A stretch of 64,000 bases of DNA from assembly GCA_902771935.1 (NCBI GenBank), contig CACXYM010000004.1:1-64000 (forward strand), given 5' to 3'. Below are positions 1 through 64,000 of the stretch, in pieces. The notes beneath the pieces were generated by a model that was given only the letters and a program-made list of their open reading frames with translations, had not been told where the DNA came from and did not search any database. Numbering within the stretch: the stretch's first letter is position 1; every line of letters begins with the position of its first letter. The DNA is from an uncultured Bacteroidales bacterium. Lineage in GTDB: Bacteria > Bacteroidota > Bacteroidia > Bacteroidales > Paludibacteraceae. Both the position numbers and the translations under genes were made by a program.

Positions 1-243
1 TACAGTAAATGATGTGAAGTAATCACCATAGCCGCTGTTGCCGCCATAGTAGCTTCGGAAGTTGTACGTTCCGCTTGTCCAGCTGTTCCAACCAATTACA
101 GGGGCATCAGCGCCTTGCCAGCAAGTATCTGCTTTAGCCACATTAATGCCACCTGCCTCGTTCTCGAAGGTAGCCACTTTTGTCTCAGCCATCAAACTAA
201 AGGCTGCAAAGGTCATAAGACCCAAAAAGAAAAATTTCTTCAT
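1..243 (-). CDS. Secreted DUF4465-like protein, B12-riboswitch controlled (N-terminal part only)
   Basis: The first 81 residues are in the window; the gene runs off the left edge. It begins MKKFFFLGLMTFAAFSLMAE, a clear Sec signal peptide with a cut near residue 20. The mature start has a FENE motif and a Trp/Gly/Tyr-rich stretch (YYGGNSGYGDYF), which resembles DUF4465 proteins of Bacteroidales. A cobalamin riboswitch and a promoter lie upstream on the same strand, so its expression should respond to vitamin B12. Surface-exposed B12-binding proteins are common in riboswitch-controlled Bacteroidetes loci, so a role in B12 capture is the natural inference. The family call rests on the N-terminus only. 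Confidence 0.72.
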   Translation of the reverse strand, partial: MKKFFFLGLMTFAAFSLMAETKVATFENEAGGINVAKADTCWQGADAPVIGWNSWTSGTYNFRSYYGGNSGYGDYFTSFTV

Positions 244-306
244 AAGCTTTAAATTTGTTTTAGTTGTTAATAATTTATTGCATTAGGTATATGCCTAAAA
301 ATAACA

Positions 307-336
307 ATCCACTTCGTCAATGTCTGAGAAGTGGAT
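307..336 (-). terminator. Hairpin in the leader between riboswitch and start codon, possible attenuator
   Basis: A perfect 9-bp stem (ATCCACTTC / GAAGTGGAT) is followed on the minus strand by TGTTATTTTTA. It lies after the riboswitch aptamer and about 65 bases before the start codon, where an expression platform could act. The intervening leader shows no ORF worth calling. Whether it terminates transcription is inference. Confidence 0.5.
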
Positions 337-429
337 AAATTCATCATACGTAAGGTCAGCCCAACGTCAGCGTAACCTCTGCTATATGAAATGTTCACAG
401 CTCCATTCCTCGAGAGCATTGTTGAACGA

Positions 430-566
430 AAACAGAGGCAGGTATTCTGACTTATCCCTTTTTCTGCGCCTTCCCAGCTCAAGCCAGTGACATATTGCAG
501 AAAAATATTAGGACTTACAGCAGCGGGTCTGTCCCGGATTTGCACCGGATTCCCTTTTAATTACAC
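430..566 (-). promoter_or_regulatory. Cobalamin riboswitch
   Basis: Read on the minus strand, the conserved elements come in the canonical order: AAAGGGAATCCGGTGCAAAT, then CCGGGACAGACCCGCTGCTGT, then the B12 box (GTCACTGG at about 485-492), then GGGAAGGCGC, and AGTCAGAATACCTGCCT at the 3' end. These are the diagnostic blocks of the cobalamin aptamer. It lies between the promoter at 623-654 and the secreted protein at 1-243. A spurious 92-codon frame over this region is a by-product of the RNA. Confidence 0.96.
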
Positions 567-622
567 TACGTGTAAACCACTATTTTCTATGTCTAAATTC
601 AGTTTAGTTCCGAATTCGAGTG

Positions 623-654
623 CAAAAGTACTACAATTATTTGGATTGTGCAAA
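623..654 (-). promoter_or_regulatory. Bacteroidetes-type promoter for the riboswitch transcript
   Basis: The minus strand carries TTTG (654-651), 20 bases, then TACTTTTG (630-623). It overlaps the last codons of the MATE gene, so the riboswitch unit has its own promoter even though it follows that operon. Confidence 0.85.
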
Positions 655-1983
655 TTTTTTAGCGAAAAAATCATGCACAACTGGTTTCCAACCTATCGTT
701 AAGTACACAACACGCGCAATTAAATGCACAAAATATGCAGCATATAGTGCTTGTATACCCCATATACGATATAAAGCAATATACGTAATAACAAATCCTA
801 TTGCCGCCATGATCATCGCATTCCGAATAGGACGACCAGCTGTTGCGCCGATATAGATACCATCCCACATAAATGCCAAGGTAGAAACCAATGGCATGGC
901 AATAAGCCAAGGAATATAAGGTTTGGAAGCGTTAAGCACATCTATTTCATCTGTCATGATAGCAATACTATTAATTCCACTTACAGCATACACAAGCGTG
1001 AATAACACTCCTACTCCAATACTCCATCCAAATAGATCTTTGAGCAAAGTGGAAAGTCGTTCATGGATATCCACATGTTTATCGTGTTCACCAAATAGTT
1101 TACCGACCAATGCTTCTCCAGCATATGCAAAACCGTCCACGAAATAACTAAATAGCATAAACAGTTTCATCAATATACTACTAACTGCCAATTCTATATC
1201 GCCATAACTGCCTGCGATGGATGTAAAGCCAACATAGACAATCATAAAGCACAAGGACCGAATAAACAGATTGCCATTAAGCGATAACAGATGCCGTAAC
1301 TCCGACCACCGCATTACATGCTTTAAGTGTTCAAACTCTTGCAGATAAGGCCTATATTTGGTCAACAAGAAAATAGACGCAACAATCAATCCTACATATT
1401 GCGCAATCACCGTTCCGTGAGCTACTCCTAAAGCCCCAAGAGGTGTGTAAATAGCTAATACGTAGGAAGATATTACGTTTATCACATTGATTATTACATC
1501 ACAAATCATTGGAGACATGGCATCTTGCATACCGATAAACCATCCTCGGAAAGTCATCAAGGCTAATGTGGCCGGAGCAGCCCAAATACGAATAAAGAAG
1601 TATTTGCGCGCAAAAATTTCCACCTCAGGTGAGCAGGAAACACAGGCTAATACTGCCGTAACAAACAACCATTGTATAGCCCATACAAGCATTGTTCCGA
1701 AAGCAGATAAAGCGAAACTCTGCGCCAATAACTTCGAGCACTCCGTTTTATCTTGACGACCAAAAGCCTGTGCAGTCATACCGGAAGTACCTACTCTCAG
1801 GAAACCGAAGTTCCAGTATAGCAGGTCAAACAACATGGTGCCGATAGCAATACCACCGATAGCAGCAGCATCAGAGATATGCCCAATAATGGCCGTATCT
1901 ACCAAGCCAACAAGAGGTATTGTGATACTCGCTAAGATACTTGGGACAGCTAAACGTAATATTTGAATATTGGTATTACTCAA
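637..1983 (-). CDS. MATE family multidrug/sodium efflux transporter
   Basis: A 448-residue inner-membrane protein with about 12 hydrophobic segments and the MATE N-terminus (LAVPSILASITIPLVGLVDT, then AIIGHI). MATE proteins export cationic drugs and metabolites in exchange for Na+ or H+. The best start is TTG at 1983; the next Met is beyond the first helix, so a shorter form would lose conserved sequence. The start overlaps the end of mnmA by 8 bases, so translation is probably coupled. It is the last gene of the operon starting near 6515. NorM and DinF subtypes cannot be told apart by eye. Confidence 0.93.
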   Translation of the reverse strand: MSNTNIQILRLAVPSILASITIPLVGLVDTAIIGHISDAAAIGGIAIGTMLFDLLYWNFGFLRVGTSGMTAQAFGRQDKTECSKLLAQSFALSAFGTMLVWAIQWLFVTAVLACVSCSPEVEIFARKYFFIRIWAAPATLALMTFRGWFIGMQDAMSPMICDVIINVINVISSYVLAIYTPLGALGVAHGTVIAQYVGLIVASIFLLTKYRPYLQEFEHLKHVMRWSELRHLLSLNGNLFIRSLCFMIVYVGFTSIAGSYGDIELAVSSILMKLFMLFSYFVDGFAYAGEALVGKLFGEHDKHVDIHERLSTLLKDLFGWSIGVGVLFTLVYAVSGINSIAIMTDEIDVLNASKPYIPWLIAMPLVSTLAFMWDGIYIGATAGRPIRNAMIMAAIGFVITYIALYRIWGIQALYAAYFVHLIARVVYLTIGWKPVVHDFFAKKFAQSK

Positions 1984-3022
1984 TCAAACCTCCTCCAACT
2001 AATAAATCGTTCTGATAGATAACAACAGACTGTCCTGGTGTTACTGCCCAAACGGGTTCTTTGAAGGTCAACACTCCATCTTTATAGACTGCTTCACTTG
2101 GCTGACTGCGATAACGAATCTGCGCGAATACAGGTTGCGAATAGTCTCCGTTAAATTTATATTCACTAATTCGCACATTATTTGTGTATAATTCATCATG
2201 TGTTCCGAGAGTCACTTGATTGCGAGCCGCATCAATTTTAGTCACAAATGCGGGATAGCCAAGTGCTATGCCTAAACCTTTGCGTTGACCTATTGTATAA
2301 CATGTGTATCCTGCGTGTTGACCCAATACTTTTCCTTGTGCATCTATATAGTCGCCGGATGTTGTCTCAACGCCTTCGGATGCAAGGAATGAACGATAAT
2401 CGTTGTCTGCGACAAAGCATATCTCTTGCGATTCACGCTTCTTCGACAGTTTCTCAAATCCATGCTGCAAAGCGATTGCGCGTACTTCATCTTTTGTTAA
2501 GTCGCCTAAAGGAAAGATAGTGCGACTTAGGTTCTCCTCTGTCAACATCCATAGGAAATATGTTTGGTCTTTATGCTTATCAACGGCTTTTCGGAGAAAA
2601 TAATGACCATCTTTCTGCGCGATGCGAGCATAATGCCCCGTTGCGATATAATCACAACCATATTCATCTGCAGCAGCCATCAATTCTCCCCACTTGATAT
2701 GCGAATTACATAAAACACATGGATTAGGCGTGCGACCATGACGATATTCGTCCACAAAATTTGCAATCACATGCTTTCTAAACGTGTCACGGAAGTCCAA
2801 TATATGGTGTTCAAAGCCTAGTTGTTCGGCTAAATACTTGGCTTCCATAATAGATTCAATCGAACAGCATCCTTTCTCTTTAGCGATACAACTCTCCCGA
2901 ATTGAATCGTACGTACGGAAAGTGACACCTACTAATTCGTAGCCTTTTTCCAATAATAGCATGGCAGCTACAGAGCTGTCTATACCGCCTGACATCGCTA
3001 TGAGAACACGTTTTTTGCTCAT
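1976..3022 (-). CDS. mnmA: tRNA-specific 2-thiouridylase MnmA
   Basis: This 348-residue cytoplasmic enzyme thiolates U34 of tRNA-Lys, -Glu and -Gln. Near the N-terminus is the ATP-binding PP-loop (AMSGGIDSSVAAMLL). The catalytic cysteine pair lies in PNPCVLCNSHIKWG and in SQEICFVAD, and the C-terminal barrel (VTPGQSVVIY) is present. A cluster of extra cysteines (CIAKEKGCC, near residue 50) is seen here, unlike E. coli MnmA. ATG at 3022 overlaps the nadA stop as ATGA; an in-frame TTG at 3031 is less likely. Bacteroidales often carry more than one MnmA paralogue, and which one this is cannot be decided. Confidence 0.95.
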   Translation of the reverse strand: MSKKRVLIAMSGGIDSSVAAMLLLEKGYELVGVTFRTYDSIRESCIAKEKGCCSIESIMEAKYLAEQLGFEHHILDFRDTFRKHVIANFVDEYRHGRTPNPCVLCNSHIKWGELMAAADEYGCDYIATGHYARIAQKDGHYFLRKAVDKHKDQTYFLWMLTEENLSRTIFPLGDLTKDEVRAIALQHGFEKLSKKRESQEICFVADNDYRSFLASEGVETTSGDYIDAQGKVLGQHAGYTCYTIGQRKGLGIALGYPAFVTKIDAARNQVTLGTHDELYTNNVRISEYKFNGDYSQPVFAQIRYRSQPSEAVYKDGVLTFKEPVWAVTPGQSVVIYQNDLLVGGGLIE

Positions 3023-3954
3023 ATGGACCAATCTAACATCTTTTGTATCGGTTTAACAGCTTTTTCGGCTACTTCTATAGGCACAATCACTTCATTGGAC
3101 TCGTTCAGCAAGCACTCGTAGAGTTTCTCCAATGTATTCTGCCGCATATACTCGCACTCATTACAACTGCAACCAACTCCTTCCGTCATTTCAGGAGGCA
3201 CAGGAATTAGGTTTGCTTCGGGACAAGCCTTACGCATCTCGTGAAGAATACCACTTTCGGTAACAACGATAAAGTCCTTCTCTTCAGGATGTTGGCGCAC
3301 ATAATTCAGAATGGCTTGTGTGCTACCAATCACATCTGCAAGGTTCAAAATAATTTGCTTACATTCTGGATGAGCCAAGACTTTGGCATTGGGATATTGC
3401 TGCTTCAAATTCAAAAGTGCCTCTACGGAGAAACGAGAGTGCACATGGCAGCAACCATTCCACAACTCCATTGTTCTGCCGGTTACAGAATTGATATATG
3501 CACCTAAATTCTGATCTGGTCCAAATAGGATTTTTGCATCTTCAGGCAGATGGTTCACTATCTTGAGCGCATTGCTACTTGTCACAACCACATCCGTTAG
3601 CGCTTTGACAGCAGCCGATGTATTGACATACGAAACAACCTGATAATCAGGATGTTGTTTCTTCCATGCAGCCAGATCTTCCGCCTTGCAACTATCAGCC
3701 AAAGAGCATCCTGCTGATGGATCCGGTATAAGCACTTTCCTCTTGGGGCATAGGATTTTTGCCGTCTCTGCCATAAAATGCACGCCGCACATCACCAATA
3801 TATCCGCATCTGTTTGCGCGGCTTTTTGCGCCAAAGCAAGGGAATCACCAATAAAATCGGCTACATCCTGTATCTCTGAGCGTTGATAATAATGTGCCAA
3901 GATTATCGCATTTTTCTTCTTGGCCAACTCTCTAATTTGCTCCTGTATATTCAT
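3019..3954 (-). CDS. nadA: Quinolinate synthase A
   Basis: This 311-residue Fe-S enzyme condenses iminoaspartate with dihydroxyacetone phosphate to quinolinate in NAD synthesis. Family marks are AIILAHYYQRSEIQDVADFI at the N-terminus, VMCGVHFMAETAKIL, WNGCCHVHSRF, and the C-terminal GVGCSCNECEYMRQN, which supply the cluster cysteines. No nadB or nadC is beside it. The start is ATG at 3954; an in-frame GTG at 3969 lies inside a heptamer repeat and is rejected. Stop and mnmA start overlap by 4 bases. Confidence 0.96.
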   Translation of the reverse strand: MNIQEQIRELAKKKNAIILAHYYQRSEIQDVADFIGDSLALAQKAAQTDADILVMCGVHFMAETAKILCPKRKVLIPDPSAGCSLADSCKAEDLAAWKKQHPDYQVVSYVNTSAAVKALTDVVVTSSNALKIVNHLPEDAKILFGPDQNLGAYINSVTGRTMELWNGCCHVHSRFSVEALLNLKQQYPNAKVLAHPECKQIILNLADVIGSTQAILNYVRQHPEEKDFIVVTESGILHEMRKACPEANLIPVPPEMTEGVGCSCNECEYMRQNTLEKLYECLLNESNEVIVPIEVAEKAVKPIQKMLDWSI

Positions 3955-3955
3955 A

Positions 3956-3976
3956 TAATTACAAATCACAAATTAC
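3956..3976 (-). repeat. Three heptamer units directly before the nadA start
   Basis: On the minus strand the units read GTAATTT, GTGATTT, GTAATTA, ending one base before the nadA ATG. They fill the whole lpdA-nadA gap. Other such arrays are at 21573-21600 and 41655-41720. Confidence 0.7.
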
Positions 3977-5298
3977 AAAATCTCTTTAAGTATCTCACTT
4001 ACTGTCGGATGCGGGAAGACAACTTGTTTGAATTCATCAACTGTGTACCCCATTCGTACAGCAAAAGATGCAGCTGCCACGAACTCCGAACATGGATTAC
4101 CAATCATGTGAACTCCAAGAACGGAGTGCGACTTCTTGTCTATCAGCATCTTACATAGTCCATTTTCTCCCTCGTTCTCTGCTACAAAACGTCCGGAGAA
4201 TGTCATGGGCATAGTACGCACTTCGGCATCAAAGTCCTTTTCGGTGATGCCAACACACGCGATTTCCGGATTCGTATAAACCACTGAAGGAATAGCATTA
4301 TATGCTATCCGTTGTAACGGAATCTGCTTAAGCATTCGACCTACAGCCACTTCGGCCTGACGACTTGCCACATGCGCCAACATAATCTTTCCCGTTACAT
4401 CTCCAGCGGCATAGACATTAGGCAGATTGGTCTTCATGAAGTCATCCACCACGATTGCACCGCGATTGTACTCAAGGTCTGTGAGTGCTTCAAGGCCTTG
4501 CAGATTGGCTCTGCGGCCTACGCTGACAAGGATTTTGTCGGCTTCAATAATTTCTCCGCTTTCCACTTTCAACTTTCCGCCTTCAATAGACACCACCTTA
4601 GTATTGGTGAGAATCTTGATACCACTCTTTTCGTACTTTTCACGCAAGATGGCAACGATATCCTGATCAATATTCGGTAGAATTGTCGGCATGGCCTCAA
4701 TAACCGTTACCGGCACTCCCAACTCGTGGTACAATGTAGCAAACTCCATACCTATTACGCCGCCACCGACTATAACGATAGAAGCCGGCAACTCTTTGGC
4801 GTCCAAAGCCGTTGTAGAGTCCCAGACATGTTCATTGTCCTTAATGCCAGGAATAGGCGGTACGAAGTTTGTCGAGCCGGTACAGATAAGCAGATTTTCT
4901 GCTTCGTATTGCTCTTCTCCGCAAGCGATGGTCACTACATCGTCCGTGCGGCTGACAACGGATGCGGCACCATTAATAACCGTGCAATGCTCATTATTGA
5001 GTTTCGCCCGAATACCGGCAACCAGTTTGCGCACCACTTTAGTCTTGCGCTGCTGTATCTTGACGTAGTCAAACGACACATTCTCTGCCTTTACGCCGTA
5101 TTTATCAGCATGGGCGGCGTTATAATACTGCTTGGCGCTATATAAAAGTGTCTTAGTCGGAATACAACCCACATTGAGACATGTTCCGCCTAAAGCGTTC
5201 TGCTCAAAGAGAATGACATCTTTACCTGCTTTAGAGGCTATTTCGGCAGCCGTATAACCGGCAGGGCCTCCACCTAATATGGCTAAATAATATTTCAT
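3973..5298 (-). CDS. lpdA: Dihydrolipoamide dehydrogenase (E3 / glycine-cleavage L protein)
   Basis: This 441-residue FAD flavoenzyme reoxidises dihydrolipoyl groups with NAD+. It has the FAD-binding GGGPAGYTAAEIA, the redox disulfide GGTCLNVGCIPTK, the NAD-binding VIVGGGVIGMEFA, the second FAD motif VYAAGDVTG, and the C-terminal His/Glu region FPHPTVSEILKEIL. No E1 or E2 genes are adjacent. gcvT is elsewhere in the window (12382), so service to the glycine cleavage system is possible. Four heptamers (4556-4583) lie in the coding sequence at KLKVESGE, in frame. The preceding acetyltransferase ends one base upstream. Confidence 0.95.
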   Translation of the reverse strand: MKYYLAILGGGPAGYTAAEIASKAGKDVILFEQNALGGTCLNVGCIPTKTLLYSAKQYYNAAHADKYGVKAENVSFDYVKIQQRKTKVVRKLVAGIRAKLNNEHCTVINGAASVVSRTDDVVTIACGEEQYEAENLLICTGSTNFVPPIPGIKDNEHVWDSTTALDAKELPASIVIVGGGVIGMEFATLYHELGVPVTVIEAMPTILPNIDQDIVAILREKYEKSGIKILTNTKVVSIEGGKLKVESGEIIEADKILVSVGRRANLQGLEALTDLEYNRGAIVVDDFMKTNLPNVYAAGDVTGKIMLAHVASRQAEVAVGRMLKQIPLQRIAYNAIPSVVYTNPEIACVGITEKDFDAEVRTMPMTFSGRFVAENEGENGLCKMLIDKKSHSVLGVHMIGNPCSEFVAAASFAVRMGYTVDEFKQVVFPHPTVSEILKEIL

Positions 5299-5299
5299 A

Positions 5300-6049
5300 T
5301 TATCGTTTATTTATTTCACATTTTACTTCCGGCGTCGATTGGATAACTCGCGAGCAAGGAGGTACATTGTTCGTCAACCACACGTTACCGCCGATAATGG
5401 TGTCATGTCCAATGCGGATACGTCCCAAGATAGAACTATTGGAATAGATGGTCACATTATCCTCTATTATAGGATGACGCGGTTCATCTATAGGCATACC
5501 GGTTTTATCAAAATGGAAGCTTTTTGCTCCAAGCGTAACACCTTGATATAGAACTACATGACTACCTATGATTGAAGTAGCACCTATTACCACTCCAGTC
5601 CCGTGGTCTATGCAGAAATATTCCCCTATTTGTGCGGCTGGATGGATGTCTATTCCTGTGCGACTATGAGCCATTTCGGTTAGCATACGCGGAATACGCG
5701 GCACGCCTAATCGATATAACAAATGCGCCAAACGGTAATGCGTCATTACCAAAGGTAATGGATAACACAATATCACTTCGCCAATATCCGTAACAGCCGG
5801 GTCGTTGTGTAATACCGCTTCCACATCCGTATGCAGTAATCGTTTTAATTCCGGCAGTTGGTCCATCACTTGTTTGGCAATATTATCGGCATGATCCGGC
5901 AGGACGGTAGATATCTGCAGATGCAGAATCTGTCCAAATCCCTCATAAGGATCTGTTTCCGCTTCGAAATAGTTCGGAAAGACTATGCTGCGCGTGTAGC
6001 GCATTAGTTGTTTAAGATTGTGTATGGTTGGTACTTTTTCCATTTTCAT
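5300..6049 (-). CDS. cysE: Serine O-acetyltransferase
   Basis: This 249-residue enzyme makes O-acetylserine, the first step of cysteine synthesis from serine. The N-terminal half is the helical SATase domain; the C-terminal half is a left-handed hexapeptide-repeat helix (DIHPAAQIGEYFCIDHGTGV, VVIGATSIIGSHVVLYQGVT, LGRIRIGHDTIIGGNVWL). The Asp-His pair in IDHGTG is the expected catalytic site. ATG codons at 6049 and 6043 are both usable. The start overlaps the end of the upstream gene by about 35 bases. The epsC form typical of Bacteroidales is the closest match. Confidence 0.92.
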   Translation of the reverse strand: MKMEKVPTIHNLKQLMRYTRSIVFPNYFEAETDPYEGFGQILHLQISTVLPDHADNIAKQVMDQLPELKRLLHTDVEAVLHNDPAVTDIGEVILCYPLPLVMTHYRLAHLLYRLGVPRIPRMLTEMAHSRTGIDIHPAAQIGEYFCIDHGTGVVIGATSIIGSHVVLYQGVTLGAKSFHFDKTGMPIDEPRHPIIEDNVTIYSNSSILGRIRIGHDTIIGGNVWLTNNVPPCSRVIQSTPEVKCEINKR

Positions 6050-6515
6050 TGTCTTTGTTGACTGTTTCCAAATACATCTTTACTGCTTCGCCAACCATTT
6101 CCACGCACGGGCGTTTCTTGTAATAGGCTTCCGTTCGAGCTTCCGGTGTCGGCTCCTGCGGTTTAGGGGCAATGCCCAGTAATTCTGCGCAGGTTATCGA
6201 ACCATATTGGTCTTTGAACTTCTGCGCCAAATCTTGCACTAAGGCATAGTTAGCCGCTTTGCCGTCATGATCGCCGGGAATAGCACTACCCTTTTCCAAT
6301 CCGGCAAGCATGAACATTCCGCATGCCGCGCCGCAAGTGAGACGCATTCTGCCAATGCCTCCGCCGAACGATGCCGCCAGCCGCAGAGCCAGTTTCTCGT
6401 CCTTGATGCCATATATATCGCAGCAAGCTGCGAAAACCGATTGAGAGCAGTTAAAACCCTGTCTGAACAAGTCTTTTGCGCGTTCAGAACGACGTTCGAT
6501 TTCTTCGTTTGTCAT
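6012..6515 (-). CDS. C_GCAxxG_C_C family (redox-type) protein
   Basis: A 167-residue cytoplasmic protein with the spaced cysteines that name the family: FNCSQSVFAACC, then CGAACGMFMLAG, ITCAELLG and KKRPCVEMVG. The function is not established; a metal or redox role is usually assumed. The start is ATG at 6515, 20 bases downstream of the -7 box of a strong promoter; an upstream in-frame ATG at 6566 lies in the -33 region and would not be transcribed. It leads the six-gene operon down to 637, beside cysteine and thiolation genes (cysE, mnmA), which fits a sulfur or redox theme. Confidence 0.9.
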   Translation of the reverse strand: MTNEEIERRSERAKDLFRQGFNCSQSVFAACCDIYGIKDEKLALRLAASFGGGIGRMRLTCGAACGMFMLAGLEKGSAIPGDHDGKAANYALVQDLAQKFKDQYGSITCAELLGIAPKPQEPTPEARTEAYYKKRPCVEMVGEAVKMYLETVNKDNENGKSTNHTQS

Positions 6516-6535
6516 AGTCACACAATTTTGCGCTG

Positions 6536-6567
6536 CAAAATTACTGCTTTTTTCGCACACATGCAAA
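6536..6567 (-). promoter_or_regulatory. Promoter of the C_GCAxxG-cysE-lpdA-nadA-mnmA-MATE operon
   Basis: Minus strand TTTG (6567-6564), 20 bases, TAATTTTG (6543-6536), with GCAG directly upstream of the -7 box, as at most other promoters of this window. Confidence 0.88.
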
Positions 6568-6610
6568 TAAAAAGTGCGTGTTTCGTGAAAAACCCGAACT
6601 TTTTCATTCG

Positions 6611-7069
6611 TTAGTTTAATACTTGCGATTTAAAGGGAGCAGATTCTTCGGTAAGTTGGGTGAGAAGCGCGGAACGATTATCGATGGGACAAGCACGATA
6701 GCGGGAATAGCCTTCGAGTAAGGCAGCAGCGAAGGTCTCGTCCGATGAGAGACGGTTGTAAATAATGGACGTGAGCAGTTGCTGATTGCGCATGTAAGAT
6801 TTGTTAGAGCGCTGGATGATTTCGAGGCGCTGCGTGTTGATTTGTTCAGCAAAATCAGCGTCCTGTAACCACAATTTGGCATAGAGGGAAGCTGTTCCCA
6901 TCTTCTGGCGATGGAGCGTTTGTGCATCACTCCAATGTTCGGGTTTGTTTTGATAACAATAGCTCGTTTCGTAAATGCCGAAGAGTTTGCGTTGCGAGAT
7001 GTTAGACTTCTTGCCAAAGAGTTTTCCGGAAACGGTATCGACCGGGTCTTTATAAGTAATTTTTGCCAT
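6611..7069 (-). CDS. Hypothetical protein, 152 aa
   Basis: I do not recognise a named family. The protein starts MAKITYKDPVDTVSGKLFGK, is basic at the N-terminus, has no signal peptide or membrane segment, and is predicted mostly helical from about residue 55. The gene stands alone with its own strong promoter (7193-7224) and a 115-base leader carrying an 11-base tandem repeat. The start is the ATG at 7069; a second minus-strand frame over the same DNA has no support. The Bacteroidetes promoter and clean frame say it is real; the role is unknown. Confidence 0.75.
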   Translation of the reverse strand: MAKITYKDPVDTVSGKLFGKKSNISQRKLFGIYETSYCYQNKPEHWSDAQTLHRQKMGTASLYAKLWLQDADFAEQINTQRLEIIQRSNKSYMRNQQLLTSIIYNRLSSDETFAAALLEGYSRYRACPIDNRSALLTQLTEESAPFKSQVLN

Positions 7070-7103
7070 AAATATATTGATTTTTTGTTATTAGGTTCTT
7101 ATA

Positions 7104-7192
7104 GCCTTATTGCAGGAGCAGCATTATCCTGTGTTAATCCTGTGTTAAAGCTGTGTTGATGAGGTGTTAATGTTGTGGCTTCATTTCGGGTG
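7104..7192. repeat. 89-base dispersed repeat, copy 1, with five 11-base units
   Basis: The units at 7128-7182 are CCTGTGTTAAT, CCTGTGTTAAA, GCTGTGTTGAT, GAGGTGTTAAT and GTTGTGGCTTC. The 89 bases match 52594-52682 at 80 of 89 positions in the same orientation. Here the element forms most of the transcribed leader of the minus-strand gene at 6611-7069, starting at its transcription start. Confidence 0.85.
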
Positions 7193-7224
7193 CAAAGGTA
7201 CTGCATTTTTTTGAATCGTGCAAG
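7193..7224 (-). promoter_or_regulatory. Promoter for the hypothetical gene at 6611-7069
   Basis: Minus strand CTTG (7224-7221), 20 bases, TACCTTTG (7200-7193), preceded by GCAG. It diverges from the promoter at 7249-7280. Confidence 0.85.
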
Positions 7225-7248
7225 AAAAAGGAAATTTTTTTATAAAAA

Positions 7249-7280
7249 TTTGCATATATTAAAAAAAAATATTACTTTTG
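7249..7280 (+). promoter_or_regulatory. Promoter for the secreted nuclease-type gene
   Basis: TTTG (7249-7252), 20 bases, TACTTTTG (7273-7280). The start codon at 7529 is about 240 bases downstream, so the transcript has a long leader made almost entirely of tandem repeats. Confidence 0.82.
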
Positions 7281-7300
7281 TCGGCTGAAATGAATATAGA

Positions 7301-7538
7301 AATATACATCTACTGCAAAGTAGGAATACACATCTACTGATAAGAAGGGATATACATCTACTGCTAAGAAAGGATATACATCTACTGGTAGGAAGGGATT
7401 ACATCTAGTGGTATGAAGGGACCTATAATACTGCTATGGGGAAGTTTATAGTATACTCATGGAGAAGGTTGTAATCTTACCATGGAGAAAATTATAATAC
7501 GGATATTAAGAAATAAACATATACTGCTATGAAGAAAT
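7301..7538 (+). repeat. Leader tandem array: ten 23-25-base units ending at the start codon
   Basis: Units begin at 7301, 7325, 7350, 7374, 7398, 7421, 7445, 7469, 7492 and 7515. The best kept read ATATACATCTACTGCTAAGA plus AAGG. The last unit, ACATATACTGCTATGAAG plus AAAT, contains the true ATG (7529). Units 5 to 8 have ATG at the equivalent place followed by AAG, GGG or GAG. Similarity is highest in units 1-5. Confidence 0.85.
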
Positions 7539-9118
7539 TTACATCTTTTATTTTATTTTTTGCTTTGTCTATCAGCGTGTTTGCGTGGGATAGTCCGATT
7601 GCGTTACCGGATGTAGGCGATGCTTCTATTCGCGTTGTGAGCCAGAACGCCAAGAACTACATCACGAACTTTGAGGCAAGTAATCTTGATTGTTGGGGAT
7701 GCCCCAGAACGATGGAGTTATTTGAAGAAAAGACCACTCTGATGGCGAACGTGTTTCTGGCACTACAAGCCGATATCGTTGTTATCTGCGAGGCACAGCG
7801 TAATGACGAGATTTTGAGTTATATCTCGAATGCGATGAATACGCTGTCCGGAACTGATAGCTACACCTATATTATAGATGGTATTGCTGGAACAGTAGCA
7901 CCAGCCGGACAATATCAATCCATTAAGACGGGATATGTATACAACTACAAGAAACTGGCGTTGGAAGGTAATAGCGGTTCGCCTTATGCAAGTACAAGCG
8001 AAGAGTATTACTCACGCTTGCGCATACAAGAGTTTAGGGAGATAGCTACCGACGAGAAATTTATTCTCTCGGCGAACCATTTTAAGGCTAAAAGCGGTGG
8101 TGGAGACCAAGGCGAATCGACTCGTCTTAAGAATGTGGAAAACTTGGTAAATGAGTTGAAGTATAACTGGAATGATGACCCGGATAAGCTGATTGTAGGT
8201 GACTTGAACTCCTATACCGGCGAGCAGCCAATTTTGAACCTTGAGGCAGCAGGATATGCGGAGCAACTGACACGTTTTGACGAAAATGCTTACACGTATA
8301 TTTATGGCGGCGAAAAAGGTATTTTGGACCACGTGATGGCTAACTCTACAATGGCCAAGCAGATTACCGGCGCGTACGCTTTTAATATCAATAACGGCGA
8401 ATATACGGATAGCTGGAAATACAACTATTCCGACCATGATCCGGTGGTGGTGGGTCTGAAACTGAAAGCGGTAGCACCGACGCCAGATCCTGATCCCGAT
8501 CCGGATCCAGACCCAACCTGTCCTGATTACCAATGGGATTTCCGTACAGGCTTGAATGATTTTGCGGCACAAGGCGTTTCGGGTAATGCCAATTGGAATA
8601 CCAACGAGACCTATGGTCTAACTATTAACGGATACAACAAAGAGGATAATCAGGAAAGATGGTTAGTTTCGCCTAAACTGAACCTGTCAAAAGCGAAATC
8701 AGCTACGCTGAAACTGGATCACCAGATATATTACGATAACGGCGAAATAGGTGACTACGTGAACGATCAGACGATGTGGATAAGCTCCGACTACACGGAC
8801 AATGTGACTACGGCTAATTGGACGCAGTTAGTACTATCCGACTATCCGCAGAAATCCTACGCAGAAGCGACATCCGCCATTCCGTCCGCATTCCTGACCG
8901 ATAACGTGCGCATCGCGTTTAAGTACACAGCTGCTACGGCTGCGAACTCCAACTACTGGGAGGTTAAGACCGCTGCTGTTACCGGTGTGTGTGAGGCTGA
9001 AGCCATCGAACAGACAGAGATGCCTACCCTGCCGGCAAGTAAGTTCTTCAGGAACGGCGTGCTCTATATTTACCGCGACGGCAAGGTTTATAGTATAATG
9101 GGTACGCGGATTGAGTAA
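7529..9118 (+). CDS. Secreted endonuclease/exonuclease/phosphatase-family protein with C-terminal sorting-type tail
   Basis: 529 residues. A signal peptide (MKKFTSFILFFALSISVFAW) is followed by an endonuclease/exonuclease/phosphatase fold (about residues 25-310) with VVSQNAKNY, VICEAQRN, FILSANHFKAK, IVGDLNSYTG, DHVMANS and YSDHDPVVVG, the metal and catalytic Asn, Glu, Asp and His positions of the family. An acidic PDPDPDPDPDP linker leads to a beta-rich domain of the choice-of-anchor J type (about 330-500). The last 25 residues (KFFRNGVLYIYRDGKVYSI, then MGTRIE) match the tail of the BspA-like protein at 34291, which suggests a shared secretion or sorting signal. Extracellular DNA or phosphoester cleavage is the likely role; the substrate is unknown. 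Confidence 0.88.
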   Translation: MKKFTSFILFFALSISVFAWDSPIALPDVGDASIRVVSQNAKNYITNFEASNLDCWGCPRTMELFEEKTTLMANVFLALQADIVVICEAQRNDEILSYISNAMNTLSGTDSYTYIIDGIAGTVAPAGQYQSIKTGYVYNYKKLALEGNSGSPYASTSEEYYSRLRIQEFREIATDEKFILSANHFKAKSGGGDQGESTRLKNVENLVNELKYNWNDDPDKLIVGDLNSYTGEQPILNLEAAGYAEQLTRFDENAYTYIYGGEKGILDHVMANSTMAKQITGAYAFNINNGEYTDSWKYNYSDHDPVVVGLKLKAVAPTPDPDPDPDPDPTCPDYQWDFRTGLNDFAAQGVSGNANWNTNETYGLTINGYNKEDNQERWLVSPKLNLSKAKSATLKLDHQIYYDNGEIGDYVNDQTMWISSDYTDNVTTANWTQLVLSDYPQKSYAEATSAIPSAFLTDNVRIAFKYTAATAANSNYWEVKTAAVTGVCEAEAIEQTEMPTLPASKFFRNGVLYIYRDGKVYSIMGTRIE

Positions 9119-9127
9119 GCGTGCGGA

Positions 9128-9733
9128 ATGAAGGAAAATGCAATTATAGTGCCTGAAGGATTGAATGAAGTACTGCTTCATGCATGTTGTGCGCCTTGCT
9201 CGTCAGCTATTGTAGAATGGCTGCTTGCACATGCTATTCGGCCGACGATTTTCTACTACAATCCGAATATTTTTCCGCGTGAGGAATACGAAATCCGCAA
9301 GAACGAGAGCAAACGGCATGCCGACTCCTTGGGCATAGAATGGATAGACGGCGACTATAATCACGAAGCATGGTTATTCTGTGTGAAGGGTCTGGAGAAT
9401 GAACCGGAACGTGGCAAACGATGTGTAGAGTGTTTTTACCATCGTCTGTTTGCCACGGCGCGCAAAGCCCAGGAAATGGATATACCCTATTTTGCTACCA
9501 CCCTTGCTTCGTCACGTTGGAAAGACTTGGAGCAGATTAATGCGGCAGGAATGAAAGCGGCAGAGATGGTGAATAAATATCCGTCGGATAGCGTCGTTCA
9601 TGAACCGGTTCAGTTCTGGGCTCAAAACTGGCGCAAGGGAGGCTTGCAACAGAGACGCAACGAACTGCTGAAAGAGTACAATTTTTACAATCAGCTCTTC
9701 TGTGGTTGCGAATTTAGTCAGCGGAAAGGGTGA
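9128..9733 (+). CDS. queH: Epoxyqueuosine reductase QueH
   Basis: A 201-residue cytoplasmic enzyme that reduces epoxyqueuosine to queuosine in tRNA; QueH is the non-cobalamin alternative to QueG. Diagnostic cysteines are in LLHACCAPCSS near the N-terminus, GKRCVECFYHRL in the middle and FCGCEFS at the end, with FYYNPNIFPREEY and TTLASSRWKD as further family marks. It begins 9 bases after the secreted nuclease gene and is probably cotranscribed with it, although the functions seem unrelated. Confidence 0.95.
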   Translation: MKENAIIVPEGLNEVLLHACCAPCSSAIVEWLLAHAIRPTIFYYNPNIFPREEYEIRKNESKRHADSLGIEWIDGDYNHEAWLFCVKGLENEPERGKRCVECFYHRLFATARKAQEMDIPYFATTLASSRWKDLEQINAAGMKAAEMVNKYPSDSVVHEPVQFWAQNWRKGGLQQRRNELLKEYNFYNQLFCGCEFSQRKG

Positions 9734-9791
9734 TAGTTGTGCAAACAATTTGCCCAAAAAATAAAATTAATTGTATTTTTTTGTTGATTTA

Positions 9792-9823
9792 TTTGTGTAT
9801 TTCAAATAATTGTAGTACTTTTG
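9792..9823 (+). promoter_or_regulatory. Promoter of tRNA-Ser
   Basis: TTTG (9792-9795), 20 bases, TACTTTTG (9816-9823), 13 bases before the mature tRNA 5' end. Confidence 0.87.
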
Positions 9824-9836
9824 CAGCCGCTTTTGA

Positions 9837-9925
9837 GGAAAGTTGTCTGAGTGGTCGAAAGAGCCACACTCGAAATGTGGTGTACCCATTACGTGGTACC
9901 GGGGGTTCGAATCCCTCACTTTCCG
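9837..9925 (+). tRNA. tRNA-Ser(CGA)
   Basis: The acceptor stem GGAAAGT pairs with ACTTTCC; the anticodon arm CCACA-CTCGAAA-TGTGG gives anticodon CGA (codon UCG). A long variable arm (TGTACCCATTACGTGGTACC region) and the T arm GGGGGTTCGAATCCCTC complete a class II serine tRNA. The 3' CCA is not encoded (CCG follows the discriminator G). Confidence 0.97.
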
Positions 9926-9936
9926 CCGGTTAAAAG

Positions 9937-9971
9937 AGTAGGATGTCCATGAGGGGCATCCTACTTCTTTT
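9937..9971 (+). terminator. Terminator after tRNA-Ser
   Basis: AGTAGGATG pairs with CATCCTACT over a short loop, followed by TCTTTTAT. Confidence 0.85.
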
Positions 9972-9975
9972 ATAA

Positions 9976-9993
9976 GGGAAGTGAGGGATTCGA
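9976..9993 (-). repeat. Inverted copy of the tRNA-Ser T-arm/acceptor 3' segment
   Basis: GGAAGTGAGGGATTCGAA is the reverse complement of the tRNA segment TTCGAATCCCTCACTTTCC with one base missing. It lies about 50 bases past the tRNA, behind the terminator. The remaining DNA to 10128 holds nested short hairpins (TTCGG...CCGAA) and no gene. Confidence 0.75.
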
Positions 9994-10128
9994 AAAATGC
10001 AGCATTTCGGACGCCGCCTTGCCTACGGCAATTCCCCCGAAATTACGTTCGCACAGTTGTGCAAACGGCAATCTTTTTCCCAAAAACAATAAAATATACA
10101 AGTATATTTATTTTTTTTTAGTCAAAAA

Positions 10129-10160
10129 CTTGCACATTTGTTTTTTTTGTTGTAACTTTG
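10129..10160 (+). promoter_or_regulatory. Promoter giving a near-leaderless transcript
   Basis: CTTG (10129-10132), 20 bases, TAACTTTG (10153-10160). The ATG of the next gene is at 10170, so the start site predicted from the -7 box falls almost on the start codon. Confidence 0.85.
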
Positions 10161-10169
10161 CAGCCGGAA

Positions 10170-11150
10170 ATGAAAATAATTATCGACACAATGCTTCCAA
10201 GCGAGTGGTTTGGCCGCTTAGCTGAGCATGAACTTATCCCAGATACCGCGCTATATGGGGAGAGTTTTGGTTGTGAGAATACGGAGAAAAGGAAAGCTTT
10301 AGAAGCCGAAGTGCTGACAACTAATTTCTATAAGCCCGTGCGCAGAGAGTTATTAGACAAGTTGCCTAAGTTACGCCTTGTGACACAGTTCGGTGTGGGA
10401 TACGACAATATTGATGTAGAGGAATGTCATCGCCGCGGTATACTTGTAACCAACACCCCGCAACCGGTAATTGAACCAACAGCGGAGTTATGCATGGCTC
10501 TGATTATGGGTATAGCCCGTCGTACGGCAGAATTAGACCGTGGCATACGCAATAATGCTGTGCAGTTCGGCTTGCTGAAGAATCTGGGACATAGTCTTTA
10601 TGGTAAGACATTAGGCATCATCGGTATGGGCAATATCGGTCGTTCTGTGGCGCGTAGAGCAATTGCCTGTGGTATGAAGGTGATTTATCATAATAGGCAC
10701 GAAATCAATGGTGACATACTGGCTGCACTTACTGGTAGAAATAATGAATTGATTAAATACGTATCGCAGGATGAGTTGTTGCAAACGGCGGACTATGTGA
10801 GTTTGAACCTACCCTATACTGCCGCTGTGCATCATTTGATTGGTGAGCGTGAGTTAAAGATGATGAAGAAGGATGCGTTTCTGATCAATACCGCTCGTGG
10901 CGCCCATGTGGACGAGAAAGCGCTGATACAAGCTCTGCGCGAAAAGTGGATAGCCGGTGCGGCATTGGATGTTTATGAACATGAGCCACAGATAAGCGAG
11001 GAACTCAAGACCTTGGACAATGTGCTTCTCGTTCCTCATATCGGCACCGGCACATGGGAAGGCCGCAAAGCAATGTGCGACGCGATGATAGATAATATTA
11101 TTGCTTTCGCTGAAAATCGGCAGAAAGATATGACCATTGTTAATTTTTAG
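10170..11150 (+). CDS. D-isomer-specific 2-hydroxyacid dehydrogenase
   Basis: A 326-residue NAD(P)-dependent oxidoreductase. It has the Rossmann motif LGIIGMGNIGRSVARR (about residues 150-165), the substrate-binding GVGYDNIDV, the catalytic Arg region INTARGAHVDEKAL, the Glu region ALDVYEHEP and the His region VPHIGTGTWE. Candidates are hydroxypyruvate/glyoxylate reductase or another 2-hydroxyacid dehydrogenase; the serine/glycine neighbour gcvT favours the former, but this is inference. ATG at 10170 is chosen because the in-frame TTG at 10158 lies inside the -7 box. Confidence 0.92.
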   Translation: MKIIIDTMLPSEWFGRLAEHELIPDTALYGESFGCENTEKRKALEAEVLTTNFYKPVRRELLDKLPKLRLVTQFGVGYDNIDVEECHRRGILVTNTPQPVIEPTAELCMALIMGIARRTAELDRGIRNNAVQFGLLKNLGHSLYGKTLGIIGMGNIGRSVARRAIACGMKVIYHNRHEINGDILAALTGRNNELIKYVSQDELLQTADYVSLNLPYTAAVHHLIGERELKMMKKDAFLINTARGAHVDEKALIQALREKWIAGAALDVYEHEPQISEELKTLDNVLLVPHIGTGTWEGRKAMCDAMIDNIIAFAENRQKDMTIVNF

Positions 11151-11167
11151 ACAGATAATAAGCACAT

Positions 11168-12388
11168 ATGGAAAACAATAAATTAGTAGACCGCTTTTTG
11201 AAGTATGTAAGCTTCTGCACGACGTCGGATGAAACAACAAACCTCACTCCATCGACGCCAGGACAGATAGAGTTTGCCGAATACCTGCGCGATGAATTGA
11301 AAGCAATCGGATTGCAGGAAGTGGAATTAGATGACAATGGCTATATCATGGCCACGCTGCCCGCTAATACGGATGGTAAACCCACTATCGGTTTCATAGC
11401 CCACATGGATACATCACCCGACGCAAGCGGAAAACATGTACAACCGAGAATCGTGACTAACTACGACGGTAAGGATATTGTGCTAAACGAGGCAGAGAAC
11501 ATTGTTCTGGAGACTGCTAAATATCCGGAAATTGTACGCTATAAAGGCAATGATATCATTGTTACGAACGGCAAAACGCTTCTCGGAGCCGACGATAAGG
11601 CAGGAATAGCTGAGATTGTAACTGCCTGCGAGTACCTCATTCAACATCCTGAGATCAAACACGGAAAGATTCGTGTAGGCTTTACACCGGACGAGGAAAT
11701 CGGTCAAGGAGCAGATCACTTCGACGTGAAGAAGTTCAGCTGTGACTTTGCTTATACCATGGACGGAGGCGCTATCGGAGAATTAGAGTTCGAGAACTTC
11801 AATGCCGCAAGCTGCAAAATCATCGTTCACGGAGTGAACGTGCATCCGGGCTATGGCTACCACAAGATGCTGAACTCCATGCGTATCGCCTACCAACTGG
11901 CGGTTATGCTTCCTCGTTGGGAGACGCCTGAACATACTCAAGGCTACGAGGGATTTTATCACTTGGTAGGTATGTCAGGAACGGTAGAAGAAACAACCCT
12001 GAGCTATATCATTCGTGACCATGACCGCGCCCGTTTCGAGAGCCGGAAGCGTGAGATGGAGCATTTAGTTCGCAAAGTCAATCGCGAATACGGAGAAGGT
12101 ACAGCAGAGATTATTCTGCGTGACCAGTACTATAACATGCGCGAAATGGTAGAACCGGTAATGCATATCGTTACCCTTGTGGAAGAAGCGATGAAAGAAG
12201 TTGGAGTGACGCCGAAAGTGCAACCTATTCGTGGTGGAACAGACGGTGCACGCCTTTCTTTTGAAGGACTACCCTGCCCGAATATTTTTGCCGGTGGAGA
12301 GAACTTCCATAGCCGTTTTGAATATCTACCCATACAAAGTATGGAAGCTGCCAAGAATGTAATCCTTAAAATCATAGAGAAATGTTAA
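11168..12388 (+). CDS. pepT: Peptidase T (tripeptide aminopeptidase)
   Basis: A 406-residue M20 metallopeptidase that removes N-terminal residues from tripeptides. Two-zinc ligands are visible in [53 protein letters not shown] and the C-terminal [12 protein letters not shown]; the [16 protein letters not shown] segment is also typical. It follows the dehydrogenase by 17 bases and overlaps gcvT by 7. Confidence 0.97.
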
Positions 12389-13467
12389 AAACAACACCAT
12401 TTACAGACATTCACATTGCGCTCGGTGCGCGTATGGCCGAATTTGCGGGCTTTAATATGCCTATTCAATACCCGACCGGTATTCAAGAAGAACACCGTAT
12501 CGTACGTGAAGGCGTAGGCGTTTTTGACGTCAGTCATATGGGCGAGTTCTGGGTAAAAGGACAAAACGCCGTTGATTTCCTGCAATATATAACGACTAAC
12601 GACATCAACCGTCTAGATGCAGGTAAAGCACAATACTCCTGCTTCCCTAATGGCAAGGGCGGTATCGTGGATGACCTGATTGTATATAAATACTCCACAA
12701 CCAAATACCTGCTCGTTGTTAATGCAGGTAATATCGATAAAGACTGGGCTTGGGTAAACAAAGTAAAAGAAGAGAAGTTCGCCAATGCCGATTTGAGTTT
12801 GGAGAATGCTTCCGACAAATATGGTCAACTCGCCGTACAAGGACCGAAAGCAACCGAGATGTTACAGAAATTGACGGACGCCGATTTAAGTGCGATCCCT
12901 TATTATTCTTTCCGTGAATGGTCATTCGCAGGTATTCAGGGCGTATTATTAAGTAATACAGGTTATACCGGAGCAGGCGGATTTGAGCTCTACTTCAAGA
13001 AAGAAGACGGCATACAGATTTGGAATGCGCTGTTTGAAGTAGGCAAAGAATACGGTCTTGCGCCTATCGGTCTGGGAGCACGCGACAGCTTACGTTTGGA
13101 GAAATGGTATTGCCTCTACGGACACGATATTGACGACACTACTTCACCTCTCGAAGCAGGATTGGGATGGATAACCAAGTTTGATGCAAAAGACTTTATT
13201 GACAAAGAGTTTTTGCTTAAACAGAAAGCCGAAGGTCTGACGCGTAAACTCGTACACTTTGAGTGCCTCGAACGTGCTATTCCCAGAAACGGATACGAAA
13301 TCTGCGACCAAGACGGTAACACTATCGGACATGTCACTTCCGGCATTATGCTGCCTACTACCAAAGTCGGTATCGGTATGGGATATGTACAAATAGCTTA
13401 CGCTAAAAAAGACACCTTAATATATATAAAGATACGCGAGAAACTGAACGCGGCTAAAATTGTATAA
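12382..13467 (+). CDS. gcvT: Aminomethyltransferase, glycine cleavage system T protein
   Basis: 361 residues. T protein releases ammonia from the aminomethyl-H-protein and passes the methylene group to tetrahydrofolate. Seen: the N-terminal [31 protein letters not shown], the folate-binding [31 protein letters not shown], and the C-terminal barrel with [11 protein letters not shown]. The gcvH and gcvP genes are not in the window. It overlaps pepT. No glycine riboswitch is visible upstream. Confidence 0.96.
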
Positions 13468-13504
13468 CAACTAAACATAATAATTAATTAATAGTTAAAA
13501 CAAC

Positions 13505-16234
13505 ATGGAACAGAAAAAACGTGTTTACACCTTCGGTAATGGTAAGGCCGAAGGAAACGCTCAAATGCGTGAGCAACTGGGTGGCAAGGGCGCCAACCTT
13601 GCAGAGATGAACCTCGTAGGTGTTCCCGTACCTCCGGGCTTCACTATCACTACCGACGTGTGCAACGAGTATTACGAAGTTGGTCAGGAGAAGATTATGG
13701 CCCTGCTGAACGATGACGTAATGGCAGCCGTTAAGCACATCGAGAACTTGATGAACTGCAAGTTCGGCGACCCGAAGAACCCGCTGCTCGTATCAGTACG
13801 TTCAGGTGCTCGTGCTTCAATGCCGGGTATGATGGACACCATCCTTAACCTCGGTCTGAACGATGAAGTGGCTGAAGGCATGTGCGTTAAGACGCAGAAT
13901 CCTCACTTCGTTTATGACAGCTATCGTCGTTTCGTACAGATGTACGGAGACGTGGTACTGGGTATGAAACCGGTGAATAAAACCGACATTGACCCGTTCG
14001 AAAAGATTATCGAAGAGGTAAAAGAGATTCGTCACATCAAGCTTGACAAAGACCTGAATGTGGATGAGCTCAAACTGCTTGTAGCTCGCTTCAAAACCGC
14101 TATCAAAGAGCAAACAGGTAGTGACTTTCCAACCAATCCTATTGAGCAACTGTGGGGTGCTATCTGCGCTGTGTTCCGCAGCTGGATGAACGAGCGCGCT
14201 ATCCTGTATCGTAAGATGGAAGGAATTCCAGACGAATGGGGAACAGCCGTATCCGTTATGGCAATGGTATTCGGTAACATGGGTGAGACCTCCGCAACCG
14301 GTGTTTGCTTCAGCCGTGACGCTGCTACTGGTGAGAACCTCTTCAACGGTGAGTACCTCGTTAACGCACAAGGTGAGGACGTTGTTGCAGGTATTCGTAC
14401 TCCGCAACAAATCACACTGGAAGGAAGCCGCCGCTGGGCTGCTCTGCAAGGTATTAGCGAAGAAGAGCGCGCTGCTAAATATCCGTCTATGGAAGAGGCA
14501 ATGCCTGCTCTTTACGCTGAACTGAACACTATTCAGCAGAAACTCGAAGACCACTACCGCGATATGCAGGATATGGAGTTCACCGTACAAGAAGGTAAAC
14601 TCTGGTTCCTCCAGACCCGTAACGGTAAACGTACAGGTACCGCAATGGTGAAGATCGCTATGGACCTCGTTCGCGAAGGCGTTATCTCCGAGAAAGAAGC
14701 CATCCTTCGTTGCGAACCGCAGAAACTGGACGAACTACTCCACCCCGTATTCGACAAAGACGCGCTGAAGAAAGCCAAAGTCATCACACAGGGTCTGCCC
14801 GCTTCTCCGGGAGCTGCTTGCGGTCAAATCGTATTCCACGCAGATGACGCTCAGGAGTGGCATAAAGATGGCCATAAAGTAATCATGGTTCGTATTGAGA
14901 CCAGCCCTGAAGACCTCGCAGGTATGTCTGCTGCAGAAGGTATTCTTACCGCACGTGGTGGTATGACTTCTCACGCTGCCGTTGTTGCTCGTGGTATGGG
15001 TAAATGCTGCGTATCCGGAGCCGGTGCAATCCAAGTGGACTACAAAGCTAAGACCGTCAAAATCGAAGGCGTTACTTATAAAGAAGGTGATTACATCAGC
15101 TTGAATGGTTCGACCGGACAAGTTTATGCCGGACAAATCCCGACTAAGGCTGCTGAACTTAGCGGTGACTTCAAAGCTCTTATGGACCTCTGCGACAAAT
15201 ATACGCGTCTCCAAGTCCGCACTAATGCCGACACCCCGCACGATGCACAAGTTGCTCGCGCTTTCGGAGCTAAAGGTATTGGTCTGACTCGTACCGAGCA
15301 CATGTTCTTTGACGACAAGAAGATTATCGCTATGCGCGAAATGATTCTGGCTAAAGACGCTGCCGGTCGTGAGAAAGCTTTGGCTAAACTCCTGCCTTAT
15401 CAGAAAGCTGACTTCAAGGGTATCCTTGACGCAATGGACGGTTACCCGGTTAATATCCGTCTGCTTGACCCACCGTTGCACGAGTTCGTACCTCATGATC
15501 TCAAAGGACAAGAGCAAATGGCTAAAGAAATGGGCGTTTCAGTTGAGGAAATCCAACAACGTGTTGCCCAACTCGCAGAGAACAACCCGATGCTTGGTCA
15601 CCGTGGTTGCCGTCTGGGTATCACCTTCCCTGAGATTACCGCAATGCAGACTCGCGCTATCATGTCAGCTGCTTGCGAGCTCAAGAAAGAAGGCAAACAC
15701 CCAATGCCGGAAGTTATGGTTCCGCTTATCGGTATCCTCTACGAGTTCAAACAACAGAAAGAGATTATCGACCGCGTAGCACACGAGGTATTTGCTGAAT
15801 ACGGCGTTGAAGTTGAATACGAAGTAGGTACTATGATTGAGATTCCGCGTGCAGCTCTGACCGCAGACCGTATCGCTACCGAAGCTCAATACTTCAGTTT
15901 CGGTACCAACGACTTGACCCAGATGACTTTCGGCTACAGCCGCGACGATATCGCGTCCTTCTTACCTGTTTACCTCGAGAAGAAGATTCTGAAAGCCGAT
16001 CCGTTCCAAGTGCTTGACCAGAAAGGTGTTGGACAACTCATCAAGATGGCTGTTGAGAAAGGTCGTGCTATCCGTCCTGCCCTGCGCACAGGTATCTGCG
16101 GTGAGCATGGTGGTGAACCGAGCTCTGTTAAGTTCTGCGCTCGCGTGGGTATGAACTACGCTTCATGCTCACCATTCCGTGTTCCAATCGCACGCCTTGC
16201 CGCTGCTCAAGCTGCTGTTGAAGACGAGAAATAA
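13505..16234 (+). CDS. ppdK: Pyruvate, phosphate dikinase
   Basis: 909 residues, full length for the family. It interconverts pyruvate, ATP and phosphate with PEP, AMP and PPi, a glycolytic or gluconeogenic step common in anaerobes. The N-terminal ATP-grasp domain opens with GNGKAEGNAQMREQLGGKGA and carries SVRSGARASMPGMMDTILN. The central phosphohistidine domain has ARGGMTSHAAVVARGMGKCC (His near residue 490). The C-terminal PEP/pyruvate barrel ends with SFGTNDLTQMTFGYSRDD and GICGEHGGEPSSVKF. It lies 37 bases after gcvT, with no promoter visible in the gap, and ends at a strong terminator. Confidence 0.98.
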   Translation: MEQKKRVYTFGNGKAEGNAQMREQLGGKGANLAEMNLVGVPVPPGFTITTDVCNEYYEVGQEKIMALLNDDVMAAVKHIENLMNCKFGDPKNPLLVSVRSGARASMPGMMDTILNLGLNDEVAEGMCVKTQNPHFVYDSYRRFVQMYGDVVLGMKPVNKTDIDPFEKIIEEVKEIRHIKLDKDLNVDELKLLVARFKTAIKEQTGSDFPTNPIEQLWGAICAVFRSWMNERAILYRKMEGIPDEWGTAVSVMAMVFGNMGETSATGVCFSRDAATGENLFNGEYLVNAQGEDVVAGIRTPQQITLEGSRRWAALQGISEEERAAKYPSMEEAMPALYAELNTIQQKLEDHYRDMQDMEFTVQEGKLWFLQTRNGKRTGTAMVKIAMDLVREGVISEKEAILRCEPQKLDELLHPVFDKDALKKAKVITQGLPASPGAACGQIVFHADDAQEWHKDGHKVIMVRIETSPEDLAGMSAAEGILTARGGMTSHAAVVARGMGKCCVSGAGAIQVDYKAKTVKIEGVTYKEGDYISLNGSTGQVYAGQIPTKAAELSGDFKALMDLCDKYTRLQVRTNADTPHDAQVARAFGAKGIGLTRTEHMFFDDKKIIAMREMILAKDAAGREKALAKLLPYQKADFKGILDAMDGYPVNIRLLDPPLHEFVPHDLKGQEQMAKEMGVSVEEIQQRVAQLAENNPMLGHRGCRLGITFPEITAMQTRAIMSAACELKKEGKHPMPEVMVPLIGILYEFKQQKEIIDRVAHEVFAEYGVEVEYEVGTMIEIPRAALTADRIATEAQYFSFGTNDLTQMTFGYSRDDIASFLPVYLEKKILKADPFQVLDQKGVGQLIKMAVEKGRAIRPALRTGICGEHGGEPSSVKFCARVGMNYASCSPFRVPIARLAAAQAAVEDEK

Positions 16235-16248
16235 TCGCTTACGGCAAT

Positions 16249-16284
16249 AAAAAATCAGCGCCCCGAATGAGGCGCTGATTTTTT
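16249..16284. terminator. Bidirectional terminator between ppdK and the secreted protein gene
   Basis: AAAAAATCAGCGCC pairs with GGCGCTGATTTTTT across an 8-base loop. A/T tracts on both sides let it serve both convergent genes. Confidence 0.93.
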
Positions 16285-16335
16285 GTTGCTCCGTATTATA
16301 TATTAAGGAGTAATGTTTTTGCAGTATGGATTATC

Positions 16336-16851
16336 TTATTTATCGTCCTGCATTTTCATCATAGATTTAGCAAAACGCTCACCAAGGTCGTTGAATCCTT
16401 CACCAAGCAGCGTGCTCCAAGCACCTTGTTTACCACCCTTAGAATCCATAATCGTGCTTCCAAGAATAGAACCATCTGCATTGTGAAGATAAACACCACA
16501 TTTCATCGAACCGGTTGAAGTCATCTCCATTGGCTCAACACTGATGTAGATAGGCGCTTTAATGAAGTCCTGAATGCCAATAATACGTTTACCGAACTCT
16601 TTGTTAGCACCGGCTACAAAAGCGGCATAGAGGTCACAGTACTGGATGTCCTTCCAATCGCCTGCATTAAGATGTTGCTCGTTGAGGAAAGTTTGGAAAG
16701 CTGTACCATTATACAAGGCTTTGTCAAAATCCAATACTAAACCCACACGTTCTGCGCCAATTAACGCGTCCATACTACCTGTTACTTTCGGTTTAGCACT
16801 CAATGCTACTACACTTGCGAAACAAATCGCTAAAAGAATCACTTTTTTCAT
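16336..16851 (-). CDS. Small secreted protein of unknown function
   Basis: 171 residues: a signal peptide (MKKVILLAICFASVVALSAK) and a soluble mature part with VGLVLDFDKA and YNGTAFQTFLNEQ. I know no function; similar short secreted proteins are common in Bacteroidales. It has its own promoter (16906-16937), which diverges from and overlaps that of the SIMPL gene, so the two may share regulation. Confidence 0.82.
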   Translation of the reverse strand: MKKVILLAICFASVVALSAKPKVTGSMDALIGAERVGLVLDFDKALYNGTAFQTFLNEQHLNAGDWKDIQYCDLYAAFVAGANKEFGKRIIGIQDFIKAPIYISVEPMEMTSTGSMKCGVYLHNADGSILGSTIMDSKGGKQGAWSTLLGEGFNDLGERFAKSMMKMQDDK

Positions 16852-16905
16852 ATCAAATACTATAAATTTTTGGGTTAATTATTGCGAATAATTAAAAATC
16901 AACTG

Positions 16906-16937
16906 CAAAAATATAGTTTTTTTTTGATATGTCCAAA
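16906..16937 (-). promoter_or_regulatory. Promoter of the secreted protein gene
   Basis: Minus strand TTTG (16937-16934), 20 bases, TATTTTTG (16913-16906). Confidence 0.8.
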
Positions 16938-16953
16938 AAAAAGTGTATCTTTG
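16923..16953 (+). promoter_or_regulatory. Promoter of the SIMPL gene, overlapping the divergent one
   Basis: TTTG (16923-16926), 19 bases, TATCTTTG (16946-16953). It shares 15 bases with the opposite promoter, so the two cannot easily be occupied at once. Confidence 0.8.
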
Positions 16954-16986
16954 TGCCTGAATCGTATAAATTTAAATATTATCGTT

Positions 16987-17670
16987 ATGAAAAACATCTT
17001 TTCAGCTGCTCTGATTGCTGTAGGCGTTGCCTTAGCGGGGCTATTTATTTACATCGGTATTCATCAGTTCTCCAATCGTGACCGCATCGTATCGGTAAAA
17101 GGTCTATCCACACGCGAAGTGAAGGCAGATCACGTTGTTTGGCCGTTCAGCTTCGGATACATGGGAAATAATTTGCAATCGGTTTATAACGATGTGGAGA
17201 ATATGCACAAAGTCGTTCGCAAGTTCCTGATTGCTAAGGGCTTCAAAGACGAGGAGATTAAACAAGGTAACACCTCTGTTTATGACAAATGGGCAAGTTA
17301 TTACGGTGAAAGACCTGAGTATCACTATTCTATTAGTTCATCTGTTATAATCTCAACGGATAATGTGGATTTAGTTATTTCCAACCAAGGCTGTCAAACT
17401 GAACTTTTGGCTCGCGGTTATATTATCAACTCTGACGAATGGTCAATTGACTATCAATATAATGGTTTGAATGAGCTTAAACCGGAGATGATTGAGGAGG
17501 CAACAAAGAATGCACGAAATGTGGCACAGAAGTTCGCCGATGACTCAGGTTCTAAACTCGGCGGTATTCGTCACGCATATCAAGGTCAGTTCTCCATTGA
17601 AGATGACCAATATCAGCCATGGATGAAGCACGTACGCGTAGTGACAACTGTTGATTATTCTCTCAACTAA
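16987..17670 (+). CDS. SIMPL (DUF541) domain protein
   Basis: 227 residues: one N-terminal membrane anchor (ALIAVGVALAGLFIYIGIHQ) and a periplasmic SIMPL domain starting at VSVKGLSTREVKADHVVWPF. SIMPL proteins form oligomeric rings and have been linked to oxidative stress, but the molecular role is poorly known. ATG at 16987, about 30 bases after the promoter, is the start; a longer upstream frame crosses the promoter and is rejected. Confidence 0.9.
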   Translation: MKNIFSAALIAVGVALAGLFIYIGIHQFSNRDRIVSVKGLSTREVKADHVVWPFSFGYMGNNLQSVYNDVENMHKVVRKFLIAKGFKDEEIKQGNTSVYDKWASYYGERPEYHYSISSSVIISTDNVDLVISNQGCQTELLARGYIINSDEWSIDYQYNGLNELKPEMIEEATKNARNVAQKFADDSGSKLGGIRHAYQGQFSIEDDQYQPWMKHVRVVTTVDYSLN

Positions 17671-17694
17671 CTGACAATTTGGCAGAAAGTACTG

Positions 17695-17734
17695 ACAAAA
17701 GCATGTTTGGCACAATTGTTGAACATGCTTTTGT
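17695..17734. terminator. Long hairpin terminator between the SIMPL gene and groES
   Basis: ACAAAAGCATGTT and AACATGCTTTTGT are perfect 13-bp inverted repeats around a 14-base loop, with T-runs in the 3' arm on either strand. Confidence 0.82.
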
Positions 17735-17786
17735 GGTGAAATAAGCACCTTAGTACGTATAATCATTAATCAAAACAATATAAATC

Positions 17787-18059
17787 ATGAATGTTAAACC
17801 ATTAGCAGACAGAGTACTGGTGAGACCGGTCGCTGCAGAAACAACTACTGCTGCCGGAATTATTATTCCGGATAGCGCAAAAGAAAAGCCTTTACGTGGC
17901 GAAGTATTGGCCGTTGGACAAGGCACTAAGGACGAACAAATGGTTCTTAAGCAAGGTGACCAAGTGCTGTATGGCAAATACGCAGGCACGGAAATCGAAA
18001 TCGACAACGAAAAACTATTAATCATGAGGCAATCTGATGTCCTCGCAATTATCGGATAA
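17787..18059 (+). CDS. groES: Co-chaperonin GroES
   Basis: A 90-residue 10-kDa lid of the chaperonin. The sequence [15 protein letters not shown], the mobile loop ([20 protein letters not shown]) and [12 protein letters not shown] are typical. groEL follows 2 bases downstream. No CIRCE inverted repeat (TTAGCACTC-type) is visible upstream, so HrcA control is not supported here; no clear TTTG/TAnnTTTG promoter is seen in the 50 bases before it either, which may mean a stress-type promoter. Confidence 0.98.
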
Positions 18060-18061
18060 CT

Positions 18062-19690
18062 ATGGCAAAAGAATTAATGTATAATATTGAGGCACGTGAT
18101 GCTCTCAAACGTGGCGTTGACCAATTGGCAGATGCCGTTAAAGTCACTCTCGGTCCGAAAGGACGTAATGTTATTATTGACAAGAAATATGGTGCTCCAC
18201 ATATCACCAAAGATGGTGTAACGGTGGCTAAAGAGATTGAACTTCCTGACGCACGCGAAAACCTTGGCGCACAACTCGTTAAGGAAGTGGCATCAAAGAC
18301 CGGAGACCAGGCAGGTGATGGTACAACTACCGCAACCGTTTTGGCACAAGCGATTGTTGGCGTAGGTCTAAAGAACGTTACCGCTGGTGCTAATCCAATG
18401 GATCTCAAGCGCGGTATTGATAAAGCCGTTGCCGCTGTCGTAGCTAACATCAAAGAGCAATCCGAAGTGGTAGGCAATGACTTCGATAAAATCGAGCAAG
18501 TTGCTACTATCTCCGCCAATAATGATGCTGAAATTGGTAAACTTATTGCAGATGCAATGCGTAAAGTAAGCAAAGACGGCGTTATCACTATCGGTGAAGC
18601 CAAAGGTATGGACACTACTATTGACGTTGTTCAAGGTATGCAGTTCGACCGCGGTTATATCAGCCCATACTTCGTAACCAATACTGAGACAATGGAAGTG
18701 GAAATGGACAAGCCTTATGTACTTATCTACGACAAAAAAATATCCAATCTGAAGGAACTACTTCCTGTTCTCGAACCCGCTGTTCAAAGTGGCCGTCCGT
18801 TGCTGATTATCGCGGAAGATGTTGATAGCGAAGCACTTACAACACTTGTTGTTAACCGTCTTCGTGCACAACTCAAGATTTGCGCAGTTAAAGCTCCAGG
18901 CTTTGGTGACCGCCGTAAAGAAATGTTGGAAGACATCGCCATCCTTACAGGTGGAACCGTTATCAGCGAAGAAAAAGGCATCAAACTTGAACAAGCTACT
19001 TTGGAAATGCTCGGTACAGCCGAAAGCATCACCGTTAGCAAAGACAACACTACTATCGTTAATGGTGCTGGCGACAAAGAGACTATCGCAGCACGCGTTG
19101 CTCAAATCAAAGCTCAAATTGCTGCCACCAAGTCTTCGTACGACAAAGAGAAACTGCAAGAGCGTCTCGCTAAACTCGCTGGCGGTGTAGCACAACTGAA
19201 TGTTGGCGCTGCTTCTGAAGTTGAGATGAAAGAGAAGAAAGACCGCGTTGATGATGCATTGAGCGCTACCCGCGCTGCTATCGAAGAAGGAATTGTTCCT
19301 GGCGGTGGTGTAGCATATATCCGCGCGCAAGAGGCACTTGTTAATCTCAAAGGTGCAAACGAAGATGAACAGACCGGTATCGAAATCGTTCGTCGCGCTA
19401 TCGAAGAGCCGCTTCGTCAAATTGTTTGCAATGCAGGCAAAGAAGGCGCTGTTGTTGTAGATAAAGTGCGTGCAGGCAAAGGAGACTTTGGTTATAACGC
19501 TCGTCTTGATGAGTACCAAAACCTCAAAGAACACGGCGTGGTTGATCCGGCAAAGGTTGCCCGCGTAGCACTGGAGAACGCAGCATCTATCGCAGGAATG
19601 TTCCTGACGACAGAGTGTGTCATCACCGATAAGAAAGAGGAGAATCCTGCTCCCGCAATGCCTAATCCGGGCATGGGAGGCATGATGTAA
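18062..19690 (+). CDS. groEL: Chaperonin GroEL
   Basis: A 542-residue subunit of the folding chamber. It has [48 protein letters not shown], the conserved [20 protein letters not shown] and the C-terminal PNPGMGGMM tail. It forms an operon with groES. Codon use is strongly biased, as expected for an abundant protein. Confidence 0.99.
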
Positions 19691-19696
19691 GCATAG

Positions 19697-20098
19697 TTAA
19701 CGTTCTTCGAACGTTCCGTCAGAGTAGAAGACAATTATCTTCTCAACGGTTTTGGAAGGCGCAGTAACCATAACAGAAGGTTGCTGCGCTTTTTCTTGTA
19801 TTCTATCAGTCGGTTCAGTAGACGCAATCTCCGGCTCCACAGGTTTGATATCGAATAAGGTGTTATTCGGTCCTTCTCCGTTTTGGCGGTACATAGAACC
19901 TACGCCTAATATCAACCAATCGCTTGAAAGCGTGCGAAAACGGTTCAAAATGCGCTGCATCACATCCAAACTGGGATTATTACGTCCTGAAAGGATATTA
20001 CTGATAGTACCGGCCTGTATTCCGACTTCTGCAGCAAACTGTTTTGCAGTCATTTGTTCGTGTTCAATGACTTGTTCTAATCGTTGACGTTCGTTCAT
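19697..20098 (-). CDS. XRE-family helix-turn-helix regulator
   Basis: 133 residues. The first 65 form a Cro/C1-type HTH (MTAKQFAAEVGIQAGTISNI, then LSGRNNPSLDVMQRIL), followed by the SSDWLILGVGSMYR segment typical of Bacteroidales regulators of this type; the C-terminus is a low-complexity link and a short FYSDGTFEER tail. It lies convergent to groEL with a 6-base gap. Its promoter contains one of nine TTCACA motifs of the adjoining intergenic region, so autoregulation is possible. Confidence 0.9.
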   Translation of the reverse strand: MNERQRLEQVIEHEQMTAKQFAAEVGIQAGTISNILSGRNNPSLDVMQRILNRFRTLSSDWLILGVGSMYRQNGEGPNNTLFDIKPVEPEIASTEPTDRIQEKAQQPSVMVTAPSKTVEKIIVFYSDGTFEER

Positions 20099-20124
20099 AA
20101 CAAAATTGTATTCAAAAAACGCTG

Positions 20125-20156
20125 CAAAATTATGAAAACTTTTTCACATCTGCAAA
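20125..20156 (-). promoter_or_regulatory. Promoter of the XRE regulator
   Basis: Minus strand TTTG (20156-20153), 20 bases, TAATTTTG (20132-20125). The TTCACA at 20143-20148 lies in its spacer. Confidence 0.85.
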
Positions 20157-20637
20157 TATTTTCGTGATAAAAATTCAACTATTCATATGTTCACATTTGA
20201 AAACTTTACAGTAGTGTACAATTGTGAACACCAATATTAAATGGTGGATTTGCTTACGATGTATTGGTTAAAGTAAAAATCAATTATTATCTCATTATTA
20301 ATGTGTTACGATTATTTGTTTACATGAAATTCACAAAATTTAACAGATAATAACAAAAAATGTCAGTAACATTTATTTTGCACTTAAAGTAATATTGATA
20401 TTTGCTGATATATAATAAATTACATATATTACTTTGATGTTTTTCACAAATCTATTATTTTCGTATCTGTCTACACCAATACATGTTGTTTCTCAATTCA
20501 CAAATAGCGTAACAGGTGAATCATGATTTGTGCAGATTTGTAAATTTTAGGCATAAAAGATTTGTGAAGTACACGAATGTACCTCATTTTTTATGTTCAC
20601 ATTTCTATGAGCACACTACTCTATTTTTTATTGTGAA
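20140..20637. other. AT-rich intergenic region with nine TTCACA/TGTGAA motifs
   Basis: About 520 bases without a gene (20099-20620). TTCACA occurs at 20143, 20190, 20330, 20443, 20497 and 20596, and its complement TGTGAA at 20223, 20563 and 20632. Two sites (20140 and 20440) read TTTTTCACA, which fits the loose DnaA-box pattern TTWTNCACA; two read TATGTTCACATTT. These could be operators of the neighbouring XRE protein or DnaA boxes. I see no terminator, RNA or repeat array besides. Confidence 0.6.
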
Positions 20638-21154
20638 GTTTTTGCCAGAGAATGGCATCAGACTCGAGAGTCCACCCTTTTAGCAAAGAAGATGGTGAAT
20701 AGCCGAGATTTCGGTATAATTGTGTGCATGGGATGTTGTTCGTAGAAATAACTGCATAAAGCAAGCGTAAATCTAATTGCTGAAATGCGTATTCTTCCAG
20801 AGCTTCTACAGCTTTCGTCCCTATTCCCTTACCGCGGTATTCGGGTGCGATATACATCCCGATAGCTGCCCGACGGTTACGAATATCAAAGTCAAAGAGG
20901 TCGATACAACCTACCGTTATACTGCTGCTTTGTTTGATTGTTGAGTTGTTTGACTGCTCGGCTGGTAGATCTTCTATGATTAGGCGGAGTTGTCCGTCAC
21001 GATATATGTCGCCAGTAGTTGATTCTATGTAATCACGCAAGTCCTTTTGTGATAAAGGATTATGGTTTGCACCATTCGCCCATGCGGAAGCATCATTCTC
21101 CCATTGGTACAGGAAAGGTAAGTCGGTAGGTTCTAATTTACGAAGTCGTATCAT
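20621..21154 (-). CDS. GNAT-family N-acetyltransferase
   Basis: 177 residues, single GNAT domain: MIRLRKLEPTDLPFLYQWEN at the start, the acetyl-CoA loop YIAPEYRGKGIGTKAVEALE, and the YAVISTNNIPCTQLYRNLGY C-terminal strand. The form resembles RimJ/RimL or SpeG-like enzymes; the substrate is unknown. ATG at 21154 overlaps the preceding stop as ATGA. Residues near 65-80 (QSNNSTIKQSSS) come from an 8-base tandem repeat (20933-20964) inserted in frame. Confidence 0.9.
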   Translation of the reverse strand: MIRLRKLEPTDLPFLYQWENDASAWANGANHNPLSQKDLRDYIESTTGDIYRDGQLRLIIEDLPAEQSNNSTIKQSSSITVGCIDLFDFDIRNRRAAIGMYIAPEYRGKGIGTKAVEALEEYAFQQLDLRLLYAVISTNNIPCTQLYRNLGYSPSSLLKGWTLESDAILWQKLHNKK

Positions 21155-21570
21155 AATCCCAAGAGTTTCTGCCACCAGGACTTTTTTTTGCGAGGCAATT
21201 CGTAAGACATGGGAGCTGGTTTATGCGCATTACCCGTGTGAATCATCTGATAGATAATTCCCCAATCCGGGAGACCGCCAAGATTACGGTCATCAATATA
21301 TAAATCCGCCGTAACCTTGCGATTAGGGCGTTCTTCCGGCTTTTCCTCCGGATAATTGGTATTTACCGCATAGAACTCAAGGCCTCTTTTAGCACAATAC
21401 TCAACTGCCTCGTCCAAGAGATGTCCTTCACGCACGGACCACAAGATAATCTGGTGGTGATCCTGCTGTTGCAGACGTTTCAAGGTGTCGATAGCGAAAG
21501 GTATAGGTTTACCTATTTTTGGATATTCGTGAGTGACGATAGTGCCGTCAAAATCTACTGCGATAACCAT
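21151..21570 (-). CDS. BT0820-type HAD-like hydrolase
   Basis: 139 residues. HAD motif I (IAVDFDGTIVTH) at the N-terminus, LWSVREGHLLDEA, and ADLYIDDRNLGGLPDWG near the end place it with small HAD-type phosphatases seen in Bacteroides. The natural substrate is not known. It is preceded by two 14-base repeat units that end at its ATG and overlaps the GNAT gene by 4 bases. Confidence 0.9.
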   Translation of the reverse strand: MVIAVDFDGTIVTHEYPKIGKPIPFAIDTLKRLQQQDHHQIILWSVREGHLLDEAVEYCAKRGLEFYAVNTNYPEEKPEERPNRKVTADLYIDDRNLGGLPDWGIIYQMIHTGNAHKPAPMSYELPRKKKSWWQKLLGL

Positions 21571-21572
21571 TT

Positions 21573-21600
21573 TTAATGAATAGTTAAAAATGAATAATTA
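21573..21600 (-). repeat. Two 14-base units before the start of the HAD hydrolase
   Basis: Read on the minus strand: TAATTATTCATTTT then TAACTATTCATTAA, then AA and the ATG at 21570. The first unit overlaps the stop of the upstream gene. Confidence 0.65.
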
Positions 21601-22056
21601 ATATTGCTCCTCATCCGGATGGAGTTCGAAATATAGTTTCTTCTCTGTCGGTTTGGTGAAGTACCATCCGATAGCTGAGATAGCTGCTACCCACATCATA
21701 GACATATACGCGCCAAGGATATAGAAAGCAGGGATAGCAAGCAGCATCGTGTTGCTAACCAAGCAGATACGGATTGCGGCACAGCGGTAATAGGCTGTTA
21801 ATTGCGTTTGTTCATCTTCTATCTTTGCTATTTGCTTGCATTGGCGTTTATGCCACCATAGTCCTAATGGAACAGTAGTGAGTACGTCAAAGATGACAGC
21901 ATATTGTATCACTTTGCCCCAACGTGACTGAGGGTCTACAACCGGCAAAATCTCACGGGTAATGAGCAAATAAGTTACGGTTGCAAGAACAATCAGCAAA
22001 AAGAAAACTCCGTAATAATAGATGTTCAAACGTTTGATAACTGTCTTTGTATCCAT
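21598..22056 (-). CDS. Hypothetical four-helix membrane protein
   Basis: 152 residues with four hydrophobic segments (from YYYGVFFLLIVLATVTYLLI to MMWVAAISAIGWYF), probably in the inner membrane, ending in an acidic tail. I do not know its function; similar short membrane proteins accompany recR in other Bacteroidales. ATG at 22056 is 4 bases after the recR stop; an earlier in-frame start lies inside recR. Confidence 0.82.
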   Translation of the reverse strand: MDTKTVIKRLNIYYYGVFFLLIVLATVTYLLITREILPVVDPQSRWGKVIQYAVIFDVLTTVPLGLWWHKRQCKQIAKIEDEQTQLTAYYRCAAIRICLVSNTMLLAIPAFYILGAYMSMMWVAAISAIGWYFTKPTEKKLYFELHPDEEQY

Positions 22057-22060
22057 AATT

Positions 22061-22678
22061 TTATCCTTTAAATTCAACACGATTGATAATTGAACGACCA
22101 AGTGTTATCTCGTCCGTATATTCGAGTTCATTACCTACAGCTACGCCGCGAGCAATTTGAGAAATGCGGAGTTCCGGTTGTTGCAATGCTGATAAGCGAC
22201 GATAGATATAGAAGTTAGTAGTGTCCCCTTCCATCGTTGTAGGCAGGGCTAAGATAACTTCCTTTATCTGCTCCGGCTCAATTCGTGCAATGAGGGAGTC
22301 TATCTCTACGTCCTTGGGTCCTACTCCGTCCATAGGCGAGATAATGCCTCCAAGCACATGATAGACGCCATTATATTGACCTGTGTTCTCAATAGACATC
22401 ACATCCTGCACATTCTCCACGACGCAGATGGTCTGCTTGTCGCGGTGGTGTGATGCACAGATGGGACAGACTTCCTGGTCAGAGATATTATGGCAAACGC
22501 GGCAATATTTGACCTCGTTTTTGAGGCGAGTTAGCGAACCAGCAAAGGCTTCCACGTCCTTATCGGACTGCCTCAAGAGGTGTAAAACAAGCCGTAGGGC
22601 GGTTTTCTTCCCCACTCCAGGCAGCGAACCGACTTGGTTCACGGCATTTTCTAATAATATGGACGGATAGTCGCTCAT
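22061..22678 (-). CDS. recR: Recombination mediator RecR
   Basis: 205 residues, the usual length. RecR with RecF and RecO loads RecA on gapped DNA. Helix-hairpin-helix ([20 protein letters not shown]), C4 zinc finger ([16 protein letters not shown]), Toprim ([14 protein letters not shown]) and the Walker-B-like [13 protein letters not shown] are present, ending with [17 protein letters not shown]. It heads the operon recR, membrane protein, HAD hydrolase, GNAT. Confidence 0.98.
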
Positions 22679-22693
22679 TGTTCAAATCGGCTG

Positions 22694-22725
22694 CAAAAGT
22701 ACTGCTTTTATTTGGATTACGCAAA
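22694..22725 (-). promoter_or_regulatory. Promoter of the recR operon
   Basis: Minus strand TTTG (22725-22722), 20 bases, TACTTTTG (22701-22694), GCAG upstream of the -7 box. The -7 box is 15 bases from the recR ATG. Confidence 0.88.
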
Positions 22726-25569
22726 TTATTGTGCAAGAATCTCAATGGGATGGAAAGCTTTTTTGCCTGTTCCGCTGGCGATTTGTTCGCGACAGGAGGT
22801 GCCAGGAGCAGCAATAATATCTTCTTTCTGGGCATTTCTCACGGCAGGGAAAAGGACCATTTCACCAATCGCCATCGAGGTAGCATAGTGGTCTTTGTCA
22901 TAACCATATGAGCCCGCCATTCCGCAACAACCGGAAGGAATAACATGTACTTGTCCAGAAGTTGTATATTGGAGCAGTTGAGCTGTTTTGGACACGCCAA
23001 CTAAGGCTTTCTGGTGGCAATGGCCATGCAACCAGATATCGTTGGTCAAATGCTTAAAGACCGCAGGGTCAATGCGTCCGGCTTGTACCTCTCGCAAGAG
23101 GAACTCGTCGTATAACAGGCAGTTAGGCGCAAGTTGTAGGGCTTTCTGCTTGAGTTCATCGGTTGGCATCAAATCGGGATACTCATCGCGGAAAGAAAGG
23201 ATACACGACGGTTCAATGCCGACAAGAGGCGCTTGTTCGGAAATAATAGGAGAAAGCAATTTGACATTCTTAGTAGCATACTTCGCCGCAAGTTTCAGCC
23301 AGCCTTTCGAAATAGGTGCTCTACCCGACTCGGTGTGCTTAGGCACAATCACCTGATAGCCCAGTTGGGTAAGTAATCGCGCAAAGGTAAGACCAAGCTC
23401 GGCTTCCATGTAATTGGTGAACTCGTCGGCGAAAAGGTAAACCTTTTTCGATTGATGATTGATGATTCTTTGCCCTGATAGGGCACGATCTGAAGGTATG
23501 GATGATTGATGATTGATTTCTTTTGCGATGAGTTGTCGCATGGTGTAGCGTGAAAGTGTGGGGATATGTCTTTCCGCAGCAAAGTGTACCATGTTCTTGA
23601 GAATTTTAGCCGTCCAATTCGTGGTAGCGAACCAATTATATATCCTCGGAACCCAACTTCCTATTCGTTCAATCTGTGCCATAAGCGAGATCATCATTAC
23701 TCGGAAGGGCACACGTGTTTGGTCATAATAAAGTTGCAAGACCTGGCTGCGAAGGCGCGTCATATCTACGTTACTTGGGCATTCGCTTTTACATGCCTTG
23801 CAGGCAAGGCAAGATGATAGCACTTGCTGCACTTCTTTACTTTGCGGCAAAGAGCCTCTCGTGAGCACTTCTCGGAGCACATTAGCTCTGGCACGAGTAG
23901 TCATCAGTTCATCCCCTGAGACTTTGAAAGCCGGACACATCGTTCCACCTATGCGATTGGATTTGCGGCAATCGCCGGAACCATTACAACGCTCTATTCG
24001 TCGCATCAGCGTCTCGGCAGCGTCTCGTGAAGCGCTCGCAGCAATGGTGTATGGTTGATTTACTTCGTAGCGTAGGAATTGGTCCATTGGAGGTGTATGG
24101 ACAATCTTCCCCATATTGAGCAGTTTATCCGGATCAAAAGCATCTTTGAGTTGGCAGAATAAGTCATAGACTTCTTTGCCGTACATTAGCGGAATAAACT
24201 CTCCTCTTAGCCGTCCGTCCCCATGTTCTCCTGAAAGGCTGCCACGATGCTTCTTGACGAGTAGAGCTGTACGGGTAGCCACTTCTCGGAAGAGTTTTCG
24301 ATGGTGCTCCAATTTAATGTCTAAGACCGGCCGCAAATGCAGTTCGCCGGTGGAGATGTGTCCATAATAAACGCAACTAAGTCCGAGTTCCGCCATCATG
24401 GAGCGGAAATCGCGCATGTATGCATCTAATCGCTCCGGCGCAACGGCAGTATCTTCGATAACTCCAATCGGTTTGGCATCGCTATCTGTGCCTGTGAGAA
24501 CACCCAGACCAGCTTTGCGCAGATTCCAAACGGAAGCAATTTGTTCGCTTGTCGTTACGCATTGATAAGAGTCTGTAGGAAGTTCGTCTGCATTAAATTC
24601 AGCCACAAGCAAAGCGGCAGGAAGATGATTTGTATCAAGCTTCAGTGCTTCCATATTTCGTCGCGCTTCCGGATTGCCTAGTGCGAGTTTAAGTATCTCA
24701 CCATCAATGAGTTCAACGGCTGTTGGATGTTTTGTTAGGAGCGCAAGATTGGCAGGCCATGCTTCGTCCATATCGCCCAATTTTTGTATAAGCAGCGCAG
24801 ACGGTTTGGGTAATGGGTCTAAAGACAGCTTTATCTCCGTAATAAAAGCGAGTGTTCCTTCCGATCCGGTAAGTAGAGCCGGCAGATTGATAGAATCTTC
24901 TTCCAAGCACTCGTCAAGCGCATAGCCACAACTGCGACGGCGTAGCGATCTATCGGGGAAAGAATCTGTAAGTAACTGTCTGATAGACTTATCGTTATGC
25001 CACGACGACAGCAATTCTTGCACTTTCTTCCCCACTCGACTACTCGGCGCAAAAGTAAATGTGTTAGTCGTGCACTCGAAGTCCGTTCCATCGGCAAGAA
25101 CACCTTTAAGCGCCAACACATGATGCCGCGTAGAACCATATACGAGCGAGTGCGTGCCGCAAGAGTTATTGCCCACCATACCACCAATACAACAGCGGTT
25201 AGAGGTGGATGTCTCTGGTGAGAAGAAGAGTCCATATGGCTTGAGCGCAATATTGAGTTCGTCACGAACCACACCGGGTTGTACGCGAACCCATCGTTCG
25301 TCGGCATTGATTTCGAGGATACGATTCATGTAGCGGCTTATATCCACTACTATTCCCGACCCGACGACTTGTCCGGCTATACTCGTTCCGGCAGCGCGAG
25401 GAATAAGATGCGTCTTGCGTACGCGGGCTTTCATTAAAAGCGCTTTGATATCATCCGCCGTCTTAGGATACGCCACTCCCATCGGCATTTCGCGATAGAT
25501 GGACGCATCGGTGGCATAGGCTATTCGATGTAGCGCGTCGGTTAATATGGGTACGGAAGGAGCAATCAT
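22726..25569 (-). CDS. FAD-linked oxidase / Fe-S / CCG-domain fusion (YdiJ-like D-2-hydroxyacid dehydrogenase)
   Basis: 947 residues. The N-terminal FAD-binding domain (about 1-230) has PRAAGTSIAGQVVGSGIVVD and SNRCCIGGMVGNNSCGTHS; an FAD-oxidase C-terminal domain follows with GEHGDGRLRGEF. Then come a 4Fe-4S ferredoxin-type region (CLACKACKSECPSNVDM) and CCG-type cysteine motifs (HGHCHQKAL, GCCGMAGSYGY). The architecture is that of YdiJ-like D-lactate or D-2-hydroxyglutarate dehydrogenases. Residues 684-707 come from two heptamer arrays around a GCCC/GGGC palindrome (23450-23517), an in-frame insertion between modules. Its ATG shares one base with the preceding stop. Confidence 0.93.
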   Translation of the reverse strand: MIAPSVPILTDALHRIAYATDASIYREMPMGVAYPKTADDIKALLMKARVRKTHLIPRAAGTSIAGQVVGSGIVVDISRYMNRILEINADERWVRVQPGVVRDELNIALKPYGLFFSPETSTSNRCCIGGMVGNNSCGTHSLVYGSTRHHVLALKGVLADGTDFECTTNTFTFAPSSRVGKKVQELLSSWHNDKSIRQLLTDSFPDRSLRRRSCGYALDECLEEDSINLPALLTGSEGTLAFITEIKLSLDPLPKPSALLIQKLGDMDEAWPANLALLTKHPTAVELIDGEILKLALGNPEARRNMEALKLDTNHLPAALLVAEFNADELPTDSYQCVTTSEQIASVWNLRKAGLGVLTGTDSDAKPIGVIEDTAVAPERLDAYMRDFRSMMAELGLSCVYYGHISTGELHLRPVLDIKLEHHRKLFREVATRTALLVKKHRGSLSGEHGDGRLRGEFIPLMYGKEVYDLFCQLKDAFDPDKLLNMGKIVHTPPMDQFLRYEVNQPYTIAASASRDAAETLMRRIERCNGSGDCRKSNRIGGTMCPAFKVSGDELMTTRARANVLREVLTRGSLPQSKEVQQVLSSCLACKACKSECPSNVDMTRLRSQVLQLYYDQTRVPFRVMMISLMAQIERIGSWVPRIYNWFATTNWTAKILKNMVHFAAERHIPTLSRYTMRQLIAKEINHQSSIPSDRALSGQRIINHQSKKVYLFADEFTNYMEAELGLTFARLLTQLGYQVIVPKHTESGRAPISKGWLKLAAKYATKNVKLLSPIISEQAPLVGIEPSCILSFRDEYPDLMPTDELKQKALQLAPNCLLYDEFLLREVQAGRIDPAVFKHLTNDIWLHGHCHQKALVGVSKTAQLLQYTTSGQVHVIPSGCCGMAGSYGYDKDHYATSMAIGEMVLFPAVRNAQKEDIIAAPGTSCREQIASGTGKKAFHPIEILAQ
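23450..23517 (-). repeat. In-frame heptamer arrays around a small palindrome inside the FAD/Fe-S gene
   Basis: GATTGAT occurs twice in tandem at 23450-23463 and twice at 23504-23517, flanking TGCCCTGATAGGGCA (23471-23485), a 6-bp stem. It encodes the repeated INHQS of the protein. Confidence 0.75.
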
Positions 25570-27071
25570 TATGCTGAGTGCGTCTTACGAGTTAATATAC
25601 TCCACATTGTCAAGAAGAAGTACTTTGTATCCGTCCATAGCGGATGTTTGAAGTATTCGTCAAGATACTTATTTTCGGACGCAAAGAGTTCGTCAAAGGT
25701 ATCCGGATGGTCAATATAGAATGGCGGAATAAGTCCCGGTTTACATCGTGTACGCTTTTCCTGCAGTTCGGGAGGATATTTCTCGAACATGGCTTTTGAC
25801 AACGGCCTAATACCCACTAATTTGACATCTCCTTTGAGAAAATTGATTAGCATAGGCAGTTCGTCGAGCCAGTATTTACGCATAAATCGTCCCCACGTGG
25901 TAATACGCCAATCGTTGTCGGACTTATCGGCAATATTCATTCCTCCGCGCTGGTCAAAGACATAGTTTTGAATATATTCAGCATATGGATGCATAGTGCG
26001 TGTCTTGTAGAAATAGACAATCTTTTTATCTTTGCATATACGCGGCAATTTGATAAGTGGTCCGTATATTTTGACTTGCTCTTGCGGATATGGCTGAGAG
26101 TGACGATGTGCAAAAATGTATTCGATATGTCCCATTCTCACCACCTTATCCACCTCAAAGCCACAATAATAAAGGCGTCCGAACACTTCTGTTTTGGAAA
26201 GCATGCGTTTACGTCCCTTGTTCAGATCATAATAAAGACGGCTAACCAAAAGCAGACGCGGAATAACCCGTCTCACTAAGAACCAGAAGCCATATACTAT
26301 ATAATTGATGCCTTTTGGATAGCTATTCAACATTTTCTGCTTCACGTACTCTTGCGGGCGATAACAGCATACATATATTCCTTCGTCGGGTAGCTTCTGA
26401 TTGACGACGCAGAATCGTTTATTGATACCGCGGATATTGTTTAATATCGTCATATCAACAATAGTGGAATAGCGATAATCTGTCATCTGGAGCAACGTGA
26501 AACGGTCAGTATCAGAGATAACGGCAGCATTCTTGTTATTGATTTGTGCATTCTCGACGAGCATTTGGTAATCATCTTCGTTGGTGATGGAGAGCACGGC
26601 TTGATGAATAGCTTCGATATCTTCTTTAGAGCGCTTCTCGAGACTACCTTTGTACTTTGCGTTTTTCCGTTGTTTAATCTTCATGACCGGCACGGTCATA
26701 TTGAGTGCGAACTTCCAATAATGCTTCAACAGAATCAATACGGCATCTATCATCATCACGATACCAACAGTCCACAGAGCAACCGTAAGTGACAGGTCAT
26801 AAGGCACTTGTGGGATTAGCCAAGCGCATAGTCCCATCACCGCTGCGCCGGTAAGAATAGTGAGAGCCACTTCCTGCCAAAACCAATACTCTTTGTAGCT
26901 CTTTGTATATTTTTGAAAGATTAGTCCGATAACAATCCATGCCGCCATCATAATAGCAAAGAGTGAGACGTAGTCTGCAATCACACTTTTATCAGCCACC
27001 AAACGCCAAAGAATGATTATGACAGAGGCGCCAATCCAAATTAGAATATCACTTAATATCCGTTTCCACAT
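25569..27071 (-). CDS. Membrane sugar transferase (exopolysaccharide/undecaprenyl-phosphate type)
   Basis: 500 residues. Four N-terminal hydrophobic segments (about 5-125) precede a cytoplasmic region and a C-terminal bacterial sugar transferase domain with WGRFMRKYWLDELPMLINFL and KGDVKLVGIRPLS, then KPGLIPPFY. Such enzymes move a sugar phosphate to a lipid carrier to begin glycan assembly. Compared with classical WcaJ/PglC, the start of the catalytic domain is hard to find, and it may be diverged. The neighbours (FemAB-like, deacetylase) support an envelope-glycan role. It ends in TAATG with the next gene. Confidence 0.85.
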   Translation of the reverse strand: MWKRILSDILIWIGASVIIILWRLVADKSVIADYVSLFAIMMAAWIVIGLIFQKYTKSYKEYWFWQEVALTILTGAAVMGLCAWLIPQVPYDLSLTVALWTVGIVMMIDAVLILLKHYWKFALNMTVPVMKIKQRKNAKYKGSLEKRSKEDIEAIHQAVLSITNEDDYQMLVENAQINNKNAAVISDTDRFTLLQMTDYRYSTIVDMTILNNIRGINKRFCVVNQKLPDEGIYVCCYRPQEYVKQKMLNSYPKGINYIVYGFWFLVRRVIPRLLLVSRLYYDLNKGRKRMLSKTEVFGRLYYCGFEVDKVVRMGHIEYIFAHRHSQPYPQEQVKIYGPLIKLPRICKDKKIVYFYKTRTMHPYAEYIQNYVFDQRGGMNIADKSDNDWRITTWGRFMRKYWLDELPMLINFLKGDVKLVGIRPLSKAMFEKYPPELQEKRTRCKPGLIPPFYIDHPDTFDELFASENKYLDEYFKHPLWTDTKYFFLTMWSILTRKTHSA

Positions 27072-27074
27072 GGT

Positions 27075-28016
27075 TTATAGTAAATTGATAACCCAAACTC
27101 CTAATTTATATCTGTGTTTAGCTTGTATTCGTATAAATCGTCCGAATTCGTGCAGTTCTCCACCCATCCGTAACTTAAAGTCACGTACGCCGTATTGTTT
27201 GTTCGGTTCGCCAGCTCCCATCGTGTCCAAACGCTCAATTTTATTCTTTTCGCACCAATCTTGCAATGCGAAAGTAGCCATTACAGAACCGCAAATATAC
27301 CATTCGTATGCCGTTTTGCCCAACACAGGCACTAAAGCGCCACCGACGATGTGACGATATCCATCTTGCACAACGACGACTCGGCAAAAGCCATTTTTCC
27401 ATGCCGTAAGGAAGAATTCGTAGTCGAAAAGCGGACGATGTACTTTGTTGCGGTAAAGCGTCTTAAGTAAGTAAAACCAAGAATGCAGTTCCTCTTCGCT
27501 TTGCGCTTCGTGCCACGAGTAACCATCTTTGATGCATTTGGTAACTTGTCGTTTTTTAGCATCCTGTAGTCTATTTTGCCATCCGGATGTGGTGTTCATA
27601 TAGACATCGTAATGCGGCTGGTAATTCCACCCTGCTCTTTCAAAAGCGGTCTGCCAACGGCTGTAGTCACTGAAGTTCCGCATCTCGCAGTATATACCGT
27701 TACGTGGAACAGCGTTGAGCAAAGCCGCCAATTCGTCGTCGGAGATATCGCTTGCTAACAATGGTCCGCCTTGAATAATCGTCCGTTTGGAGAAGAAGCG
27801 TTTGAGTGCACGTCCTTCTGCGACCGTGTAACCGACAATAACGCCTTTGAGTTCTTTTTCGCATACCGCAACAACGAATGGCTTTACACTCTGTGGCACA
27901 GACGCAAAGAAATCGTAAGCCTCCGGCGTCTGAAACCATGAAGCCACAGGCGATTGGGCTGCTAATGCGCTCCATGCACTTCGGTCAATCTGCGATATGT
28001 CAGTTAGAATGGTCAT
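27075..28016 (-). CDS. FemAB/GNAT-like acyltransferase
   Basis: 313 residues. WFQTPEAYDFFASVP near residue 30, a SRWQTAFERAGWNYQPHYDV segment, and ATFALQDWCEKNKIERLDTM with YGVRDFKLRMGG at the C-terminal end match the FemAB/CelD-type double GNAT fold used in peptidoglycan or capsule acylation. The substrate is unknown. The start overlaps the upstream gene by 4 bases; no membrane segment is seen. Confidence 0.82.
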   Translation of the reverse strand: MTILTDISQIDRSAWSALAAQSPVASWFQTPEAYDFFASVPQSVKPFVVAVCEKELKGVIVGYTVAEGRALKRFFSKRTIIQGGPLLASDISDDELAALLNAVPRNGIYCEMRNFSDYSRWQTAFERAGWNYQPHYDVYMNTTSGWQNRLQDAKKRQVTKCIKDGYSWHEAQSEEELHSWFYLLKTLYRNKVHRPLFDYEFFLTAWKNGFCRVVVVQDGYRHIVGGALVPVLGKTAYEWYICGSVMATFALQDWCEKNKIERLDTMGAGEPNKQYGVRDFKLRMGGELHEFGRFIRIQAKHRYKLGVWVINLL

Positions 28017-28810
28017 TTAGTTGCTACTAAGACGCGTTTAACGATATTCTTTGCTTTCTGCATGGTGAGTTCTTTGAGCCATTCGCCATTATTATCCGTC
28101 CAGCGTTGCGGATGTGTCGTAATCATTAGATTACGTTTCGGCTGCGAATCGTCTTGCAGCCATGAAATGAGTTGTTCCGTTGTGTGAAAAACGAGTCCTT
28201 GACGAATCCACTCGTCTTGCCATTTCTCAATCTTATCGCGTAGGCTGACTTTATATCCGTCCCAACAACGTCCCGTATCTGTCAGGTAAACAACTTGCGA
28301 GAAATCCACATCGAAATACGGCTCTCCGATAATGCCGTAGTCGCGATAGTTATACTTTTTCCACAGGTCACGTCCGTCGTAACGGCTGGTTGGAGCACCG
28401 TGCATGCAGATTGTTTGTACAGGATAGAACGTACGGAAATACGCCAATTGTTGCTCAAAATGCTTAATCGCCTTTTCTACATCTCCATTGGCAATAGACA
28501 TATCCTCGTAGTGATAGCCTATTTCGTGGCCCATACGAGCAATCTGACGAATAATCTCCGGTTGGTTACTTTGTGGTACGACGCGGAAGAAATAGGAAGC
28601 GTGCATGCCCAATTCGGCTTCTATCTGCGCGGTCTTGAGACTATTAGCGGCTTTCAAATCCACATCATGACGCAGAATAACGAACTGTCCGGCAATACGC
28701 ACACCTTTTTGCACGGCTTTGCAGTAATCTTCAAACGTAAGCGACTTATAACCGGCAGCATGCAAAGCGGAGAGTAAATGACGATAAGTATGCAGCGTGA
28801 AATCTTTCAT
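28013..28810 (-). CDS. Polysaccharide deacetylase-like protein
   Basis: 265 residues. QFVILRHDVDLKAANSLKTA holds the metal-binding Asp pair of the NodB fold (HDVD), and RMGHEIGYHYEDM the His pair; TTHPQRWTDN near the C-terminus is the second His region. The family hydrolyses N- or O-acetyl groups from glycans. No signal peptide is present, so it may act in the cytoplasm on carrier-linked sugars. It shares one base with the S1/P1 gene stop. Confidence 0.85.
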   Translation of the reverse strand: MKDFTLHTYRHLLSALHAAGYKSLTFEDYCKAVQKGVRIAGQFVILRHDVDLKAANSLKTAQIEAELGMHASYFFRVVPQSNQPEIIRQIARMGHEIGYHYEDMSIANGDVEKAIKHFEQQLAYFRTFYPVQTICMHGAPTSRYDGRDLWKKYNYRDYGIIGEPYFDVDFSQVVYLTDTGRCWDGYKVSLRDKIEKWQDEWIRQGLVFHTTEQLISWLQDDSQPKRNLMITTHPQRWTDNNGEWLKELTMQKAKNIVKRVLVATK

Positions 28811-29583
28811 TATTTATATATCTCGTTCAAGCTCTTTGCCAGACGCACTCCGGCGATAAACAATTGTTTGTCCAATGTATCTTTCCAGCGGTATGCATAG
28901 TGATAAGTGTTCGTATCGCCTAAATCGTTATACGCATAGATAGCCGAAGTGATGTGATAGTTATTGATTGTCAGTTCTTCTTGCGTCATCGCTTCTATAG
29001 CCTTTCTTTCGCCATCAAAACGGTCTATGAGTATCTGGGCATACTCTGTATAGGAATAACCGCGGAAGTCTATCAAGTTCTCGTCCCAAATGCGATGCAG
29101 ATTCGTAGGTGTGCTGAACCACTTGAGTTTGATCGTGTTGCCGCCTTTATCCTCAAGGTGTCCCATGTGCATCGGACAATATCTGTCGCCGGATATATGC
29201 GCAAAGAAGCGGAGTGCGTCAAAGTTCGTTTTATCGTCCTTTAGCAGTATCTGCAGGCTATCTAACGCACGGAACATATTTCCTCCAACAGCGGGATAGT
29301 CGGTAAGCATATTAGCAACTTGCTCATCCGTCAAACCGGCTTCCATGTCTTGGAAGTGCCAATCAAAACTATTTGGATAGATGGTATCACTCTTAATCTC
29401 GTCCGGCCAGTTTGCCCAAAAAACGAGTCCGCTTTTGCCCAATACTTTGTCCACCTGTTTAACGGCTTTCTTGTTCATGTAGGCATAGGCAATTTTAGCA
29501 ACAATTCGATGTCCTTCAGGGCCCCAGGCAAATGATGGTATAGACAGCAAGACCGAGAAGATAATGACTAATGTTTTTCTCAT
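28810..29583 (-). CDS. Secreted S1/P1-type nuclease
   Basis: 257 residues with a signal peptide ending FAW; the mature N-terminal Trp (WGPEGHRIVAKIAY) is a zinc ligand in this family. Further ligands lie in DWHFQDME, RFFAHISGDRYCPMHMGHLE (HxxxD) and the NLHRIWDENLI helix. These enzymes degrade single-stranded nucleic acids and 3'-nucleotides; here probably periplasmic nucleotide scavenging. Placed between pullulanase and the glycan genes, one base from each. Confidence 0.93.
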   Translation of the reverse strand: MRKTLVIIFSVLLSIPSFAWGPEGHRIVAKIAYAYMNKKAVKQVDKVLGKSGLVFWANWPDEIKSDTIYPNSFDWHFQDMEAGLTDEQVANMLTDYPAVGGNMFRALDSLQILLKDDKTNFDALRFFAHISGDRYCPMHMGHLEDKGGNTIKLKWFSTPTNLHRIWDENLIDFRGYSYTEYAQILIDRFDGERKAIEAMTQEELTINNYHITSAIYAYNDLGDTNTYHYAYRWKDTLDKQLFIAGVRLAKSLNEIYK

Positions 29584-29584
29584 A

Positions 29585-31597
29585 TTAACGTTTCAAAATA
29601 GTTGCACTTTGTGGTGCTACAGTTACTGTTTTTTGATATTCTGGCAGCGCTTGGTAATCCACTACTCCATTCTCAACTACCGCCTTATAGCGTTCTTCAG
29701 TTGGCAGATTCATTGTGATTGGATGGCGATTAGCATTGCATATAACCACAATATCATTCCACTCGTCGCCTCCTGCGTTATCTTTGATTCGATAAGCCAC
29801 CACCAGATCCTCCGTCGGTAGGAACTCCAAGCGTTGGCGCACCAACTCTGCGTCTCCCAGATGGAAAGCAGGATGAGCTTTGCGGAGTGCTATCAGTTGA
29901 CTTATGTATTCAAACAAATCGATATTTTTTGCTTTAAGTGACCAGTCGATGGCGTTAATGGAATCCGGACTGCAATAACTGTTGTGCACACCTTTCTTAT
30001 CGCGCAGCACTTCCTCTCCACACCAAATAAACGGCATGCCTTGCGAGGTGAGAATAATCGTTTGCGCCAGTTTCTCCAGACGTTTCACTTCGTCATCTTT
30101 AATCACGCCTTTGCCCTTAGCCGGTTTAACGCAGGAACGCAGGCGGTCAGTAAGCATCATGTCGTCATGACACGAAGCATAAGCAATCATCTGTGTCGGT
30201 TGCATTGCCCACGGCTCGCGGCTATAGTTCACTTTCTCCATATCCACTTGCGGATGACGAATAGCACCTGCAACGCCAAACTTAATACTCTCTTCACATC
30301 CGACTTTGCCAGCAAGGAAGCCCGGGTCTTTGTCGTCGAAGCATGAACCGCGCAAGCCGTCACGCAACTCATCAGAGAAAGCGCCTATCCCCTTCATTTT
30401 CAATACATTAGCCTTCATTGGTCGAATAGCTTCATCGGTAAGTGGTGTCTCTGCAGCCCATCCTTCGCCATAGATGATAATAGACGGATCTATTTCGTCC
30501 AACATCTTACGTATCTGACGCATGGTTTCGATATCGTGAATAGCCATCAGGTCAAAGCGGAAGCCGTCGAGATGGTACTCTTCAGCCCACCAACGAAGTG
30601 ATTCGAGCATGAACTTACGCATCATTGGTCTTTCGCTGGCGGTCTCGTTACCACAACCGGAAGCGTTGCCTAAAGAACCATCTTCACGAGTACGATAGAA
30701 GTAATCGGGACAAGTGAGCGTGAAGTTCGAATTGCCCACATCAAATGTATGGTTATACACCACGTCCAAAATAACGCGAATGCCTGCCGCGTGAAGTGCC
30801 TGAACCATTTGTTTGAACTCCTTAATACGGCAAATAGGGTCATATGGATCAGTAGAGTAACCACCATCCGGCACGTTATAGTTCACCGGATCATAGCCCC
30901 AGTTATAGCGATTGAGTGCCAATTGCGTCTCATCAATCGAACCATAGTCATACGACGGAAGAATCTGCACATGCGTTACGCCTAATTGTTTAAGATGGTC
31001 TATTCCGGTCGGTTGTCCGTCTTTAGTCATGGTTCCTTCTTCGGTCAGCGCAATAAACTTACCACGATGATTGATTCCGGAAGAAGGATGGATACTGAAG
31101 TCGCGATGATGCATTTCATAAATAATTGCATCGGATATTTTATTCAGTTCCGGGCGCTTATCTTCAGCCCATTTTTCGGGGTTTGTTTCTGCCATATCCA
31201 CAATAGCGGCACGACGTCCATTTACGCCCACGGCTACTGCGAAGATACCGGGTGTTTCTTTTAATTCCCACTTCGTATTACTTTGGCGCACAAGAAAAGT
31301 ATAGAAGTAGCCTTTCCAATCGCCAACTATAGAAGTCTCCCATGCACCATCTACACGGCGCGTCATCGGACGACGAACAATAGGTTCGGGTTCCGATTGG
31401 GTTGCATAAATGGATACAATCACAGAATCTGCATTGGGACTCCACATGGTAAATGTAGTCTCTTTCGGGGAATAGACCATTTCCTTGACAGAGGTTTTTT
31501 TCACGGGATATTCGTCCACCGAGTTATACTTCGGTTTACTGCAACTTATGCCAGTCAAAGTTAATCCGGCAAGCATCACAAGAAAGATTTTTTTCAT
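29585..31597 (-). CDS. pulA: Type I pullulanase lipoprotein
   Basis: 670 residues. A lipoprotein signal (LTGISC, lipidated Cys near 19) puts it in a membrane. An early CBM48-like domain (TFTMWSPNADSVIVSIY) is followed by the GH13 barrel: YNWGYDPVNYNVPDG (pullulanase signature), VILDVVYNHTF, GFRFDLMAIHD (nucleophile Asp), IIYGEGWAAETP (acid Glu) and YASCHDDMMLTDRL. It cuts alpha-1,6 branches in pullulan or glycogen. No SusC/SusD pair is beside it. Confidence 0.95.
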   Translation of the reverse strand: MKKIFLVMLAGLTLTGISCSKPKYNSVDEYPVKKTSVKEMVYSPKETTFTMWSPNADSVIVSIYATQSEPEPIVRRPMTRRVDGAWETSIVGDWKGYFYTFLVRQSNTKWELKETPGIFAVAVGVNGRRAAIVDMAETNPEKWAEDKRPELNKISDAIIYEMHHRDFSIHPSSGINHRGKFIALTEEGTMTKDGQPTGIDHLKQLGVTHVQILPSYDYGSIDETQLALNRYNWGYDPVNYNVPDGGYSTDPYDPICRIKEFKQMVQALHAAGIRVILDVVYNHTFDVGNSNFTLTCPDYFYRTREDGSLGNASGCGNETASERPMMRKFMLESLRWWAEEYHLDGFRFDLMAIHDIETMRQIRKMLDEIDPSIIIYGEGWAAETPLTDEAIRPMKANVLKMKGIGAFSDELRDGLRGSCFDDKDPGFLAGKVGCEESIKFGVAGAIRHPQVDMEKVNYSREPWAMQPTQMIAYASCHDDMMLTDRLRSCVKPAKGKGVIKDDEVKRLEKLAQTIILTSQGMPFIWCGEEVLRDKKGVHNSYCSPDSINAIDWSLKAKNIDLFEYISQLIALRKAHPAFHLGDAELVRQRLEFLPTEDLVVAYRIKDNAGGDEWNDIVVICNANRHPITMNLPTEERYKAVVENGVVDYQALPEYQKTVTVAPQSATILKR

Positions 31598-31599
31598 GG

Positions 31600-33285
31600 T
31601 TATAGTTCATTTTTGTTGACTTTTTTACTTACAAAGAATCCCGGCAAGTAGGTTTCTACAGCTCCTAAGATGACCGGCATAACCAGATACAAAGGTACCG
31701 GTTGCATATCTTTGCGGACATACTCTACGCGGTATGCAAGCGGCTCTTTCAAACCAGCACGAGGATTAGATTTCGGAATAAGGTGATTAACGAAATACTC
31801 CAATGCGCCTGCATTCTTGCTTATGATTTTGAAAGGAATATCATCGGTGCCATACACTTTACCCTTCAAACCGTGGTATGCAAACAGCACGTTGCCGCCC
31901 AAACGCTCGTTATCCGCTGAATATTTGAGGTGCATAGAATCGATGGCGCAGTTGAGTTCGATAGCAGCCAACGGACGAGTCATTTGAGCCAATTCGTTCG
32001 TATTGATATCCTTACCTTTGATTTCGATATCGAATTTGCCGGCTTTATTCATGTACATCTTGATCACACCATTCACTTTTCCGTCACCGACATGGGCGAT
32101 TGCGTTGATTACAGTGGTACTACCCCGTTTGTTACTGAAATCGCAGATAGAAGCTGTTACATTCTTAATCTGCATCTTGCCTAAGTTCTTATCGGAACAA
32201 AGTACGCCTACATCCAACGTATTCAACTTGGCATTGATAGCGTCAATCTTTATCGGCAGTTTGATTTGCATGAGCACGGTTTGTGGCATCGGATACGGAT
32301 GCGTTGGCGCCAATCGTGCGTCACGGAATGCCTCGAAGCGGTCGCCATTAACGGTAATCTGACTGAGCGCTATACCTTTAGAGAAATCCGTACGGAACGG
32401 ATTAAGCGGGCTTATCACGACGCTATTCAGATGCAAGTCTATCCACGTTGCCGGTTCTTTCATCTTCGGCGCTAAGTCACGGCGACCGCATGTGTTCCAA
32501 ATGCGTGTCTGTCCCAACGTAATCTCTCCTCCGTTTTCGGTAAACACTTTCTTCGCTTCGATACCCATCATTGTTTGTGCCATTTTCACTTGGAAGCGAT
32601 CCACATTGAGATTGTAAACGGAGTCATTATATCCGAATGTCGAGTCCTTCATATTATAGAACAAGTCGTTCAGTCCGACGGAAAGGCTATCAATCTCGAA
32701 GTTTATTTTCTCTTTCGCCATGCGGATCTTGGCATTCATTAATCCTACACCTAATTGATTGATAGCAAGGGCAGAATCTTTGATGCTATAAGCAGGATGA
32801 CGAAGCGAAATCGACAGACTGTCCACATTAAGCGCAACTTTGGCTTGCGACAGTTTAGTGGTAGCACTCATCTTCAGAACATCAATGCGGCGGGCTGCCA
32901 CAATCCGTTTGCGGAGCAGTTGTCCGTAATGAATATTAGACACTACCACATGCGGTATCTCCACGCGCAACGTGTCCAAAATCTTTTGACTTTCGTCTTT
33001 AGGACTTCTTCCTGACTCTTGGCTCTCGGTTTTTAACTCTTGGCTCTCGGCTTTTAACTCTCCGCTCTCGACTACTATACCTTCCACATCCACGCAGCCG
33101 GTCATAAGCAGCACGTGAATATGCTTAAAGTCAATTGCGACAGGCAAATCTGCCTTCTCTAACTGCTGACGAACTATCTTCTCCGCGTAACGGGAAGTCC
33201 ATACGTCTGCACACGTAACAAAGAGGATAACTAATGCGGCAAGAATGCCTACAACCCACAGGGTAATTTTGACTCCTTTTTTCAT
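31600..33285 (-). CDS. AsmA-like / DUF748-type envelope protein
   Basis: 561 residues. One N-terminal membrane helix (LWVVGILAALVILFVTCADV), then a long periplasmic beta-rich body with repeating short strands (LDVGVLCSDKNLGKMQIKNV, FDIEIKGKDINTNEL). AsmA-like proteins are associated with lipid transport to the outer membrane. Residues 72-91 (GELKAESQELKTESQES) are encoded by eight exact-length heptamers (33014-33069), an in-frame low-complexity insertion. First gene of a seven-gene operon; the start codon follows a five-unit 14-base leader array. Confidence 0.82.
   Translation of the reverse strand: MKKGVKITLWVVGILAALVILFVTCADVWTSRYAEKIVRQQLEKADLPVAIDFKHIHVLLMTGCVDVEGIVVESGELKAESQELKTESQESGRSPKDESQKILDTLRVEIPHVVVSNIHYGQLLRKRIVAARRIDVLKMSATTKLSQAKVALNVDSLSISLRHPAYSIKDSALAINQLGVGLMNAKIRMAKEKINFEIDSLSVGLNDLFYNMKDSTFGYNDSVYNLNVDRFQVKMAQTMMGIEAKKVFTENGGEITLGQTRIWNTCGRRDLAPKMKEPATWIDLHLNSVVISPLNPFRTDFSKGIALSQITVNGDRFEAFRDARLAPTHPYPMPQTVLMQIKLPIKIDAINAKLNTLDVGVLCSDKNLGKMQIKNVTASICDFSNKRGSTTVINAIAHVGDGKVNGVIKMYMNKAGKFDIEIKGKDINTNELAQMTRPLAAIELNCAIDSMHLKYSADNERLGGNVLFAYHGLKGKVYGTDDIPFKIISKNAGALEYFVNHLIPKSNPRAGLKEPLAYRVEYVRKDMQPVPLYLVMPVILGAVETYLPGFFVSKKVNKNEL
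33014..33069 (-). repeat. Eight in-frame heptamers inside the AsmA-like gene
   Basis: Plus-strand units: GACTCTT, GGCTCTC, GGTTTTT, AACTCTT, GGCTCTC, GGCTTTT, AACTCTC, CGCTCTC. Three units equal 21 bases, so the frame is restored. Confidence 0.85.
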
Positions 33286-33355
33286 GGTCTTTCTTAATTA
33301 ATAGTTTATAATTGATGGTTTATAATTAATGGCTTATAATTGATGGCTTATTTAT
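33286..33355 (-). repeat. Leader array: five 14-base units ending at the AsmA-like start codon
   Basis: On the minus strand: ATAAATAAGCCATC, AATTATAAGCCATT, AATTATAAACCATC, AATTATAAACTATT, AATTAAGAAAGACC, then ATG at 33285. It fills most of the roughly 100-base transcribed leader. Confidence 0.85.
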
Positions 33356-33391
33356 CGTGCTGCAAAAATAAGCTGCACACAATTCCGGCTG

Positions 33392-33423
33392 CAAAGATAC
33401 TGCTTTTTTTGCATACATGCAAG
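33392..33423 (-). promoter_or_regulatory. Promoter of the AsmA-to-oxidoreductase operon
   Basis: Minus strand CTTG (33423-33420), 20 bases, TATCTTTG (33399-33392), GCAG upstream of the -7 box. Confidence 0.88.
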
Positions 33424-33547
33424 ATTTTTGTTTATTTTTTTATTTATTGCTTATTTTTGTTATTTTTTGCAAAAATAATCGTTCAAACGGTAGTGAGATA
33501 AGACATAAAAAGTGTTTTTTGCACTTTTTCTTTTCTTCGTCCATTTA

Positions 33548-33671
33548 AGGCAGATACTATCCACCTTTGTTTCGTGCTCCGGACGTCAGGCCGGAGCTTC
33601 GTCGTTCATTGTGCCGGATGTCATCCGGCTTTTTTCTTCGTTTTCAGACGGATACTATCCGTCGCTTTTTT
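33548..33671 (+). other. Series of four terminator-like hairpins in a geneless region
   Basis: In order: a degenerate hairpin at 33548-33566 (GGCAGAT-ACT-ATCCACC), CTCCGG/CCGGAG at 33576-33596, GCCGGAT-GTC-ATCCGGC-TTTTTT at 33612-33634, and GACGGAT-ACT-ATCCGTC-GCTTTTTT at 33648-33671. The last two are textbook intrinsic terminators on the plus strand, yet no plus-strand gene ends here. A weak promoter (TTTG about 33425, TATTTTTG about 33450) could start a short RNA through them. Confidence 0.55.
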
Positions 33672-33743
33672 ACATTTTCCTTGCTTTTTATTCCATTTCC
33701 CTTCATTTTTTCTTCCAAAATTCATGCAAATTTTCCCTTTTTC

Positions 33744-33775
33744 CTTGCACATTCCATTTTTTTGTACTACTTTTG
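33744..33775 (+). promoter_or_regulatory. Promoter of the small gene at 33962
   Basis: CTTG (33744-33747), 20 bases, TACTTTTG (33768-33775). Confidence 0.85.
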
Positions 33776-33797
33776 CACCCTCATTCGTTTCCGTCTA

Positions 33798-33940
33798 TTC
33801 CGACGGTCACCCGACGGTCGCCCGACAGTCACCCGACGGTCGACAGACGATTGAACGACGATGAGGTGTCTGTCAATCGACAGTGAATCGACGGTCAAGT
33901 ACACTTTTACTATACTACAAGTATACTTCAACTATGAGAC
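33798..33940 (+). repeat. Leader array: thirteen 11-base units ending at an ATG
   Basis: Exact 11-base phase throughout. Early units are TTCCGACGGTC, ACCCGACGGTC, GCCCGACAGTC, ACCCGACGGTC; later AATCGACAGTG, AATCGACGGTC, AAGTACACTTT, TACTATACTAC, AAGTATACTTC, and last AACTATGAGAC, which holds the ATG at 33934. It begins about 15 bases after the predicted transcription start. Confidence 0.88.
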
Positions 33941-33999
33941 ACAAAAAATTGGAAGTTCGCTATGCTCCAGCAGCAGTGGAAAGTAGAGCATCCTTTTGA
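33934..33999 (+). CDS. Possible 21-codon leader peptide overlapping the next gene
   Basis: ATG at 33934, inside the last repeat unit, opens MRHKKLEVRYAPAAVESRAS, then F and TGA at 33997. It overlaps the 76-codon gene (start 33962) in another frame. It may be a leader peptide that couples translation, or the true N-terminus joined by frameshift; the sequence does not decide. Confidence 0.4.
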   Translation: MRHKKLEVRYAPAAVESRASF

Positions 34000-34192
34000 G
34001 CAGTGGTATGACGAATACCTTGCAGAGATCTCTGCTACTGCTACCGAGAAGACCTCTTCCGAAGACGTCTCCGACTACATGCTGAGACATCAGGCCGAAA
34101 TCCTCGAGGCCCAAGCTGCTGCTCTCCGTGCCCAACTCAAAGCACGCCACCAACCACAACCTACTCCATCCCCTACTCCCGAAACTACATAA
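33962..34192 (+). CDS. Small hypothetical protein, 76 aa
   Basis: MLQQQWKVEHPFEQWYDEYL opens a short soluble protein, helical in the middle (DYMLRHQAEILEAQAAALRA) and ending in a Pro/Thr-rich tail (QPQPTPSPTPETT). I do not recognise a family. A strong promoter and a repeat-array leader stand upstream and a hairpin downstream (34221), so it is an independent unit. A start at 33934 in another frame is discussed separately. Confidence 0.65.
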   Translation: MLQQQWKVEHPFEQWYDEYLAEISATATEKTSSEDVSDYMLRHQAEILEAQAAALRAQLKARHQPQPTPSPTPETT

Positions 34193-34220
34193 ACCGCGTC
34201 CACTACATTACCACATAGCA

Positions 34221-34254
34221 AAGGCGCAAACCCGTTCATTCGGAGCTGCGCCTT
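34221..34254. terminator. Hairpin between the small gene and the BspA-like gene
   Basis: AAGGCGCA pairs with TGCGCCTT over an 18-base loop. The following T-run is weak on both strands, so it may serve as a modest bidirectional terminator. Five imperfect heptamers follow (34257-34291). Confidence 0.6.
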
Positions 34255-34290
34255 CTCTAATCTCAAATTTCCAATCTAAAGTCTCAAATA

Positions 34291-37200
34291 TTACTTCACT
34301 TCCTGTCCTTGCACACTATAAGTCTTTCCGTCACGGAGGATGTACAATTGACCGTTATGGATAAATTTGGTAGTCGTTGGCACTTGGTTAATAGTCGTTT
34401 GACTTGTCGGCGTAGTTACCTCGTCTGTGGTGAACGACATGACCTTTTGATCAAGGGTCGTGCCACTACTATTCTTCGCTGTGATAGTTAAATCGTACCC
34501 TGTTCCGCTATCTAAGCCCGTTACAGTAAAAGAGAATCCGTCTGCTTGTGTTTGATTCGGGCTTCTGCGACCAGGTGCATTAAATGCAATAGAAGTCAAT
34601 TGCCCTTGCTCATTAAATAAAAGCGTACAGATTACATTACCTGATTTATCTCTGATAACGAGTTCATAACTCGCAGCACCACTAATAGAAGGCCAAACGA
34701 TAGTAACAGCTGTTTCAGTAGGCTCTAATTGCACCTCTTCTGTGGTAGTGGGTTTTGCACCTAAGGGACGCACGTCATATAGTCCCCAAGAATCGTGCAT
34801 CACGTAATTATTTAAGTAATCGGCAGGGACATAAACAATCGTGGAATACGGCAGCCCTTCAAGTGCGTTATTATTTACAGTTGGCGGACGCTGACTATAG
34901 CAGGTTATCATTTCAATAGACGTACAGCCTGAGAAAGCCTTAGCCTCAAGAACTTTAACAGAAGAGCCGAAGATGACAGTTCGTAAGTCGGTAAATTCTG
35001 CGAATGCGGATTTCCCTATAACCGTTATCTCGTTGCCGATAGTCAACGATTTTACATATGTTCCATAGGTGTAGTTCTCTGAGAGTGTGCCACTACCTGT
35101 AATATCCAGAGACATTAAAGTAGTGTCTAAAATCCACCTGAGCGCATTGTTTTGACCGCAAAAATTGGACAATAGATAGTCGAATATTGCCTCCATTGTA
35201 GTATCTTGCGTCAATTCTACTGTCCGTGGGTTATTCGTACTGCCATCTGCCCACTGCATAAAGCGGTATCCACGATTAGGCATTGCAGTGAATGTTACCA
35301 AAGATTCGCATATAAGCAATTCACTAATATTATTGGATACATAACCATTTTGTGCTAACATTGAAATCTTATATGGCCGTGGTGCATACTGAACTCTATC
35401 ATCATTTAACATTTGTTTGAAACGTCCTATCTCTCCACAAGGCACATAGATAGAAGCCAAACTCGTGCATCCATAGAAAGCAGAACCTCCAATACTTGTG
35501 ACACTATTGGGAATAGTTACAGATGCCAAACTCGTGCAATCATAGAAAGCAGAACTTCCAATACTTGTGACACTATTGGGAATAGTTACAGATGCCAAAC
35601 TCGTGCAATTCATGAAAGCATATTCTCCAATACTTGTGACACCATTGGGAATAGTTACAGATGTCAAACTCGTGCAACCATAGAAAGCCCTATCTCCAAT
35701 GCTTGTGACGCTATTGGGAATAGTTATAGATGCCAAACTCGTGCAACCATAGAAAGCATTGTATCCAATCCATTTTGTGCCTTCTTTGATAGCATAGGTT
35801 GATAACGACTTGTCAATAGCCTCTACCAAATATGTATCTGCATAACGAATATTGTCAATAATTGGTAAGTTGGTACATCCAGAGAAAGCACCAATTCCAA
35901 TACTTGTGACACTATTGGGAATAATAACAGATGTTAAACGGGTGCAATTCATGAAAGCCCGAGGTCCAATCCATTTTGTGCTTTCTTTGATATGACATGT
36001 TGATAGGGACGTGTCAACAGCCCCGATCAAATACGTATCAGCATAACGAATATTATCAACAACTGGCAAACTCGTGCAACCATAGAAAGCAGAACTTCCA
36101 ATACTTGTGACACTATTGGGAATAGTTACAGATGCCAAACTCGTGCAACCATAGAAAGCAGAACCTCCAATACTTGTGACACTATTACCAATGGTTACAG
36201 ATTCCAAACCAGTGCAACCATAGAAAGCCCTATCTCCAATGCTTGTGACGCTATTGGGAATAGTCACTGAAGTTAGATTAGTGCAACTATAAAAAGCATA
36301 TTTTCCAATGCTCGTGACACTATTGGGAATAGTTACAGATGCCAAACTCGTGCAACCATAGAAAGCAGAACCTCCAATACTTGTGACACTATTGGGAATA
36401 GTTACAGATGCCAAACTCGTGCAACCATAGAAAGCAGAACCTCCAATACTTGTGACACTATTGGGAATAGTCACTGAAGTTAGATTAGTGCAACTATAAA
36501 AAGCATATTTTCCAATGCTCGTGACACTATTTGGAATAGTGATAGAGCTCAGACTCGTGCAACCAGAGAAAGTCTCGGCTCCGATGCTTGTGACACTGTT
36601 TGGTATAGTTAAGGCAAGCATTTTTTTGCAATTCATGAAAGCATATTCTCCAATGCTTATAATGCTGTTAGGGATAGTCACCGAGGTCAAACTACTGCAA
36701 CTAGAGAATGCGTTCTCTCCAATGCTTATGACACTATTCGGAATAGTAACAGATGTTAAACGGGTGCAATTCTTGAAAGCCTGAGATCCAATCCATTTTG
36801 TGCCTTCTTTGATAGCATAGGTTGATAACGACTTGTCAACAGCCCCTATCAAATACGTATCAGCATAACGAATATTGTCAAAAACTGGCAAACCACTGCA
36901 ACCATAGAAAGCATCACGTTCAATACTTGTGACACTATTGGGAATAGTTATAGATGTCAAACTCGTGCAATTATAGAAAGCATTGTATCCAATCCATTTT
37001 GTGCCTTCTTTGATAGTATAGGTTGATAACGACTTGTCAATAGCCTCTACCAAATATGTATCTGCATAACGAATATTGTCAATAACTGGTAAGTTGGTAC
37101 ATCCAGAGAAAGCACCGATTCCAATACTTGTGACACTATTGGGAATAGTTACAGATGCCAAACTCGTGCAACCATGGAAAGCAGAACCTCCAATACTTGT

Positions 37201-37563
37201 GACACTATTGGGAATAGTTACAGATGCCAAACTCGTGCATCCATAGAAAGCATCATCTCCAATGCTCGTGACGCTATTAGGAATCGTCAAAGAGGTTAAG
37301 CTCCTGCAATCTTCGAAGGCTCGTGCTCCAATACCCGTAACACTATAATTTGTTCCATTATAGTTAATAGAGGCAGGAATATTTGCTATTATTAGACCAG
37401 AATAGTTTTCCTGTAATAATTGATATTCGTACGTCACCTCTGCTTTTTTATTTTCTACATCAAGATTATAGTACAAATCGCCGATTTGAACCTTTTCGGC
37501 TGCAAAAATAATTCCTACGCTTGCTACTAAAGCAAGGAATAAAGTAAATAATTTCGTTTTCAT
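34291..37563 (-). CDS. BspA-like leucine-rich-repeat surface protein
   Basis: 1090 residues. Signal peptide [20 protein letters not shown]; then about 25 LRR_5 units of roughly 23 residues ([20 protein letters not shown]) over about residues 60-720, interrupted by four copies of a [19 protein letters not shown] plus TKWIG cassette. An InlB-like beta segment, a second short LRR block, an FN3-like domain ([17 protein letters not shown]) and a C-terminal tail [20 protein letters not shown] plus QEVK follow. BspA-type proteins bind host proteins or other bacteria. The DNA repeats are near-identical and favour recombination. ATG at 37563 fits the signal peptide; an upstream in-frame start is rejected. 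Confidence 0.92.
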
Positions 37564-37642
37564 AATGGTATATGCTTTATAGATGTTAAAATAATTAACA
37601 GCTGATGTGCTGATAATAAAGATAACTTCCAAAAGTGAATGA

Positions 37643-38809
37643 TTATTTTTGTCTACTTCTATTGTCAAACTCATGTTTTATTTGGTTCATAATTTTGTCT
37701 GTTTCGGGAAATAACGCAGCTTCGTTAATACCAAAAACATTAAGATCTCTCAAAATAGCATCCTTACTCTCTGCTAGAATTCTAATTCTTATTATAGAAT
37801 CAGTAAATTCAGCCGGTTTTTCTTTTGAATTGTCCAACCCGAAAATTAAAAATGCCCCTTGTTGACGAAGAATTCTTTCATTGTTGAATTTTGGTTTAAC
37901 ACATATGATTTGGTTTATGGTTTCCGATTTTAGATATTGTTCTTTAAAGTGAGGATTATCCTTCTGTATATCATATAATAGGTGTTTGTTATCTCTGGAA
38001 AATACAAATTCGGCCGGCTGTTTTGCTAAATTAGCTAATATACGAACTTCATCACTGTCATTGTAATGAATTTGTTCTCCAAGCATAGGGAAAATTAACA
38101 CTTCACCATCTTTTTCTTTTTCTTCTTTGCAAGCAAAATACAATGCCACTAACGGATTAGTTGAAATATCAAGTAACCTAGTAGGTAATCCATAATGTTG
38201 AATCTTTACCAGATTATCAAAAGTACTCATATCATCTGTAAAATCATACGAATCTCTCCTTATGGCTTCATAGTACATTCTATGTTCGTATTTCATATAA
38301 TTTTTATCTCGCAATACACTAGGAGACGGTTCAAAAGTACAATCGGCATGTCCTCTGAAAAAATACTCTAATTCATCATTCTCATCAGTGAATATATTTT
38401 TTGATAATCTCTCGTAAAAAGCAGAAAAGTTGTCTATGGTATACTTGATATCACATTTCTTCTTTTTTTGCAATTTAGACAAAGGCATCCTCTCAAGGTA
38501 AGAGTCTTCAGTTGAATATACGAGATAAACTTCTTCTGCCGATGTTGCTTCCTTGTATAGTTGAAGCTGACTCTTTATGAAATTATAATTTCTATTTACA
38601 GCATTATACGACCTTATCTCATACAGAAACTTGATGCTATTTTTCTCCAAGACCACGAGATCAAATTCATACGTAGTTCCATCTTTTTTTACATATCTAT
38701 AATGAGTTTTTATATTATCTACTGTAGTACCCAGTTCTGATGAAAGAATTTCTTTTAACTGATTAAACAGTTTTTCTTCATATTCATGATATGACGATAA
38801 CGGTATCAT
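37643..38809 (-). CDS. FRG-domain protein with PD-(D/E)XK-like N-terminus
   Basis: 388 residues, soluble. The FRG core is clear: FFRGHAD near 150-156 and [20 protein letters not shown] at 202-221 followed by ALYFACKEE. Before it, residues 36-100 ([20 protein letters not shown], with D50 and E64-I-R66 then VYLVYST) resemble a restriction-endonuclease fold in which the usual Lys is Arg. FRG domains occur in defence-related and toxin-like proteins, but their chemistry is unknown to me. The gene is AT-richer than its neighbours and has a long structured leader; both hint at recent acquisition. It is a lone gene, 80 bases before the BspA-like gene. Confidence 0.85.
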
Positions 38810-38917
38810 AGTTATTAATTATTTATGTTGGTGATCATTTTTTATGTCTATCTTTCCTATTCGGCAGAAGGGTGCGATGATTTTTATATTTATAACATAT
38901 TTGTGCATATACACACA

Positions 38918-39069
38918 TAAAAAGCGTAGGCTTTCACTCGCTTCATTTGATGTCTTGAGGTCTTCGACTACCTTAGTAATTCAAACTTACGCACGGAAAA
39001 CTCACGCTATTAACGTGAGCGCGCAGAAACCGTACTTGAATTACTAATAATTTGTTAAAATTGTCGAAG
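38918..39069 (-). other. Structured leader of the FRG gene: nested inverted repeats
   Basis: Around a central stem CTCACG (39001-39006)/CGTGAG (39014-39019) lie TAGTAATTCAA (38974-38984)/TTGAATTACTA (39036-39046) and, further out, CTTCGAC (38962-38968)/GTCGAAG (39063-39069). Closer to the gene, minus strand AAGCG...CGCTTTTTAT (38944-38918) is terminator-like. The whole lies in the roughly 370-base leader between the promoter (39187-39218) and the ATG at 38809. Type unknown: attenuator, ncRNA, or a mobile-element end. Confidence 0.6.
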
Positions 39070-39186
39070 TTTCAACAAATCAAGTTTGGCTTATTACGCT
39101 ATAATTCTTATGTCACCCCATTTAACGTCTAAGGTCTGACGTGCTCCATTTTACGTCCGGAGTGGGGACGAGGTTAAACTCGGCTG

Positions 39187-39218
39187 CAAAGATACTGCTT
39201 TTTTTTGAATTGTGCAAA
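39187..39218 (-). promoter_or_regulatory. Promoter of the FRG-gene transcript
   Basis: Minus strand TTTG (39218-39215), 20 bases, TATCTTTG (39194-39187), GCAG upstream of the -7 box. It diverges from the promoter at 39265. Confidence 0.87.
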
Positions 39219-39264
39219 TAAAATATGGGCATTTTCATTTTATTCGGCGAAAAATACCCAAAAA

Positions 39265-39296
39265 TTTGCGTATGTGCATTTTTTGTTGTATTTTTG
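39265..39296 (+). promoter_or_regulatory. Promoter upstream of the Bat cluster
   Basis: TTTG (39265-39268), 20 bases, TATTTTTG (39289-39296). It probably drives the gene at 39344 and may read on into moxR and the bat genes. Confidence 0.83.
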
Positions 39297-39314
39297 CACG
39301 GTTTTTGTAGGCTT

Positions 39315-39347
39315 ATGGAAAAGCAAGGAACAAAAGGAGAAAAATGA
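39315..39347 (+). CDS. Ten-codon upstream ORF overlapping the next start
   Basis: ATG at 39315 encodes MEKQGTKGEK and stops at TGA (39345-39347), overlapping the ATG at 39344 as ATGA. It is the first ATG of the transcript, so a ribosome reaching 39344 would be coupled through it. Real translation is inference. Confidence 0.4.
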   Translation: MEKQGTKGEK

Positions 39348-40597
39348 TGCGTAGAAGATTATATATATTATTAGGAATAATTAGCATTTTTTCCACAGCT
39401 CTGAGAGCGGATAAATACGTTGGGCGAGTTGTTTCAACAACCGGCGAACCGATTAGTTATGCAACAGTTTATCCAATGGACGATCCAGTTCTTGGAACAG
39501 CTACAAATAACGACGGTTGGTACGAGTTCGAGTGTAACCTACTGCCTACCAGCCGAGTAATCATTTCGTTTATTGGCTACGAGAAACAAAATCTGCCACT
39601 TGCCGCCTTAGTTGATACAGCAACCATCGTTCTCAAAGAACAACCAATAGCCCTGGAGCAATTAGTGGTAGAAGCAAAGCCTTCCAAGCAACGCAACAAG
39701 CGCAAACAGTTGGCACTTTTACTACATGAAGTGTATGTGCAGATGGATAAGGACTTTCCGAAAACCAACGCGGAATATCGCATTGTGAGCGACGTGAGAA
39801 TGGACTCGGAGAATGAGCCATGGGGAATGGAACAAATGATTGCGCGTGTGGTAATGCTACCCGGACAAAAGCAAAACGGCAAAGACTCCTGCCAGATGGC
39901 TGCGGAATACTGCAAACGCTATTTCAAGCAGGAAATTCGTCGGCGCGCAGATACTATTTATGCGGGCGAGACCTTGGAACGAATGGACAAGAATATGCGC
40001 AAAATGGCTACCGCCATCGACTCCGGAGTGGTGGTTCATGAGGCTTTATTCGCTTTTGGAGACGTCCGCGATATGTTTGAGGACTGCCTTAACGACATTA
40101 AACATTGGACAGTAAGTACCGAATCCGAAGGCGAGACTGTACTGAAGCATACTATCAAAAAGAACTATTTCGGCATCGTGCGCTATAGTTTGGTATATAA
40201 TTATATAGTGGACTCGAAAACCCTCCGCATCAAACGCTTCTCCGCCAATGGCGATGTCTATGTCAATATTCCGTTTGGCGTCAAACTGAATGCAGACCAA
40301 CTCCAGATGCTGAACCTGCTGAACATGTCCGAACAACAGATTGAGAAATTCCGCTTGCGCAAAGCCGATGCGCACATGGTTGTTAATACGATTTACCAGG
40401 AACGCGATGCACACCTATATATATTAGAGAAGAATCTGCGCGCAGACGCCAAGTTATTAGGCACGAAGAAAGCGGAAATACCACTTAAGATTCAGGCCAC
40501 GCAACGCGTTACACGCCTAAAAACGGACAATGTGAAGCCGCTAAAAAAGCAAGAAATAACCAAACGTATTAAGCGACAAATAGTAGAAATTTACTGA
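39344..40597 (+). CDS. Carboxypeptidase-regulatory-like domain protein
   Basis: 417 residues. A signal peptide (RRRLYILLGIISIFSTALRA) leads to a CarboxypepD_reg-like beta-sandwich (YVGRVVSTTGEPISYATVYP to VIISFIGYEKQNLPL, about 25-90) of the sort placed at the N-terminus of TonB-dependent receptors; here no receptor barrel follows. The rest, about 300 residues, is a conserved unknown region of Bacteroidetes envelope proteins. ATGs at 39344 and 39347 are both usable. Its place before the Bat operon suggests an envelope role. Confidence 0.82.
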   Translation: MMRRRLYILLGIISIFSTALRADKYVGRVVSTTGEPISYATVYPMDDPVLGTATNNDGWYEFECNLLPTSRVIISFIGYEKQNLPLAALVDTATIVLKEQPIALEQLVVEAKPSKQRNKRKQLALLLHEVYVQMDKDFPKTNAEYRIVSDVRMDSENEPWGMEQMIARVVMLPGQKQNGKDSCQMAAEYCKRYFKQEIRRRADTIYAGETLERMDKNMRKMATAIDSGVVVHEALFAFGDVRDMFEDCLNDIKHWTVSTESEGETVLKHTIKKNYFGIVRYSLVYNYIVDSKTLRIKRFSANGDVYVNIPFGVKLNADQLQMLNLLNMSEQQIEKFRLRKADAHMVVNTIYQERDAHLYILEKNLRADAKLLGTKKAEIPLKIQATQRVTRLKTDNVKPLKKQEITKRIKRQIVEIY

Positions 40598-40657
40598 TGC
40601 TTATGCTTTTGGCATAGAATTTGCATATTCGCAGTAGAAAATTATAATTATCATTAT

Positions 40658-41653
40658 ATGGAAACAACAATCGATATTCGAGAATTGCAAGAGCGCATAG
40701 AGCGCGAAAGTTCCTTTGTGGACACCCTCACACTTGGAATGAACCAAGTAATTGTAGGTCAGAAGCACTTAGTAGAAAGCTTGCTTATAGGCCTGTTGAG
40801 CGACGGACACATTCTGTTGGAAGGTGTTCCTGGTTTGGCAAAAACATTAGCCATCAAGACGCTTGCTGACCTTATCAAAGCTAATTTTAGCCGTATCCAG
40901 TTTACTCCCGATTTGCTTCCTGCCGATGTATTAGGCACGCAGATATATAGCCAGAAGACGGAAGAGTTCAAAATCAAACGCGGTCCAATCTTCGCTAATT
41001 TTGTGTTGGCAGATGAGATTAACCGTGCGCCGGCTAAAGTACAATCAGCTTTGCTTGAAGCCATGCAGGAACGCCAAATCACTATCGGCGAGCAGACCTT
41101 CAAACTGGATGATCCGTTCTTGGTATTAGCAACTCAGAACCCAATTGAGCAAGAAGGAACTTACCCGCTTCCTGAAGCACAAACAGACCGTTTCATGCTG
41201 AAAGTGGTTATCGGCTATCCAAAGAAAGATGAGGAGCAACAGATTATTCGCCAAAATATTGGTGGCGAGCGCAAGAAAGTCACTCCTATCCTATCCACCG
41301 CCGACATTATCAAAGCGCGCGAAGTCGTTCGTCAAGTATATCTGGACGAGAAGATTGAGAAATATATCGTAGATATCGTATTTGCAACCCGTCAGCCGGA
41401 ACAATACGGTTTAGAGAAACTCAAACCAATGATTAACTTCGGCGGTAGTCCGCGTGCAAGTATCAACTTGGCTCTGGCAGCTCGTGCTTACGCATTTATT
41501 CACCGTCGCGGTTATGTTATTCCGGAAGATGTGCGCGCCGTTTGCTACGACGTACTGCGTCACCGTATTGGTCTGACTTACGAGGCAGAAGCCAATAACA
41601 TGACGACGGAAGATATCATTACCGAGGTATTGAACGCGGTTCAAGTGCCTTAA
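40658..41653 (+). CDS. MoxR-family AAA+ ATPase
   Basis: 331 residues. Walker A (LLEGVPGLAKTLAIKTLADL), Walker B with ADEINRAPAKVQSALLEAMQ, sensor 1 (VLATQNPIEQEGTYPLPEAQ) and the sensor-2 lid domain (GGSPRASINLALAARAYA). MoxR ATPases act with von Willebrand-type proteins as chaperones; next to DUF58 and BatA-E this is the ATPase of the Bat system. Confidence 0.97.
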   Translation: METTIDIRELQERIERESSFVDTLTLGMNQVIVGQKHLVESLLIGLLSDGHILLEGVPGLAKTLAIKTLADLIKANFSRIQFTPDLLPADVLGTQIYSQKTEEFKIKRGPIFANFVLADEINRAPAKVQSALLEAMQERQITIGEQTFKLDDPFLVLATQNPIEQEGTYPLPEAQTDRFMLKVVIGYPKKDEEQQIIRQNIGGERKKVTPILSTADIIKAREVVRQVYLDEKIEKYIVDIVFATRQPEQYGLEKLKPMINFGGSPRASINLALAARAYAFIHRRGYVIPEDVRAVCYDVLRHRIGLTYEAEANNMTTEDIITEVLNAVQVP

Positions 41654-41654
41654 T

Positions 41655-41720
41655 AGTCGAAAGTCAAAAGTCGAAAGTCAAAAGTTGAAAGAAGTCGCCT
41701 AGTTGAAAGTAAAAAGTTTT
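41655..41720 (+). repeat. 14/7-base repeat array before the DUF58 start codon
   Basis: AGTCGAAAGTCAAA twice (41655-41682), AGTTGAAAGAAGTCGCCT, AGTTGAAAGTAAAA, AGTTTT and then ATG at 41721. It occupies the whole gap after moxR. Confidence 0.8.
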
Positions 41721-42605
41721 ATGACTAGCGAAGAATTATTACAAAAAGTTAGGAAGATAGAGATTAAGACGCGCGGTCTTAGTCGCAACATCTTTGCCGG
41801 TGAATATCACAGCCAGTTCAAAGGTCGAGGAATGGCCTTTAGCGAAGTGCGTGAGTACCAGCCTGGTGATGATGTGCGCAGTATCGACTGGAACGTCACA
41901 GCGCGACTGAACAAGCCATATATTAAGGTGTTTGAGGAAGAGCGCGAACTGACTGTGATGTTACTTGTCGATGTGAGCGGAAGCCGTAACTTCGGAACAA
42001 TCAGTCAAACCAAGCGCGATATGATGGCGGAAGTGGCTGCTACCCTTGCATTCTCTACCATTGAGAACAACGATAAAGTGGGTGTGATATTCTTCTCAGA
42101 CAAAATAGAGAAATTTATTCCCGCCAAGAAAGGTAAAACCCATGTGCTGCACATCATTCGCGAGTTACTGTCGTTTGAGCCGACATCTGCCGGCACCGAT
42201 ATAGCAAACGCTTTGGAGTACTTCACGAACGCACAGAAACGTCGTTGCACGGCATTCCTTATAACCGACTTTATCAACGAATGGTGGCGGAATAAAGAGG
42301 CTGCGCAGAATATGGAGAAAGCCTTTATGATTTCTGCTAACCGTCACGATATCAACCTGATACAAATATATGACCGTCGCGATGCCGAGATGCCCAATGT
42401 AGGATTGTTGAAGGTCAAGGATGCCGAAACAGGCAAGCGTATTTGGGTAGATACGGCAGTGGAAGATGTGCGCAAAGCATATGACCAAGAATGGGCTGAC
42501 CAACAAGCGAGTATCCAATTACTGATGACCAAAACCGGCACAAACTCCGTATCCATCAGGACGGATGATGATTTTGTGAAGAAATTAATGACATTATTTA
42601 GATGA
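41721..42605 (+). CDS. DUF58 / von Willebrand-like protein of the Bat operon
   Basis: 294 residues, soluble. The DUF58 signature GDDVRSIDWNVTARLNKPYI plus KVFEEERELT is followed by a vWA-like core (VMLLVDVSGSRNFGT). It is the usual partner of MoxR. An in-frame TTG at 41703 lies inside the repeat array, so the ATG at 41721 is chosen. Its end overlaps the next gene by 4 bases. Confidence 0.95.
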   Translation: MTSEELLQKVRKIEIKTRGLSRNIFAGEYHSQFKGRGMAFSEVREYQPGDDVRSIDWNVTARLNKPYIKVFEEERELTVMLLVDVSGSRNFGTISQTKRDMMAEVAATLAFSTIENNDKVGVIFFSDKIEKFIPAKKGKTHVLHIIRELLSFEPTSAGTDIANALEYFTNAQKRRCTAFLITDFINEWWRNKEAAQNMEKAFMISANRHDINLIQIYDRRDAEMPNVGLLKVKDAETGKRIWVDTAVEDVRKAYDQEWADQQASIQLLMTKTGTNSVSIRTDDDFVKKLMTLFR

Positions 42606-43498
42606 ATATCTTATTAGCCATAGTAGTTAGTGCAGCGATAGATTCAGCAACCCTGTTCATCGGCGACCAGACAAACATACACCTACAAGCGACATGTGAC
42701 CCGTCGGAACAGGTGCAAATGCCTGTTTACGGTGAAACGCTGATACCAGAGATTGAAATCGTAGAACGCACGAATGTAGATACGACCAAACTGAAAGACG
42801 GCCGCTATCAACTCAATCAGACGCTGACCGTAACGTCGTTCAAAGATTCGTTGTTCTACATTAATCCGCTGCCCTTTGTGTCAGGTGAAGACACGTTTTG
42901 GTCGGAAGGGATGACGTTTAATGTCATTCAACCCTTCGAGATTGACACGACACTTGCAATAACGGATATCAAACCCATTGCTAAAGCACCAATCTGGCTG
43001 TGGGGCATCTTCCGATGGATACTATTAGCAATACTTCTAATCGGCTTAGGCATAGGCAGTTACTACTTGTACGTATTTATCGGTAAGCGCAAAGGCGTTA
43101 TTCCTGAGAAACCTGCTGAGCCTGCCCGTCCTGCAGAAGAAGTGGCATTGGAAAAACTGGATCAAATCAAAGAAGCGAAGATTTGGCAGTCCGGTCAAGT
43201 GAAAGAGTATCATACGGAATTGACCGACGTGGTGCGCGAATATATAGGTGCACGGTTCGATGTCCGTTCGTCTGAAAAGACTTCTGACGAGACACTTCGC
43301 GCCATGAAGCCAATTTTGAGCGAAAAGAGAGACTTGTTCGAACAGTTACGCAAGATGCTATCATTAGCAGACCTTGTCAAATTCGCCAAGTGGACCACCA
43401 CTCCGGACGAGAACGAGATGGCACTACGTACTGCCTATACATTTGTTCATGAAACGACTCCGGAACAAACTGAAGAAGAAAAGGAGGAAACTGTATGA
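42602..43498 (+). CDS. Membrane protein of the Bat operon (DUF4381-like)
   Basis: 298 residues. A periplasmic beta-rich N-terminal half (TLFIGDQTNIHLQATCDPSE), one transmembrane helix (WILLAILLIGLGIGSYYLYV, about 140-165), and a cytoplasmic helical half (EYHTELTDVVREYIGARFDV) ending in a Glu-rich tail. The layout matches the unnamed protein found between DUF58 and BatA in Bacteroidetes. It overlaps both neighbours by 4 bases. Confidence 0.85.
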   Translation: MNILLAIVVSAAIDSATLFIGDQTNIHLQATCDPSEQVQMPVYGETLIPEIEIVERTNVDTTKLKDGRYQLNQTLTVTSFKDSLFYINPLPFVSGEDTFWSEGMTFNVIQPFEIDTTLAITDIKPIAKAPIWLWGIFRWILLAILLIGLGIGSYYLYVFIGKRKGVIPEKPAEPARPAEEVALEKLDQIKEAKIWQSGQVKEYHTELTDVVREYIGARFDVRSSEKTSDETLRAMKPILSEKRDLFEQLRKMLSLADLVKFAKWTTTPDENEMALRTAYTFVHETTPEQTEEEKEETV

Positions 43499-44481
43499 CC
43501 TTTGCAAGTCCCGCATATTTATTTTTACTGCTACTTCTGATTCCCGTAATCGGCTGGTATATATGGCGTTTGCATGACCAAGATGCGAGCATTCAAGTGT
43601 CATCGGCACAATCGTTATCACGCCAGCAGAGGAGTGCACGAATCTATTTACTCCATGTTCCTTTTGTACTTCGTGTGCTGCTGATTACATGCTTATCCAT
43701 TGCCTTAGCGCGTCCGCAATTGAGTAATAAATGGAGTTCCGAATCAACTGAAGGTATTGACATAATGATGGCTTTGGACGTATCCGGTACGATGTTAGCC
43801 GAAGACCTCAAGCCCAACCGTTTGGAAGCGGCGAAGAATGTAGCAACAGATTTCGTCATTGCGCGTCCGAACGACCAGATAGGTCTGGTAGTGTTTGCAG
43901 GAGAGTCCTTTACACAATGTCCGTTGACTACTGACCATGCCGCATTGGTTAATCTCTTCCGCGCTGTGAAGTTCGGTATGATCGAGGACGGAACAGCTAT
44001 AGGCTTGGGTCTGGCTAACTGCGTAAACCGTATGAAAGATTCGCAGACCAAGTCCAAAGTGATTATTCTGTTGACGGACGGAAGTAATAACCGCGGCGAT
44101 ATTGACCCTATGACGGCTGCTGAAATAGCCAAGACCTTCGGTATTCGCGTGTATGCAGTAGGTGTGGGCAGTCACGGCCAAGCACGCGTACCAGTGCAAA
44201 CGCCTATGGGCACGCAGTATATGACGATGGATTCGGAGTTTGACGAAGTGACGCTACGCAATATCGCTTCCACGACAGGTGGTGAGTACTTCCGCGCTAC
44301 AGACAACACTTCGCTCAAACGTATTTATGAGCAGATTGACCAGTTGGAGAAAACCAAGATGCGGGTACGCGAGTACTCCAAACGCACGGAGAACTTTGCT
44401 CCATGGATTCTGGCTGCCCTACTCTGCCTCATTGCCGAAGTACTGCTAAGATATTTTGTATTAAAGACTTTGAGTAACTAA
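43495..44481 (+). CDS. batA: BatA, von Willebrand factor A membrane protein
   Basis: 328 residues. Two N-terminal helices (YLFLLLLLIPVIGWYIWRLH; YLLHVPFVLRVLLITCLSIA), a vWA domain with the metal site MMALDVSGTMLAEDL, GLVVFAGESFTQCPL and VIILLTDGSNNRGDI, and a C-terminal helix. Bat proteins were named for aerotolerance in Bacteroides fragilis. Confidence 0.95.
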   Translation: MTFASPAYLFLLLLLIPVIGWYIWRLHDQDASIQVSSAQSLSRQQRSARIYLLHVPFVLRVLLITCLSIALARPQLSNKWSSESTEGIDIMMALDVSGTMLAEDLKPNRLEAAKNVATDFVIARPNDQIGLVVFAGESFTQCPLTTDHAALVNLFRAVKFGMIEDGTAIGLGLANCVNRMKDSQTKSKVIILLTDGSNNRGDIDPMTAAEIAKTFGIRVYAVGVGSHGQARVPVQTPMGTQYMTMDSEFDEVTLRNIASTTGGEYFRATDNTSLKRIYEQIDQLEKTKMRVREYSKRTENFAPWILAALLCLIAEVLLRYFVLKTLSN

Positions 44482-44485
44482 GACT

Positions 44486-45514
44486 ATGTTTCGTTTTGCA
44501 CATATAGAATACTTATGGCTGTTGCTGCTAATACCTGTTTTTGTAGCAGGCTATATTGCCATTGTGCAGCGTAAGCGACGCCAAATGAAAGAGTTTGGTG
44601 ACGAGGAGTTAGTGAACGACTTGATGCCTAATGTGTCACGCATCCGCCCTGCTATTAAGTTCGGTCTGGTGATGCTTGCTCTCGTGCTCCTAATCATCGC
44701 CGCTGCACGTCCACAGTACGGACAGAAAGAAAAGACTATCCACCGACAAGGTATTGAAGTGATGGTGGCACTTGATATATCCAATTCAATGCTTGCTGAA
44801 GACGTAGCGCCTAACCGTCTGGATCGCGCTAAACAGATGCTTAGCAAGCTCATTGACAATATGGTGGACGACAAAGTGGGACTGATTGTCTTTGCCGGAC
44901 AAGCCTATATCCAACTGCCTATCACATGCGATTACGTGAGTGCAAAGATGTTCCTCAGTACCATCAATCCCAATATGATTAAGACGCAAGGTACCGCTAT
45001 CGGTGATGCTATTCTTACGTCCGTTCGTGCTTTTGGGGAAGCAGACAAAGAAGTCTCACGCGCGATAATCCTTATTACAGATGGTGAAAACCACGAGGAC
45101 GACGCTCTCGCAGCTGCCAAAGCAGCTGTTGAACAAGGGATAAAGGTGTTCGTTGTAGGTATCGGTAAACCGGATGGTAGTCCTATTCCAATCCCAGGAA
45201 CGAACAATTTCCGTAAAGACAGAAACGGCAATGTGGTGGTATCCAAACTCAACGAAGATATGTGCCGTGAGATAGCACAAGCCGGACAAGGCATTTACGT
45301 TCGCTGTGACAATACCAATACCGCTACACGCGCCATACAAAAGGAGTTGGACGATCTCGCAACCTCCGAGTTAGAAACCAAGGTATATGCGGATTACAAT
45401 GAGCAATATCAAGGTTTTGTACTCCTTGCGTTGCTGATACTTATTGCAGACTTCTTTATCTTTAATCGTAAAAACAAAGCGCTCAGCCGCATAGATATAT
45501 TCGGAGAGAAATGA
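44486..45514 (+). CDS. batB: BatB, von Willebrand factor A membrane protein
   Basis: 342 residues, a paralogue of BatA: two N-terminal helices, metal site MVALDISNSMLAEDVAPNRL, GLIVFAGQAYIQLPITCDYV, AIILITDGENHEDD, and a final helix (GFVLLALLILIADFFIF). It starts 4 bases after batA. Confidence 0.95.
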   Translation: MFRFAHIEYLWLLLLIPVFVAGYIAIVQRKRRQMKEFGDEELVNDLMPNVSRIRPAIKFGLVMLALVLLIIAAARPQYGQKEKTIHRQGIEVMVALDISNSMLAEDVAPNRLDRAKQMLSKLIDNMVDDKVGLIVFAGQAYIQLPITCDYVSAKMFLSTINPNMIKTQGTAIGDAILTSVRAFGEADKEVSRAIILITDGENHEDDALAAAKAAVEQGIKVFVVGIGKPDGSPIPIPGTNNFRKDRNGNVVVSKLNEDMCREIAQAGQGIYVRCDNTNTATRAIQKELDDLATSELETKVYADYNEQYQGFVLLALLILIADFFIFNRKNKALSRIDIFGEK

Positions 45515-46221
45515 AACGCATACTTATAATATTAGCCGTAATCCTTTTACCTTTCACCTTTCACCTTTCACCATTGATGGCGCAGAAAGAAGCCCCCGAT
45601 GTGCGTCATGGTAATCGTGAATACAAGAAAGATAATTTTGCTGAATCCGAAGTGGATTACCGTCGCGGACTGGAGAAAAACAACCAGTCTTACGAGGCTC
45701 ATTATAACTTGGGAAATTCCCTCTTCCGGCAAAATAAATACCCGGAAGCAGCAGAAGAATTTGTCAAAGCGGCACAATTCGTCGATGCTAAAAAAGACAG
45801 GCAAAAAGCTGCGCAGACCTATCATAACTTGGGAAACAGCCTCTTCGCACAACAACAATACGAAAAAGCTATTACTGCCTACCAACAGTCCTTGCGCGCT
45901 AATCCAAAGGATAATGACACGCGTTACAACATGGTGAAGGCTATGCAACTGCTCCAGCAACAACAGCAGCAACAAAATCAGCAGAACCAAAACCAACAAC
46001 AAAATCAGGATCAGCAGCAACAGCAGCAAGAGCAAAATCAAGACCAACAGAATCAGGATCAGCAGCAACAAGAACAACAACAGCAACAACAGGATGAGCA
46101 GCAGATGGATCAAGAAACCGCTGAGCAGATTCTACAAGCATTGGAACAGGACGAACAAGAAACACAAGAGAAACTACAGCGTCAACAAGGCTCTAAGCGA
46201 CGCGTAGAGAAAGAATGGTAG
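45511..46221 (+). CDS. batC: BatC, TPR protein with polyglutamine-like tail
   Basis: 236 residues. A signal peptide (MKRILIILAVILLPFTFHLS) is encoded partly by three CCTTTCA heptamers (45550-45570). Three TPR motifs follow (YEAHYNLGNSLFRQNKYPEA; TYHNLGNSLFAQQQYEKAIT), then about 50 residues of Gln with Asn, Asp and Glu (about 150-200), which may be flexible. Family TPR protein of the Bat complex; the length of the Gln tract likely varies between strains. Confidence 0.93.
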   Translation: MKRILIILAVILLPFTFHLSPLMAQKEAPDVRHGNREYKKDNFAESEVDYRRGLEKNNQSYEAHYNLGNSLFRQNKYPEAAEEFVKAAQFVDAKKDRQKAAQTYHNLGNSLFAQQQYEKAITAYQQSLRANPKDNDTRYNMVKAMQLLQQQQQQQNQQNQNQQQNQDQQQQQQEQNQDQQNQDQQQQEQQQQQQDEQQMDQETAEQILQALEQDEQETQEKLQRQQGSKRRVEKEW

Positions 46222-46224
46222 AAT

Positions 46225-48069
46225 ATGAGAAAGATTTTATATATAACACTATTATTAAGCATCACTTTAAGTGTATGTGCAGAAGAAGTGGAGTTCCGTG
46301 CTCAAGCACCGTCGCAAGTGGTTGTAGGTAAGCCCTTCCAATTGACTTATTCCGTCAACCAGCGCGCAAAAGACCTTCAAGCACCGGAGTTCGCTGACTT
46401 CGATTATTTGGCAGGTCCGTACACATCGCAGTCATCGTCCACCTCGTTCATCAACGGCAAGCGCACTTCGACTTTCCAACAAACGTACACCTACACGCTT
46501 ATGGCGACAAAGGAAGGTAGTTTTACCCTTCCACCTGCTAAAGTGACCGTCAGCGGTGAACAATACACCTCTAATGGTGTGCGTATAACTGTACTCCCGG
46601 CAGATGAGCAACCAACATCCAGTAGTCAATCATCCACTGCAGGCAGACAAACGGCAAGCCAATCGTCGCAAACATCGGCACAAACTTCGTCAGAGAACAT
46701 CTTTGTTCGCACGATTGTGAGCAAAACCAAGGTGCATGAGCAGGAGGCCATCCTACTCTCCTACAAACTTTACTTTGCAGGGGTGGATGTGGCGCAACTG
46801 ACCAATAACACCAAGTTACCTGAATATACCGGTTTCCTCAAACAGGACATTGAGCAAAGTGAGATACAGACCGAGTTGGAGCACTACAATGGTCGCAACT
46901 ACCAGACCGCTACACTCTATCGCACACTCCTTTACCCGCAACACAGCGGCGATATCGTCATTGACCCTGCCACGTTTGAAGCCGTTTTACGCGTGCAGAC
47001 CCGTTCACAAGTACGTTCCATCTTTGATGATTTCTTCGGCTCCTATACCAATGTCACCAAGGCGCTTAAGGCTCCAGGTGTCACTATTCACGTATCAGCA
47101 CTTCCTTCGGGCAAACCAGCCGGATTCTCCGGCGGTGTAGGACGCTTCACTATGGCATCATCTATTTCGTCCACCGAACTCAAAACCAACGAAGCCGTGA
47201 CCATCAAGATCGATATCCAGGGCTCAGGTAACATGAAACTGCTCAAGACGCCGGCTATCGACTGGCCAGAAGGATTTGAGGCATACGATCCCAAAGTGAA
47301 CAATAACTTTAAGACCACCACTTCCGGCGTTTCAGGAAAGAAAGAGATTGAATACCTCGCCATTCCACGTGCCAGCGGTGAATACGTTATTCCGGCTATC
47401 GCCTATTCTTACTTTGATACCCAAGATAATCAGTATAAAACGCTGACAACGCCTGAGTACACCTTACACGTAACAAAAGGCGCCGGCAGCGATGAAGCAA
47501 CGCAAGCTATTGTGCAGAATTTTGTTAATAAAGAAGATGTACAGCAGTTTGGTTCCGATATTCGTTATATCCATAGCAGTGAGCATTCGGGAGTTAGTTA
47601 TCAGCCTGCAAAATTGGTATTCGGTTCACTGAGATATTGGTTGTACTACCTTATTCCACTACTGATTGCCATTGTTCTTTTAGTTATATTCCGCAAACAG
47701 ATTCGCGAGAATGCCGACATCACGCGTGTGCGCTATAAACGTGCTAATAAGGTGGCACAAAAACGTCTCAAAGCAGCTTCCAAGCTTCTTGCGGAGGGCA
47801 ATAAAGCCTCTTTTTATGAGGAGATTGAGCGCGCTGCAGTTAGTTATTTGTCCGACCGGCTTTCTATTCCGACAGCCGACTTGAGCAAGGACACAATAGC
47901 TGAGATTTTGCATACCAAACATGTACCGGATGAACTGATTACAGAAGTCAAAAACGTGATTGCAACCGCAGAGTTCGCACGTTATGCACCTTCAGCAGAT
48001 AGCCAGATGCAGCTGCTTTATGACCGTACGACGGAAATTATTAACCAACTCGAAAATCAGAAGTTATGA
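46225..48069 (+). CDS. batD: BatD, periplasmic/membrane protein
   Basis: 614 residues: signal peptide, repeated beta domains of BatD type (FRAQAPSQVVVGKPFQLTYS; FTMASSISSTELKTNEAVTI), a Ser/Gln-rich linker near 140-155, one membrane helix (LYYLIPLLIAIVLLVIFRK, about 470-490) and a cytoplasmic helical tail. It starts 3 bases after batC and overlaps batE by 4. Confidence 0.94.
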   Translation: MRKILYITLLLSITLSVCAEEVEFRAQAPSQVVVGKPFQLTYSVNQRAKDLQAPEFADFDYLAGPYTSQSSSTSFINGKRTSTFQQTYTYTLMATKEGSFTLPPAKVTVSGEQYTSNGVRITVLPADEQPTSSSQSSTAGRQTASQSSQTSAQTSSENIFVRTIVSKTKVHEQEAILLSYKLYFAGVDVAQLTNNTKLPEYTGFLKQDIEQSEIQTELEHYNGRNYQTATLYRTLLYPQHSGDIVIDPATFEAVLRVQTRSQVRSIFDDFFGSYTNVTKALKAPGVTIHVSALPSGKPAGFSGGVGRFTMASSISSTELKTNEAVTIKIDIQGSGNMKLLKTPAIDWPEGFEAYDPKVNNNFKTTTSGVSGKKEIEYLAIPRASGEYVIPAIAYSYFDTQDNQYKTLTTPEYTLHVTKGAGSDEATQAIVQNFVNKEDVQQFGSDIRYIHSSEHSGVSYQPAKLVFGSLRYWLYYLIPLLIAIVLLVIFRKQIRENADITRVRYKRANKVAQKRLKAASKLLAEGNKASFYEEIERAAVSYLSDRLSIPTADLSKDTIAEILHTKHVPDELITEVKNVIATAEFARYAPSADSQMQLLYDRTTEIINQLENQKL

Positions 48070-48773
48070 AACTGCTATTGATATGTTTAGTCGCGCTTTT
48101 TAGCGAAGCGAATCAGCTGTATTCCGACGGTAACTATGCCGAAGCCGCTAAGGCTTACGAGGAGATTATTGCCGAACAGCCTAACTCGGAAGTATATTAT
48201 AATTTAGGGAATGCGTATTTTAAGCAAGACGAATTAGCAAAAGCTATTTTGGCTTATGAGCGCTGCCTACGTCTTGATCCGCGCAATAAAGATGCGAAAT
48301 ACAACCTCGCCTTTGCACAGAGTCGGATTATTGATAATGTGGAGGATAACCAAGCGTTTTTCATCAAGTCCTGGCTTCAATCCCTCCGCAATACTATGCG
48401 TGAGACGACTTGGATGATATTAAGTATCATCACTTTTTTCATTGTTCTTATCGGTGCTCTACTCTTCGCACTCAGTAAAGAACAATGGTTACGCAAAACG
48501 TCGTTCTATACAGCCCTTATTGCGCTTTTCATCTCTGTGTGCGCTTGTGCCAATGCTGGAAGTCTCCATCGCAGGGATACCATTCGTGAGGAAGCTATCA
48601 TTACGCAAGGCATTGTTAACGTCAAAGCATCGCCTGACCGTTCCGGAACAGAACTATTCACCCTTCACGAAGGCACCAAGGTCATCATTCACGAGACCTT
48701 AGGAGAATGGTGTAATATACATGTAGGAAATAATGTTGGATGGATGAAGCTCAGCTCTTTAGAGAGAATCTGA
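48066..48773 (+). CDS. batE: BatE, TPR and SH3-like membrane protein
   Basis: 235 residues: TPR repeats (YAEAAKAYEEIIAEQPNSEV; VYYNLGNAYFKQDELAKAIL), two membrane helices (about 120-165), and a C-terminal SH3-like domain (GIVNVKASPDRSGTELFTLH). It is the last bat gene and its final 15 bases overlap the opposite-strand GSCFA gene. Confidence 0.93.
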   Translation: MKLLLICLVALFSEANQLYSDGNYAEAAKAYEEIIAEQPNSEVYYNLGNAYFKQDELAKAILAYERCLRLDPRNKDAKYNLAFAQSRIIDNVEDNQAFFIKSWLQSLRNTMRETTWMILSIITFFIVLIGALLFALSKEQWLRKTSFYTALIALFISVCACANAGSLHRRDTIREEAIITQGIVNVKASPDRSGTELFTLHEGTKVIIHETLGEWCNIHVGNNVGWMKLSSLERI

Positions 48774-49574
48774 CAACTTACTTAACCACGGATACCTTAT
48801 CTGAAGCGCACGGAGTTCTTCCTCTGTGCGTTTTTTGAATGCGATGTCTTCCGCACTTCCCGGATGCAACGAACGATGGTTGAGATTCTGCCACAAAGCA
48901 TGAAGATTCTCCATCTCTTTCCTGGTTCCTGAACCTATAAACGCATCAACGAAGCGCTGCCAGATATATGCTATCGCCACAGGACTCGGATGTAGCATAT
49001 CATCCGAATAGAAGCGATAGTCACGCAATTCGTCCATAATTATCTCGTAGGCAGGGAAATAGATGGAATATTGGATATTGGATATTGAAGATTGAATGAG
49101 TTGCTCAACGGCTAAATGCAGAATAGCTTTGCTCAAGTTATTCTCATGCAAACCGTCTTTTATATGCCGTATAGGAGAAACGGTGAAGATAAAGCGCTTG
49201 TCCGCATAGCGCTTAATAATAGGTTGCCATAGCGATACAATATCTTCCACGCTCAACCTACGACGAATAAAGTCTGATGCTGGACGTTTCTGACAATTAT
49301 CGACCACTTCGTTTGTAGCTTTATCCACGTACACCCAAGCCGTTCCGAAAGTTATGATTACCACATCCGCTTTAGGCGCAACATCGTCAATGTGGTGAGC
49401 TATTGATATAGGATTATAGAGTGTTCCTGATGGATTGCAGGTCACTTGAAAATAAAACTCGCACATCTTGCGGGCTATGTTATCGCTAAAGCATGAACCC
49501 AATAGCGCTATCCTATCCTGATACGCAATCTCCCACGGCGCTTTTTTAATCTCTATTTCTGTCCTAAACACCAT
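48759..49574 (-). CDS. GSCFA-domain protein
   Basis: 271 residues. The name motif (LLGSCFSDNIARKMCEFYFQ) sits near residue 25; VIITFGTAWVYVDKATNEVV and FIFTVSPIRHIKDGLHENN follow, as in the GSCFA/SGNH-like family, probably a lipase or esterase fold. The role is unknown. Four heptamers (49069-49096) encode SISNIQYSI in frame. An in-frame TTG at 49592 overlaps the permease gene; ATG at 49574 is preferred. Confidence 0.9.
   Translation of the reverse strand: MVFRTEIEIKKAPWEIAYQDRIALLGSCFSDNIARKMCEFYFQVTCNPSGTLYNPISIAHHIDDVAPKADVVIITFGTAWVYVDKATNEVVDNCQKRPASDFIRRRLSVEDIVSLWQPIIKRYADKRFIFTVSPIRHIKDGLHENNLSKAILHLAVEQLIQSSISNIQYSIYFPAYEIIMDELRDYRFYSDDMLHPSPVAIAYIWQRFVDAFIGSGTRKEMENLHALWQNLNHRSLHPGSAEDIAFKKRTEEELRALQIRYPWLSKLSDSL
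49069..49096 (-). repeat. Four in-frame heptamers inside the GSCFA gene
   Basis: Plus-strand units TATTGGA, TATTGGA, TATTGAA, GATTGAA, adjoining GATGGAA upstream. Confidence 0.75.
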
Positions 49575-49584
49575 ATATCTTTTA

Positions 49585-50805
49585 CTATTCAAACCGCATC
49601 ACCTCAGCCGGGGATACTTTCTTCACAATCGCACTAGGTGCAAGCAGTATCACCGTAGAAACCAATATTGTTCCCACATTCAGAAGCAGCAACCAACCGA
49701 CAGGAAAAGCAATTGGCACATAGTTTACATAATACGTTGCAGCATCGAGAGGAAGCACGCGGAACCAATACTGTATAGCACAAAGTGCTAAACCTATCAC
49801 GTTGCCCCATATCACGCCCTTTCCAATCAGCATCACACCCTGCGTAATAAAGACGCCACGAACTTGTTTGTTTGTCGCGCCTAATGCCTTCAGAACGCCT
49901 ACTAATTGTATCGAATCCAAAATCAGGATAATCAATCCAGAAATAATATTAAAGCCAGAAACAGCAAGCATGAGTAGGATAATGATAACCACGTTCATAT
50001 CCAATAGATCCAGCCAGGAGAACACTTGCGGGTTGAGTTGTTCCATTGTTTCCATGTAGTAGCCGTTTCCTTTTTCGTCAAGGCGGTTCGCTGTTGCAAA
50101 GAACACATAATCCGATGCTTCATACAGATTGCGCAGATTATCAACTCGCAATTCTATACCAGAAACCTCATCATCACTCCACCCGTTCAAATGTCTCACC
50201 ACGTCCATTTGACCAAGGATAAAACGCTCATCGAATTCAGTGAAACCTGTACGATAAATACCAGATACAACGAACTTGCGCACTTTGACGTTCTCGCCAA
50301 CGAAATAACTCAGCACAGCGTCCCCAACGCTTAATTCCATCAAATCGCATAACTTACGCGACAATACCACCTCGTTCTCTTTCTCCGGCAAATGCCCTTC
50401 TATCAGGTTGTCCTCAAAATACGTCCAATATGTTGTTCCCTTGAAAACAATCCCTTGAAACGCCTCGTCTGTCTTCAGTATGCCGGGCTTCGTGACAAAC
50501 GTGTTCACACTTTCTATATGCGGTAAGGCACCCAATGCCTGGAGCATCGAATCGCTCGCCATGATTGGACTCAATTCAAACGTATTGTTGTTTTCGAAGT
50601 TCACTACACGCAAATGCGCCGCAAAACCAACCACTTTATCCGTTACAGTCTGCTTAAAGCCAACCACCACGCAAACGGTTATAATCATCACCATCACGCC
50701 GATGATAAGTCCTGCTAAGGCTACACGAACAGCAGGACGGGATGACCTGCTCTCCGTTTGTTGTGAAAAATACAACCTTTCTGCTATAAATCGTTCAAAT
50801 TGCAT
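49585..50805 (-). CDS. FtsX-type ABC transporter permease (LolC/LolE-like)
   Basis: 406 residues. An N-terminal helix (ALAGLIIGVMVMIITVCVVV), a large periplasmic MacB-like domain (about 50-260), then three helices (NVVIIILLMLAVSGFNIISG; VMLIGKGVIWGNVIGLALCA). FtsX-type permeases of this length move lipoproteins to the outer membrane; no ATPase gene is adjacent. ATG at 50805 is used; the in-frame codon at 50808 is GTG. Confidence 0.92.
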   Translation of the reverse strand: MQFERFIAERLYFSQQTESRSSRPAVRVALAGLIIGVMVMIITVCVVVGFKQTVTDKVVGFAAHLRVVNFENNNTFELSPIMASDSMLQALGALPHIESVNTFVTKPGILKTDEAFQGIVFKGTTYWTYFEDNLIEGHLPEKENEVVLSRKLCDLMELSVGDAVLSYFVGENVKVRKFVVSGIYRTGFTEFDERFILGQMDVVRHLNGWSDDEVSGIELRVDNLRNLYEASDYVFFATANRLDEKGNGYYMETMEQLNPQVFSWLDLLDMNVVIIILLMLAVSGFNIISGLIILILDSIQLVGVLKALGATNKQVRGVFITQGVMLIGKGVIWGNVIGLALCAIQYWFRVLPLDAATYYVNYVPIAFPVGWLLLLNVGTILVSTVILLAPSAIVKKVSPAEVMRFE

Positions 50806-50861
50806 CACTTTTTTCCACTTTCAGCACCTTGCGGCACGATTTTTGTGGTAGATTTTTGTGT

Positions 50862-51260
50862 ATGAGATATTGTTATTTGGCTATAATGCTTGTATGTACG
50901 GCTGTGTTAGTTAATGCTCAGTCTTCATCTTTTTCGTCCGATCAACCTAAAAGGACACCTGAGGAAATAGCTCGTAAACAAACAGTTATGCTTATTCGAG
51001 AACTCAATCTCAAAGACTCCATGGTTATTGACTCGCTTTATCGTATCAACGTACGCCATAACAAACGACGTGAGGCAGGACAAACGCGGGCGCAGGAGTT
51101 CGATGGCCTTCAGCTCTTTATGTCAGAACTCAAAAATATCCTTACGCCAGAGCAGTATAATAAGTTCATGAACCAGAAGGTAGACAAGCCTCGTCATCCT
51201 CATGCACCTTACGCACCCTCTCGACCTGATTCAATAAACCGTAGACAATCAATGCTATAA
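50862..51260 (+). CDS. Small secreted LTXXQ/Spy-like protein
   Basis: 132 residues: signal peptide MRYCYLAIMLVCTAVLVNAQ, then two helices (RTPEEIARKQTVMLIRELNL; DSLYRINVRHNKRREAGQ) and the LTPEQYNKFMN motif of Spy/CpxP-like proteins. A periplasmic chaperone or stress role would fit. An in-frame TTG at 50829 is rejected because the signal peptide begins at 50862. The last 95 bases overlap the opposite-strand PAP2 gene. Confidence 0.83.
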   Translation: MRYCYLAIMLVCTAVLVNAQSSSFSSDQPKRTPEEIARKQTVMLIRELNLKDSMVIDSLYRINVRHNKRREAGQTRAQEFDGLQLFMSELKNILTPEQYNKFMNQKVDKPRHPHAPYAPSRPDSINRRQSML

Positions 51261-51771
51261 TCGTTCCGACTATTAAACCGCCGATAATATCACCCGGATA
51301 ATGTACTCCTAAGTACATCCGACTATAGCAGTTTACTGCGACATATATCATCAGCCACCATCCTTGGCGGCTGATTTTGTTCCATATTAACCCAAACAAC
51401 ACCGCAAGACTCATTGTATTCGCTGCATGGGAGCTCACAAAGCCGTATTGCCCACCTACATAGCCGTTTACGATATGTACCAGCCCTTCCAAAGTCGGCT
51501 CATGTGTAGGACGAGGACGACATACCCAATGCTTTATCAATCCTGACGAAATCCAGTCGCTCAGACCTACAGCCGCTACTAACGCTACCGTGTACAGCAG
51601 AGCACGTTTCCAACCAAACTTCCACATTAGCAGACCTATCAGCACGGCGTATAGTGGTATCCATATCCACGCTTGACTGATGTACCACATGATTACATCC
51701 AGCCACTCGCAATGGGCACCATTAATTGCCAATAACCAGCTCTTATCTATTTCTATCAGTCTATCTATCAT
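51166..51771 (-). CDS. PAP2-family phosphatase
   Basis: 201 residues, about five membrane helices. The three PAP2 motifs are visible: KHWVCRPRP, SSHAANT (in place of PSGH) and SRMYLGVHYPGD. Likely substrates are undecaprenyl pyrophosphate or phospholipid phosphates. It follows rsmE with a 4-base overlap. The final 30 codons run antisense to the Spy-like gene. Confidence 0.93.
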   Translation of the reverse strand: MIDRLIEIDKSWLLAINGAHCEWLDVIMWYISQAWIWIPLYAVLIGLLMWKFGWKRALLYTVALVAAVGLSDWISSGLIKHWVCRPRPTHEPTLEGLVHIVNGYVGGQYGFVSSHAANTMSLAVLFGLIWNKISRQGWWLMIYVAVNCYSRMYLGVHYPGDIIGGLIVGTIIALIVYGLLNQVERVRKVHEDDEACLPSGS

Positions 51772-52487
51772 ATACTAAATAGGTTGCAAATATGGCAAGC
51801 GACTATTCCTGCTGTTTCTGTGCGTAAGCGGCTGTCTCCAAGGCTAACCGGCACAAAACCGTTTTCAAGCGCTGTGGCAATCTCTTCTTCGCTAAAATCC
51901 CCTTCAGGACCAATCATCACCACCACACTCTTGCTAGGCTTTATCTCGTTCCGTAGTTCTCTTTTATCCTCTTTATAACAATGAGCTATAAAACGTGTCT
52001 GCTCGTCGGCGTTTTTTATAAACTCCTTGCAATCTGTCAACTCGTTCAGCTTTGGCAAATATGGCGTCAAAGACTGTTTTGCAGCCGACAGTATCACTTT
52101 TTGCAGCCTATCTACCCGCAACTGTTTGCGCTCCGAGTAACGGCATAAGAGAGGCGTTATTTCATCTACTCCTATCTCCGTGCACTTTTCCACGAACCAC
52201 TCAATACGCTCAATGTTTTTCGTCGGCGCAATAGCGATATGGATATAATTGCTGTGATGCTTAGTCTGTTTCTCGGCAGTCAGCACCTCCAGCTCACAGC
52301 GCTTCGGATTCGGATTCGTTATCCGTCCCGTGTAGGTCATTCCCTTGCCATTTGTCAGCAGTATCTCGTCTCCCCTGTCGTAACGCAGCACACGAACGCA
52401 GTGAGCGGACTCCTCCGCATCCAAACAATAGCGCTTACCAATTTCTTCCGCGCCACCCACTATCTCCGGTGTATAAAATAGATACAT
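51768..52487 (-). CDS. rsmE: 16S rRNA (uracil-1498 N3) methyltransferase RsmE
   Basis: 239 residues. SPOUT methyltransferase: N-terminal PUA-like part (CLDAEESAHCVRVLRYDRGD), then HIAIAPTKNIERIEWFVEKC, VVMIGPEGDFSEEEIATALE and the knot (VSLGDSRLRTETAGIVACHI). It modifies U1498 in the small rRNA. ATG at 52487 is 8 bases past the -7 box, so the transcript is almost leaderless; an upstream in-frame ATG at 52526 is inside the promoter. Confidence 0.96.
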   Translation of the reverse strand: MYLFYTPEIVGGAEEIGKRYCLDAEESAHCVRVLRYDRGDEILLTNGKGMTYTGRITNPNPKRCELEVLTAEKQTKHHSNYIHIAIAPTKNIERIEWFVEKCTEIGVDEITPLLCRYSERKQLRVDRLQKVILSAAKQSLTPYLPKLNELTDCKEFIKNADEQTRFIAHCYKEDKRELRNEIKPSKSVVVMIGPEGDFSEEEIATALENGFVPVSLGDSRLRTETAGIVACHICNLFSI

Positions 52488-52495
52488 ATTGCCTG

Positions 52496-52527
52496 CAAAA
52501 GTACTGCTTTTATTTGATATATGCAAA
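52496..52527 (-). promoter_or_regulatory. Promoter of rsmE
   Basis: Minus strand TTTG (52527-52524), 20 bases, TACTTTTG (52503-52496), GCAG upstream of the -7 box. Confidence 0.88.
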
Positions 52528-52593
52528 AAAAAATGCAGAAAGCGTTAAAAAAGTTCAATCGTCAGGTCAGGAGTTAAGTATTTGTAGAGTTGA

Positions 52594-52682
52594 GCCTTAT
52601 AGTAGGAGCCGTATTATCCTGTGTTAATCCTGTGTTAATCCTGTGTTGATGAGGTGTTAATGTTGTGGATTCACTTCGAGTG
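52594..52682. repeat. 89-base dispersed repeat, copy 2
   Basis: It matches 7104-7192 at 80 of 89 bases. Units at 52618-52672: CCTGTGTTAAT twice, CCTGTGTTGAT, GAGGTGTTAAT, GTTGTGGATTC. Here no gene follows on the minus strand before the rsmE promoter, so this copy is orphan. Between it and 52829 are a degenerate minus-strand promoter-like string (52790-52824) and no gene. Confidence 0.85.
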
Positions 52683-52828
52683 GAACGGCTGAGAAGAACG
52701 GCTGAGAAGAATAGCCCATCAGCAATAAACAGACAATTAAAACAACAGATAGAAATATATTTCCTCTCGCAATCATGCCGCAAAAGCAGTGTATTTTTTC
52801 GAGATATGCAAAAAAAGTATGCAAATTG

Positions 52829-52860
52829 TTTGCATGTATGCAAAAAATATACTATCTTTG
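52829..52860 (+). promoter_or_regulatory. Promoter of tnaA-fbp
   Basis: TTTG (52829-52832), 20 bases, TATCTTTG (52853-52860). The leader is about 25 bases, with no TnaC-like peptide. Confidence 0.87.
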
Positions 52861-52889
52861 CAGCGATTTTTTCATTTGATACTTATACC

Positions 52890-54263
52890 ATGGAACTACC
52901 TTTTGCAGAATCGTGGAAGATTAAGATGGTTGAACCCATACACAAATCCACTCGTAAAGAACGCGAAGAATGGCTTCGCAAGGCTAAAAACAATGTTTTC
53001 CTTCTCCGTTCGGAGCAAGTGTATATCGACCTATTGACCGACTCCGGAACAGGCAGCATGTCAGACCGCCAATGGGCAGCCATGATGACCGGCGACGAGA
53101 GTTATTCCGGTGCACGTTCGTTCTTTGAGCTCAAGGATGTAATCACGTCACTTACAGGATTCAAGTATGTTATTCCTACGCACCAAGGTCGTGCAGCTGA
53201 GAACGTGCTGTTCTCACACTTGGTGAAACCCGGCCAAGTTATACCCGGTAATGCGCATTTTGACACGACGAAAGGTCATATTGAGGCACGCAAGGCTTTT
53301 GCTATAGACGTGACCTGCGACGAGGCACGTGACACGCAGTTAGAAGCTCCGTTCAAGGGTAATGTAGGGCTTGAGAAACTGGAGAAAGTGCTGAAAGAGA
53401 ACGAGGGGAACGTTCCGTTTATGGTGCTGACAATCACAAATAACACCGTAGGCGGTCAGCCTGTCTCCATGGCTAATATCAAAGCCACGTGCGAGCTATG
53501 CCATAAGTACGGTGTTCCCGTGAACATGGACTCTGCGCGCTTTGCGGAGAATGCTTATTTCATCAAGACTCGCGAACCGGGTTATGCCGACAAGAGCATT
53601 AAGGAGATCACGAAAGAGATGTTCAGTTATGTGGACTCCATGACGATGTCGTCAAAGAAAGACGGTCTTGTGAACATGGGCGGTTTCATCGCCACGAACA
53701 AAGAGGACTGGTACGAAGGTTGTAAGCAGTATTGTATTCCGTTCGAAGGCTTCATCACATATGGCGGAATGAATGGTCGCGATATGGCAGCTCTGGCTGT
53801 AGGACTGATGGAGAACACAGAGTTCGATATGTTGGACACACGTATCCGCCAAGTGCAGTATTTGGCGTCTAAGTTGGACGAATACGGCATTCCCTACCAG
53901 CGTCCTGCAGGCGGACACGCGATCTTTATCGATGCCGATAAGATTTTGACGAAGATACCGAAAGAGGAATTTCCGGCTCAAACATTAACTTGCGAGTTAT
54001 ATTTAGAGGCCGGTATTCGTTCCTGTGAAATTGGTTATATTCTTGCGGACAGAGATCCAGTGACGCGCGAGAACCGCTTTGGAGGCCTTGATTTTGTACG
54101 ATTGTGCATCCCGCGTCGAGTTTATACAAACAATCATATGGACGTTATTGCGGCGGCGCTGAAGAACGTTTATGACCGCAGAGAGAGCATTACTCGCGGC
54201 TTGAAGATTGTGAAAGAAGCACCGCTAATGAGACATTTCACTGTAGAACTTGAAAGATTATAA
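52890..54263 (+). CDS. tnaA: Tryptophanase
   Basis: 457 residues. PLP enzyme that splits tryptophan to indole, pyruvate and ammonia. YIDLLTDSGTGSMSDRQWAA, YVIPTHQGRAAENVLFSHLV, MDSARFAENAYFIKTRE and the PLP lysine in MTMSSKKDGLVNMGG are present. Tyrosine phenol-lyase is a close relative; DTTKGHIEA and TNNTVGGQPVSMAN favour tryptophanase. ATG at 52890, about 29 bases after the -7 box, fits; the longer frame upstream crosses the promoter. No tryptophan permease is next to it. Confidence 0.93.
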   Translation: MELPFAESWKIKMVEPIHKSTRKEREEWLRKAKNNVFLLRSEQVYIDLLTDSGTGSMSDRQWAAMMTGDESYSGARSFFELKDVITSLTGFKYVIPTHQGRAAENVLFSHLVKPGQVIPGNAHFDTTKGHIEARKAFAIDVTCDEARDTQLEAPFKGNVGLEKLEKVLKENEGNVPFMVLTITNNTVGGQPVSMANIKATCELCHKYGVPVNMDSARFAENAYFIKTREPGYADKSIKEITKEMFSYVDSMTMSSKKDGLVNMGGFIATNKEDWYEGCKQYCIPFEGFITYGGMNGRDMAALAVGLMENTEFDMLDTRIRQVQYLASKLDEYGIPYQRPAGGHAIFIDADKILTKIPKEEFPAQTLTCELYLEAGIRSCEIGYILADRDPVTRENRFGGLDFVRLCIPRRVYTNNHMDVIAAALKNVYDRRESITRGLKIVKEAPLMRHFTVELERL

Positions 54264-54264
54264 T

Positions 54265-56247
54265 ATGCAACCTGACGAGCGCTATTTACGGCTACTTAGT
54301 GAAAAATTTCCGAACAGCAATGCCGTAGTGTCTGAAATGATTAACCTGCGTGCCATTATGAGTTTACCCAAAGGCACGGAGCATTTTGTTAGCGACCTAC
54401 ATGGTGCCAGCAATGCGTTTATTCATATGATTAAAAACGCATCCGGTGTAGTACGTCGCAAGGTGGACGATATCTACGGGGAGACGCTTCCTGAAGCGGA
54501 GAAACGGGCGTTGTGTGCACTCATTTACTACCCTGACGAGCGTATCGAGTACCTGCATAATGGTAAGCTGAGCCTCTCCGATGAAGGTGTAGGTATAAAG
54601 ACCATGCGCGAGTGGTATCAACGCCGTTTGCATCAAGTGACCGACGTAGCTCGTGCGGTAACAGTTAAGTACACACGCTCGAAAGTGCGCAAACTGCTGC
54701 CACCATCCTTTGCCTACGTAATCGAAGAGTTGCTGCATGAATCCAGCATTGAGCACGACAGATCGGATTACTTCAACGCGATTATAGATGGCATTATCGA
54801 GACAGGCAGCGCAGAAGATTTGCTGATACAGATATCGTACCTTATTCATGGTTTGACAATAGACACAATCCATGTGGTGGGTGATATCTTCGATCGTGGA
54901 CCTGGCGCGGACAAGATTATGCAAGTGCTTTCTACCATCCATGATTACGATATTCAGTGGGGTAACCACGATATCGAATGGATGGGCGCAGCAGCAGGCA
55001 ACTCAGCACTGATTGCAACGGTTATTCGTGTGAGCATGCGCTACGCTAATATTGAGACGCTGGAAGAAGGTTACGGCATAAACCTGCTGCCATTAGCTAA
55101 TTTCGCGATGGAGACCTATGGAAACGACCCATGCACTATCTGGCAAACCAAAGACTTTGAGAATAACCCGCGCCTGACACGTTCTGCCCAACTCATGGCT
55201 AAGATGCACAAGGCCATATCAATTATTCAGTTCAAACTTGAAGGACAAACGATTTTACGTCATCCGGAATGGAAAATGGACGATCGCCTGTTGTTGGACA
55301 AGATTAACTACGGCGAGGGCACGATAACTATTAACGGCAAGAATTATCCTCTGACAGACAGCAATTTACCTACGATCAATCCAGCTGCCCCATATGCTTT
55401 GTCACAGGAAGAACAAGAGTTGATGACACAATTAGAGCGCTCCTTCCGCAAGTCGGAAAAGATGCAACGTCATCTCAAAATGTTGTATCAGCATGGTTCT
55501 CTATTCTTGGTACGCAACGGCTTCCTCCTCTACCACGCGGCTATTCCGCTTAACGAGGATGGCTCATTCATGGAAGTGGATGTTTGCGGTAAACGAGTAA
55601 AAGGACGTGCTCTAATGGAGCGTATTGACGAAGTTATACGGCAGGCCTATTACGGAAAAGGTAAAGAAAAGGACAATGCACTGGATTATATGCTGTACTT
55701 GTGGTGTGGTGAAGGTTCTCCGTTGTATAACAAGGATAAGATGACAACATTTGAACGATACTTTATCAAAGATAAAGAACTTGATGCAGAGAAGAAAGGT
55801 GCATACTATACCCTTGCCGATCGAAAGGATATCTGTGAGAAGATATTGGCCGAATTTGGCTTAAACCCGGAACAAGGACGCATCATCAACGGACATATTC
55901 CTGTTCGGACCATCAAAGGTGAAACACCTATGCGTGCAGAAGGTAAACGGTTTGTTATAGACGGCGGTTTCTCAAAGCCATATCAAGAGAAAACAGGTAT
56001 CGCAGGTTATACCCTTATCTACAATAGTCATGGTATCCAACTCGTTGAGCATGAGGAATTTGAGAGCCGTGAACAGGCTATAATTTCTGGCAGCGATATT
56101 AATTCTCGCACATTATTGCAGGATTTCACAGGTTGCCGAATGCTGATTAAAGATACAGATTTAGGCAAAGAACTTCAGCGACAAGTCTTAGACTTGCAGC
56201 AACTATTAGCAGCATATCAGGCGGGAATTATTAAGGAAAAGGAGTAA
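54265..56247 (+). CDS. fbp: Fructose-1,6-bisphosphatase, class 3
   Basis: 660 residues, the length of class 3 enzymes of Firmicutes and Bacteroidetes. The metallophosphatase motifs are seen: HFVSDLHGASNAF, VHVVGDIFDRGPGADKIM, WGNHDIEWMGAAAGNSA, and the C-terminal INGHIPVRTIKGETPMRAEG with VIDGGFSKPYQEKTGIAGYT. It works in gluconeogenesis. It begins 1 base after tnaA, so the two are cotranscribed. Confidence 0.96.
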   Translation: MQPDERYLRLLSEKFPNSNAVVSEMINLRAIMSLPKGTEHFVSDLHGASNAFIHMIKNASGVVRRKVDDIYGETLPEAEKRALCALIYYPDERIEYLHNGKLSLSDEGVGIKTMREWYQRRLHQVTDVARAVTVKYTRSKVRKLLPPSFAYVIEELLHESSIEHDRSDYFNAIIDGIIETGSAEDLLIQISYLIHGLTIDTIHVVGDIFDRGPGADKIMQVLSTIHDYDIQWGNHDIEWMGAAAGNSALIATVIRVSMRYANIETLEEGYGINLLPLANFAMETYGNDPCTIWQTKDFENNPRLTRSAQLMAKMHKAISIIQFKLEGQTILRHPEWKMDDRLLLDKINYGEGTITINGKNYPLTDSNLPTINPAAPYALSQEEQELMTQLERSFRKSEKMQRHLKMLYQHGSLFLVRNGFLLYHAAIPLNEDGSFMEVDVCGKRVKGRALMERIDEVIRQAYYGKGKEKDNALDYMLYLWCGEGSPLYNKDKMTTFERYFIKDKELDAEKKGAYYTLADRKDICEKILAEFGLNPEQGRIINGHIPVRTIKGETPMRAEGKRFVIDGGFSKPYQEKTGIAGYTLIYNSHGIQLVEHEEFESREQAIISGSDINSRTLLQDFTGCRMLIKDTDLGKELQRQVLDLQQLLAAYQAGIIKEKE

Positions 56248-56261
56248 CGGCGGTATTGCCG

Positions 56262-56284
56262 AAAAGTTTACCAAAACTTTTTTA
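56262..56284. terminator. Terminator hairpin between fbp and the SGNH gene
   Basis: AAAAGTTT (56262-56269) and AAACTTTT (56274-56281) pair, followed by T. It overlaps the last codons of the SGNH gene. A small CGGC/GCCG hairpin precedes it at 56248-56261. Confidence 0.65.
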
Positions 56285-57335
56285 TAAACGAATATATTTG
56301 CTCCGCTAAACGTCGGTGCGCTCTTTCGTTAGGGTGCTTGTCGGCACCTAAATCGCGGCGATGGTTCGTGTAAGCATCAAAGTCACAGGCGAAAAAATAG
56401 GCATTTGGATGGTTACACTCCAGTACTACACGCTCTACATAACGGCTGAGTTCAGTGTCCTTGGTCTTGGTGCAGCATAGAACTATCATGCTATCCGGCA
56501 ATTCATTAAGAAGGCTGAAATAAGCATCACGGAACTGTGTATAATCGGGTGTAACGCCGCATGAGAAATCATTGCCACCGAGCAAAATAACCGTCATTGG
56601 ACACCACTCACTGTTACCATACCATGGATTGTCAATAGAATCCATATCAAAACGGAATTTGTAGCGCTTTGGCATTGTCCATCCGGGGAACTTGGAGTTG
56701 TAATTACGACAGATACCCATTCCCGAATGCGCGATGACCTGATAGTCAGCATTGAGTTTATGTGCAATTATAGATGCATATGTCTTGCACACATTCTCCG
56801 TTTCCGGGGAAAAGTGGGCCGTAGAATCGGTGTCTTCAATACCGTAACCGCAAGTGTAACTATCACCTATAAACTCTATTTGACGATTGCGCAGTGGTTC
56901 TGCTTGCAGGAAATGGCCATTGGTTTCAGCATAGAAGATAGTGGTTCTCCCCTGCTCTGCTTCGGTACGTTTCTGCAGCGTAATATTATGCGCTTTACGG
57001 CAACGGCAGAGAGGGAAGGTATAGATACTATCTCCCATTGTAGCAATTATTTGCGATGGTTCGTCGCTCATCTCTCGGTCGATGTACACATTAAAATAGT
57101 TGCGTTTCGTATCAGCAATATGTAGACGCAAAGTGTCACCTGTGCAACGAATACGACAGTAGATGCCAGTCCAGTCAAAAGAAACCGAACCATTATAGTC
57201 AAAATTTGTTCGGCCAACCCATGTGATACGCGAATCACTTGCATCCACCCTTTCGGCAGAAGCAAGTGACACGCTACTGAAAGCTGCAATTAGCAGCACT
57301 AATACCTTATTATATATTGACTTATTCAAACGCAC
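56268..57335 (-). CDS. Secreted SGNH/GDSL hydrolase (carbohydrate esterase type)
   Basis: About 355 residues. A signal peptide (NKSIYNKVLVLLIAAFSSVS, then LASA) precedes a beta-rich N-terminal domain (ITWVGRTNFDYNGSVSFDWT), then the SGNH core: EFIGDSYTCGYGIED (Ser), GMGICRNYN, LLGGNDFSCG (Asn) and DKHPNERAHRRLAEQI (Asp-x-x-His). The N-terminal domain plus SGNH layout is that of CE2-type acetyl esterases. No ATG fits; GTG at 57335 or TTG at 57329, both overlapping the rluB stop, are the likely starts, so N-terminal certainty is low. Confidence 0.85.
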   Translation of the reverse strand: MRLNKSIYNKVLVLLIAAFSSVSLASAERVDASDSRITWVGRTNFDYNGSVSFDWTGIYCRIRCTGDTLRLHIADTKRNYFNVYIDREMSDEPSQIIATMGDSIYTFPLCRCRKAHNITLQKRTEAEQGRTTIFYAETNGHFLQAEPLRNRQIEFIGDSYTCGYGIEDTDSTAHFSPETENVCKTYASIIAHKLNADYQVIAHSGMGICRNYNSKFPGWTMPKRYKFRFDMDSIDNPWYGNSEWCPMTVILLGGNDFSCGVTPDYTQFRDAYFSLLNELPDSMIVLCCTKTKDTELSRYVERVVLECNHPNAYFFACDFDAYTNHRRDLGADKHPNERAHRRLAEQIYSFIKKFW

Positions 57336-58404
57336 CCATTTGCAGCATTTGTACCTCTTTCTGCGTGAGGAAGCGGTAATGACCACGAGCCACATTTTTC
57401 TTCGTCAAGCCTGCAAAGCTAACGCGGTCAAGTGCCGTCACTTTATAACCAACTTTTTCGAAGATACGACGTACTACACGATTTTGGCCGGAGTGGATTT
57501 CCAGGCCCAAGTGCTTACGGTCCTCTTTCGGGAACTCAAGTGCATCAGGCACTATTTTCTCGTCATCAAGGGTAATACCGTTGCGTATTACAGTCTCATC
57601 TGCCTCATCTAACTCACGATCCAGAGTCACGGCGTATATTTTCTTTTTGCCGAACTTAGGGTGTGTCAACTTGGCTGCCAAATCACCATCGTTAGTGAGC
57701 AGAAGCACACCAGTGGTGTTGCGGTCGAGACGCCCTACAGGATATATACGCTCAGCACATGCAGTACGAACGATATCCATAACAGTGCGACGTTCTTCCG
57801 GGTCGTCAGTTGTGGTAACGGTATTCTTCGGCTTATTGAGCAGCAGATAGACAAGATGTTCGCGCTTAACCGGTTGGTCGTGGAACATGACTTTGTCTGT
57901 CGGAAGCACTTTTGCACCAAGAGAGGAAACGATTTCACCATTCACAGATATCACACCCGCTTGGATGAAGTCATCAGCTTCACGGCGGCTGCATATACCT
58001 GCGTTAGCAAGATATTTGTTCAAGCGAATAGGTTTAGTCGGATCTTCTATGCGTTGTGCATATTCGATACGTTTTTTCTGGCTATAGACACCTGCGTTGC
58101 GCTGAGGTTTAGGTCTATTAGCTGGGCGTTGTTGATGGTTGCCAAAAGCAGGGTGCTGTCCATTACGAGCACCAAAAGTATGACGCTGCGTACGTTCTCC
58201 GTAGGCAGGGCGGTCAGTACTATTAGGATTAAAACGTGGACGTTGTGTGTGTTCACCAAATGCGGGACGGCCTTCTACTTTTTCTGCGCCGCGTACGAAA
58301 CGCTGACGTTTATGTCCACCATTGAATTGTCCATTTTGCTCACGCGGGCTCTCGCTCTGACGGAAGCCTCCCGGACGGCGGGAGAAATTGTTACTATCGA
58401 ACAT
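57322..58404 (-). CDS. rluB: 23S rRNA pseudouridine synthase RluB-type with basic N-terminal extension
   Basis: 360 residues. The catalytic part (about 125-355) has an S4 domain (IRLNKYLANAGICSRREADD), YPVGRLDRNTTGVLLLTNDG with the catalytic Asp, and KKIYAVTLDRELDE. The first 120 residues are Arg/Gln/Asn/Gly rich with imperfect repeats (RPAFGEHTQRPRFN, RPAYGERTQRHTFG, HPAFGNHQQRP), probably disordered and RNA-binding. Similar extensions are seen on RluB-type enzymes of Bacteroidetes. Confidence 0.93.
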   Translation of the reverse strand: MFDSNNFSRRPGGFRQSESPREQNGQFNGGHKRQRFVRGAEKVEGRPAFGEHTQRPRFNPNSTDRPAYGERTQRHTFGARNGQHPAFGNHQQRPANRPKPQRNAGVYSQKKRIEYAQRIEDPTKPIRLNKYLANAGICSRREADDFIQAGVISVNGEIVSSLGAKVLPTDKVMFHDQPVKREHLVYLLLNKPKNTVTTTDDPEERRTVMDIVRTACAERIYPVGRLDRNTTGVLLLTNDGDLAAKLTHPKFGKKKIYAVTLDRELDEADETVIRNGITLDDEKIVPDALEFPKEDRKHLGLEIHSGQNRVVRRIFEKVGYKVTALDRVSFAGLTKKNVARGHYRFLTQKEVQMLQMGAFE

Positions 58405-58538
58405 CGTGTTTAAAATTTAAAAAACTACCCTCACGGGCTGCATATTTGATTAAGTATTCTAGTTGAGGTTTTGGTCGATTTACGCAACAACCGCCCCAAG
58501 TTACCTTGAGGCGAGTTGTTGGTTGGGATCAAGTACAT

Positions 58539-58724
58539 TTATGCTTCAGCAGCTTGCTCCACAGCGAGTTTACCACGGTAGTAACCGCAACTTGGGCAAA
58601 CAGTGTGATAAATGTAATGTGCACCACAGTTTGGGCAAATGGCTAATGCCGGCATCTTAGCGACGTCATGGGTACGACGTTTCGCTTGTCTGGTGTGCGA
58701 TTGTCTTCTTTTAGGATGTGCCAT
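58539..58724 (-). CDS. rpmF: 50S ribosomal protein L32
   Basis: 61 residues: AHPKRRQSHTRQAKRRTHDV at the N-terminus and a zinc-ribbon cysteine pattern (ICPNCGAHYIYHTVCPSCGY). Located after the DUF177 gene, its usual partner. The 134-base gap to rluB shows no clear promoter, only a short inverted repeat near 58497-58518 (CAAGTTACC/GAGGCGAG region) that I do not name. Confidence 0.98.
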   Translation of the reverse strand: MAHPKRRQSHTRQAKRRTHDVAKMPALAICPNCGAHYIYHTVCPSCGYYRGKLAVEQAAEA

Positions 58725-58759
58725 AATTCTTTATTTTACTCGTTAGTTTATTCTGTTAT

Positions 58760-59197
58760 TTATGCTTCGGGCTCTTCCGTCGTGCAGAGGTGGTTTTGGA
58801 GAAGGTTATCCATTTCTGGATTACAACCACCATTTTGGTGACTATGCACTATTGGAAGATTAACTACTGTCAATTCATAGGCTAACCAGTTGAGGTTAAC
58901 CAAGTTACCTTTTTTATTCTCGCTTATGGCATCCACAGCATCTGCTGTCATGTCGTCTTCAGCGGAAACGGCTATGTCCATAGGTTCAAGGCATCTGTCG
59001 CAGGTGACACTCACTACTCCGTGCACTGTCATCGTGAGCTCAAAACCCTTTGGCAGGAGGTTCAATGTTGCCTTTGCATCAATCTCTCCGCCAAGTAATT
59101 CAGTCTTCTCTATGCTCTGTAAATAGGCACTATCCAGATGAATATCAAAGGTATGAATACCCGGTTCTAATTGGTCCAGATTGATAACATTTTCCAT
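58760..59197 (-). CDS. DUF177 (YceD) family protein
   Basis: 145 residues. The central CDRCLEPMDIAV with VSAEDDM and the following acidic segment, and a C-terminal CNPEMDNLL, are those of YceD/DUF177, which is linked to 23S rRNA maturation and found before rpmF. The start ATG at 59197 is 20 bases after the -7 box. Confidence 0.95.
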   Translation of the reverse strand: MENVINLDQLEPGIHTFDIHLDSAYLQSIEKTELLGGEIDAKATLNLLPKGFELTMTVHGVVSVTCDRCLEPMDIAVSAEDDMTADAVDAISENKKGNLVNLNWLAYELTVVNLPIVHSHQNGGCNPEMDNLLQNHLCTTEEPEA

Positions 59198-59217
59198 AGT
59201 CCGCGCAAAAAAGCGTG

Positions 59218-59249
59218 CAAAAGTACTGCTTTATTTTGGAATACGCAAA
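59218..59249 (-). promoter_or_regulatory. Promoter of the DUF177-rpmF-rluB-SGNH unit
   Basis: Minus strand TTTG (59249-59246), 20 bases, TACTTTTG (59225-59218), GCAG upstream of the -7 box. Confidence 0.88.
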
Positions 59250-59316
59250 TATTTTCAAAGAAAAAATATTTTTTCTTCGTTTTTTAGCAAAATTGATACT
59301 TGGTAGTCGCAAATTA

Positions 59317-61851
59317 TTACAGGTCAATCGGATGCCTGTTACAGAGAATTTGGTATGGGCAGTAGCGACACGCATCTTCCTTCTCTGCCAATTGAGGTTT
59401 TTCAAGTGACAGCATAGCATGAATAGTTTCAGAGAGTGTGCTGATAAATGCCTGTTCATCACCCATTTGCACCTCATGTACTAACTCGTCAGGTTTATTC
59501 TTACAGAGATACAATACCGCTGTTGGTTCTATACCTTTTTCTTGATGATAAGCCAAGCGATAGATGTTAATTTGGAGCTCATTATCTTTCTTAAGCGAAC
59601 CCGTTTTGTAATCTACAATGCGGATTTGTCCGCCTATTCTATCCACTCTGTCAAGTTTGCCGCCAATTTGAACGACACCATGTTCCGGAATATTAAGATT
59701 AAGATAGTGCCATCTTTCTGTCTCCAATATCTCAAGTCCTTGTTTAGCAAGTTTTCTGTCAGCCGCCACAATACGGGAGATATATGTTGTTATCGTTGTG
59801 AACTCCAGCGGATGATTTTCCTGCAGACCCTCTAAATGCTTTATTTCCGACCAGTTAATCGGGTCAGAAATCATGGCTATATCATTGTAGCGCGAATACA
59901 ACTCTTCCAGTGCGTCGTGTACGTATATACCCAATTCAGAATGAGATAAAAGCACATCTTCTTCCTCCAATTCGTGAATTCCCATTCTGTAGTGGAGGAA
60001 ATACTTCATCTCGCACTCGCGGAAGGTGTTAATCGCGGAAGGCGACAGTTTAGGCTGCTCCTTATCAGACTCAATATTCGTCAATTGCTCAACCGGCACG
60101 ATAATCTTACTGTCATTCGGCTCCAGAAGTAAATGTTTGGTAACGCGGAAATTATCGCTTGCCATAATTTGCTTGACAAAACGCGACATGGTTTTACTAT
60201 TCTTGCTCGTTTCGCTCCCTGCAAAAGTCATGGTAATTTTCTTTGCACGAGAGAGCAGACGGAAGAAATTATAGGCATAGACATCCGTACTTTCTTCGTG
60301 CGTCTGCAAGCCGTAATACTTACGCAAATAATATGGCAAATACGAGTGATCGGGCGACACGTTTGGCACGATACCTTCTTCTACATTTAGCAGTAACAAA
60401 TTATCGAAGTCTATCGCACGTGTTTCGAGCACACCGGTAACTTGTACATCCGCTAAAGGCTCTCCGTGGAACGGAAAAGAAATACTGCTTAAATATCTGC
60501 GAAGTAGTATTACGAATGTGCGTTGTGGTATATTCGTAGGTATTTTTCCATCCTTTTGCATCTGACAGAAACGCGTCAAATGAGACAGCAATTGGAAGGT
60601 GGATTCCTTAGCAAGCAGTTCCGTAAAAGTCATCTGCACCACTTCTGAAGGATCATTTTCCCCTTCATTCTGAGGCAATTCTTTCGTCGTTTCTGCAATA
60701 AATTCTTCCAGCAATTTCCCTTCATCAAGCCACTTCATCAAGCGTGAGTAAATCTCCGTTTGGCGAAGCGGAAATCCTTTCGTGATATTGATGTGCCGGA
60801 AGCGCGGATTCGGGTCATTTTCATCATCTTGCGGTAAGGCATATATAACCTGTTCAAGCACCGACTCATCACAGATGATAACCGCAGTCCTGTCGCCCGT
60901 GTTATGATGCTCCATGAGCCAGTTATAAACGTATTGCGCTTGTGAATGACATGATACCGTAGAAACTAATTCCACATCCTTTGTTTCCCAATGGTGTTGT
61001 GCAGCCGCATTACCGAAGAATTCCGCATTACGTTGAATCCAACGGAAGGCTTTGTTGTTAGCCGTAAAGGAGGTAGGAGACGGGTAATCCCAGAAGAAAG
61101 TGGCTTTTCCAACCTCTTTGAGGTTGGTCATCAGTTGCTTCTCAGCCGGAACTAGATAGTTAAAACCAGCAAATACAAAGTGTTGACCAGCAATCTTGCG
61201 TTGGATAGCATTGTCAGTCCAATGCTCTATAACAGCCTTCATTCGTGCACCTTCGTAACCATATTGTCCGAGTGCCATGCGGAAGCGCTGATAAATAGCT
61301 GTGAGGTTCGTCCAAATAGCTTCAAACTCTTTTCTCTTGGAACCGGATACTGCAGTTGACGGGTTGTCGGAAACAAGTTGCTCCAGTCGTTCACGCACAT
61401 CGTCATCAATATCAAGTTGTGAGAGGATATTTGCCTCGGCTGCATTACTAAGGAAACTCTCTGCCGTTACAAGCGGGTATGTCTTGTCTATATTCGAGAA
61501 ATCCTGCACGAGTTGCCTTCCCCAACCATAGAAGACATCCAGCGGCAACATATCTTTGTCAGGCATCGCATCTTTCTCGACTTGCAGATAGATATCGTAT
61601 AGCGTGCAAACGGCTTGTATCTCATCAATCTTATACAGTGGACTCAGTTCGTCAAAGAGCACGCTTAAAGTCGTCAAACGCGGTAATTGAACAGGCCCTT
61701 GTAAATTATGCGCAGCCATATATTCGCGGAAGCAGTCTTTCACATGCAACATAGCACGACGGGACGGCACCACTATTGTGGTAGATGCCATACTATTAAT
61801 GCCTTTATCGGCAATAAGTTGCTCTATGACTTCGTATAAAAAGGTGTTCAT
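59317..61851 (-). CDS. AddB-like PD-(D/E)XK nuclease of the AddAB/RexAB type
   Basis: 844 residues. N-terminal helicase-like region without Walker A (STTIVVPSRRAMLHVKDCF), and a C-terminal nuclease domain with LSPSAINTFRECEMKYFLHY, GGKLDRVDRIGGQIRIVDYK plus TGS, ending in the Fe-S cysteines CRYCPYQILCNRH. Together with the next gene it should process double-strand breaks for recombination. It overlaps that gene by 4 bases. AddB of Bacteroidetes is diverged, so no symbol is given. Confidence 0.9.
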   Translation of the reverse strand: MNTFLYEVIEQLIADKGINSMASTTIVVPSRRAMLHVKDCFREYMAAHNLQGPVQLPRLTTLSVLFDELSPLYKIDEIQAVCTLYDIYLQVEKDAMPDKDMLPLDVFYGWGRQLVQDFSNIDKTYPLVTAESFLSNAAEANILSQLDIDDDVRERLEQLVSDNPSTAVSGSKRKEFEAIWTNLTAIYQRFRMALGQYGYEGARMKAVIEHWTDNAIQRKIAGQHFVFAGFNYLVPAEKQLMTNLKEVGKATFFWDYPSPTSFTANNKAFRWIQRNAEFFGNAAAQHHWETKDVELVSTVSCHSQAQYVYNWLMEHHNTGDRTAVIICDESVLEQVIYALPQDDENDPNPRFRHINITKGFPLRQTEIYSRLMKWLDEGKLLEEFIAETTKELPQNEGENDPSEVVQMTFTELLAKESTFQLLSHLTRFCQMQKDGKIPTNIPQRTFVILLRRYLSSISFPFHGEPLADVQVTGVLETRAIDFDNLLLLNVEEGIVPNVSPDHSYLPYYLRKYYGLQTHEESTDVYAYNFFRLLSRAKKITMTFAGSETSKNSKTMSRFVKQIMASDNFRVTKHLLLEPNDSKIIVPVEQLTNIESDKEQPKLSPSAINTFRECEMKYFLHYRMGIHELEEEDVLLSHSELGIYVHDALEELYSRYNDIAMISDPINWSEIKHLEGLQENHPLEFTTITTYISRIVAADRKLAKQGLEILETERWHYLNLNIPEHGVVQIGGKLDRVDRIGGQIRIVDYKTGSLKKDNELQINIYRLAYHQEKGIEPTAVLYLCKNKPDELVHEVQMGDEQAFISTLSETIHAMLSLEKPQLAEKEDACRYCPYQILCNRHPIDL

Positions 61852-64000
61852 TTAAGCGTCACTGGTTGTAGATATTTATCTTGTGCAAACCACAAATATC
61901 CTTCCACATGCTGAAAGCCCAATTCTGCCATAATGCGCATATAATCACGTACTTGCAGTGGATATTTCTGGTCATGATGTTGTCCGAATTTATAGTCGAG
62001 CACGATAGCTGTGGATTGTTCGCGATCTATCATCACCCGGTCGGGACGCATTTCGCGATTAGCTGTTAGGAAAGTTACTTCGCGTAGCAGTTCCCATTTA
62101 CCGGAGAACCAATCGCATAGTTTCTCATTCTCCCACGCGCCGTCAATCAGTGCTCGTATCTGCAGAAGCGTCTCTTCGTCAGGAATAAGTCCGCTCATTT
62201 GCGCATCCTCAATAGCATAAGGTTCGTCCTCACGTGTTTCCATGTGCTCCATAATACCGTGGCATACATTACCCAAATCGATGTGAGAGAACGTTTCTTC
62301 ACCTTCCTGCACACCGTATTTGAGGCAATCCATTGACTCACGGCTTAATCTGAAAGCAACCGGTCGTTCGCCCACGTGCAGTTCGGCTGTTTGCGTCGTA
62401 GCATCTGTAAAAGAGAACCGGTCATGCATCCTCCCGATTGTTGCATTTTTTTTAGTAGTAGAAACACTCTCCAACGCAAGAAAATCAGTCTTGTCCTGCT
62501 CCGTCCATCGGTCACGGAACATCTCGTGCAATAAGGCTGCGACGGTTTTGCTGTTATCTAAATCGGAAAGTTGGTATGCGCCGTAAATATATAAGTTGTC
62601 GCGTGCACGTGTGAAAGCGACATAGAGCGCATTGATGTTGTCTATATGTTGCGCTTCATGCTCAGCCGTTATTTCCGGCTCATATTCGCTTTCCTTCAAG
62701 TCCTTTTTTAAGCGCAAAGGGATCATCTTGAGCGGTTCGACAGCCTCTTTACGTAGACCTTTTGCCTGGCACCATAGATAATCGTTGGCTTTATCTTTCT
62801 CTAGGGACCAGTGGCAGAAAGGAATAAACACATTCGGCGCTTCAAGACCTTTGGCTGAGTGAACCGTCATAATTCGTATTGCATCTATTTGCGGCGCAGC
62901 TATTGATTGCTTGTGCAAGTTATCTTCCCAGTACTCAAGAAATGCTTCTGCACTCGGATCATGTGTGCCTACAAAATCATGCGCAAAATCCAATAGGCAA
63001 TTGATATATGCCAAGTCATTAGGTTGGGATGTTGGTAGGAGTTTAATAATCTCTTCCAACAATTCGCATAATGGTGTGTGTATATTGATGCCGTCCAATG
63101 TGGCAATCGGCAATTCCGGACAGACCCACTCTAAATATGCTTTCGACACTTCATCTCGCTTTAACAGCCACCTAAGTGATTGAATAATAATAAGTACTGA
63201 GGTTGAGGTGTCCAGTTGGAAACTATCGCACGACACGATAGAAACGCCCTGTAGCAACGGATTGAGCGTGGCATAAGCACGATAATAATTCACGATATCT
63301 TGTGCCTCTTTATGCGTACGAACGAGAAGCAACATATCGGAGGGTTTCTCACCGTTAGACAGAAGTTGAGCAATAGTTTGGAATACTTGCTCACAGATAT
63401 AATCTTTAGCATCTTGGAGTTTCGGTCGCAGTTGTGCCTCGTCTTTATATGGCACGAGTTGCATTTGGACGTATCCTCCGTCGTGAGAAGGCGAATAGGC
63501 TGAGGTGTCTATATCTGCTATAAGGCCCATGTCGGCAAGGCGTTTAAACACATCCACATTAAATTCCACCACTTGTTTCTGCGAACGGAAGTTACAATCC
63601 AAAGACTTATCAGTAAAGAAGTTACCTAAATATGGTGTATTCGGTCCAAGGTTCTTCATTATTGTCCAATCTCCGTTTCGCCATCGATAGATACTCTGTT
63701 TGATATCACCCACGATAAAAACCGTACCGCCATTCGCCAAGATTTCTTGCAACAAAGGTTTGAAGTTCTCCCACTGCAGCACTGACGTATCTTGGAACTC
63801 GTCAAGCATTATATGGTTGTAGCGGATACCGACTTTCTCCAATATAAAGTCTGCGTCGCCATGCTTCATCGCGTTTTGCAGTTTAGAGGCTGTTTGGGCA
63901 AGAAGAATTAGGTTTTCTTCCGATAGAACAGCTCTAATTTCGTTGCGAATATCGGACATAAGTGCCATATCGCCAAGCAGTTGCGTCGTTGCTTTATGCG
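61848..64000 (-). CDS. AddA-like UvrD-family helicase-nuclease (C-terminal part)
   Basis: The gene extends past the right edge; 717 codons are seen. Helicase motifs II-VI are present: IMLDEFQDTSVLQWENFKPL, VGDIKQSIYRWRNGDW, LLVRTHKEAQDI, RIMTVHSAKGLEAPNVFIPF and LYVAFTRARDNLYIYGA, followed by a C-terminal nuclease domain with GNVCHGIME and STAIVLDYKFGQHHDQKYPL. A start at 63968 (MALMSD) would lose motif I, and coding sequence continues to 64000 (HKATTQLLGD), so this is the tail of a longer protein. Confidence 0.92.
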   Translation of the reverse strand, partial: HKATTQLLGDMALMSDIRNEIRAVLSEENLILLAQTASKLQNAMKHGDADFILEKVGIRYNHIMLDEFQDTSVLQWENFKPLLQEILANGGTVFIVGDIKQSIYRWRNGDWTIMKNLGPNTPYLGNFFTDKSLDCNFRSQKQVVEFNVDVFKRLADMGLIADIDTSAYSPSHDGGYVQMQLVPYKDEAQLRPKLQDAKDYICEQVFQTIAQLLSNGEKPSDMLLLVRTHKEAQDIVNYYRAYATLNPLLQGVSIVSCDSFQLDTSTSVLIIIQSLRWLLKRDEVSKAYLEWVCPELPIATLDGINIHTPLCELLEEIIKLLPTSQPNDLAYINCLLDFAHDFVGTHDPSAEAFLEYWEDNLHKQSIAAPQIDAIRIMTVHSAKGLEAPNVFIPFCHWSLEKDKANDYLWCQAKGLRKEAVEPLKMIPLRLKKDLKESEYEPEITAEHEAQHIDNINALYVAFTRARDNLYIYGAYQLSDLDNSKTVAALLHEMFRDRWTEQDKTDFLALESVSTTKKNATIGRMHDRFSFTDATTQTAELHVGERPVAFRLSRESMDCLKYGVQEGEETFSHIDLGNVCHGIMEHMETREDEPYAIEDAQMSGLIPDEETLLQIRALIDGAWENEKLCDWFSGKWELLREVTFLTANREMRPDRVMIDREQSTAIVLDYKFGQHHDQKYPLQVRDYMRIMAELGFQHVEGYLWFAQDKYLQPVTLK

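Follow-up and report, generated by a model that had tools for sequence, protein, structure and literature searches.

RAYT genes have been described together with cognate REP repeats (Nunvar 2010, PMC2817692), and in ParR-parC systems a DNA-binding protein sits on direct repeats upstream of its own operon, the repeats being 11 bp long in plasmid R1 and the specificity differing between families (PMC9426499). Heptamer repeats of the TAACTGA type are reported from Beggiatoaceae, Cyanobacteria and a few Bacteroidetes, with two sets of them in Paludibacter propionicigenes (MacGregor 2015, PMC4679880). Here we describe leaders built from 11-bp direct repeats, for which we found no description in the open-licence literature, starting from one such array in a window of 64,000 nucleotides (the whole stretch of DNA analysed, from an uncultured bacterium of the Paludibacteraceae). 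In one group of uncultured gut bacteria such leaders precede genes for small orphan proteins, and copies of the repeats are scattered elsewhere in the genome, a pattern suggesting that each of the proteins may be able to recognise the repeat of its own leader.

Results

The array (Table 1) consists of thirteen 11-base units over 143 bases with the phase unbroken throughout, as the initial annotation had read it; the units, which it called exact, agree in length and differ in sequence. Identity at lag 11 was 0.614 across the 143 bases, compared with a mean of 0.249 (sd 0.040, maximum 0.386) in 5000 dinucleotide shuffles. The promoter-like sequence upstream presumably functions as such, judging from the Bacteroidales consensus, and transcription would probably start ahead of the array. 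The last unit does contain an ATG (33934), which opens nothing longer than a 21-aa frame. No inverted repeats that other copies retain bound the window array: a 14-nt A/T-rich pair flanking it was not kept in the related copies C7, C1 or C5 (by eye), and terminal inverted repeats common to copies, a feature of MITEs, were not seen for it. A reading of the leader as an RNA structure was set aside, as its folding energy was ordinary (z -0.95, no special RNA fold) and the sole Rfam row lay far under the gathering score. A tandem-peptide reading was likewise dropped: within ORFs a 33-base period does encode a repeat of 11 aa, yet no reading frame is kept across the leader units.

Table 1. Array-related features in the window (positions count from its first letter).
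Feature	Position	Strand	Remarks
152-aa orphan basic protein MAKITYKDPVDTVSGKL...	6611..7069	-	own 11-bp leader array; no Pfam/NCBIfam family listed
Leader array, unit ATCCTGTGTTA as read on + strand	7126..7157	-	lag 11 periodicity, z 4.8-5.2
Promoter-like sequence	33745..33775	+	TTG 33745-33747, 20-base spacer, TACTTTTG 33768-33775; read by eye
11-bp array, thirteen units	33798..33940	+	core unit near CCCGACGGTCA; later units diverged, in phase
21-aa frame from last-unit ATG	33934..33999	+	in the intact paralogue the same ATG lies in the leader, before the likely start
Deletion junction, 323 nt relative to C7 paralogue	33946..33947		start codon and N-terminal part gone
Family-1 gene 3' remnant	33947..34192	+	query 95-166, 89% identical
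Solo array, unit ATCCTGTGTTA	52616..52661	-	no such gene seen beside it

The initial annotation had taken the array as the leader of a small gene at 33962. That gene turned out to be a 5'-truncated remnant, its start removed by the deletion listed in Table 1 (alignment blocks 33797-33946 and 33947-34150 of the window against 1554-1703 and 2027-2230 of the C7 copy), and ATG 33962 corresponds to an internal methionine of the intact family-1 protein. Near copies of the window leader occur in its own genome at C7 (97%), C1 (95%), C5 (84%) and C8 (78%); promoter and leader are common to the window and C7:255390-255595 (97%, query 6-210), where they precede an intact gene for a 167-aa orphan protein. 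Both the window and the C7 copy have retained thirteen units. Between them the array block is 98.7% identical (2 differences in 150) and the coding remnant 93.6% (13 in 204; p=0.03), a disparity which favours a reading that we hold unlikely, though it is the main rival to the one preferred below, namely that a selfish short repeat spreads, with the leader as its usual home and the protein as passenger or helper, as in RAYT-REP pairs.

The best match of C7 in another species (genome G246) has a leader of equal length, 209 nt, without an indel. The two leaders are identical at 195 of 209 positions (93%), the arrays at 130 of 143 and the stretch directly before the start at 38 of 38, whereas about 41 of 69 fourfold sites are identical (59%; Fisher 8e-10 for leader against fourfold sites, the leader taken as 194/209). 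Array identity also exceeded fourfold-site identity in 68/68 family pairs; since the pairs lack independence and aligning repeats with gaps inflates identity, the conservation argument is carried by the ungapped C7-G246 pair. As its leaders are 93% identical without indels, the unit number is fixed there, which is the unchanged unit content among orthologues that the initial annotation had itself named as refuting its proposal. Two further parts of that proposal did not hold up: the array is not decaying, given that its "diverged" end units are conserved in G246, and tuning by copy number is at odds with a 209-nt leader free of indels in C7 and G246 and with thirteen units kept in the window and C7. 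Between family-1 subfamilies, array length and unit sequence do vary. Neutral slippage, in which a lineage prone to short tandem repeats retains them where they are tolerated (the process which the initial annotation had in mind), leaves unit number and sequence free to vary, which was not found in the C7 and G246 leaders. We consider it highly improbable, and for these leaders already strained, the leader being conserved above synonymous sites; spread of a selfish repeat alone also leaves this slow evolution unexplained.

The initial annotation had seen the same plan in other leaders of the window, and such leaders do recur beyond chance: in 458 kb of the window's own genome, 7 of the 44 leaders with a promoter were periodic at p<0.005, compared with 0 of 35 in 280 kb of other genera (Fisher p=0.016). 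The other leaders singled out in the window were also non-random, at lags of 11 (7128), 24 (7301) and 14 (33286), with 0 of 200 shuffles as high in each case. The leader at 7128 follows the same plan with a different 11-base unit and precedes another small orphan protein. The 24-bp leader array (window 7302-7544) lies ahead of a gene with an endonuclease/phosphatase domain (7529-9118), and the 14-bp one, TAATTAATGGCTTA (window 33295-33351), ahead of a minus-strand gene (31600-33285). Among family genes of the own genome with a recognised promoter, 8/8 were array-led, compared with 1/41 other leaders (Fisher 2e-8; the eight were drawn from the whole genome and the 41 from the 458-kb sample), a contrast that counts against neutral slippage. 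The eight are C7, C16, C1, C6, C5, C3, C4:68 kb and the window gene 6611-7069; seven were shuffle-tested and C16 was assigned by best lag only. Four own-genome proteins with the N-terminal motif and no recognised promoter were without arrays (two further rows were judged spurious), and two remote members in G021 were also without an array.

Homologues of the intact protein (family 1) were found in 53 of 121 genus genomes and measure 114-182 aa, one 68-aa broken copy aside. The best lag was 11 or 22 in 47 of 53 evaluable leaders in all, that is in 30 of 34 in a first set (36 listed, 2 too short) and 17 of 19 in a second (20 listed, 1 too short), counts that give the best lag without shuffles and include some loci closely related to each other. 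The units differ by subfamily (CCCGACGGTCA, CCCATAGGTCR, CCCGAAGGTCR, GAACGACGGTC, ATCGTCGGTCA, CCGTAAGTCGG). In G150 and G253 paralogues within one genome carry different units, and those matched by N-terminal likeness have CCCGAAGGTCR and GAACGACGGTC in common. As far as these sequences go, leader units follow gene lineage, not genome, a link that vertical inheritance alone can produce. In one subfamily (L038, L050, L279 and similar) a conserved A/T palindrome-like stretch, TATATTATATATTTATATATAATATA, lies between array and start. A second family (family 2, MARITYLDPI...) was found in 48 of 61 genus genomes, and its leaders had a best lag of 11 or 22 at p<0.01 against mononucleotide shuffles in 23 of 30 cases in a first set (of 33 loci, 3 had no identifiable start) and 16 of 20 in a second, the sets overlapping by two loci and one start in the second being probably wrong; many of the units have a GTGATT core. 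The 7 proteins whose pI was computed are all basic (8.7-10.1), and none of the five tested had a Pfam/NCBIfam match above cut-off (a few weak rows, E 0.03-0.13). The predicted structure is a beta hairpin with three helices, and the 115-residue model (mean pLDDT 78.6) had no PDB match at E<=0.001. That all these proteins form one superfamily is unproven; an N-terminal motif and weak profile matches (best E 4e-4) point to it.

Units like those of the leaders also occur on their own. TRF detected 21 solo arrays in 458 kb of the own genome (minimum 2.7 copies at period 11 or 1.9 at period 22, after removal of known leader arrays), and 12 of the 21 matched a leader unit at <=2 mismatches, 7 of the 12 being one unit, while shuffled units gave a mean of 1.1 matches and a maximum of 5 in 300 rounds. 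For the five solo copies of the family-1 leader in the own genome, inspection by eye showed neither a promoter within 120 bases upstream nor a family gene; all five precede a promoter-like site that belongs to another gene and has the same direction. Solo arrays of AAGGTGATTAA were present in both orientations, with no preferred direction and often near 3' ends. In other genomes the GTGATT pattern matched 85 times in G236 (reversed control 25), 80 times in G206 (control 6) and 103 times in G230 (control 102, the unit itself containing the control pattern). Among the matches listed, which gave array places for two of the seven genomes queried, the G236 arrays mostly carried one or the other of the units present in its two detected family-2 leaders, and the G230 arrays had the unit of its leader. 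In G050 the unit of the sole detected family-2 leader differs from the GTGATT arrays, and G206 has no family-2 match at E<=1e-6 despite its 80 GTGATT matches. Several GTGATT arrays in G206 and G236 lie a few hundred bases from contig ends, as if within longer assembly-breaking repeats.

Because units recur at unlinked sites, a spreading process must also exist. Local duplication of the initiation region, which had been proposed as the sole origin of the arrays, does not account for the same units at unlinked sites and also mid-ORF, and identical units at unlinked loci likewise argue against neutral slippage. The selfish repeat gains from the many array sites per genome (the GTGATT matches in G230, G236 and G206) and from the many G206 arrays without a family-2 match; it loses from the absence of a Y1 transposase in the own genome (PF01797, 0 matches; positive in 5 of 14 controls) and from array-bounding inverted repeats not being kept in other copies.

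Arrays were also present inside genes. From named genomes 113 arrays were kept, 62 of them sense and 3 antisense within predicted ORFs, by a crude ORF caller and with many of the 62 near starts or in short ORFs; this count and the exact-run count below left out six of 119 stretches as non-Bacteroidales, one of which (L123) is Paludibacteraceae. Clear mid-gene arrays occur in ileS, an ABC-F gene, an AroA-glycosyltransferase fusion and a glutamate-synthase-like fusion (gene names by reading). Three 11-base units span 33 bases, which preserves the frame; the antisense of an AAC-spaced array has a stop when read by codon. The ileS linker was array-built in 34 of 72 parsed loci (90 examined, 18 not parsed) and in none of 100 shuffle rounds, with period 11 at 16 loci and period 7 at 9. 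This linker, which lies between conserved ileS motifs (loci L168-L257), is 14 to 43 aa long in the parsed loci, and the repeat lengths in the 34 array-built ones are 7, 8, 9, 11, 14 or 15 bases. In L127 an AroA-glycosyltransferase-like fusion gene contains three copies of a second in-frame repeat, FP[LS]GRDGVG. Arrays within ileS and other genes are not operators, and those in the ileS linker indicate that repeats also spread where a leader function is impossible; their presence in the open frames of ileS, ABC-F-like, glutamate-synthase-like and other genes favours the selfish repeat. In Rickettsia palindromic elements, too, a repeat is inserted in frame in protein genes, although these elements have no tandem array and no leader role.

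For neutral slippage speak the many unit types, with ileS linker arrays of 7, 8, 9, 11, 14 and 15 bases, and the excess of period-7 and long period-11 arrays over other genera: TRF gave 66 period-11 arrays per Mb in the own genome compared with 46 in other genera, and 13 own rows listed reached 3.5 copies, compared with 0 rows from other genera. Strict two-copy exact runs, with CGAC arrays masked, had no generic 11-base excess (lag 7: 79; lag 11: 11). Arrays of 7 bp number 61 per Mb in the own genome (L315-L334) and 14 per Mb in the family's other genera, and 69-bp repeats (window 35452-37284) lie in a BspA-like leucine-rich-repeat gene (34291-37674, minus).

Genes of this kind fall into at least two multi-copy families, mostly led by 11-bp arrays with lineage-specific units, and families 1 and 2 are confined to this genus among the genomes sampled. 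The family-1 profile matched 2 of 295 order genomes, both of this genus, and family 2 matched 1 of 198 genomes in a search outside the genus, the own genome alone. A phage or plasmid origin was rejected for family 2, the family searched there, which had no match in plasmids or phages. The CGACRGTC array was found in 25 of 35 genus genomes and in none of 165 genomes spread over 32 other genera of the family (its reversed control had no match in the genus and two in other genera); of the 119 stretches fetched from the named collection, among the matches listed, 114 were titled Bacteroidales, Bacteroidia or Paludibacteraceae, and six stretches of viral contigs held the pattern. CGAC matches, leaders included, were present in 46 of 53 family-1-positive genomes (median 11) compared with 32 of 68 negative ones (median 0). 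With 3 matches per gene subtracted for leaders, the figures were 37/53 (median 7) and 32/68 (median 0; Mann-Whitney 8e-6), and with 4 subtracted 34/53 positive genomes (median 5; Mann-Whitney 2e-4). For family 2, arrays were present in 34 of 48 genomes with the gene and 6 of 13 without, which is not significant (Fisher 0.11, Mann-Whitney 0.06); all these statistics ignore shared ancestry and assembly gaps.

Discussion

We put first, tentatively and with rather less than even confidence, a reading in which each small basic protein controls itself by recognising the phased array of its own gene, directly or through a dedicated partner, and in which the arrays spread as solo copies. It sets out from the arrays, their conservation, their link with the families, the partial matching of units and the restriction to one genus in the sample. 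A small orphan gene would have a conserved 5' array leader, the window array having been left before a broken copy; the encoded protein or its partner would bind cooperatively, with a site for roughly every helical turn of the array, and binding would limit the protein's own expression. The solo arrays would be either additional sites at which the same factor acts or copies that have spread from its site. The phase of about a helical turn, the conservation, the private units and the basic proteins fit such cooperative self-recognition, and we keep this operator reading first because the leader evolves more slowly than silent sites. Binding, self-control and the role of the solo arrays are what we infer, binding because the predicted structure is without a solved relative. 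Counted against the operator reading are the unsuccessful search for a DNA-binding fold, the in-gene arrays, the non-significance for family 2, G206 and G050, the two orientations of AAGGTGATTAA, vertical inheritance and the four promoterless motif proteins without arrays. It and the selfish repeat may both hold.

The array could also act at the RNA level, a protein or ribosome component binding the mRNA repeats and setting translation, as proposed for TAACTGA. The family-leader arrays lie between promoter and start in one direction, the proteins are basic and the host lineage makes little use of Shine-Dalgarno pairing, all of which speak for it; the ordinary folding energy of the leader and the solo arrays without a visible upstream promoter, in both orientations, do not agree with it, and we judge it improbable. 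Distinctly improbable, in our estimate, is a bolder extension of the operator reading, in which a genus-specific set of small orphan proteins, with each private 11-bp array read by its own protein only, would make up many insulated self-controlled circuits within one genome, and the proteins would also promote the copying of their arrays to new sites, leaders and open frames included, without a known transposase.

Should each protein recognise its own array, a single genome would contain several pairs of small protein and matching 11-bp site that descended from one another. Such pairs would be a natural collection in which to study shifts of recognition specificity, and might supply parts for insulated gene circuits in gut Bacteroidales. 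Should the arrays be selfish, they would form a repeat family that spreads in leaders and within essential genes with no transposase in evidence. In both cases a first function open to testing would be gained for two protein families that have no model in the libraries searched.

No known system that we compared fits all tested features. The BrickBuilt MITE of Porphyromonas gingivalis, as described in PMC4596501, is likewise a tandem minisatellite of the Bacteroidales with dispersed copies, but has a 23-nt unit and terminal inverted repeats and is always intergenic. The TAACTGA repeats (PMC4679880) resemble the present ones as short direct repeats toward start codons, also in ORFs and scattered over the genome, but are described there with a single 7-bp unit and no cognate gene family. 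ParR-parC, in the account of PMC9426499, agrees with the present loci in having phased direct repeats by the promoter of the protein's own gene; here the arrays are chromosomal and multi-copy, and the proteins have no ribbon-helix-helix match. In RAYT-REP pairs, as set out in PMC2817692, palindromes in inverted orientation flank the gene, whereas here 11-bp direct arrays lie in the 5' leader, only some units being near-palindromic (CGACNGTCG) and others such as CCCATAGGTCA not, and the proteins, of about 113-182 aa, had no Y1 (HUH) domain that we could find. With that system the present loci nevertheless have in common a gene, an adjoining private repeat and matching copies genome-wide. The correlation of gene presence with repeat abundance in that system had a counterpart here in family 1, also with leader matches discounted, and was not significant in family 2, relatedness being uncorrected.
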